Virus record (IMG/VR): IMGVR_UViG_3300000115_000108
Location: 5,603 to 31,685 of that record
Source: a virus
Length of the DNA stretch: 26,083 nt
Reading direction: 5' to 3' (one strand)
The notes under the pieces were generated by a model that worked only from the letters and a program-made list of their open reading frames with translations, was not told the origin of the DNA and ran no database searches. Positions 1-26,083 of this stretch are shown here, piece by piece. The first letter of the stretch is position 1, and the number at the start of each line of letters is the position of its first letter. A program made the translations under genes and the position numbers.

Positions 1-411
1 AAGTAGTCGTAGCAATCGTGGATGTTGCCCATTATGTACACGAAACACATCATCAAACCGAATAGAGTTATCATTAATAACATTGTTAAGCTGTACACAA
101 TCGCTCCTAAAATTGTATGTAAAAGATTGATTATATTTCTTCCACTTGTTATAAATTGTTTCTCCATCTGCTCTAACTAAATTACCTATCCATGTCTTTG
201 AATTGTAGAAGAAATTAGATACAAAATATTCTAGCATTTCTTCCTTCGTATATTTAGTTGTAAGTTTATGAAAGAAAAATCTATCATTACGTTTTAAAAA
301 TGTGTTAAATGATGAATTAACTTTGGCATTGTGCCTGTAAAAATCATAACTATCGGAAGTGAAGTGTAGTTTAATAGCCAAATATAATGTATAAGATTCA
401 TAACTGTTCAT
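1..411 (-). CDS. 59: gp59-like replicative helicase loader (3' part outside window)
   Basis: The first 137 codons of a gene that runs off the left edge. The translation matches the T4 gp59 pattern: YTLYLAIKLHF near the start (T4 YKLYLMIKQHM), NDRFFFHKLTTKY (T4 RDKYFFQKLSEKY), then TWIGNL (T4 AWIGDI) and a later run of charged and aromatic residues. In T4, gp59 loads the gp41 helicase onto forked, gp32-coated DNA and coordinates helicase and polymerase at recombination forks. The start ATG overlaps the stop of the gp33-like gene by ATGA, so the two are probably translationally coupled. The 33-59 order is the same as in T4. The start has no strong ribosome site of its own, which fits coupling. 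Family call is from remembered motif similarity, not a search. Confidence 0.82.
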   Translation of the reverse strand, partial: MNSYESYTLYLAIKLHFTSDSYDFYRHNAKVNSSFNTFLKRNDRFFFHKLTTKYTKEEMLEYFVSNFFYNSKTWIGNLVRADGETIYNKWKKYNQSFTYNFRSDCVQLNNVINDNSIRFDDVFRVHNGQHPRLLRLL

Positions 412-629
412 ATAGGTAAGATCGCTGTGCTTGATCGCTCAACCAAGTTCAGTTTTTCTGCCTCTTCTTTTATCTTCTCTTTTAGTGACTTGTTAATTAA
501 AGGACCTACAGACGCTGTGTCAATATCATTTTCTTCACAATATTTGAGTACGGCATCCATGTAGGATATTCTTTTATCTTTTACTATCGCTTCTATTATC
601 AAAGCAAACTTTTTACTATTCATCAACAT
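408..629 (-). CDS. 33: gp33-like late transcription coactivator
   Basis: A 73-residue protein whose core aligns with T4 gp33. IEAIVKDKRISYMDAVLKYC corresponds to T4 IEKMVEEFGMSYLEATTAFL, followed by EEND versus EENS and a shared LINKSLKEKIKEEAEKLNL type helix. In T4, gp33 binds the RNA polymerase beta flap and, with gp55 and the gp45 clamp, activates late promoters. It is shorter than T4 gp33 (112 residues) because the N-terminal extension is missing. Its start overlaps the stop of the upstream 70-residue gene (TAATG), and its stop overlaps the gp59 start (ATGA). T4-type late promoter words at 1251, 8741 and 23652 fit this function. ATG at codon 3 is an alternative start. Confidence 0.82.
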   Translation of the reverse strand: MLMNSKKFALIIEAIVKDKRISYMDAVLKYCEENDIDTASVGPLINKSLKEKIKEEAEKLNLVERSSTAILPI

Positions 630-841
630 TATAGTTTTCTAACTATGTGTTTTCTTAATGCTCTTGTTAGTTCTTCTATTTTATCTATTATTGAAATTAG
701 ACTTGGGTCTGTTATGTACTGACCTTGTTCTTTTAATTTGTCATACTCACGCAATGGTATTGTAACCATAGATTGCTCATTTTCATAAGTCATATCTTGT
801 TCGTGTGTATCTTTGCCCATAGGCACATTATTATCGCTCAT
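629..841 (-). CDS. hypothetical 70-residue protein, first gene of the 33-59 operon
   Basis: Not recognised. The N-terminal third is polar and likely disordered; residues about 25-70 are amphipathic and suggest a short helical hairpin or coiled coil (LREYDKLKEQGQ, then IDKIEELTRALRKHI). It occupies the place of T4 dsbA, upstream of 33, but has no visible similarity to DsbA. The start has a clear ribosome site (GAGGAT about seven bases upstream) and lies just downstream of a near-perfect promoter at 866-894, so it leads a three-gene operon with gp33 and gp59. Codon use and tight overlaps support it as a real gene. Confidence 0.7.
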   Translation of the reverse strand: MSDNNVPMGKDTHEQDMTYENEQSMVTIPLREYDKLKEQGQYITDPSLISIIDKIEELTRALRKHIVRKL

Positions 842-865
842 AATTTATCCTCACTTTATTATAAT

Positions 866-894
866 ATTATATCTCAATTAGACTAGTTTGTCAA
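866..894 (-). promoter_or_regulatory. sigma70-type promoter for the 70 aa-33-59 operon
   Basis: On the minus strand there is TTGACA (889-894), exactly 17 bases, then TATAAT (866-871); both boxes are perfect consensus. GC precedes the -35 box, as in six other promoters of this window. The predicted start is about 859, leaving a leader of roughly 18 bases before the ATG at 841. A short palindrome (ACTAGT) follows the -35 box. Confidence 0.85.
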
Positions 895-898
895 GCTC

Positions 899-1228
899 TT
901 ATTGTACGGAAGTAAGATCAAAGGAATGAAACAGTACACATCTTTCAGAACCATCTGGTACATCTATTGTAGCAGCAGATTGTGTGCCGTCTTTACTTAT
1001 ATAATAGGTGACCATGTAAACAGGTTCACCATTCACTTTCATACCTTCTCTTCCTAATGATATGTTAACAGGATCTAAATTCATATGATCGGTATATGCT
1101 TGTATCTTTTCAGGCGTACCACATAGAATAGGTACCTCCTGAAACCATACATTACCTGGTGATGTCAGGTGATCTGCATATGTACTTGTAGCGAATAATA
1201 GTGTTATAAGTGTTATAAGTTTTTTCAT
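899..1228 (-). CDS. exported 109-residue protein of unknown function
   Basis: Family not recognised. It starts with a classical signal peptide: a KK n-region, hydrophobic core LITLITLLFA and a TYA-type cleavage site at about residue 18-19, so the mature protein of about 90 residues is probably periplasmic. Two cysteines (about positions 36 and 97) could form a disulfide. The start has AAAGG about eight bases upstream. A T4-type late promoter word (TATAAATA, 1251-1258) sits about 22 bases upstream of the ATG, so this small exported protein may be expressed late, unlike the gp33/gp59 genes that follow from their own promoter. Confidence 0.75.
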   Translation of the reverse strand: MKKLITLITLLFATSTYADHLTSPGNVWFQEVPILCGTPEKIQAYTDHMNLDPVNISLGREGMKVNGEPVYMVTYYISKDGTQSAATIDVPDGSERCVLFHSFDLTSVQ

Positions 1229-1245
1229 TAGTTAAACCTTTCGGT

Positions 1246-1947
1246 CTAACTATTTATATTATTTCTTTCAAAAAACTCTTTTGTGTGCTTATAAAACAGC
1301 TCTTGGTGCTCTTTGATTTTGTCTTCGGTATGTATCCATTCTTGTACAAAACCGTCTTCACACGTGGCTAATATAACAGTTTGTTCTATTTTGTGATTAG
1401 GGTATAGCTCTTCATACATTTTTGCATATGCCGAACATTGTAAAAAGTTAGCATAATTGTAGTTAGCATCCCTTTGTTTTGTAGAGGTCTTAAAATCAAC
1501 AACAGATAGTTTGCCTCTATATTCAGCAATACAATCTACTTGACCTGCAACACCCATTTCTTTTGAGTATAGGTATTCTTCTAGGCAATGTATCTTGCCT
1601 AGTCTAGCAAGATATGGTTTTATTATTCTAAAAAGACCTAGTGGTGTAACAGCAGTTATGCCTACTGACTTCTCATCTTCATTATTTAAGTGATTCTCAA
1701 TTAAGGTATGAGTTGTCTTACCTCTATTAATAGCAGTTGTAGAAATATAGTTAGCCATTTTCTCGCCAACTGCATTTCGCCATGCCTGTAGACCTACTTG
1801 TTTTTCGGGTATCTGTCCTAGTATTGATGTAACGGAAGGCATATTGACACCATCAATAGTATAATATCTTACACCATTTTGACTCTTACCTTTCACACCT
1901 AAACTTTTAGGCAATACTTCTTCATTCAATTTAACATGTTCAAACAT
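1246..1947 (-). CDS. RecB-like PD-(D/E)XK nuclease
   Basis: A 233-residue nuclease of the RecB/Cas4-like PD-(D/E)XK fold. Residues about 72-80 hold RGKTTH (the conserved His region). The core motif is Asp138 in GQVDCIAEY, then VVDFKTS with Asp151 and Lys153. A Q-x3-Y motif follows (Gln170, Tyr174). These are the metal and catalytic residues expected for 5'-3' or 3'-5' DNA exonucleases of this family. Similar nucleases are common in T4-like marine phages, where they are usually assigned to recombination or host DNA degradation. A strong promoter (1979-2007) and a ribosome site (GGAAAGG) precede the start, so it has its own transcription start. Substrate polarity cannot be read from sequence. 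Confidence 0.85.
   Translation of the reverse strand: MFEHVKLNEEVLPKSLGVKGKSQNGVRYYTIDGVNMPSVTSILGQIPEKQVGLQAWRNAVGEKMANYISTTAINRGKTTHTLIENHLNNEDEKSVGITAVTPLGLFRIIKPYLARLGKIHCLEEYLYSKEMGVAGQVDCIAEYRGKLSVVDFKTSTKQRDANYNYANFLQCSAYAKMYEELYPNHKIEQTVILATCEDGFVQEWIHTEDKIKEHQELFYKHTKEFFERNNINS
1251..1258 (-). promoter_or_regulatory. T4-type late promoter word TATAAATA
   Basis: The exact T4 late -10 sequence TATAAATA on the minus strand, overlapping the last codons of the nuclease gene and lying about 22 bases upstream of the exported 109-residue protein. A start at about 1245 would give a leader carrying its AAAGG ribosome site. The word can occur by chance in AT-rich DNA, but the placement just upstream of a gene and the presence of gp33 support it. 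Confidence 0.5.
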
Positions 1948-1978
1948 AATATACCTTTCCGTATAAATTTATATAGTT

Positions 1979-2007
1979 ATTATATCACTATTTGTCAATA
2001 TTGTCAA
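1979..2007 (-). promoter_or_regulatory. sigma70-type promoter for the nuclease gene
   Basis: TTGACA (2002-2007), 17 bases, TATAAT (1979-1984), with GC before the -35 box. A second TTGACA lies nine bases downstream (1993-1998) inside the spacer. A 12-base perfect palindrome (TATAAATTTATA, 1962-1973) covers the predicted start and could be an operator or simply AT-rich leader. The leader to the ATG at 1947 is about 25 bases. Confidence 0.85.
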
Positions 2008-2010
2008 GCC

Positions 2011-2598
2011 TTATTGCTTATCAATATCTTTAGCACTCTCTACATAGGGTAAATCAAGGTATTTAAACTTGTTTTCCCATTTGATTTTAAATGCGTTATA
2101 TTTTTTTAAGATTTTATATGATTCGACTAAACCTGCTACTTGTCTTTCAGTATCATTTATGCCTGGTTGTTCATAGTCAGCACACATTGGCAAGTACATA
2201 GTTGTAAGGTAACCTGCATTATGAGCCTGTACTGCGTTCATAGGTTTAGTTGCTTTTGTTACACAACCACCTGTGTTACAACCACCTATTACGATTTGAG
2301 TATCTTCGGGATTCATATCAAAACCACATTTAAGTCTTAACTGTACTCTCAACATAGTAAAAGATATATGCTCTTCGTATATTAAAAAGTGAAAACCTAA
2401 TTGGTTTGCCATAAGCTGAATCTCATCCATCTTTGGGTCTGGACGACTATCGGATGTAGAACAGAATACTATTTTAGTTTTATCAATTAGAGGACTAGTT
2501 AGTATTTTTTGTACCTCTTTATATCTTAAATTGTTAAGATACTCATCACCAAGAGCAGGATGACCACGAAAATCTATCAATAATATAACCGTCTTCAT
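2011..2598 (-). CDS. isochorismatase-like cysteine hydrolase, paralogue A
   Basis: A 195-residue protein resembling the isochorismatase/nicotinamidase superfamily: LLIDF with Asp9 at the end of strand 1, then IGGCNTGGCV with the nucleophile-position Cys112, and a following helix NAVQAHNAGY typical of the fold. It is clearly related to the protein at 14535..15083; both share GHPALG-x-E-x2-NN-x-RY and MCADY. The usual catalytic Lys is not seen at its expected position (Glu75; the paralogue has Lys75), so this copy may be altered or inactive. The start at 2598 is preferred over 2628: it has AAAGG eight bases upstream and matches the paralogue's N-terminus. The start follows the end of an open frame continuing from the M15 gene by one base. 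Substrate unknown. Confidence 0.65.
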   Translation of the reverse strand: MKTVILLIDFRGHPALGDEYLNNLRYKEVQKILTSPLIDKTKIVFCSTSDSRPDPKMDEIQLMANQLGFHFLIYEEHISFTMLRVQLRLKCGFDMNPEDTQIVIGGCNTGGCVTKATKPMNAVQAHNAGYLTTMYLPMCADYEQPGINDTERQVAGLVESYKILKKYNAFKIKWENKFKYLDLPYVESAKDIDKQ

Positions 2599-2599
2599 A

Positions 2600-2677
2600 T
2601 CAAATACCTTTTTGCATATAAAGATCAATGATCTTATTCTGCTCTTTTATTTTGTCATCATTAAGACGTTCAACAGC
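2600..2677 (-). other. in-frame continuation of the M15 gene beyond its TGA stop
   Basis: Directly after the TGA that ends the M15 peptidase (2678-2680) the same frame stays open for 25 codons and reads like protein: AVERLNDDKIKEQNKI, then IDLYMQKGI and TGA at 2600-2602. That second stop lies one base before the start of the next gene, the spacing seen throughout this genome. It has no start codon near its beginning, so it is not an independent gene. It could be a readthrough product, a recent nonsense mutation in a longer gene, or a sequence error. Confidence 0.5.
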
Positions 2678-3148
2678 TCAACTAGGGTCGTACGGTTCGT
2701 ATACCGTCTTACCATCATCATTTCTGTATGCTCTTAATACTTGTTTTCTGTTTTCTTCTTCGTTCTTATATGAACAATGAATCCATCCGCTATTAGGTTC
2801 TTCTGGTTTATGAAATTCTAATATCAATTGGTCAAAATCTAAACTATCAATAATATATTTTGCTAAATCAGCATTTGCAATGCCAAAGATTTCAAAGTCC
2901 GCAGCTTGCCCTTTGGCGTGCTGTGATTTCATTGATGATCCTATTTTTACACATAACTCTGGCGATCTGTACCCACTAGATACTGATACTACCTTGCCAT
3001 AGTGTTCTCTAACTTTTTGTAGAACGTTGTCACATAGTTTCTTTAAATTATCCATATGATCTTCGCTTGGATTATTGCTAATACCATGTCTATCTGCTGT
3101 TTGAGAAGCAGTTAGTTCTTTAAGCGAAAAGTTTTTGCTTAGTTGCAT
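2678..3148 (-). CDS. M15-type zinc peptidase, likely endolysin
   Basis: A 156-residue Peptidase_M15 (D-Ala-D-Ala carboxypeptidase / L-Ala-D-Glu endopeptidase type) protein. Zinc ligands are visible: His77 and Asp84 in SQHAKGQAADF and His124 in GWIHCSY. The motif VSSGYRSPELC around residue 60 is also typical. The domain fills the whole protein and there is no signal peptide, so it would need a holin to reach the peptidoglycan, as many phage endolysins do. AGGAT upstream of the ATG is a good ribosome site. The 57-residue gene upstream overlaps its start by 29 bases. The reading frame continues in a coding-like way past its TGA (see 2600..2677). It could also be a virion-associated muralytic enzyme. 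Confidence 0.85.
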   Translation of the reverse strand: MQLSKNFSLKELTASQTADRHGISNNPSEDHMDNLKKLCDNVLQKVREHYGKVVSVSSGYRSPELCVKIGSSMKSQHAKGQAADFEIFGIANADLAKYIIDSLDFDQLILEFHKPEEPNSGWIHCSYKNEEENRKQVLRAYRNDDGKTVYEPYDPS

Positions 3149-3293
3149 TTAATTTATCCTTTGCTATAAGTTTTATTTTCTTTAAGGTTCTTATATCGTA
3201 CCATGCTTTATTTGATCTGTCTTTTTTTCTTTTATCTTCAATTTCATTCACCGCTCGTTTTAGTTCTTTGTGATGAGCTTTTATTTCTAACAT
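3120..3293 (-). CDS. DUF465/YdcH-like small helical protein
   Basis: A 57-residue gene in the gap between the 130-residue gene and the peptidase. It reads MLEIKAHHKELKRAVNEIED, a basic stretch, then a second helix with LKKIKLIAKDKL. A heptad-rich helix, a turn and an LKK-x-KL-x-x-KD-x-L helix is the layout of DUF465/YdcH proteins, which form small antiparallel helical hairpins and are frequent in T4-like marine phages. Role unknown. The ATG follows the stop of the 130-residue gene by one base, and the 3' end overlaps the peptidase start by 29 bases, so the three genes form one transcription unit. The W-x-x-IRTLKK pattern makes the family likely but not certain. Confidence 0.72.
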   Translation of the reverse strand: MLEIKAHHKELKRAVNEIEDKRKKDRSNKAWYDIRTLKKIKLIAKDKLNATKQKLFA

Positions 3294-3294
3294 A

Positions 3295-3687
3295 TTATCC
3301 CCTTGTAAGTTTTAATATTTTATCCATCTGTGCCTTAATGATTGGTCCTCTATTAGGCCAATGTATATAAGGTTCTTTGGATTTTGAAAGATTATATAAA
3401 AAAGGTAATACAATCTTCTCAATCTCTTTAAATCTTTCTGATACGTCAGCGTCCTGTATTTCTTTGTTAACAGAGTCTTTCTCTGCTACAATCTGCATAA
3501 CCTCGTTCATCATTGATTTTATATCAATTACATCTGCCTTAACTTTTGCTATCTCTAAATTAGAATTTTCTACTACTTTAGGGTCAATAGCTGGTGATGT
3601 TTCTTCAACTGGTTTCTGCGATACAGGAGTAAAACCGTAATCGGTATCTGTATCAAACTCCCTCATAAAATCAGGTATGTCTGCCAT
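3295..3687 (-). CDS. conserved phage protein with a YIHWPNR motif
   Basis: A 130-residue soluble protein. The N-terminal 45 residues are acidic and Pro-rich, likely disordered; residues about 45-85 are a predicted helix or coiled coil; the C-terminus has YIHWPNRGP followed by AQMDKILKLTRG. The HWPNR...Q-x-x-KI-x-x-LTRG ending is familiar to me from T4-like cyanophage proteins of unknown function, but I cannot name a role. AAGGAG is well placed before the ATG. Its start overlaps the stop of a short GTG-start frame (3687..3779), and its stop is one base before the DUF465-like gene. Confidence 0.7.
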   Translation of the reverse strand: MADIPDFMREFDTDTDYGFTPVSQKPVEETSPAIDPKVVENSNLEIAKVKADVIDIKSMMNEVMQIVAEKDSVNKEIQDADVSERFKEIEKIVLPFLYNLSKSKEPYIHWPNRGPIIKAQMDKILKLTRG

Positions 3688-3779
3688 TAGTTTTCTCCTT
3701 GTTTAGGTAGGTGCAATGAGCGGATTGACTTATTAGACTCTGGTATACGACCGTTGTTTTTCAGTTGCTCGCTCTGCAC
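3687..3779 (-). CDS. possible 30-residue GTG-start peptide
   Basis: The 99-base gap between two genes is open in one frame and reads VQSEQLKNNGRIPESNK, then SIRSLHLPKQGEN, ending in a TAA that overlaps the next ATG (TAATG), the junction used repeatedly here. Starts could be GTG at 3779 or GTG at 3803 (38 residues), the latter with AAGG nine bases upstream and inside the preceding gene. The stretch is richer in G and C than its surroundings. The same DNA can fold into an 11 bp stem (3710-3722 with 3770-3780), so a structured RNA is an alternative reading. Confidence 0.4.
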   Translation of the reverse strand: MQSEQLKNNGRIPESNKSIRSLHLPKQGEN

Positions 3780-3786
3780 CCCTATA

Positions 3787-4101
3787 TTATTTAGATTTTG
3801 CACTTTGTCTAGCCTTGTGTTTTTTCATAACTTGCTCTGTTTTGATTTGTTTTGTTGACTTTGTTCCCATTTCATTTGCTAAAGCACTCATTGGGTGTGC
3901 TTCTGCAACCTTTGATAATGTTTCTTTCCAACCACTATCTGATCTGTAACTAGCACCACTTACACCTGCAACAATTCTTATGCCTGATATATTTTGCTTG
4001 ATGTGTTTGTTCTTTTTAAGATACTTTTCCATCTCGTCAATAGTCATCATCTCGGTAAACTCTTTACCAGTTCTTTTGTTTGTAAATGTGTATAAGGGCA
4101 T
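3787..4101 (-). CDS. FmdB-like phage protein lacking the zinc ribbon cysteines
   Basis: A 104-residue protein starting MPLYTFTNKRTGKEFTEMM, the beta-hairpin start of the FmdB/putative regulatory zinc ribbon family (MPTY-x-F-x-x-x-x-TGEEF). The Cys pairs of true FmdB proteins are absent, as is common for the T4-like phage versions. The middle has Gly/Ser-rich loops (VSGASYRSDSGW) and the basic C-terminus carries KQIKTEQVMKKHKARQ, suggesting nucleic acid or protein binding. The function of the phage family is unknown to me. It is in an overlapping run with the DUF5856 gene directly upstream (stop and start adjacent at 4101/4102). Confidence 0.6.
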   Translation of the reverse strand: MPLYTFTNKRTGKEFTEMMTIDEMEKYLKKNKHIKQNISGIRIVAGVSGASYRSDSGWKETLSKVAEAHPMSALANEMGTKSTKQIKTEQVMKKHKARQSAKSK

Positions 4102-4482
4102 TTATTTAAGTGTTAGGTGAAACAATAATTGATTAGTTGCCATAAGCATATCTTCTAGTATGCTTTCTAAATCCATTTGTCCTTTGACTTTGCTGTTTTC
4201 TGCTATCTTCGTTATTCGGCTTACTTGTTTTTGTACTTCGCCTCTAACTTGACCATTGTCAGCGTAATTCATTATGCCAGGTCTTAATTCAGCACTAAAC
4301 TTAATTCTAGTACCTGATTTGCCTTGCCAAGTTTCTACAAACTCGTCATTTAATTTACTAAACTTTTCATAATATTCACCTGTTGTTTCATGCTCAGAAT
4401 ATGATTCTGTTTGCCAATGGTAACTTTGAATATCATTCAAAAAGTTCATATTTAATTGTATAAAATCTGTTGTATTATTCAT
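4102..4482 (-). CDS. DUF5856 family protein, helical
   Basis: A 126-residue all-helical protein with the signature of DUF5856 phage proteins: SYHWQTESYSEHETTGEYYE near residues 20-40, followed by LNDEFVETWQGKSG. The HW-x(5)-Y-x-x-H spacing is reminiscent of ferritin/Dps helices, but the remaining metal ligands cannot be assigned, so no enzymatic role is claimed. It is widespread in T4-like marine phages. It lies four bases after the SufE gene and directly before the FmdB-like gene, in the same orientation. Confidence 0.72.
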   Translation of the reverse strand: MNNTTDFIQLNMNFLNDIQSYHWQTESYSEHETTGEYYEKFSKLNDEFVETWQGKSGTRIKFSAELRPGIMNYADNGQVRGEVQKQVSRITKIAENSKVKGQMDLESILEDMLMATNQLLFHLTLK

Positions 4483-4486
4483 AATA

Positions 4487-4891
4487 TTATTTAGTATTTG
4501 CTATATCTACTATCCTTTGTATTAATGACCCTAATCCATTCTGTCTTTGCATTGTAAGTAGTTCTCTTACACCTAAAGGTAAAAAATCCTCTATAGTAAG
4601 AGCAGCCACTTCATCTCTAGGACAACCATTGACTAGGTCTGTTACTAACTTCGCTGTGCCTTTTGTTATAAATGCGTCAGCGTCTATTTTATATATCATT
4701 GTATTATCTTCTTTTACTCCGCCGATCAACCATAGATTACTAGCACAACCTCGTATTCTATTTTGATCTGTTTTTACTTCTTGTGGTAATGATTCTACGT
4801 CTTTAGCAATGTCAATTAAATATGCAAGTCTATCATGTCCTTGCAACATTTTAAGGTCATCACCCCTGGTCTGTATTCGCTGCTTTAACAT
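4487..4891 (-). CDS. sufE: SufE-like sulfur acceptor protein
   Basis: A 134-residue SufE-family protein, close to the E. coli SufE length of 138. RLAYLIDIAKDVESLP aligns with the SufE N-terminal helix, Cys49 in RIRGCASNLWL is the sulfur-accepting cysteine (E. coli Cys51, IQGCQSQVW), and KGTAKLVTDL and the LT-x-x-R-x-x-GL ending also match. SufE accepts persulfide from SufS and passes it to the SufBCD scaffold for iron-sulfur assembly. No SufS or scaffold gene is in the window, so it would act on host partners. The start at 4891 has AAGGGA six bases upstream and gives the family length; it overlaps the upstream gene by 32 bases. An ATG at 4951 would add 20 atypical residues. Confidence 0.85.
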   Translation of the reverse strand: MLKQRIQTRGDDLKMLQGHDRLAYLIDIAKDVESLPQEVKTDQNRIRGCASNLWLIGGVKEDNTMIYKIDADAFITKGTAKLVTDLVNGCPRDEVAALTIEDFLPLGVRELLTMQRQNGLGSLIQRIVDIANTK

Positions 4892-5456
4892 CTGCGATCC
4901 CTTCGGCAAACCATTCAGGCATAACTGCACCTGGTTTTTCCCATTTAGCAAATCTTACTTTTTCAAATATGTAATACTTACGATATGAACCTACTACATC
5001 ACCTGGTATCTTACAATACTCTGGCATTGCTGGTGTAGCGTCTGTAGCTACTACATTAAGTGGTGCATTTTTAGGTGGGTGTTTTAGTAGATCAGCAAGT
5101 TTATCAATAGATACATGATTAACATTTTTTTGCCATCTCAATTTGTATTCTTCGTTAAGAGCTACAAAGTGATTATATAACCATGTGTAATTGTATGCTG
5201 ATTTAATAACCCATTGTGTACTAGGGTGACCTAGCCAACCTGCTTTGTATAAAGTTGCTTCTTCGTTAGAATTGTCTAATCGCCATCTTTTAATCTTACG
5301 ACCATTCTTTGTAGTATCAAAATATTCTGTGCCGTCAAGCACACGTTTTGCTGTACATAACATCTGAGCAGACTCTAGTATCATTTTGATAATATGTTTA
5401 TCACACATCATCTTAGCAGCTGTTACAGGATTTTTATCAACATAAAATATATTCAT
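4860..5456 (-). CDS. conserved phage protein of unknown function (MNIF-x-DKHIIKMILE type)
   Basis: A 198-residue protein beginning MNIFYVDKNPVTAAKMMCDK, then HIIKMILESAQMLCTA. This N-terminus is shared by many T4-like phage proteins (DKH-V-VKM-x-LE-x-AQ-L-L). Aromatic-rich blocks follow: HPSTQWVIKSAYNYTWLYNH (about 77-96), GSYRKYYIFEK and FAKWEKP-x-x-PEWF near the end. His, Asp and Cys residues in the first 35 positions could be an active site, but no known enzyme can be assigned. Its 3' end overlaps the SufE start by 32 bases, and its start overlaps the stop of the 60-residue gene upstream (TAATG). Confidence 0.7.
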   Translation of the reverse strand: MNIFYVDKNPVTAAKMMCDKHIIKMILESAQMLCTAKRVLDGTEYFDTTKNGRKIKRWRLDNSNEEATLYKAGWLGHPSTQWVIKSAYNYTWLYNHFVALNEEYKLRWQKNVNHVSIDKLADLLKHPPKNAPLNVVATDATPAMPEYCKIPGDVVGSYRKYYIFEKVRFAKWEKPGAVMPEWFAEGIADVKAANTDQG

Positions 5457-5638
5457 TAGTGTATCAGCTTTCTCGTAACATAATCTGTCATGTTGTATTG
5501 TTTAGCAAGTTGCATTAGTTTATTATACCATAAATTTTTGAAAGAGTCAAGTTGAGCATTAGAACATGCTTTTGCTAATGCCTTGAGTCTTCTAATCTTT
5601 GGGTCTTCTTGTCTTTTAATGTCTTCTTCGTGTATCAT
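5456..5638 (-). CDS. hypothetical 60-residue protein
   Basis: Not recognised. It is highly charged and helical, with RRLKALAKACSNAQLDSF and then NLWYNKLMQLAKQYNMT, compatible with a small two-helix protein. It is the first gene after the promoter at 5646-5674, with a leader of only a few bases, and its stop overlaps the next start (TAATG). The upstream sequence has little Shine-Dalgarno character because the ATG lies so close to the predicted transcription start; leaderless or near-leaderless translation is possible. Confidence 0.62.
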   Translation of the reverse strand: MIHEEDIKRQEDPKIRRLKALAKACSNAQLDSFKNLWYNKLMQLAKQYNMTDYVTRKLIH

Positions 5639-5645
5639 AGGGTCT

Positions 5646-5674
5646 ATTATATATCAATTTATCTGCAAAGTCAA
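5646..5674 (-). promoter_or_regulatory. sigma70-type promoter upstream of the 5456..5638 gene
   Basis: TTGACT (5669-5674), 17 bases, TATAAT (5646-5651), preceded by GC and by a T-rich tract (TTTTTAATGC) that is shared almost exactly with the promoters at 11949 and 13760. The predicted start is about 5639, one base upstream of the ATG at 5638, so any leader is extremely short. Confidence 0.8.
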
Positions 5675-5702
5675 GCATTAAAAATACTTGTTTTTACAGT
5701 AC

Positions 5703-5885
5703 TTATTGACAATCATCTGCTTTCCACCCAGGCATATCTTTCATTAAATCATCCATAGGGGTTTTGGCTTTCTTTTTATATATCTTCATATGATTTCTAT
5801 TAGCAATTAGATATGCAATAAAGAAACTGATAAACGTTACTGAGCAACCTATAAAACCCATTAACAAACCATGCTCTACTGTCAT
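5703..5885 (-). CDS. small single-span membrane protein
   Basis: A 60-residue protein with one clear membrane segment (about residues 5-29, GLLMGFIGCSVTFISFFIAY), followed by a basic stretch (NRNHMKIYKKKAK) that by the positive-inside rule stays in the cytoplasm, and an acidic tail. The family is not recognised. It follows the glucosaminidase gene with a 4-base overlap, so it may take part in lysis or membrane targeting of that enzyme, but this is position-based inference only. Confidence 0.65.
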   Translation of the reverse strand: MTVEHGLLMGFIGCSVTFISFFIAYLIANRNHMKIYKKKAKTPMDDLMKDMPGWKADDCQ

Positions 5886-6565
5886 TTATTCTCCTCTAGT
5901 TTTCTTATTTTTTTTATCATTCTTATAACTCTTTTGTCATAATCTGTTGTAGTAGAAAACTTATCTAAAGTTTTGATAAGTTGTATAGAATCAAGTTGTT
6001 GATTTTCATCTAACATCTTTTGCCTTAACACTCTAAACTCTTTGTAAGCATTATGATTGTTTAGCAATCTTACATATTCTTTTACACTATCGCATTTACT
6101 AGCGAAAGCTCTCACACCCCAACCTGGCCATTTGTCTATGCCGTGTGGTAAGAGGTGTGGAGTATCTTTACTCCATGTTCTTATACCAAATAGATTGTTT
6201 GCCTCTTTAGCAAATCTACTCATACCCCAACCAGACTCTAACGCAGCCTGACCTATAATCATCTCGTATGGTACTCGTTTATCTTTTGGTAATGTGAAGT
6301 TAATATAGTTTATACATTTGTGCATAGCACGTACAAATTGAATATCATTATTGTATGTAAATTCAGGTTCTTGTAAATCCATTTCTTCTATTTTTTTCAT
6401 ATAGAATAAATCAAGTTCTTCGTTGACCTGAGCCTTAGCTGTCTTGTTAGGATTGTATGTACCGTATGCGTAAGCAATAACACATAATATCAATATTGTA
6501 AAAAATACCTTTGTATAAAACCAAGCCTTATTTGCTAGTCTATACCAATTATATGATTTGCCCAT
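5882..6565 (-). CDS. membrane-anchored glucosaminidase (Bax/FlgJ-like)
   Basis: A 227-residue peptidoglycan hydrolase. A hydrophobic anchor at about residues 14-35 (AWFYTKVFFTILILCVIAYA) is followed by a linker, then a glucosaminidase domain: VPYEMIIGQAALESGWGMSR with catalytic-position Glu110, EANNLFGI, and a GWGVRAF segment that replaces the usual W-x-x-R region, then VKEYVRLLNNHNAYKEFR. The layout resembles E. coli Bax, which cleaves the glycan N-acetylglucosamine bond. With the M15 peptidase it gives the phage two different muralytic activities. The N-terminal signal-anchor could allow export by Sec without a holin, as in signal-anchor-release endolysins. The gene overlaps its neighbours at both ends. 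Confidence 0.85.
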   Translation of the reverse strand: MGKSYNWYRLANKAWFYTKVFFTILILCVIAYAYGTYNPNKTAKAQVNEELDLFYMKKIEEMDLQEPEFTYNNDIQFVRAMHKCINYINFTLPKDKRVPYEMIIGQAALESGWGMSRFAKEANNLFGIRTWSKDTPHLLPHGIDKWPGWGVRAFASKCDSVKEYVRLLNNHNAYKEFRVLRQKMLDENQQLDSIQLIKTLDKFSTTTDYDKRVIRMIKKIRKLEENK

Positions 6566-6839
6566 CTTTAACCACTTTTTTTAAGTCTTTTATTGTTTTC
6601 TTTTTATCAATCATAACTTCATACCATTTGTATCTGACCATGTGTTCGTTACTAGGTCCGATTAGTGGTATGTCGTATTGTCTTTGAAAAGTTACTAAGC
6701 CTTTTAGGTATAAAGGAACAATTGTATCTAGTACACTTGTTTTGTCTTTAAAATCTTTAGGTACTGTCGGTGTTTTATAGTGACCTTTACCTTTGATTAG
6801 TTCGTTTAATATCTCTTTATGTTTTTTCAATAGTTTCAT
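6549..6839 (-). CDS. hypothetical 96-residue basic protein
   Basis: Not recognised. It is rich in Lys (KLLKKHKEILNELIKGK at the start, KKKTIKDLKKVVKDG at the end), with a hydrophobic middle containing VLDTIVPLYLKGLVTF. The LNELIKG start, a helix-turn-helix-like spacing and the basic character could fit a small winged-helix or DNA-associated protein, but no domain is certain. It overlaps the glucosaminidase start by 17 bases and shares a one-base junction with the gene upstream (6839). Confidence 0.6.
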   Translation of the reverse strand: MKLLKKHKEILNELIKGKGHYKTPTVPKDFKDKTSVLDTIVPLYLKGLVTFQRQYDIPLIGPSNEHMVRYKWYEVMIDKKKTIKDLKKVVKDGQII

Positions 6840-7114
6840 TATATACCTCTCTTTACATAATATTCATAACCGTGTTCTTCAAATTTCTTTTGTATAAACA
6901 CAAGGTTATTGTTATTCAAATGGGTCCTGTACCCTTTGAAAATCTTTTTACTTGTTCTGCCTGGAAAATTAGTTAGTATATCTTTTTGTAGATGACCTGT
7001 ATAATATAATTCCCACTCACTAATATTATTATCTATTACTTTATCAATAATAGTAATGCCTTTTTTTATTTGTTTTTGTAACCACTCATCAATATGATTT
7101 TTCTCACCTTTCAT
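6839..7114 (-). CDS. hypothetical 91-residue protein
   Basis: Not recognised. It is charged, with predicted helices (DEWLQKQIKKGITIIDKVID) and an aromatic-rich C-terminus (EEHGYEYYVKRGI). No signal peptide, membrane segment or cysteine motif. The stop of this gene overlaps the start of the 96-residue gene, and the SprT-like gene ends 13 bases upstream, so all are co-transcribed. Confidence 0.58.
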   Translation of the reverse strand: MKGEKNHIDEWLQKQIKKGITIIDKVIDNNISEWELYYTGHLQKDILTNFPGRTSKKIFKGYRTHLNNNNLVFIQKKFEEHGYEYYVKRGI

Positions 7115-7127
7115 AATATAACTTTCT

Positions 7128-7541
7128 TTATAATCGTAAACCGATGTAGTTTACTTTAGGTTCAAAGGACCAGAATAAATCATTGTGGTTACCTGTATCG
7201 CCTAAATTCTGCATTTGATATAAATGTACCATTTCATGGACTAGCGTATCCAAGAAATCTTTTTTGTTAGGATAAGAAGGCAACATCTCTAGTTTGTACA
7301 ATCTAGTACCTGCTCTTTTCCACTCTAATACAACAACTTGACCTATACATTTTTGTCTTGTTAGGTCTTTGATTTCTACTTGACCAAAAGGTGAAAGTTT
7401 ACTATCAAATAGTGCTGAATTGAATAACTTGAAATAAGTTTTTATATCTTTGTAAGTTGAAATGTATTTACGCTTACCAGATAGTTCTCTTATGAGTTTT
7501 CTTTTAAGTTTAAGTGCTTTTAGTTTTCTAGTTGTTACCAT
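7128..7541 (-). CDS. SprT-like zinc metallopeptidase
   Basis: A 137-residue SprT-family protein. TYFKLFNSALFDSKLS (about 35-50) matches the SprT N-terminal motif (FN-x-x-LF-x-x-x-L), and the zinc-binding HEMVHLYQ gives His102, Glu103 and His106, with His119 in GNHNDLFW as the probable third ligand. The C-terminal zinc ribbon seen in bacterial SprT is missing. Eukaryotic Spartan/SprT proteins degrade proteins crosslinked to DNA; SprT-like genes recur in T4-like phages, where the substrate is unknown. The very basic N-terminus (residues 5-25) could bind DNA. The gene overlaps the exported 103-residue protein upstream by 14 bases. Confidence 0.82.
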   Translation of the reverse strand: MVTTRKLKALKLKRKLIRELSGKRKYISTYKDIKTYFKLFNSALFDSKLSPFGQVEIKDLTRQKCIGQVVVLEWKRAGTRLYKLEMLPSYPNKKDFLDTLVHEMVHLYQMQNLGDTGNHNDLFWSFEPKVNYIGLRL

Positions 7542-7839
7542 TTAAAATTTGTTCCTTATATTTGTCGTCAAGTTGTAATCTTAAATCAGCAGCAATACCC
7601 TCTATTATTTGAGGTAGGTATGCCTGTAATATAGTAACTGAATCGATCATAAACTTATGGGCAAGTCTTTCTATTTCTTGTTCCATAATGTATGATGTAT
7701 CAATATTCGTGCCTTTAATCTTTTCTGATATAACGTGACTTATAACAGCCGTGTTATAATCGTTAGCTTTGGCTAGACTAGATAGTCCGAACCATATAAT
7801 AGAATTTAATACAATTATTGTTATCAAAAATTTACGCAT
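7528..7839 (-). CDS. exported 103-residue protein of unknown function
   Basis: A signal peptide begins at the ATG at 7839 (MRKFLITIIVLNSIIWFGLS, cleavage near AKA-ND at about residue 25). The mature part is helical and acidic with no cysteine. I chose 7839 because the upstream gene stops at 7832 and GAGG lies nine bases before it; an ATG at 7845 is nearly as good, and one at 7884 would add residues inside the previous gene. Function is not recognised; it is one of many exported small proteins in this window. Confidence 0.68.
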   Translation of the reverse strand: MRKFLITIIVLNSIIWFGLSSLAKANDYNTAVISHVISEKIKGTNIDTSYIMEQEIERLAHKFMIDSVTILQAYLPQIIEGIAADLRLQLDDKYKEQILNGNN

Positions 7840-8026
7840 TAGCATGAGCCTCGTAAATAACTTCATCAATATTGTGTTCGTCAATTCCGACTAAATTTAA
7901 ATTATCAACTTTCATAATTTTAGTCTTAGCAGTTGATCTATCTATTTCGCCAGATGTTAATTGACCTATAATAGTATCAACATTCTTCTCGGCTGACTCT
8001 TCAGCCCATTGTTTTACTTTTGACAT
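7832..8026 (-). CDS. hypothetical 64-residue protein
   Basis: A soluble, mostly helical acidic protein (VKQWAEESAEKNVDTIIGQL ... SGEIDRSTAKTKIM). The ATG at 8026 has an ideal ribosome site (AAAGGAG), whereas the longer open frame to 8155 would start within a hairpin and read through the promoter, so it was not used. Function unknown. It is the first gene after the promoter at 8061-8089 and is probably followed by the exported protein, SprT-like gene and glucosaminidase in one operon. Confidence 0.7.
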   Translation of the reverse strand: MSKVKQWAEESAEKNVDTIIGQLTSGEIDRSTAKTKIMKVDNLNLVGIDEHNIDEVIYEAHANA

Positions 8027-8060
8027 AATATAATCTCCTTTTTTGTTGTTTTCATACTTA

Positions 8061-8089
8061 AATATAACATAATTTAGCGTATGAATCAA
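8061..8089 (-). promoter_or_regulatory. sigma70-type promoter for the 8026-leftward operon
   Basis: TTGATT (8084-8089), 17 bases, TATATT (8061-8066), preceded by a T tract and GC. It is the weakest match among the set of seven but keeps the exact spacing and the GC before the -35 box. The leader to the ATG at 8026 is about 28 bases and contains the AAAGGAG ribosome site. Confidence 0.7.
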
Positions 8090-8129
8090 GCAAAAAATGG
8101 ACAAATAATGTAGATAAATCAATGATTTA

Positions 8130-8160
8130 ATAGGGTGCGACATTCTGTCATGCACCCTAT
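8130..8160 (-). terminator. terminator-like hairpin after the DUF6433 gene
   Basis: A 9 bp perfect stem (8130-8138 with 8152-8160; minus-strand arms ATAGGGTGC and GCACCCTAT) enclosing a second 4 bp stem (GACA/TGTC) and a GAA loop. It lies between the end of the DUF6433 gene (8200) and the promoter at 8061-8089, the right place to end late transcripts coming from 8741. There is only a weak U-rich tail on the minus strand, so an RNA-stabilising 3' hairpin is also possible. Confidence 0.6.
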
Positions 8161-8199
8161 AGTTGAATTTTATAGAATCACTCTATAATATTTATGATA

Positions 8200-8685
8200 T
8201 TAGAAGGTTTTGTATTCTTCATTCCATCTAAATGCGTCTTTGACCACAGCATCCGTTAAACCTTTATACATTTTGTTTAGTTCTTTTTCTTTAACTGCAA
8301 TTAAAAGTTTAGCGTCATCAGCGTGTAGGCCTTCTAGCATTTGAATAAACATGATTTCTTTTTTAGATTTAGAAAGTTTTTTATCAGCGCCTTCTACAAA
8401 ATGCCATAGTCTTCTGGATTCTGTATATAGTGTTGTATGTTCAGTACCTGCTGGTGCGTCATTCTCTTTGTATGGTGGCGTACCCACTGGTAAATCCCAT
8501 TTGATTTTAGGATCAAAAGCACCTTTCAGTATTTGTCTTAATGGTACTGAATCGTTCTCTCTTAATACGTCAATCTTCTTTGATTTGTCTTTAGCGTTGT
8601 TTACTTTGGTTAGAATTTCATGTAGTAATGGAGCAGATGAACCTGCTGTATCCATACCATGTAATTGTGATGATGTCATTGGCAT
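8200..8685 (-). CDS. DUF6433 family protein
   Basis: A 161-residue protein with the features of DUF6433, a family conserved in T4-like cyanophages and relatives. LLHEILTKVNNAKDKSKKID (about 20-39) is followed by VLRENDSVPLRQILKGAFDP, then NDAPAGTEHTTLYTESRRLW, KKEIMFIQMLEGLH and GLTDAVVKDAFRW. The protein is helical and soluble; no role is known to me, though its conservation suggests a core T4-like function. A strong ribosome site (GAGGAGGG) precedes the ATG. A late promoter word (8741-8748) and a leader stem-loop (8712-8733) lie upstream, implying late, possibly abundant, expression. Confidence 0.78.
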   Translation of the reverse strand: MPMTSSQLHGMDTAGSSAPLLHEILTKVNNAKDKSKKIDVLRENDSVPLRQILKGAFDPKIKWDLPVGTPPYKENDAPAGTEHTTLYTESRRLWHFVEGADKKLSKSKKEIMFIQMLEGLHADDAKLLIAVKEKELNKMYKGLTDAVVKDAFRWNEEYKTF

Positions 8686-8711
8686 AATGCCCTCCTCATG
8701 TTGTTATGTAA

Positions 8712-8733
8712 AGGGGTAAGTCTCCCTACCCCT
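8712..8733 (-). promoter_or_regulatory. stem-loop at the 5' end of the DUF6433 leader
   Basis: A perfect 7 bp stem (8712-8718 with 8727-8733; minus-strand arms AGGGGTA and TACCCCT) around an 8-base loop. It lies just downstream of the late promoter word at 8741-8748, so the transcript would begin almost directly with this hairpin. That is the design of 5' RNA-stabilising stems; a terminator for transcripts from further right cannot be excluded. Confidence 0.55.
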
Positions 8734-8740
8734 ATACATT

Positions 8741-8748
8741 TATTTATA
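8741..8748 (-). promoter_or_regulatory. T4-type late promoter word TATAAATA
   Basis: Exact TATAAATA on the minus strand in the 74-base gap upstream of the DUF6433 gene; predicted start near 8734. It overlaps one arm of a perfect inverted repeat (ATACTC, three bases, GAGTAT; 8746-8760), which follows the stop codon of the winged-helix gene. With gp33 present, this is the most convincing late promoter in the window. Confidence 0.65.
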
Positions 8749-8759
8749 CTCGTGGAGTA

Positions 8760-9092
8760 TTAGGCATTTTTATATGCGAACGGAGTCCCATATAATTTTT
8801 TGATACCAGCAGCGATAATCGCTTTTGTTGGTACACCCATTCTGTATGAAGTACCTTTAGCAGTTTGGTTCACATATATCATGTTACCCTCTGCTCTTAA
8901 CGTATCAACAAGTGCTCTAGGTGATACTAGATCAAATTTGTTCCTTAGAGTTTTCCAAGTTACAGACTCACCTTTTGTTAAAAGGTTTAAAACTTTTTGT
9001 CTTTTTGACAAAGTTTTTCTGCCTCTAGTTTCAGTTTTTTTAGCTTTTGTTACAACTCTTAATGAGTCATTTGCGAATAATGATTTAAACAT
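8760..9092 (-). CDS. winged-helix-like putative DNA-binding protein
   Basis: A 110-residue basic protein. After a short MFKSLFANDSLR start and a basic linker with RGRKTLSKRQ, residues about 33-85 look like a winged helix: KVLNLLTKGESVTWKTL (helix 1, turn, helix 2), VSPRALVDTLRAEG (recognition-type helix) and a hairpin IYVNQTAKGTSYRMG. The C-terminus is hydrophobic and helical (TKAIIAAGIKKLYG). Related proteins are common in T4-like marine phages; the role is not known to me and could be transcriptional. Ribosome site AGAAGGAG precedes the ATG. The upstream 86 bases (9093-9178) hold no convincing gene or promoter. Confidence 0.68.
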   Translation of the reverse strand: MFKSLFANDSLRVVTKAKKTETRGRKTLSKRQKVLNLLTKGESVTWKTLRNKFDLVSPRALVDTLRAEGNMIYVNQTAKGTSYRMGVPTKAIIAAGIKKLYGTPFAYKNA

Positions 9093-9178
9093 TCAATTCA
9101 CTCCTTCTATTATGGCATTGATTAGAGTTACTAACTTTGCCAGCATTAGCAACTATCCCAAAGTGCTTTATGGAATTC

Positions 9179-9559
9179 TTAAAATTTTGTATAGTCAATA
9201 GTAATAGCATATGTGTCTTTACCTTCGCCTTTTGTTGTTACTGCTTTATCAACTCTTTCTTGTAAAGGGTGTTTCATATGTACAACCCTTAACAACATAG
9301 AGTTAATCGCCTCTAGCGTTAGTTTATAGTCACTTAAAAACGTTTTGTCTGTTATACTAATATTCTCATCTCTTAATATCAATAGCATTGACTCTGTTAA
9401 CTGTTCAGATATTGCCTGTACATAAACCTTGTTATGTTGCAATCTCATCATCTCCTGTCGTTTAGCGTCTAATTCTTGTGCCTTTTGATTAGGTCTTTTC
9501 ATAGGAATTTTAGGAAACAATATTACGTTATCAGGTGTATCTTTTTTATCTGTCATCAT
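9179..9559 (-). CDS. conserved phage protein with NVILFPKIP start
   Basis: A 126-residue soluble protein with an N-terminal PDNVILFPKIPMKRPNQ motif, a long helical region rich in Gln, Arg and Met (about 30-65), ISITDKTFLSDYKLTLEAI (about 70-88) and LLRVVHMKHPLQERVD. The pattern (V-I-x-FPKIP ... LT-x-x-x-L-x-L-x-x-x-x-I ... L-x-LEA-x-x-S-LLR ... HPLQ) is familiar from T4-like cyanophage hypothetical proteins. No function known. It starts in an ATGATG overlap with the 42-residue gene upstream. Confidence 0.7.
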   Translation of the reverse strand: MMTDKKDTPDNVILFPKIPMKRPNQKAQELDAKRQEMMRLQHNKVYVQAISEQLTESMLLILRDENISITDKTFLSDYKLTLEAINSMLLRVVHMKHPLQERVDKAVTTKGEGKDTYAITIDYTKF

Positions 9560-9684
9560 TTGTTCATAGGTTTCATTATGCCTTCAGGCCAAAATACTTC
9601 ATCATTGAGTTTTTTGATAGCAATTGAATTACATACTACTATAGTTAGTAGTACTAAAAGTAAAACAGTATTTAATTTACGCAT
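9556..9684 (-). CDS. 42-residue exported or membrane peptide
   Basis: A short gene filling the gap between glutaredoxin and the 126-residue gene. It reads MRKLNTVLLLVLLTIVV, CNSIAIKKLNDEV, then FWPEGIMKPMNK. The first 22 residues are a signal peptide or signal anchor with a CNS site that could be lipid-modified, though the lipobox is not typical. Both ends use the coupled junctions common here: its ATG overlaps the glutaredoxin stop (TAATG) and its TGA overlaps the next ATG. Ribosome site GGTGAGAAA is weak. Function unknown. Confidence 0.72.
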   Translation of the reverse strand: MRKLNTVLLLVLLTIVVCNSIAIKKLNDEVFWPEGIMKPMNK

Positions 9685-9953
9685 TATATTTTCTCACCTT
9701 TAAAGTTTACTAAACCTTTATCAGTAAAATATTCAACTAGTTCGTTATACCCACCGATATGTTTATCGTCTATTATAATTTGAGGCATAGTTCTTACTTG
9801 TTTACCTACGGCCTCGTAAAGTTGCTCGGGAGATGTAAAATCTTTACCGAACATCTTTTCTTTGTATTCAAAGCCTAGTGACTTTACAAGATGTTTAGAC
9901 TTCTCGCAATAGACACAATTAGGCTTTGAGTATATTTCAATCTTACGACTCAT
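9684..9953 (-). CDS. grx: glutaredoxin
   Basis: An 89-residue glutaredoxin. The active site is CVYC (Cys13, Cys16) after IEIYSKPN; TMPQIIID gives the cis-proline loop and HIGGYNEL the glutathione-binding GG motif. It is the likely reductant for the phage ribonucleotide reductase (NrdA ends in a CxxC tail), as T4 NrdC is for T4 NrdAB, though here the genes are about 6 kb apart. The start at 9953 has GAGG nine bases upstream; it overlaps the stop of the lipoprotein gene by 11 bases. A TTG at 9959 is possible but less likely. Confidence 0.9.
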   Translation of the reverse strand: MSRKIEIYSKPNCVYCEKSKHLVKSLGFEYKEKMFGKDFTSPEQLYEAVGKQVRTMPQIIIDDKHIGGYNELVEYFTDKGLVNFKGEKI

Positions 9954-10551
9954 TCGCAATAACCTCTACTTCATCATATGCCTTGTCAGCCATTTCTTTT
10001 AGTTTGAAAGCGTCAACAACAGTTTCAATAGAGTAGTTGTACATCTTATTGTACTCACCCATAGGTAATCTTAAACCAATCCATGATCTGTAGTATCCGT
10101 TCTTTGTTAGAGTCACCTCTTGTGCAAATACTTCATAACCTCTTACAGGCGTCTGTTTGATTATATTTACCAATGTAGTTTCTACATCTGTTACAACAGT
10201 TTTATTAGTATTCTTACCTAATTCTGTAGTAAATATTTTTGCTTTCTTATTCATCTCACCTTTTACTTTGTCAGCAAGTTCAGCTTTTGCAATCATCATA
10301 CCTTTTTCAATTGCAAGTTCTAAATCTGGTGAAACACTCGTACCAACACCAAAGATACAAACTTTATCTTTGCCTTTGCCGAACGTTTTAGTACCACATT
10401 CTTTCTTCTCGTTATAATCTTTCATATACCAAGACGGTACTTTTAGGACTTGTTTGTCCTTCTCTTGTTTGATCTTATAAGTACTACTTGAACAATTTGC
10501 AAGTGTAACACCCATAAGGCCTATCATTATATATTTGAGTACTTTACTCAT
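9943..10551 (-). CDS. LPP20-like lipoprotein
   Basis: A 202-residue lipoprotein. The signal ends in the lipobox LANC with Cys20. The mature part starts with a polar linker and VPSWYMKDY, followed by CIFGVGTSVSPDLELAIEKG and a long AKAELADKVKGEM helix; the VP-x-W-Y ... G-x-G-x-S ... A-x-x-x-A-x-x-x-x-LA layout is that of LPP20 family outer-membrane-associated lipoproteins. Later Trp/Gly-rich strands (YYRSWIGLRLPMGEYN) complete the domain. Such host-type lipoproteins are rare in phages; it may modify the envelope or block superinfection, but this is inference. Ribosome site AAAGGAG precedes the ATG; an internal promoter-like sequence lies upstream in the preceding gene. Confidence 0.72.
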   Translation of the reverse strand: MSKVLKYIMIGLMGVTLANCSSSTYKIKQEKDKQVLKVPSWYMKDYNEKKECGTKTFGKGKDKVCIFGVGTSVSPDLELAIEKGMMIAKAELADKVKGEMNKKAKIFTTELGKNTNKTVVTDVETTLVNIIKQTPVRGYEVFAQEVTLTKNGYYRSWIGLRLPMGEYNKMYNYSIETVVDAFKLKEMADKAYDEVEVIANES

Positions 10552-10702
10552 TCACCTTCTCCTTTACATTATTAAACACATTATATACTATATCCTTCGT
10601 TTTGTCAACAGCCTGTGTTTTATTAACTATTGATGTAAATGGATCCCATGCAAAAGCAAGGATAACCCATAAAATTGTAAGTGTCAGTAGACCTCTTATC
10701 AT
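10544..10702 (-). CDS. 52-residue single-span membrane protein
   Basis: A short gene in the gap between two exported-protein genes. It reads MIRGLLTLTILWVILAFAW, DPFTSIVNKTQAVDKTK, DIVYNVFNNVKEKVNE: one N-terminal membrane segment and an amphipathic helix. The ATG overlaps the upstream stop (ATGA) and its TAA overlaps the lipoprotein start by eight bases. GAGGTAAAAAA before the ATG offers a ribosome site. Its DNA also contains a promoter-like sequence. Function unknown. Confidence 0.72.
   Translation of the reverse strand: MIRGLLTLTILWVILAFAWDPFTSIVNKTQAVDKTKDIVYNVFNNVKEKVNE
10580..10608 (-). promoter_or_regulatory. possible promoter inside the 52-residue gene
   Basis: TTGACA (10603-10608), 17 bases, TATAAT (10580-10585): both boxes are perfect and spacing is ideal, with a start near 10573 and the lipoprotein ATG at 10551. 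It lies in coding sequence and has TG instead of GC before the -35 box, unlike the seven intergenic promoters, so it could be fortuitous. Confidence 0.45.
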
Positions 10703-11094
10703 TTTTTTACCTCCCAATTACCATCTTTATCAAGGCAAACTTTGCCAGGTTTATGATAGGCATGTTTCGGCCTTTCATAATTTCTGCAATAGGCAGGTGT
10801 AAACATATCTCTATAGTAAAATTGAGCATATAACTCCCAATAACTAGGTCCGTCATATGCTTTTCTACCGTCAGCACACTCTACAACCTCTTGTTTAACA
10901 ATCTCCCCATTGTCTAATTCTTTAATCTGTATCTTTATAAAACAATATTGATCTTTAATAGGTTGTATCTTATCATATTCAACCTTTGTAGTATTGTTTT
11001 CTAATGCCTCTAGTTTCTTCATTGTGTTTTCAAAACTATCTTCAGCATATACACTTGTAGCAAATAGTAATATAAAAAATAATCTAATCAACAT
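10699..11094 (-). CDS. exported 131-residue protein with C-terminal C-x4-DG-x-W motif
   Basis: A signal peptide starts at the ATG at 11094 (MLIRLFFILLFATSVYA, cleavage before EDS). The mature protein has a helical start, KDQYCFIKIQIKELDN, a middle rich in Tyr and Trp (SYWELYAQFYYRDMF) and ends GKVCLDKDGNWEVKK. That ending resembles the ending of the neighbouring lipoprotein (EVCKMPDGRW), a motif also seen in 17 kDa-type surface antigens. The start at 11094 overlaps the lipoprotein stop and gives a proper signal peptide; the frame upstream of it is not used. Four cysteines suggest disulfides in the periplasm. Function unknown. Confidence 0.68.
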   Translation of the reverse strand: MLIRLFFILLFATSVYAEDSFENTMKKLEALENNTTKVEYDKIQPIKDQYCFIKIQIKELDNGEIVKQEVVECADGRKAYDGPSYWELYAQFYYRDMFTPAYCRNYERPKHAYHKPGKVCLDKDGNWEVKK

Positions 11095-11575
11095 ACATCC
11101 ATCTCCCATCAGGCATTTTACATACTTCATGCCATTGCATTTGTCTATAAGGATTACCATATAGTATCGAATCAAAGAATCTAGTGTTATCTAAATTCTG
11201 ATCGTGTGTAGTTTCAACCATAGCACACTTGATAGGTCCTTTTAGATAGAAACCTGTAGTCTTAATAATACCATTACTGTTCGTTTTAGGATTTTGCCAT
11301 GTAGTAAACCCTGGACTATTAGGTGCATTGTCTAAATGATCTACAAATGCCCTTGTCATAAGTTGATCGTCTGTTTCAGCACTCATAAAGTCAGCACCTT
11401 TAAATGAACCTGCGACAGCACACGTTGCCACAACAGCAGGATTATCACTTAAATATGTGTAACACGCTGTACCAGCAACAGCCGCTGTGGTGGATGCACC
11501 GATAGTGGACTGATTCATGCTGGTACAATTAGAGAGCAACAACAAACTAGTTAATAGATAAAACAGTTTTTTCAT
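11084..11575 (-). CDS. lipoprotein with glycine-zipper-like segment and C-terminal C-x4-DG-x-W motif
   Basis: A 163-residue lipoprotein with lipobox LSNC (Cys17). After TSMNQSTIG it has an Ala/Gly-rich membrane-prone segment (STTAAVAGTACYTYLSDNPAV, about 29-50, then ATCAVAGSFKGADF) like the glycine zipper of 17 kDa surface antigens and related outer membrane lipoproteins. The C-terminal half carries a beta-rich domain ending EVCKMPDGRWMYVD, similar to the exported protein encoded directly downstream. It would sit in the outer membrane of an infected Gram-negative cell. Not a standard phage structural gene. The start overlaps the upstream gene by 29 bases. Confidence 0.7.
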   Translation of the reverse strand: MKKLFYLLTSLLLLSNCTSMNQSTIGASTTAAVAGTACYTYLSDNPAVVATCAVAGSFKGADFMSAETDDQLMTRAFVDHLDNAPNSPGFTTWQNPKTNSNGIIKTTGFYLKGPIKCAMVETTHDQNLDNTRFFDSILYGNPYRQMQWHEVCKMPDGRWMYVD

Positions 11576-11918
11576 CTTCTTTATCTTTCAATTTTTTAGC
11601 GGCTTCTTTTTCTTTTTGTAGTTCGGTCATATCTTCAATTCTTTTATCATGTGTATATTCTGATAAAGTTTTGCCGAATATTGTTTTATAGAAATGATCT
11701 ATAGGTACAGGAGCCGAGTAGGCAAGTATTAGATTATCAAAATTGATATCTAAATGTCTGTAAGATTTTGGGTGTGACTTTTTTGCGTCACGGTGTGATC
11801 TCAACACGTTGAGTCTATTTGTAAACACATTCTCATACGGTGGTTTACTTGTTGATTTTGCAATGTCTTTGTTTTTTGCAATCTTAAATTCATCAAATAC
11901 TTGTTCTTTAGTCATCAT
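11547..11918 (-). CDS. hypothetical 123-residue protein
   Basis: Not recognised. A soluble, basic protein with RLNVLRSHRDAKKSHPKSYR (about 35-54), a hydrophobic middle (NLILAYSAPVPIDHFYKTIF), and a highly charged C-terminal helix (TELQKEKEAAKKLKDKEDEK). The start follows its own promoter (11949-11977) and a ribosome site AAAGGACT. It heads the run of exported-protein genes and overlaps the lipoprotein start by 29 bases, so it probably shares their transcript. Confidence 0.65.
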   Translation of the reverse strand: MMTKEQVFDEFKIAKNKDIAKSTSKPPYENVFTNRLNVLRSHRDAKKSHPKSYRHLDINFDNLILAYSAPVPIDHFYKTIFGKTLSEYTHDKRIEDMTELQKEKEAAKKLKDKEDEKTVLSIN

Positions 11919-11948
11919 AATGTAGTCCTTTTGTTAGTTTATGAGTTA

Positions 11949-11977
11949 ATTCTATCATACAATTGTCTATTTGTCAA
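11949..11977 (-). promoter_or_regulatory. sigma70-type promoter for the exported-protein cluster
   Basis: TTGACA (11972-11977), 17 bases, TAGAAT (11949-11954). The bases before the -35 box, GTTTTTAACGC, are the same as at the promoter at 13760-13788. The leader to the ATG at 11918 is about 25 bases and holds AAAGGAC. Confidence 0.8.
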
Positions 11978-11990
11978 GCGTTAAAAACCC

Positions 11991-12179
11991 TTATAAATCA
12001 TAGGGTTTTGTGTCATTAGCCACTATTTTACACGTGGATTGTATGTCATCTATAAGATGATTCACTTCAGCGTCACGCTCAGGCGTCTTTGGATGATTAT
12101 ACTTCAAGTTGTATAACTTATCTGCCTGAGCTTTGATACTATCAATCTTCTTACAAAAATCACTAATCTTGTGTAGCAT
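11991..12179 (-). CDS. hypothetical 62-residue helical protein
   Basis: Not recognised. A small soluble protein predicted as a two-helix hairpin: ISDFCKKIDSIKAQADKLYN, a Pro-rich turn (HPKTPERD), then AEVNHLIDDIQSTCKIVAND. Two cysteines lie at similar positions in the two helices. The start overlaps the exported 75-residue gene by 17 bases, and the stop lies just upstream of the next promoter. Confidence 0.6.
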   Translation of the reverse strand: MLHKISDFCKKIDSIKAQADKLYNLKYNHPKTPERDAEVNHLIDDIQSTCKIVANDTKPYDL

Positions 12180-12390
12180 TTTTCTTCCTAAACAAATTTA
12201 ATATTGATTTTTTTGTATTTGTTAATTGGGTTTTACTATCTGCCCAACTCTTTGTTTGATACTCAACAATTTTGTTTTTCTCACTTGTCAACCAGTTACT
12301 TACTGGATTTGCACTTGCCATATTCATTGATACTAGTATTACTGTAACTAATAACGTAGCAAATAGCAATGATTTTTTCATATTCCACAT
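12163..12390 (-). CDS. exported 75-residue protein
   Basis: A signal peptide (MKKSLLFATLLVTVILVSMN, then MASA and cleavage before NPVSNW) with a 50-residue mature, basic, Trp-containing helix-rich part and no cysteine. The ATG at 12390 overlaps the previous stop (TAATG) and has GGAAG five bases upstream; a second ATG at 12381 would begin MKKS directly. Function unknown; it may act at the membrane surface because the mature part is amphipathic. Confidence 0.66.
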   Translation of the reverse strand: MWNMKKSLLFATLLVTVILVSMNMASANPVSNWLTSEKNKIVEYQTKSWADSKTQLTNTKKSILNLFRKKNATQD

Positions 12391-12662
12391 TATGTCTTCC
12401 TTCCCATTGTTTTAAAATCAGCTTTATCAACTACTTGGTAGTTACCTTTATTATAGGCAATGCCGATCGTCTTGCCTTCAGGTAACTGTACTTTAGGTTT
12501 TGACTCTTTAGTACATGCACCAGATATTCTATCACTTGTAGGTATAGAATTTCTTTTTAGACCATTTATATCTAATGTATAGTCAGGTCTATTAAATCCT
12601 TTGAGAGTTCTGGTAAACGACTCTCTATTAATCTTTAACCATTTATCTTTTGTCATAATCAA
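12390..12662 (-). CDS. hypothetical 90-residue protein
   Basis: Not recognised. A basic soluble protein with KINRESFTRTLKGFNRPDY near the start, a short polar middle and a strand-rich C-terminus (GKTIGIAYNKGNYQVV). No cysteine motif, membrane segment or signal peptide. Its start overlaps the 2H-phosphoesterase-like gene by 20 bases and its stop overlaps the exported 75-residue gene. An ATG at codon 3 is an alternative start. Confidence 0.6.
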   Translation of the reverse strand: MIMTKDKWLKINRESFTRTLKGFNRPDYTLDINGLKRNSIPTSDRISGACTKESKPKVQLPEGKTIGIAYNKGNYQVVDKADFKTMGRKT

Positions 12663-13059
12663 TATATTTTATAGTTCCTTCTACGTATCCGTATTTCTTA
12701 TCTTTTACTTTAGGGTTTGTAAACATAGTGTTAGCGTCACCTGATTTGTAGCCATTCTTATGTGATAGTGTAATATGAGCAGCGCCTTTATCATGTCTTT
12801 TGATTCTATTATACTGTTTATCAAACATATTGTCAACCCATAATGCGTCAATGTGATTGTTTGCTCTGTAACCTTTGATAAACACACCTACTTTTTTACC
12901 TACAAGTTTAGAGTATTTGTTATAAACTTTCTTAATAGGTTTAAATGCAAGTGTAACGTGATCTGATACAAGTATATCTTTTGTAGCAAGTTTCTTTACA
13001 ACGTTACAACTTTGTCTATCTAATTGTACTGCAAAATATCCGTTCACTATTTCCACCAT
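12643..13059 (-). CDS. 2H-phosphoesterase-like protein
   Basis: A 138-residue protein with the two HxT motifs of the 2H phosphoesterase superfamily: His34-x-Thr36 in SDHVTLAF and His95-x-Thr97 in AHITLSH, about 60 residues apart, each on a predicted strand. The start GYFAVQLD also fits the first strand of the fold, and the region resembles the cyclic phosphodiesterase domain of tRNA-ligase-type proteins. Family members open 2',3'-cyclic phosphates or cleave 2'-5' and cyclic nucleotide linkages; T4 Acb1 of this superfamily destroys CBASS signals. Which substrate this one has cannot be told. It overlaps both neighbours (20 and 13 bases). Confidence 0.65.
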   Translation of the reverse strand: MVEIVNGYFAVQLDRQSCNVVKKLATKDILVSDHVTLAFKPIKKVYNKYSKLVGKKVGVFIKGYRANNHIDALWVDNMFDKQYNRIKRHDKGAAHITLSHKNGYKSGDANTMFTNPKVKDKKYGYVEGTIKYIDYDKR

Positions 13060-13316
13060 TCATTCTCTTGTTCAATTGCAACATCAACATCTGATCCTTC
13101 TTTTGTTGATACAGATTTTATTTGAGCAAAATAGCACCAGTTAGACCCAAAGGTAACTGCACCTGTATATCCTAGATCAGTATCGTATTCTTTAGCATTT
13201 AATGAGGTATCATCTTCAGCAGCAATGTCTTCTTTTCTTACTGCGATACCGATGTTAACTATCTCACCAGTTCTACCTTTTTCGTCTGTTATCATATCTC
13301 CTAATTTAATTTGCAT
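13047..13316 (-). CDS. hypothetical 89-residue acidic protein
   Basis: Not recognised. The N-terminus (IKLGDMITDEKGRTGEIVNI) is a typical small SH3/KOW-like barrel start, in which GD-x-I-T-D-x-x-GRTG-x-I forms the first strands; the rest is acidic, with an aromatic segment GSNWCYFAQI. It may be a small beta-barrel protein. Its start lies ten bases after the 140-residue gene and its stop overlaps the 2H-phosphoesterase-like gene. Confidence 0.6.
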   Translation of the reverse strand: MQIKLGDMITDEKGRTGEIVNIGIAVRKEDIAAEDDTSLNAKEYDTDLGYTGAVTFGSNWCYFAQIKSVSTKEGSDVDVAIEQENEWWK

Positions 13317-13326
13317 AGTGTCTCCT

Positions 13327-13749
13327 TTAGTTTAAGTTGTAAATATAATTTGGGTTAAGTTTTTTAGTCTTGTAATTCTTTGTAAAATCAGGATCAAAAT
13401 CTTTTCTGAAACCTTGTCTACCATTAAACAATTGACCATAGTCGTTAAATAGATTGTCATCACCTGCAGCCGTTTCTGGACCGAATACATCTGCATATGT
13501 TTGATAGTACTCGTCTGGATATACTATCTCAATACCAGTAGCACCTGTGAAATTAGTAGCGTCTTCTCTATACTTTTTGTTAGCATAGGCTTTGAATTTA
13601 AGTAATTGTTTTCTATAGTATTTGATTTTCTCTATAGGTACATTTCTGTAGATAGTAGCTGAAGACCAGAAAGTATCATATTCTGTTTCAGGATCAACGT
13701 ATTCTCTTTTGTAAATAATATTAAAACTTTTAAAGTATTCTTTTGTCAT
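13327..13749 (-). CDS. hypothetical 140-residue Tyr-rich protein
   Basis: Not recognised. It is rich in Tyr, Asp and Asn; features include EYFKSFNIIYKREYVDPETE near the start, KIKYYRKQLLKFKAYANKKY (a basic helix, about 41-60) and a low-complexity DFDPDFTKNYKTKKLNPNY ending. No signal peptide or known motif. It is the first gene after the promoter at 13760-13788, heading the accessory operon with the barrel-like and 2H-phosphoesterase-like genes. Confidence 0.62.
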   Translation of the reverse strand: MTKEYFKSFNIIYKREYVDPETEYDTFWSSATIYRNVPIEKIKYYRKQLLKFKAYANKKYREDATNFTGATGIEIVYPDEYYQTYADVFGPETAAGDDNLFNDYGQLFNGRQGFRKDFDPDFTKNYKTKKLNPNYIYNLN

Positions 13750-13759
13750 ATATACACAT

Positions 13760-13788
13760 AATATATCAGAAAATTACGTAATTGTCAA
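13760..13788 (-). promoter_or_regulatory. sigma70-type promoter for the 13749-leftward operon
   Basis: TTGACA (13783-13788), 17 bases, TATATT (13760-13765). The spacer opens with a 10-base palindrome (ATTACGTAAT) right after the -35 box, and GTTTTTAACGC precedes that box as at 11949-11977. The leader is very short; the ATG is at 13749. Confidence 0.82.
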
Positions 13789-13850
13789 GCGTTAAAAACG
13801 TTGATTTTATTGACTTTTTAGGAATAATTATGAGAACAAAACGAGAACAT

Positions 13851-14393
13851 CTATGATTCGTACCCATATTTTGCGATATAATATGAATCTACTATGTCTG
13901 TGACTGGATTATTGAGTTTAGATTGCTCAAATTCTTTGACTAGGTCAACGTTAGTATCTTTTACAAACTGCTCATACATTTTTAGCTTGTCTGCATTACC
14001 CTTGCCAGTAGCATTCTTCTTTATCTGACCTGGTACTATAGATTGAAATCGTTTATTGAGTTTATACAGTTTATGTTTGAGAGCACCCATATTCTCTGCT
14101 AGGTTGAATACAAGTCCTTTACTACCATATGAGTAGCCTTCTATAAAAATATTACCAATAGCAGTATCAATAACAGAAAGCGCCCAATCGGATATCTGAT
14201 CGTGTCGTTGTTGTTCGGTGGTATAGGGTAGATGTAGTCTGCCATTTATTTTGCCATTACAAAAATTGCCTTCATATTTTTTTACGTTTGTAAGATAGTA
14301 TATCCTACAATTATCTAATTTAAACTCACCTCTACATACACATATAGCAGGACTGCTTAAACTATAATCAATTCCAATCGTCTTCTTCTTCAT
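13851..14393 (-). CDS. RuvC-like Holliday junction resolvase or related nuclease
   Basis: A 180-residue protein of the RuvC/RNase H fold. The first catalytic Asp is in KTIGIDYSLSSPAICV (strand 1), a Glu follows in NIFIEGYSYG, and a C-terminal VTDIVDSYYIAKYG supplies the last acidic residues, as in RuvC (D-E-D-D). SxxAxG-like and PGQIKKNATGKGNADK motifs match phage RuvC-like proteins, which replace T4 endonuclease VII in resolving branched DNA before packaging. The start at 14393 is chosen because it begins MKKKTIGID; it overlaps the zinc ribbon gene by 26 bases. ATG at 14399 is possible. Confidence 0.82.
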   Translation of the reverse strand: MKKKTIGIDYSLSSPAICVCRGEFKLDNCRIYYLTNVKKYEGNFCNGKINGRLHLPYTTEQQRHDQISDWALSVIDTAIGNIFIEGYSYGSKGLVFNLAENMGALKHKLYKLNKRFQSIVPGQIKKNATGKGNADKLKMYEQFVKDTNVDLVKEFEQSKLNNPVTDIVDSYYIAKYGYES

Positions 14394-14550
14394 TATCATG
14401 CTCAAAGATTGCGTCATCATCATCTATAGAAGTATCAGCACCACAAAATGCACACGTGGTAGGCTCATTGTCTTCATCTTTCCACTTGACCCAATAACTA
14501 ACATCACAGTTAGGACAAGTTATTTGTACTTTGTTTATATTATCTGACAT
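14368..14550 (-). CDS. small zinc ribbon protein with acidic tail
   Basis: A 60-residue protein with two Cys pairs, CPNC (residues 12-15) and CAFC (33-36), making one zinc ribbon with a Trp-rich hairpin between (SYWVKWKDED). The C-terminal 20 residues are almost wholly Asp/Glu/Asn. Such proteins often bind RNA polymerase or DNA-associated partners, or mimic DNA with the acidic tail, but no function can be named. It overlaps the hydrolase paralogue (16 bases) and the RuvC-like gene (26 bases). Confidence 0.72.
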   Translation of the reverse strand: MSDNINKVQITCPNCDVSYWVKWKDEDNEPTTCAFCGADTSIDDDDAIFEHDNEEEDDWN

Positions 14551-15083
14551 TCGTAATCCCTTATGTATCTTATTTTATCAAATAACTTTGCTTCTGCAAC
14601 ATCTCTCCATGCAACTGATAAAGCATTTTGAGTTTGCTCTGTAGCAGTTGTACCAGTTATCTGATAGTCGGCACACATTGTTGATAATACTTGAACATTA
14701 TAACCTAACTTTGCCCAATTGATAGCTGATATAGGTTTATTTCTAAACACACAACCAGATGTATTTGTGCCACCTATTATGATATTATTTATTTCATAAC
14801 CCATTTTTCTTACCTCTATTTTTATACTCTCAATAGTGCTACTATCACAATGTACAGTTTTCCATATGTGTCTGTTTTCTATTTTCATCATCTTTGCAAC
14901 TTCTTCCGTACGTTTGTGTTTTTCAGGATTGTGATTAGAAATAATAATAAGAGGTTTTTCTCTTACAGGATTTAATAACCATGCTAATGTAGAATAACGT
15001 TGATTATTTGTGTGTTCACTACCTAACGCAGGATGTCCTTCAAAATCAATAAGTAATATAATTGTTGTAGGTTTTAAATCCAT
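14535..15083 (-). CDS. isochorismatase-like cysteine hydrolase, paralogue B
   Basis: A 182-residue protein of the isochorismatase/nicotinamidase superfamily, with the probable triad intact: Asp13 in ILLIDFEGHPALG, Lys75 in HIWKTVH and Cys111 in IGGTNTSGCV. NWAKLGYNVQVLSTMCADY follows as the typical helix and strand. Paralogue A lies 12 kb away and shares GHPALG-x-E-x2-NN-x-RY. Characterised superfamily members hydrolyse isochorismate, nicotinamide or N-carbamoyl substrates; a role in NAD metabolism is a guess suggested by the neighbouring flavoprotein. The start overlaps the nitroreductase gene by 10 bases. Confidence 0.7.
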   Translation of the reverse strand: MDLKPTTIILLIDFEGHPALGSEHTNNQRYSTLAWLLNPVREKPLIIISNHNPEKHKRTEEVAKMMKIENRHIWKTVHCDSSTIESIKIEVRKMGYEINNIIIGGTNTSGCVFRNKPISAINWAKLGYNVQVLSTMCADYQITGTTATEQTQNALSVAWRDVAEAKLFDKIRYIRDYECQII

Positions 15084-15751
15084 TTTATTACTTCTTCTGG
15101 TTCTGGTTTCATATCCATTTTTCTTTCTTCTTGTCCCATACGATTTCTACGATATAGTTTTGCTTTACCTATACTACCTAACAATACAACAGGATATTTT
15201 ACCCAAGGTAAATCTGACCATGCTTTAAGATTAGAATATGGAAAACATGCTATTGTAGATGTATCTAAACCTTTTTCTAACGCAAAGGCTGATAAATTAG
15301 CCATAAACATACCTACTTCAGTTGCCGTTGTTCTTATCATTGATTCTACTTTTTTTGAATCTGTTTGTTCAAAATAGTCACCTTGATCTATAGACCTTTG
15401 ATAGTAAGCATTTGGTTTACACACCCTTTGTGTAAAAACTAATAGATAAGGTGCTGAGCTTAAATGTTTAAAATAAGGATTGTATCCATCTTCCTTGTGA
15501 TCTTTAATTTCTTTTTCATTTATTTGTTTTTTATTCATCATACTTTTTTGCCATATAGAGTGTTTTTCATTTACCTTGTCAGGACCTAACACATTACAAT
15601 GATATGGCATAAAACTATTTTTAGATGGTGTAACTTTCCATGCTTTCCATAGTAAATCTTCAATCAATTTTTTTTCAGGTATGTTTTCTGTATCATACAT
15701 AAAAACATGCTGTCTTCTATTTAATAAATTTAAGATTGGTTGTTGATTCAT
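15074..15751 (-). CDS. nitroreductase-like flavoprotein
   Basis: A 225-residue protein with the nitroreductase fold pattern: LLNRRQHVFMYDTENIPEKK (R-R-x-x-R/H-x-F opening), LLWKAWKVTPSKNSFMPY (A-x-x-x-PS-x-x-N-x-QPW equivalent, FMN binding), NLSAFALEKGLDT (second FMN segment) and PVVLLGSIGKAK near the end (I-x-IG). These enzymes use FMN and NAD(P)H. Nitroreductase genes occur in several T4-like cyanophages, with unknown substrates. It overlaps NrdB (TAATG-type junction at 15751) and the hydrolase, so it is in the ribonucleotide reductase transcript. Confidence 0.78.
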   Translation of the reverse strand: MNQQPILNLLNRRQHVFMYDTENIPEKKLIEDLLWKAWKVTPSKNSFMPYHCNVLGPDKVNEKHSIWQKSMMNKKQINEKEIKDHKEDGYNPYFKHLSSAPYLLVFTQRVCKPNAYYQRSIDQGDYFEQTDSKKVESMIRTTATEVGMFMANLSAFALEKGLDTSTIACFPYSNLKAWSDLPWVKYPVVLLGSIGKAKLYRRNRMGQEERKMDMKPEPEEVIKWI

Positions 15752-16857
15752 TATAGTTTGAATTTTTTAAATTGATCTTTAGTAACATCTTGTTTTACAC
15801 CACCAATAACATAAGATTCAATTTCTGTTTCTTGTGGTGCATTTTGAAGTGATCTACTGTTGAACCAATGTATAGTCCATGGTAATGGATTCTGTGATGA
15901 TGAGTGTTCATATTTTTGTTCTAAGCCTATCATTCTCATTCTTCTATTTGCTATATATTCAACATATTGATGTAACAGTTTTTCTGATAGTCCTATCATA
16001 GAACCTTTTTGAAATAGATAAGTTGCCCAATCTTTCTCTTGTTTTACAGCGTCATCATATATTTGATAGCATTCTTTTTGTGTATCTTTTATTACCTTAT
16101 TCATAACCTTATCATTTTCTTTTGTAAGATATGCTTTGATTATTTGTTGTGACATTGCAAGGTGTTGTGATTCATCTCTAGCAATAAGAGATAATATTTT
16201 AGCAGAGCCTTCCATAAGTTTTAATTCACCAAATGCAAATGAACAAGCAAATGATACGTAAAATCTTAAACCTTCTAGTACGTTTACAGTTACTAACGCA
16301 AGCCATAATGCTTTCTTTAGTTCGTACATATCAACTGATTTAGGATCATTATGCCATTTGTAACCTAATGCGATTAGTTTGTCGTATGCTTCTGTAACTG
16401 CTTTTGATCTTTCTTCAATCTTCTTATCTTCAATAATAGTATCAAATACATCACTTGGTTGTGAGTATAGGTTTTTGATTATGTATGTATAACTTCTACT
16501 ATGAATTGTTTCCATAAAGTCCCATGCTACTATGGCACCTTCTAATTCAGGATTAGTTACAAAAGGTAAAAATGCAAGGCATGGACCTCTACCTTGTACA
16601 CTATCTAACATTGTTTGATACTTTAGATTAGATGTGAATATAAACTTTTGTGATTCAGACAGTTGAGCATAGTCGTTTCTATCTTTCTGTAAAGAAACTT
16701 CTTCAGGTCTCCAGAAGAAACCTAATTGTTGTTGAGTCAATTTATCAAATATAGGATACTTAAATGTATCATATCTTTGTACAGCAAGGTCTTCGCCAAA
16801 GAACAATGGTTGTTTTGTAGCGTCTAAATTCTGTTTCTTATTAAATACTGTCTTCAT
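15751..16857 (-). CDS. nrdB: class Ia ribonucleotide reductase beta subunit
   Basis: A 368-residue NrdB. Ligands of the diiron centre and the radical Tyr are all visible: Asp85 in YQTMLDSVQGR, Glu116 and His119 in METIHSRSY with Tyr123 as the radical residue, Glu195 in VNVLEGLRFY, and Glu229 and His232 in RDESQHL. The C-terminus (DQFKKFKL) would contact NrdA. It holds the tyrosyl radical that starts reduction of ribonucleotides to deoxyribonucleotides, supplying precursors for phage DNA. The length is close to E. coli NrdB (376). The ATG follows the NrdA stop directly, with no gap, so translation is coupled. Confidence 0.97.
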   Translation of the reverse strand: MKTVFNKKQNLDATKQPLFFGEDLAVQRYDTFKYPIFDKLTQQQLGFFWRPEEVSLQKDRNDYAQLSESQKFIFTSNLKYQTMLDSVQGRGPCLAFLPFVTNPELEGAIVAWDFMETIHSRSYTYIIKNLYSQPSDVFDTIIEDKKIEERSKAVTEAYDKLIALGYKWHNDPKSVDMYELKKALWLALVTVNVLEGLRFYVSFACSFAFGELKLMEGSAKILSLIARDESQHLAMSQQIIKAYLTKENDKVMNKVIKDTQKECYQIYDDAVKQEKDWATYLFQKGSMIGLSEKLLHQYVEYIANRRMRMIGLEQKYEHSSSQNPLPWTIHWFNSRSLQNAPQETEIESYVIGGVKQDVTKDQFKKFKL

Positions 16858-19170
16858 TTATATTGTACACGAGTCGCAATTCTCGTCCTCTTCTTTTGGT
16901 TTATCCTCAGGCACATTATCGTGGAACCCAATTGGATGAGTGGGTTCGTCTTCGTCTTTTTTACTATCATATGTGTTTTGATAATAAGAAGTCTTCCAAC
17001 CTAATTTATATGTTGTCAATAAGTCTTGTGCCATTACTGATACAGGTACTTGACCTTCAGTATAGTTTTCAGGATTATATGACCAATTGCCTGATATGGC
17101 CTGGTCAAAATACTTTTGCATTACTGCAACGATATTTATATATCCTTCGTTCCCTTTCATGTCCCAAAGTAAAGTATAGAAGTTCTTTAGTTTAGAATAT
17201 TCAGGTACTATTTGTTTTAATGGGCCTTTTTTAGACTTTTTAACAGACAAATAATCTCTAGGTGGTTCAATACCATTTGTCGCATTAGAAACTACACTAG
17301 AAGATTCACTAGGCATTTGTGCTGACAATGTACTATGTCTTAAACCATGTTCTTTTATTTCTTTTCTTAAATGTTCCCAATCGTAAGTATATTCTCTTTT
17401 AACTAACTCGTCAACATCTTTCTTATATGTATCAATAGGTAATATACCATCTGCATATTTTGTAGATTTAAATGCTGAACAAGGACCCTTTTCTTTTGCA
17501 AGGTCTAAACTAGCATGTAATAGATAATATTGAAATGCTTCTGTTAGTTTATCAACTTGTCGCCATGCAAGTTTCTGATCGTATTTGTAACCTTTCTTTG
17601 CAAGGTAATGAGCAAGACCAATGTAACCAATACCTAAACTTCTACGTGCCTTTGTAGATTTCTCAGCAGCGTCAATAGGATACTTTTGATGATCTATTAT
17701 TTCATCTAAAGCTCTTACTGCTAAATCACACAATGGTTGTAGTTCATCACGTTTGTTTATCTTACCCACATTGATGGCAGATAAGATACATAAAGCAATC
17801 TCACCTTCACCATCAATATGTTGTATTGGAGTGGTTGGTAAAGTTATTTCCTGACATAGGTTTGACATGTAAATTCTATCTTTGAAAGATGAGTGGGTAT
17901 TACAATGGTCAATATTCATAATATAGATACGGCCTGTTTCAGCACGTTCTTTCAATATATCAAAAAATAATTCTTGTGCGTTTACCTTCTTTTTAGTAAC
18001 ACTGGTTTTTCTTTCTGCTTTGATATATAAATCATCAAAGTCAGGTGTACCCCATGCGTCATATAACTCTGGTACTTCATGTGGTGAAAACAAAGTTATA
18101 TCTTCGCTGTTGATAAACCTTTCGTAAAATAGTTTAGATAGTTGTATTGAGTAGTCTAGTTTTCTAACTCTATTATCTTCACTACCTTTATTGTTTTTAA
18201 GAACAATAATGTCACCTATTTCTTGGTGCCAAATTGGGAAGTGTACTGTTGCTGATCCGCCTCGTACTCCGTTTTGAGTACAGCACTTAACAGTTGCCTC
18301 AAATTTTTTAAGAAAAGGTATAACACCCGTATGTTGAACCTCGCCGCCTCTAATACGTGAGTTGATACCTCGGATCCTTCCTGCGTTAATTCCGATCCCA
18401 GCCCTTTGGGCAACATAACGCCCAACAGCCATGTCGCTACTAAAGATACTAGGTAAAGTATCATCAATGTCAACAAGGACACAAGAAGCATACTGCTTAA
18501 GAGGGGTACGGACACCAGCCATAACAGGCGTTGGGATATTAATCTTAAACGTTGATATAGCGTCATAATATTTTTTAACATAACTCATTCTCCTTTCTTT
18601 TGGATATTTAGCAAATAGTGTAGCCGCAATCATCATGTACATAAACTGTGGTGTTTCGTATACCACATTTGTACTTCTATCTTGTACAAGATATTTGTCA
18701 ATGACTTGTCTTAATCCTGCATAGGTGAAATCATAATCTCTATTGTGATTTAACCAGTTCTCCATTCTATCAAAATCTTTTCTTTGATAGTTTGTAAATA
18801 TTTCTTTGTCGTATAATTCTAAATCTACAACTTTTTTTACATGGTCATAAAAGTGTGGGTGATCCCATAACTTACCAATAACTTGTTTTCTTAAACTGTA
18901 TAATAGTAATCTGGATGCTACGTATGTGTAATTAGGGTAATTTAAATCTATTAGATCAGCAGCTGACTTAACTAGTATCTGTTGAATATCGTCTGTAGTT
19001 ATACCATCATAGAATTGTAAACCACTTTTCATTTCTACTTGTGATGATGAAACATTTGTGATGTCTTCACAAGCATACTCAACCATTTCATGTATCTTTT
19101 CAATGTTAAGAGGTTCTGTTCCTCTATTGTTTCTTTTTTTGACGCTTATTGACTCGTTACCTGTGACCAT
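16858..19170 (-). CDS. nrdA: class Ia ribonucleotide reductase alpha subunit
   Basis: A 770-residue NrdA, close to E. coli NrdA (761). An ATP-cone-like region lies at about residues 8-95 (VKKRNNRG ... IEKIHEMV), so dATP feedback is likely. Cys230 in YASCVLVD and Cys461 in ALCILSAIN form the reducible pair; NLCQE gives Asn437, Cys439 and Glu441 at the same numbers as in E. coli. The C-terminal tail has CDSC (765-768), the shuttle pair reduced by thioredoxin or glutaredoxin; the phage glutaredoxin at 9684 is a candidate partner. Radical-transfer Tyr residues near the end (KTSYYQNTY) are present. It is directly followed by NrdB and preceded by primase. Confidence 0.97.
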   Translation of the reverse strand: MVTGNESISVKKRNNRGTEPLNIEKIHEMVEYACEDITNVSSSQVEMKSGLQFYDGITTDDIQQILVKSAADLIDLNYPNYTYVASRLLLYSLRKQVIGKLWDHPHFYDHVKKVVDLELYDKEIFTNYQRKDFDRMENWLNHNRDYDFTYAGLRQVIDKYLVQDRSTNVVYETPQFMYMMIAATLFAKYPKERRMSYVKKYYDAISTFKINIPTPVMAGVRTPLKQYASCVLVDIDDTLPSIFSSDMAVGRYVAQRAGIGINAGRIRGINSRIRGGEVQHTGVIPFLKKFEATVKCCTQNGVRGGSATVHFPIWHQEIGDIIVLKNNKGSEDNRVRKLDYSIQLSKLFYERFINSEDITLFSPHEVPELYDAWGTPDFDDLYIKAERKTSVTKKKVNAQELFFDILKERAETGRIYIMNIDHCNTHSSFKDRIYMSNLCQEITLPTTPIQHIDGEGEIALCILSAINVGKINKRDELQPLCDLAVRALDEIIDHQKYPIDAAEKSTKARRSLGIGYIGLAHYLAKKGYKYDQKLAWRQVDKLTEAFQYYLLHASLDLAKEKGPCSAFKSTKYADGILPIDTYKKDVDELVKREYTYDWEHLRKEIKEHGLRHSTLSAQMPSESSSVVSNATNGIEPPRDYLSVKKSKKGPLKQIVPEYSKLKNFYTLLWDMKGNEGYINIVAVMQKYFDQAISGNWSYNPENYTEGQVPVSVMAQDLLTTYKLGWKTSYYQNTYDSKKDEDEPTHPIGFHDNVPEDKPKEEDENCDSCTI

Positions 19171-19179
19171 TATTCCCCC

Positions 19180-20193
19180 TTAACAACGTTTGTATGAATT
19201 TAATTTTGTAATTGCTGACAAACCTGAATAGGTATTGTCTGATATAATTTTTTGTACTTGTTCTTTTGTATTGCCGTTTACGATCATCTCGTTAATATCT
19301 TTTTCTTTCTGCCCTTCTGGCCATATTGTTATCATATAATTTTTATCTATCATTTTATACATTCTATCTATTATTTCTTTATTACGAGGTTCGTTGTCAA
19401 ATATAAAGACAACATCTTTTTTATCAACAGGTAGTTGTAGATCAGCACCACCAGCCGCTAGACAATTATCAAGGAACAAACTATCTAAAGGACCTTCAAC
19501 AATATATAATCTTCTATGTAGATTAATTCGTTCTAGGCCAAATATTTTTTGTTTGTTCTCCTGTAATTTTATTGTAAGATATTTAGGTTGTTCTTTACCA
19601 AATGCACGTCCTTGCAAAGCAAAGACTTCATTATCAACATCATAGAAAGGTATAACCAATCTAGGATGCTCGTACTTCTTATTTAGACTCTCAAACGTCC
19701 CTGGGCGTATGCTATTTACATACTCTTGGAACTTGTCGCAATAATATAACCTATCAAAATATTCCGTAGGCAACTTTCGGTTGAGAATATATTGCTTTGC
19801 AGGATGCTCATCATTTAATTTACTGAAGGCCATAAGACCTTGTAGGGGTGTAGATTTTAATTTTGTTTTTGTATCTGTTTTAAATCTTTCAAACAGACTT
19901 TCTTCACTAGCAGGTTTACTGCCTTTATATCTTTCTAAAATGTATTGGTCGTACAATGGCCGATCAACTAGTTTTATAAGATTAGCCAAATTGTGTGAAG
20001 CACTACAATTATGACATTTAAAAAACATATCATTCTTTACTCTATAAAGATATGCTCTTGCTTTTGTTTTAGACTTTTTAGAATCACCACAAACAGGACA
20101 ACGAAAATTGAATAGATAATCTCTTTTCTTTTTAAATTGTTGTAGTCTAGGCTGTATCTTGCTGATATAATTTAGATCAATGTAACCACTCAT
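19180..20193 (-). CDS. 61: gp61-like DNA primase
   Basis: A 337-residue primase like T4 gp61. The zinc-binding module is near the N-terminus (Cys32 and Cys35 in FRCPVCGDS, Cys60 and Cys63 in FFKCHNCSA). A TOPRIM domain follows, with Glu233 in YIVEGPLDSLFL and Asp266 in FIFDNEPRN. It makes RNA primers for the lagging strand with the gp41-type helicase, whose loader gp59 is encoded at the left end. The ATG at 20193 lies just after the promoter 20201-20229, with a tiny leader; it is the first gene of the primase-nrdA-nrdB transcript. Confidence 0.93.
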   Translation of the reverse strand: MSGYIDLNYISKIQPRLQQFKKKRDYLFNFRCPVCGDSKKSKTKARAYLYRVKNDMFFKCHNCSASHNLANLIKLVDRPLYDQYILERYKGSKPASEESLFERFKTDTKTKLKSTPLQGLMAFSKLNDEHPAKQYILNRKLPTEYFDRLYYCDKFQEYVNSIRPGTFESLNKKYEHPRLVIPFYDVDNEVFALQGRAFGKEQPKYLTIKLQENKQKIFGLERINLHRRLYIVEGPLDSLFLDNCLAAGGADLQLPVDKKDVVFIFDNEPRNKEIIDRMYKMIDKNYMITIWPEGQKEKDINEMIVNGNTKEQVQKIISDNTYSGLSAITKLNSYKRC

Positions 20194-20200
20194 ATAAAAC

Positions 20201-20229
20201 AGTATATACTATATATACGTATTTGTCAA
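20201..20229 (-). promoter_or_regulatory. sigma70-type promoter for the primase-nrdAB transcript
   Basis: TTGACA (20224-20229), 17 bases, TATACT (20201-20206), with GC before the -35 box and a palindrome ATACGTAT in the spacer. The predicted start is about 20194, so the primase ATG (20193) is at or next to the transcription start. Confidence 0.8.
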
Positions 20230-20233
20230 GCCA

Positions 20234-20683
20234 CTATATGATTTTTATTACACTTAATATTTGAGGCATAGACAATCCTAGTACGATTGCTCCCCCTATG
20301 ATGATCCATCTGTATTTCTCAAAGACGCCTATCCTGCCGTCTAAATTTGACGCTAAAGTCTTAATTTCACACATTAAACGTTTCTGTGACATATCTATTT
20401 CATCTGTCAAATTTTGATGAATCTTGTTGATTCTAGCGTGTAATTCTTTGTAATTCGTATCAAATTCAACCCTACGATTCTCTATCAGGTTGAATATTGC
20501 TTTATCAATTTCTTCTTGTTTTGATAGTTTTTCTTCGTGTACTGCTAGCATAGATTTAATACTACCAGATATGTCTGTTAGTTTATCTATAGCACTATCA
20601 AGTTTTGTATTGACGCTAGCAACCTGCTCTACTTCGTTTTTAAGTACTTGTAAATCGGTTGCTAACTTATTTAAATCTGACAT
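20234..20683 (-). CDS. coiled-coil protein with C-terminal membrane anchor
   Basis: A 149-residue protein. Residues 1-120 are heptad-rich (LATDLQVLKNEVEQVA, then MLAVHEEKLSKQEEIDKAIF), and the C-terminus is one membrane segment (WIIIGGAIVLGLSMPQILSV). The tail-anchored layout with most of the chain as a long coiled coil resembles several T4-like cyanophage membrane proteins of unknown role. Together with the neighbouring coiled-coil protein it may form a complex across or on the inner membrane. One-base stop/start overlap with the gene upstream. Confidence 0.7.
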   Translation of the reverse strand: MSDLNKLATDLQVLKNEVEQVASVNTKLDSAIDKLTDISGSIKSMLAVHEEKLSKQEEIDKAIFNLIENRRVEFDTNYKELHARINKIHQNLTDEIDMSQKRLMCEIKTLASNLDGRIGVFEKYRWIIIGGAIVLGLSMPQILSVIKII

Positions 20684-21045
20684 TATCCACCTAATGGGTT
20701 CTTATTCTTAATTTTGATTTCTTCAATTTCTAACTTGAATAGTTGTAATGTTTTTTCATTAACACTTGCTTTAGTTTCTACTTCAGCAATTGCTTCTTTG
20801 TTTTTTGCTATACCAGATAGATCAACTTTGTTGCCTTCTACCTTTGATACTTTTTCTTTTAGTACTGCAATGTCTTCAGCGTTAACAACGATACCTGATG
20901 TATCTACTGTTTCGCTTTGTGCAGCTTCTATTTGACTTAATCTTGTACTGATCTCGCCATACTTAACAAACCCACCACCAATCGCAGCCACGGCAGCAAT
21001 TAGAGCGGCAACGCTTGCTAAATTACTTTTTAATTTATCTATCAT
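20683..21045 (-). CDS. coiled-coil protein with N-terminal membrane anchor
   Basis: A 120-residue protein with an N-terminal Ala/Gly-rich membrane segment (about residues 10-28, ASVAALIAAVAAIGGGFV), then a coiled coil (STRLSQIEAAQ, EDIAVLKEKVSKVEGN, KNKEAIAEVETKASVNE). The anchor at the N-terminus mirrors the C-terminal anchor of the next gene. No family recognised. The start follows the large exported protein gene by one base. Confidence 0.68.
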   Translation of the reverse strand: MIDKLKSNLASVAALIAAVAAIGGGFVKYGEISTRLSQIEAAQSETVDTSGIVVNAEDIAVLKEKVSKVEGNKVDLSGIAKNKEAIAEVETKASVNEKTLQLFKLEIEEIKIKNKNPLGG

Positions 21046-21046
21046 T

Positions 21047-22786
21047 TTATCCCTCTCTTAAAATTTTAAGTTCTAATAATAATTGTTTCTTTTCAATATC
21101 AATTCTATGTAGTTCAGTTTGTTTGATTGATATTGGGTCGTTGTTTGTATATGCGTTTAAAGATTTGTTTCTGTAAATCTGTTCTTGCTCTATATTTAGT
21201 TGATTAAAAAAGTCTGGATTACCATCGTTTAATTTGACAGTATCCTGCATTTGTACCTTGTAAGATGACAGGTCAGCAGAACCTGATTGTATACCTTTTA
21301 AAGTTACATACTGTACTGCCTTGACCTGGTCATCTACACTTTTTAATGTCTTCTCTAATTTAGCGATTATTCTTTTCACTTTTACATTTACGCTATCAAT
21401 CTCGTCATTCTCTTGTCTATCATCGCCAGCTGCCTCATCATCCACAGCTTCTTCATTGTTCGTCTCCGTCTCCGATCCTTCTGCTTCCGTATTCTCGTCC
21501 ATAGTAGATTCCTCACTAGAAGTTTCTCCTTCTTGCTCAGTCTCCATTGATTCCTCACTATCATCCTCAGTTTTTGCATTTGTCTCGGTGTTAGCATTTG
21601 ATGTCTCCGTTTCTTCTTCTTTGACTTCTTCCTGTTTGACGTTTTCTTCTTGCTTAGTTTCTTCTAATTCTTCAGTAGCTACTTCTTCTTCATTGGTAAT
21701 CTCCTCTTCGGTTACTTCCATTTCTATTATTTCTTCTTCCTTCATTGCTGTAGGCATAGGCATGAGTTCTTCAAACTCTTCCTCAATAATATTGGTCATT
21801 TCCTCAAAAAATTCTTCCTCTGTTAAACTTTCTTCTATTAAAGCAGTTTCAAATTCTTCTATCAAGTTTTCTTCTATCAATATTTCTTTAAAAGTTTCTT
21901 CAAATGCGATTGCTAATTCTTCTAATTGTATTTCTTCTATCTCTAATTCTTCTATTATAGGTGCGTTAAATTGTAATTCTTCTAGTTGTTCAAAGTTAAC
22001 TTCTTCCATATTCTCTAACAAATCTTCTAATTCTTCTTGTGCTAATTCTAGTTGTTCGTTTGTATCTTCTAATTGTTCCTCTGTTTCTTCACTAATAGGT
22101 GTATATGCTATGTCTAGTATTGTGGCAGTTAAACTTGCACCTACTAGATTAGGACCTACTGCACCTGTAGCACTAGGACTGTTACCGTCTATACCTGTCC
22201 ATTTCCAGTCCCATTTTCTCGAGCCTATATCTGTGTAGGTTGCTGAGTCTGTATATGTGTGGGTGTCTTGTGTGTAACCAGCGTCATTATTTCTGGTCAT
22301 GGTAGTTATTGAAAGAACATTATTGTTCTCGTCTAAAATTTTTATAGTTGTTGAAAAGGAATCTCGGCCATTACTATGTTGACCACATTGATATGATGAC
22401 CCAGTCCATTCACAGTTTTGTACTTCGGTAGTTGCATTTAGAGTTACACCACCATCTAAACTATCTGCTGTAGTAGTAAATGAACCACCTGTTTGTTTTG
22501 TGGTTGTAATATCTAAAAGTGAGCCTGTAGCAGATACAGTACCAGTACCTTGTGCCTCTAGTTCGTTGTATGATTGTGAGTAGTCGGTAATGCCGTCAAG
22601 TGTAAATCCAGTAGATGAGTCTATACCATCTATAGTACTATTTGAGTTTTGTACGTTTGTGTTTACACCATCACCTGCGTTAGGTAATAGATTACCAGAT
22701 GTTGCTGTTTCAGCCTTACTTACTCTTATCTGAAAAGTCGTAAGGATTAAGACTGTGCATAAAATTATAAAACTTAATTGCTGCAT
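21047..22786 (-). CDS. large exported protein with a Glu-rich middle
   Basis: A 579-residue protein with a signal peptide (MQQLSFIILCTVLILTTFQI, cleavage near residue 25). Residues about 26-232 are Thr/Ser/Gly/Asn-rich beta-type sequence with a possible disulfide (Cys125, Cys134) and a WDWKWTGIDG strand. Residues about 233-465 are dominated by Glu, first as helical E-L-E repeats (EELEDLLENMEE, IIEELEIEEIQLEEL), then as a disordered Glu/Thr/Ser/Asn stretch. A C-terminal helical domain (about 466-579) is more ordinary and ends ELKILREG. Exported acidic proteins of this kind recur in T4-like marine phages without known role. An overlapping 35-residue frame covers its signal peptide codons. Confidence 0.72.
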   Translation of the reverse strand: MQQLSFIILCTVLILTTFQIRVSKAETATSGNLLPNAGDGVNTNVQNSNSTIDGIDSSTGFTLDGITDYSQSYNELEAQGTGTVSATGSLLDITTTKQTGGSFTTTADSLDGGVTLNATTEVQNCEWTGSSYQCGQHSNGRDSFSTTIKILDENNNVLSITTMTRNNDAGYTQDTHTYTDSATYTDIGSRKWDWKWTGIDGNSPSATGAVGPNLVGASLTATILDIAYTPISEETEEQLEDTNEQLELAQEELEDLLENMEEVNFEQLEELQFNAPIIEELEIEEIQLEELAIAFEETFKEILIEENLIEEFETALIEESLTEEEFFEEMTNIIEEEFEELMPMPTAMKEEEIIEMEVTEEEITNEEEVATEELEETKQEENVKQEEVKEEETETSNANTETNAKTEDDSEESMETEQEGETSSEESTMDENTEAEGSETETNNEEAVDDEAAGDDRQENDEIDSVNVKVKRIIAKLEKTLKSVDDQVKAVQYVTLKGIQSGSADLSSYKVQMQDTVKLNDGNPDFFNQLNIEQEQIYRNKSLNAYTNNDPISIKQTELHRIDIEKKQLLLELKILREG

Positions 22787-22823
22787 ATATTATTAATCCT
22801 GTAAATAGTATAAAACTTATCAT
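22716..22823 (-). CDS. possible 35-residue membrane peptide overlapping the large exported gene
   Basis: A short frame with GAGG five bases before its ATG (22823), starting just after the stop of the 268-residue gene. It reads MISFILFTGLIIYAAIKFYN, then FMHSLNPYDFSDKSK: one membrane segment and a polar tail. Its last 71 bases overlap the signal-peptide codons of the large exported protein in another frame. Its ribosome site is better placed than that of the large gene, which may be coupled to it. Confidence 0.45.
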   Translation of the reverse strand: MISFILFTGLIIYAAIKFYNFMHSLNPYDFSDKSK

Positions 22824-22825
22824 TG

Positions 22826-23632
22826 TTACCTCGGTCCATTATCTGCGTGAACAGTTATGTTGTTCTCTTTTACGTCTAGTTTTTCTTTGTTAACTTTTTT
22901 GTTAACACCTTTTAGTTCATTCATTTCGTCTATCAATTTTTGTTTTTCAGCCGCTACTGCGTCTAACTCAACTTGTTGTTTTGTTAATTCTTCAGCATTT
23001 TCTTTCATCTTCTTTTCATATGCTTTTTCTAATTTCTTATTTTTCTTTTCAATGTATTTTAAATCTGCTGTATATTGTTCGTAATCAGGTCTTAACTTAT
23101 CATATTTTTGCCACTCTTTAAGTGCTTCACTACCTATCTTACCATTGTAAGGACAAGGTGTGCCTGATTGTATCATTGCGTGGAAAACTCTTTCGTCCTG
23201 GCAAAGTATAGATACGGCAGCAACCTTCATGCCTAGATCATTTAATACTTTACTTAACTTAATTCTTTCACAGTTCTCGTCTGTTCTATATGTGCCTGCT
23301 GATATGCCGATACCAAATTTAGATATACCACCTGATATGCCCACTACACAAAGGTCTTGTGACATTGCTGACATTGATGGCGCTGACGCTGAATTTACAA
23401 CTCTACTGTCGCCTGAATATGCGTTTGTAGTATTTGTAGTATTTGAATTTGATGATGAACCACTTTGATATGTGGTTGTTGCTTCTTGCGAATACCCACC
23501 AGATATAGTGGTATTACTCCCACTCGTATTTGTTTGAGAGTTTGTTGTCGCTCCAGAGTTTGTAGTGTCAGCCCAAATAGGCGAAACGCCTACCATAATG
23601 AAGAATAACAAAAAGACTAATAATCTTTTCAT
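22826..23632 (-). CDS. exported Ser/Thr-rich conserved phage protein
   Basis: A 268-residue protein with a signal peptide (MKRLLVFLLFFIMVGVSPIW, cleavage after ADT or WAD). Residues about 22-80 are Ser/Thr/Asn-rich low complexity. A compact domain follows (about 90-170) with LCVVGISGGISKFGIGISAG, TYRTDENCERIKLSK, VSILCQDERVFHAM and GTPCPYNGK; its four cysteines suggest disulfides. The C-terminal 90 residues form a basic coiled coil (KYIEKKNKKLEKAYEKKMKE). This domain arrangement is familiar from T4-like cyanophage hypothetical proteins. Late promoter word at 23652-23659 lies 20 bases upstream, fitting a late role. The ribosome site is AAAGGA. Confidence 0.72.
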   Translation of the reverse strand: MKRLLVFLLFFIMVGVSPIWADTTNSGATTNSQTNTSGSNTTISGGYSQEATTTYQSGSSSNSNTTNTTNAYSGDSRVVNSASAPSMSAMSQDLCVVGISGGISKFGIGISAGTYRTDENCERIKLSKVLNDLGMKVAAVSILCQDERVFHAMIQSGTPCPYNGKIGSEALKEWQKYDKLRPDYEQYTADLKYIEKKNKKLEKAYEKKMKENAEELTKQQVELDAVAAEKQKLIDEMNELKGVNKKVNKEKLDVKENNITVHADNGPR

Positions 23633-23651
23633 TGCTATTCCTTTTTACTAA

Positions 23652-23659
23652 TATTTATA
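23652..23659 (-). promoter_or_regulatory. T4-type late promoter word TATAAATA
   Basis: Exact TATAAATA on the minus strand in the 47-base gap upstream of the exported 268-residue gene. A start near 23645 would give a short leader with AAAGGA before the ATG at 23632. Confidence 0.6.
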
Positions 23660-23679
23660 AGGATTAAATCCTAAACTTT

Positions 23680-23892
23680 TTATTCTAATATTAAAGACTT
23701 TATACTTAATGATCCGTCTATGTTTTCTTCCAATTCTGCTTTAGACTTAATACATTGGTACCTAACACCCTCTGAATACTGTCTTTCAGCTGTTCTTTTT
23801 CCTTTTAAACAGGTTTTTATATCAGCTTGTATTCTATGTTCCTTGATTTCAGAATTGACAATCATTAATAAAGCTACGATTGTTTCTATCAT
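23680..23892 (-). CDS. hypothetical 70-residue protein with hydrophobic N-terminus
   Basis: A short protein with a weak membrane segment at residues 3-13 (ETIVALLMIVN), followed by a charged helical part with two cysteines (IKTCLKGKRTAERQY, VRYQCIKSKAEL) that could pair in the periplasm. Function unknown. It starts just five bases after the stop of the 152-residue membrane protein. Confidence 0.6.
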   Translation of the reverse strand: MIETIVALLMIVNSEIKEHRIQADIKTCLKGKRTAERQYSEGVRYQCIKSKAELEENIDGSLSIKSLILE

Positions 23893-23897
23893 ACATT

Positions 23898-24356
23898 TTA
23901 GTGTGTACCGTTTCCGTTTTGATACACTATCTCCCTATCTGCATCCTTTAGTTTCTCAATATCATTTAACATTTTTTCTACTTGTTTTTGTAGAAACTGA
24001 ATATTAATTTTATTATCCATCATACTATCAAGTTGTTTTTCTATTTTTTCTACAGAACCATATAAGTCCTCTATTAACATATATTGCTCGGAGTCGGCAG
24101 GTAAAGTACCCATTTCTCCTCTTGGCCATTTAATTCTAAACTCTGAATTGGCCGTCAATTCTGTTTCAATTCTTTCTATATGTCCGTTTAAATCTTTTTC
24201 TGCTAGTACCGTTTTAGTTTCTAGCATTGTAATTCTTTCTAACACACCAAAGTAAGCCCACACGCCAACAGCAACTGCTGCCACGATGGACATTAAGTTT
24301 TTCATTGGCATTGATATTGCCGTTTGATCTGATATGTCTAATCTATTTTTGCTCAT
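23898..24356 (-). CDS. membrane-anchored coiled-coil protein with WPRGEMG motif
   Basis: A 152-residue protein with one N-terminal membrane segment (about 20-40, NLMSIVAAVAVGVWAYFGVL) followed by coiled coil and a conserved-looking EFRIKWPRGEMGTLPADSEQ block (about 72-91), then a second coiled coil (EKIEKQLDSMMDN, FLQKQVEKMLNDIEKLKDAD). The FRIKWPRGE...LPAD-x-EQ motif is familiar to me from T4-like cyanophage proteins of unknown role. It overlaps the lipoprotein gene upstream by 14 bases, so it belongs to the lysis-like cassette. Confidence 0.7.
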   Translation of the reverse strand: MSKNRLDISDQTAISMPMKNLMSIVAAVAVGVWAYFGVLERITMLETKTVLAEKDLNGHIERIETELTANSEFRIKWPRGEMGTLPADSEQYMLIEDLYGSVEKIEKQLDSMMDNKINIQFLQKQVEKMLNDIEKLKDADREIVYQNGNGTH

Positions 24357-24720
24357 CTTCTTTTTCGTAATACTCTTTATATTTATCTAGTAAATCGTTT
24401 GTAATTTTTAATTGATTTCTGATTTGTGCAAAGTTCTTTGCTAATAACTCAAAATCTTTATCAGTAAGACCCCATAGTACAGGATCAATGCCTTGTTCCT
24501 CTAGTTTTTTAAACACTTCCTCAGCGTTCTCACTAGTGATAATAATCCATCTTAAATTCTCTAACTCTAGTGGTGTGGGCTTGTTCAAATTAAGTTTTTC
24601 TCTAGGAACTTCTTTCTTAAATATCTCTAACTGCTTTACTCCCGAACAACTAGTAAGGGATGTAATTAGGATTAGCGATAGAAGGACACTCACTATTAAT
24701 TTCAGACTTCTTTGTAGCAT
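24343..24720 (-). CDS. lipoprotein, o-spanin (Rz1-like) candidate
   Basis: A 125-residue lipoprotein with signal and lipobox LTSC (Cys25), long for an Rz1. The mature part has Pro and charged residues near its start, RWIIITSENAEEVFKKLEEQ, LTDKDFELLAKNFAQI and a helical end. Its 5' 71 bases overlap the coiled-coil membrane protein gene (24650..25117) in another frame, the typical arrangement of Rz/Rz1 spanin pairs. o-Spanins attach to the outer membrane and bridge to i-spanins to fuse the membranes at lysis. The lipobox and gene overlap are seen; the spanin role is inferred. It could instead be a virion or envelope lipoprotein. Confidence 0.62.
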   Translation of the reverse strand: MLQRSLKLIVSVLLSLILITSLTSCSGVKQLEIFKKEVPREKLNLNKPTPLELENLRWIIITSENAEEVFKKLEEQGIDPVLWGLTDKDFELLAKNFAQIRNQLKITNDLLDKYKEYYEKEDEQK

Positions 24721-25117
24721 TCTTTTCTTTTTCTGTTAATGGTGACCCACTTGCGATTTCAATACATCTTGTAGCAAGTGCTGAAGCACCGTTTGTAATT
24801 CTTTCAATAGACTCTGTTTTAGCAATTGCAAGTTTGCCTACATCTCTATTTTTTTTGTTAAATCTTTTATCTAAATCTTCTAGGTCTTTCTTTAGTAAAC
24901 CTACTAACTCGTTCATCTTCTTGTTAGCGCCTAGTATTTCTTCAAAATCTTTTTTCTGACTTGTGATTAGTTCTTGTTGATCAGCGACTGCTGACTCTAA
25001 TTTGATTTGATTTGCTTTTAATATAGCATTATCTGATCTTAACTTCATCACGTAAATGCCAGCGCCGATAACGGCGCTAGCAAGGATTCCAATAAAAAAT
25101 AATCTAATTCCTAACAT
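24650..25117 (-). CDS. i-spanin (Rz-like) candidate
   Basis: A 155-residue protein with one N-terminal membrane segment (MLGIRLFFIGILASAVIGAG, residues about 4-24) and a long periplasmic coiled coil (KANQIKLESAVADQQELI, KKMNELVGLLKKDLEDLDKR), ending in a Ser/Pro-rich tail with cysteines. This is the layout of Rz inner-membrane spanins. The next gene, a lipoprotein, is embedded in its 3' end. The start at 25117 comes two bases after the stop of the holin-like gene; the longer frame to 25171 would overlap that gene, so it was rejected. The ribosome site is weak, implying coupling. Confidence 0.65.
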   Translation of the reverse strand: MLGIRLFFIGILASAVIGAGIYVMKLRSDNAILKANQIKLESAVADQQELITSQKKDFEEILGANKKMNELVGLLKKDLEDLDKRFNKKNRDVGKLAIAKTESIERITNGASALATRCIEIASGSPLTEKEKNATKKSEINSECPSIANPNYIPY

Positions 25118-25119
25118 GA

Positions 25120-25284
25120 TTAACTGTCTTTGTGCCAAATAGACCATGCACCCCAAGCAACAGCTGCCCATGCAGCTAACTTAACGAACGGTCCTCCTAA
25201 TATAATTAATACACCAAGTGCTATTAAACTTGCACCTGACCAAGATGACATTTCTGTACATCTGTCTTTTAACCATTTAAACAT
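25120..25284 (-). CDS. 54-residue membrane protein, holin candidate
   Basis: A short gene that fills the gap between DUF1353 and the i-spanin candidate. It reads MFKWLKDRCTEMSSWS, then a hydrophobic stretch GASLIALGVLIILGG, PFVKLAAWAAVAWGAW and SIWHKDS: two membrane-prone segments. AAGGAG lies seven bases upstream of the ATG. Size, two hydrophobic segments, charged ends and the position directly before spanin-like genes fit a class II-type holin, which would release the M15 peptidase encoded elsewhere in this window. The role is inferred from context. Confidence 0.65.
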   Translation of the reverse strand: MFKWLKDRCTEMSSWSGASLIALGVLIILGGPFVKLAAWAAVAWGAWSIWHKDS

Positions 25285-25298
25285 AAGATTTCTCCTTA

Positions 25299-25880
25299 TT
25301 ATTTGATTTGTGAGTTTCTTTTTCTATGACCATTCCAGGCAACAAAGCCACCTAGTCTTAACGACCAGTATGCTAAATAGTTCATAAAATAGAAACCGTT
25401 AACTTCAATATTAATATCTCTAAAGATTTGATCTGCTTTCTTTTGATCTACTAATAGAAGTTGGCCTTTCTTGTCTGCTGATTTACAAGCAGAATACTTG
25501 TACATATAATCATGTACAAGACCACCAATTAGTAACACGCCAACTGGTGAGAAAAAGGATCTTAAAAATTTAGGTATACTTGCACCATCAAATGTAAATC
25601 CTTTTGGGATTACGTATTCAGTACCATACAATGTATATTTAAAGTCTTTAATTATAACCCAATTTCTAGTGCCTAACAACCACATGATGATACCTTTCCA
25701 AAAACCTTTTGTTTTTGTAAGAATAGGTATAGGTTGTAGGTGTGGCATTTCTATATAAGAAAATTTGAGATTACTAGTTTTTCTTTTATCTAGTATGTTT
25801 ATAGCAAATCCTATTATAACAAATAAGATTAGTAGTGACCATTGCCAAAACTTCATTGCTAATGCGATTAATAGTTCCAT
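25299..25880 (-). CDS. DUF1353 protein with N-terminal membrane segment
   Basis: A 193-residue protein. After an N-terminal membrane segment (about 11-30, FWQWSLLILFVIIGFAINIL) and a linker, residues about 78-150 hold the DUF1353 pattern: YVIPKGFTFDGASIPKFLRS, SPVGVLLIGGLVHDYMY and, further on, KADQIFRDI. DUF1353 occurs widely in phage genomes near tail or lysis genes, and its function is unknown. The IPKGF-x-x-DGASIP and HDYMY motifs are strong. It lies directly before the holin candidate, in the same orientation, with a ribosome site just upstream. Confidence 0.8.
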   Translation of the reverse strand: MELLIALAMKFWQWSLLILFVIIGFAINILDKRKTSNLKFSYIEMPHLQPIPILTKTKGFWKGIIMWLLGTRNWVIIKDFKYTLYGTEYVIPKGFTFDGASIPKFLRSFFSPVGVLLIGGLVHDYMYKYSACKSADKKGQLLLVDQKKADQIFRDINIEVNGFYFMNYLAYWSLRLGGFVAWNGHRKRNSQIK

Positions 25881-25886
25881 TATTTT

Positions 25887-26083
25887 TTACCTTTTCTTTT
25901 TCTTTTTCTTAAAGGGATTTGATGGTTTTTTTATTTTTTTGAATGGAGCCGCGATTGCGTTACCTGCCGCCTTGCAGGCATTTGCCGCTGGTCTTGTATC
26001 AACTGTAATACTAGGAGATAATGTAACACCAACACCAAGTGCTAATTTAACATCTGCACCTACTGTAAGTTTACCATCATCAA
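25887..26083 (-). CDS. C-terminal part of an unrecognised protein with Lys-rich tail
   Basis: The last 65 codons of a gene whose start lies beyond the right edge. The visible part reads DDGKLTVGADVKLALGVGVT (strand-like, alternating hydrophobic), SPSITVDTRPAANACKAAGN, then a basic tail with KKIKKPSNPFKKKKKKR. The alternating pattern suggests beta structure such as an outer membrane or virion strand domain, and the basic tail may bind nucleic acid or membrane. The stop lies six bases before the DUF1353 start. Confidence 0.55.
   Translation of the reverse strand, partial: DDGKLTVGADVKLALGVGVTLSPSITVDTRPAANACKAAGNAIAAPFKKIKKPSNPFKKKKKKR

Follow-up and report, generated by a model that had tools for sequence, protein, structure and literature searches.

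In the window (the whole 26,083-nucleotide stretch of viral DNA analysed here), we found on the minus strand a gene whose product is, by the fold of its predicted model, a 2H protein. The gene is under purifying selection. In the reading that we consider the likeliest, with a probability of about 0.45, its product would be a 2′,3′-cyclic phosphodiesterase that clears cyclic termini from RNA cleaved in the course of infection. RNA-repair or nucleotide-signal roles have already been proposed for phage 2H enzymes in passages of PMC7824862 and PMC9503650, and the anti-CBASS role of Acb1 has been shown, according to passages of PMC9117128. The window protein is of the same kind as these earlier phage 2H domains and lies beyond the Pfam and PHROG models, and we therefore regard its family as a new sequence family of a known enzyme kind.

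The source record is a 31.7-kb virus fragment. Both its DNA as such and its ribonucleotide reductase are nearest to the Pelagibacter phages Mosig EXVC030M and HTVC008M (Kyanoviridae), and a large part of the window is collinear with Mosig. The carrier is a phage known only from uncultured material, with relatives among the viruses of marine bacteria. Phages of SAR11 occur in great abundance in the ocean, yet in the cultured relatives the genes of this region are in many cases labelled hypothetical. An enzyme family that is conserved, can be assayed and sits in a fixed slot could serve as a direct probe of RNA cutting or cyclic-nucleotide production in the infected host.

The gene, its motifs and its relatives

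The earlier note on this DNA had claimed an open reading frame of 138 residues at 12643-13059. The frame is real and lies on the minus strand, which that note left unmentioned; frame 1 of the plus strand is interrupted by stops across the same interval. The length of 138 aa holds for translation from the ATG at 13059, but codon 5 is a GTG at 13047, 12 bases inside the annotated ATG, and the true start is probably this GTG, which gives a protein of 134 aa. This start is favoured because, in alignment A3 (the query plus 29 chosen full-length relatives, not all relatives), 17 of the 29 begin with ATG at this place, and because the GTG shares one base with the stop of the upstream gene (Table 1).

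Table 1. Positions of the features discussed; coordinates refer to the window unless a locus or genome is named
Feature	Position	Strand	Basis or content
Putative 2H phosphoesterase gene	12643..13059	-	ORF, relatives, start comparison; 138 aa, or 134 aa from GTG 13047
Y8, candidate ribose-contacting tyrosine (register of CNPase Tyr168)	13036..13038	-	Y in 30/30 A3 rows
First catalytic motif (putative), H34-V-T36 (HVT)	12952..12960	-	27/27 relatives found without motif; 30/30 A3 rows; pattern match
F39, candidate base-stacking aromatic (H+5, as CNPase Phe235)	12943..12945	-	F in 9/30, Y in 21/30 A3 rows
Second catalytic motif (putative), H95-I-T97 (HIT)	12769..12777	-	27/27 relatives found without motif; 30/30 A3 rows; pattern match
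Upstream neighbour, 89 aa, no known function	13047..13316	-	synteny; Mosig homologue at 55%; no Pfam family
140-aa neighbour, no known function, conserved upstream of the 2H gene	13327..13749	-	synteny
90-aa neighbour, no known function, conserved downstream of the 2H gene	12390..12662	-	Mosig homologue; no Pfam family
DUF6267 gene	L180:2501-3721 (G001 149477-150700 with stop)		profile match E 5e-127
Leader-bearing protein block	L070:9477-16101		DUF6267, adenylate kinase, AAA_33/zeta-like kinase, 929-aa protein

Both HxT motifs on which the earlier note had relied (His34/Thr36 and His95/Thr97) are present, but the bare pair as stated there proves nothing, because its frequency is no better than chance: an H-x-T/S pair with a spacing of 45-85 appeared in 1.6% of shuffles of the 2H protein, in 4 of the 214 predicted proteins of G001, a larger relative virus record (6.8 expected), and in 2 of the 50 minus-strand ORFs of the window (1.04 expected). 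The pair with hydrophobic flanks (H-h-T/S-h twice) was found in 5e-5 of the shuffles, in one of the 50 window ORFs (0.02 expected) and in one of the 214 G001 proteins (0.14 expected). A similar hydrophobic motif pattern matched only the 2H gene in G001, and a DNA pattern made from the hydrophobic motif gave one match in the window and 0/100 in shuffles.

Furthermore, both motifs are kept in 27/27 distinct relatives, 73-100% identical to the query, which were found by peptide patterns containing neither motif; the set comprises the distinct proteins from 53 complete IMG/VR loci, two partial loci (L054 and L055) being left out. The histidines, whose conservation in homologues the earlier note had named as a point to check, are thus retained in every relative found independently of the motifs. 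All four motif residues are also present in the 30/30 rows of A3 (relatives 53-96% identical), a count that is partly circular because many of the divergent rows came from motif searches. Besides H34, T36, H95 and T97, the invariant residues of A3 include Y8, D33, R65, W74, S99, K101, G107, D108, N110, F113, Y125 and E127. The median dN/dS was 0.24 over 433 of the 435 A3 pairs (dS 0.05-2). Chance as the origin of the motifs was dropped.

The relatives were collected by several routes. In IMG/VR, the protein query yielded 55 loci and a profile query 60 loci. The two-motif DNA pattern with a spacing of 61 and 62 codons matched 33 and 49 stretches, respectively. The pattern scans together with the earlier loci gave 49 distinct proteins, 47 of them relatives; the other two (L101 and L120) were dropped as unrelated chance matches. 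A tblastn search of 50,697 phage records, from which records very near the window were possibly left out, gave no match to the window 2H protein at E 0.01 or at E 10, and none at E 1 to L125, the most divergent member. The cultured relatives Mosig and HTVC008M are both within this collection, so that the gene was not found by tblastn in either of them, and in the examined stretches of the two genomes neither the 2H gene nor the 140-aa neighbour had a match. Relatives were found only in uncultured virus contigs and one MAG: in a search of 84,980 genomes, two contigs (L075 and L076) of a single Porticoccaceae MAG carried the 2H gene at 66%. These copies are most simply explained as phage sequence binned into the MAG, which both contigs probably are, and the idea of a host gene was dropped.

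The earlier note had placed the gene in an accessory operon. A dense co-directional cluster is indeed seen, and the gene was not found in the two cultured relatives, but the slot itself is strongly conserved among carriers: the 2H gene keeps a fixed position in pelagiphage-like contigs. This was counted over 61 neighbourhoods that differ from one another in the gene together with the 150 bases flanking it at either end; some could stem from one and the same virus, and a side was testable when at least two genes were present on it. Of the 56 testable distinct neighbourhoods, 49 have the 140-aa gene at most four genes upstream, and in 5 of the remaining 7 it lies downstream; the 90-aa gene is at most four genes downstream in 45/48. 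In many cases, the 89-aa upstream gene gives way to a different gene, of 135-158 aa. In Pfam, the 140-aa protein matched only Peptidase_M54, at E 0.047, below the cut-off. Since the neighbours have no informative Pfam match, guilt by association gives no function.

Several other genes of the window could be named. Two similar proteins resembling isochorismatase-type cysteine hydrolases (LLIDFxGHPALG, GGxNTxGCV) are encoded on the minus strand at 2011-2628 and 14535-15083, of which only the latter touches PF00857 (E 0.027, below the cut-off). On the same strand lie a SufE-like Fe-S protein (4487-4951; PF02657, E 8.5e-28), a pyrimidine-dimer DNA glycosylase (4860-5456; PF03013, E 1.5e-7), which we take to correspond to T4 DenV, and a nitroreductase-like protein (15074-15751; PF00881, E 1.8e-7), whose gene has one base in common with an nrdB-like gene and is present in some relatives and missing from others. 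In Mosig, a tmRNA is annotated at L073:3468-3806, in the stretch collinear with the low end of the window; ARAGORN found none in the window.

Predicted fold and family assignment

As the earlier note had suggested, the structure of the 2H protein was predicted and compared with Acb1 and the cyclic phosphodiesterase (CPD) domains of tRNA ligases. The AlphaFold2 model, built from 17 sequences (pLDDT 77.9, pTM 0.74), has the two-lobed 2H fold, and its top PDB matches are 2H enzymes. In Foldseek, all 50 PDB matches listed were 2H enzymes or their close kin; the fungal Trl1 kinase-CPD 6u05 was the only PDB match below 0.001 (E 3e-4), followed by many CNPase entries. VIA-align ranked CNPase highest (Z 11.2, 128-130 residues, rmsd 3.2-3.8), then the Trl1 CPD 6u05 (Z 9.3, 134 residues, rmsd 3.7), goldfish RICH (Z 9.1), Acb1 7t26 (Z 7.9, 109 residues, rmsd 3.6), a Burkholderia phage phosphodiesterase (Z 6.7), the Arabidopsis Appr>p CPDase 1fsi (Z 6.6, 120 residues, rmsd 5.5) and the 2′,5′-phosphodiesterase domain of rotavirus VP3, 5af2 (Z 5.6, 107 residues); a Z below 8 may mean merely a common arrangement, and Z gaps of the size seen partly reflect the aligned length. 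CNPase and Trl1 CPD thus come nearer to the model than Acb1 does. Taken together, the conserved motifs with their hydrophobic flanks and the bilobed fold of the predicted model uphold the assignment to the 2H superfamily that the earlier note had made; within the superfamily the model leans, not decisively, to CNPase and Trl1.

In a viral model library, the seven matches below 0.001 were giant-virus proteins, two retroviral envelope polyproteins and two unnamed proteins. A Marseillevirus protein annotated as "RNA ligase" followed at E 2e-3, and three Acb1 models at E 0.012, 0.082 and 0.097. Walleye dermal sarcoma virus, one of the retroviruses matched, is named with a 2H domain in a passage of PMC9503650.

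Profile searches placed the protein outside the known sequence families. The window protein matched no Pfam or PHROG model at E <= 1 and no PDB sequence. PF05881 and PF08302, which we take to be the CNPase and tRNA-ligase CPD family profiles, were likewise without a match to it at E <= 1. Among the 30 A3 members, Pfam gave ten weak families; the only 2H-type matches were Acb1 PF23474 (E 0.04) and 2H-SAK (E 0.17), in one member each, and the others were left uninterpreted. PHROG gave 14 weak families, mostly unnamed, including phrog_431 in 12 members (best E 0.0014) and, at 0.087, an abasic-site endonuclease family, which is a named one; we accepted none of them as membership. The PHROG of T4 Acb1, phrog_755, scored E 6e-4 in one of the 30 members, L125, with the motifs crossed and no passing stretch. 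As a positive control, T4 Acb1 itself scored 2.7e-60 with PF23474 and 5.3e-68 with phrog_755. PF13563 matched 11 of the 14 control genomes and had no match in the window's own record. In hhalign, the 2H family gave no significant match to an Acb1 alignment (probability 3.6%, 14 columns), to T4 Acb1 alone (2.3%) or, in global mode only, to CNPase. Searches of PDB sequences with the A1 and A3 profiles returned only glucansucrases, dextransucrase included (E 0.13-0.41), and were dismissed as chance, and a joint MAFFT alignment with CNPase was not used, the CNPase motifs being misaligned in it.

Vertebrate CNPase is, by its catalytic domain, the known enzyme that the protein most resembles in predicted fold: it is the best fold match, has two HxT motifs, and its Tyr168 and Phe235 may have aromatics in register in the phage protein. 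The two differ in sequence, with 12-14% identity in the CNPase rows listed, in length (about 210 vs 134-138 residues), and at CNPase Arg307, where the 2H family has A, S or D at residue 93 (paired by motif spacing). The Trl1 CPD is similar by fold in the model comparison, but belongs to a tRNA ligase that combines several domains, among them a kinase, whereas the phage 2H protein stands alone.

Possible substrates of the 2H protein

We propose that the gene product would be a small, single-domain, metal-independent 2H phosphoesterase made in the infected cell. Its two lobes would each contribute one H-h-T motif, the two facing a shared cleft, and, by analogy with CNPase, one histidine would activate water and the other protonate the leaving ribose oxygen, such that a 2′,3′-cyclic phosphate would be opened to a 2′-phosphate. 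The likeliest substrate may be the cyclic end that metal-independent RNases leave on tRNA or mRNA in infection, and the role could be the clearing or healing of RNA ends or the recycling of 2′,3′-cyclic nucleotides. The nearer fold match to CNPase and Trl1 than to Acb1 leans towards RNA ends: the best solved-structure matches of the model are 2′,3′-cyclic phosphodiesterases, and the Marseillevirus "RNA ligase" is among the viral ones. In a relative genome, the presence of a kinase and of a KWDG protein with weak ligase matches argues for the same reading. Against it stand the position of the 2H gene, which lies apart from both the kinase and DUF6267 and whose neighbours have no known function, and the 2′-phosphate product, which without KptA would block classical sealing.

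In CNPase, according to passages of PMC4643303, His309 activates water and His230 protonates the 3′-oxygen, the base is stacked between Phe235 and Val321, and Tyr168 makes contact with the ribose, Tyr168 and Phe235 being called "crucial for substrate binding". From the alignment ranges (VIA-align pairs model residue 3 with CNPase 163 at the alignment start) and the motif spacing, we infer that Y8 corresponds to Tyr168 and F/Y39 to Phe235. Acb1 also has aromatics at both places, namely Y12 and, in the T4 sequence, a tyrosine five residues past the first motif histidine, and Y8 and F/Y39 therefore fit a likeness to either CNPase or Acb1.

The main rival reading, which we hold to be somewhat unlikely, is an Acb1-like counter-defence enzyme that degrades CBASS signals (cyclic di- or trinucleotides) or a different nucleotide second messenger. 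Acb1 (T4 gene 57B, PF23474) is a compact phage 2H enzyme of the same superfamily and of similar length, its structure aligns with the model over 109 residues, and three Acb1 models are found among the viral matches. Among all PHROG matches of the members, the best is to the Acb1 family, and one member also touches PF23474; by eye, Acb1 Y12, E141 and W74 could correspond to Y8, the invariant E127 and Y64; and Acb1 itself acts via a cyclic-phosphate intermediate, according to a passage of PMC9117128. However, CNPase and the Trl1 CPD align better, the Z of Acb1 lying below 8, and the phrog_755 match pairs the first motif of L125 with the second motif of the family. Moreover, neither the hhalign comparisons nor the window protein's own profile searches gave a significant match; nothing in the 2H family seems to fit Acb1 F107 (residue 89 varies in A3) or the W147 lid, the tail being short, with Y135 kept in 21/30 A3 rows and no tryptophan.

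It is quite unlikely that the protein acts on Appr>p. The Arabidopsis CPDase does align with the model, but less well than CNPase or Acb1, and the search of the six virus records gave no match to KptA, the maker of Appr>p, or to macro domains. G001 encodes a CTP_transf_like domain (E 2e-4, just over the cut-off), which we take to be NMNAT-like and which would suit this substrate, as would the discussion of 2H domains in ADP-ribose networks in passages of PMC9503650.

Another substrate for the same fold, such as linear 2′-5′ oligoadenylate, or a 3′ exoribonuclease activity, seems a shade less probable still: 2H members with such activities exist and rotavirus VP3 is among the matches, but at the bottom of the 2H fold matches listed, and we know of no 2-5A pathway in bacteria, which counts against a 2-5A substrate. 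That the protein is not an active 2H enzyme at all, with chance motifs or a binding role, as the frequency of the bare motif pair and the lack of a Pfam or PHROG family for the window protein might suggest, is very improbable in view of the motifs kept in all independently found relatives, the rarity of the flanked motif in shuffles, the uniformly 2H-type Foldseek matches listed and the low dN/dS.

Kinase and ligase-like genes in carrier genomes

The preferred reading, the clearing of cyclic RNA ends, raises the matter of repair partners. The earlier note had remarked that neither RNA ligase nor kinase can be seen in the window, which is true of the window; the larger relative G001 encodes a P-loop kinase of the AAA_33 family and also DUF6267, which is ligase-like. 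Partners were sought in six virus records, G001 at 165.7 kb and five fragments of 26-34 kb. The classical RNA ligases PF09414 and PF09511 and RtcB PF01139 had no match in the six records; for PF09511, the control genomes gave none over the cut-off either, so the sensitivity of that search is unproven. KptA PF01885 and macro domains also had no match in the six. G001 has one tRNA gene.

An AAA_33 P-loop kinase was over the cut-off in G001, G003 and G005, but AAA_33 is no marker of an RNA kinase because it matches 14/14 control genomes; the best PDB sequence match of the G001 kinase is a zeta toxin (E 4e-5). G001 also encodes an adenylate kinase, as well as a protein of 929 aa whose cytidylyltransferase-like domain narrowly passes the cut-off and whose Pol-beta-like matches fall short of it. 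Several proteins of the corresponding block in L070 (Table 1) carry a short N-terminal leader, which we take to resemble that of T4 internal head proteins, and the block proteins are possibly packaged and injected. The 2H protein has no leader like those around DUF6267, and its being a packaged internal protein was rejected. Unlike in Trl1, the 2H gene is far from the kinase and ligase-like genes in G001.

DUF6267 carries the sequence KWDG at 58-61, invariant in 24/24 sequences of alignment A4 (24 of the 80 fetched DUF6267 loci; L257, with a stop in the sequence, was left out). Of the 470 phage records in which it was found, 455 bear the name Synechococcus, Cyanophage or Prochlorococcus; HTVC008M has it too. 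Its predicted model is weak (pLDDT 69.7, pTM 0.51), the motif stretch 47-61 being below 50. Foldseek gave no PDB match below 0.001 for this model, with the Trl1 ligase domain 6n67 at rank 2 (E 0.19). In VIA-align, the ten highest rows (Z 5.8-7.5) were not ligases; DNA and RNA ligases made up 19 of the 50 matches listed (Z 4.5-5.7), in 8 of which the alignment begins beside K58, at model residues 57-60, and in 11 at other residues; the highest ligase row was T4 Rnl2, with an rmsd of 15.6. Tentatively, DUF6267 may be regarded as a candidate for an unrecognised nucleotidyltransferase or RNA ligase family; the papers searched yielded no literature on it.

HTVC008M has the kinase and DUF6267 and no 2H match, and IMGVR_UViG_3300017710_000003 carries both the 2H gene (L108) and DUF6267 (L208); co-occurrence of the two is therefore possible, not obligatory. 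A bolder and distinctly doubtful extension would be that T4-like pelagiphages run a split, Trl1-like RNA repair, in which the stand-alone 2H protein would open cyclic RNA ends, the P-loop kinase with its putative virion-targeting leader would phosphorylate 5′ ends, and DUF6267, with a leader of that kind and its invariant KWDG, would seal them, the kit being partly injected with the DNA. Were this so, DUF6267 would be an unrecognised ligase or nucleotidyltransferase family in hundreds of phages, mostly of cyanobacteria, and if it and the kinase are partners, many hypothetical proteins of cyanophages and pelagiphages would gain a role. We regard DUF6267 as the freshest lead. Elsewhere in G001, at 128268-128564 (L062), an aspartyl/asparaginyl hydroxylase-type match (PF05118) was found over the cut-off.
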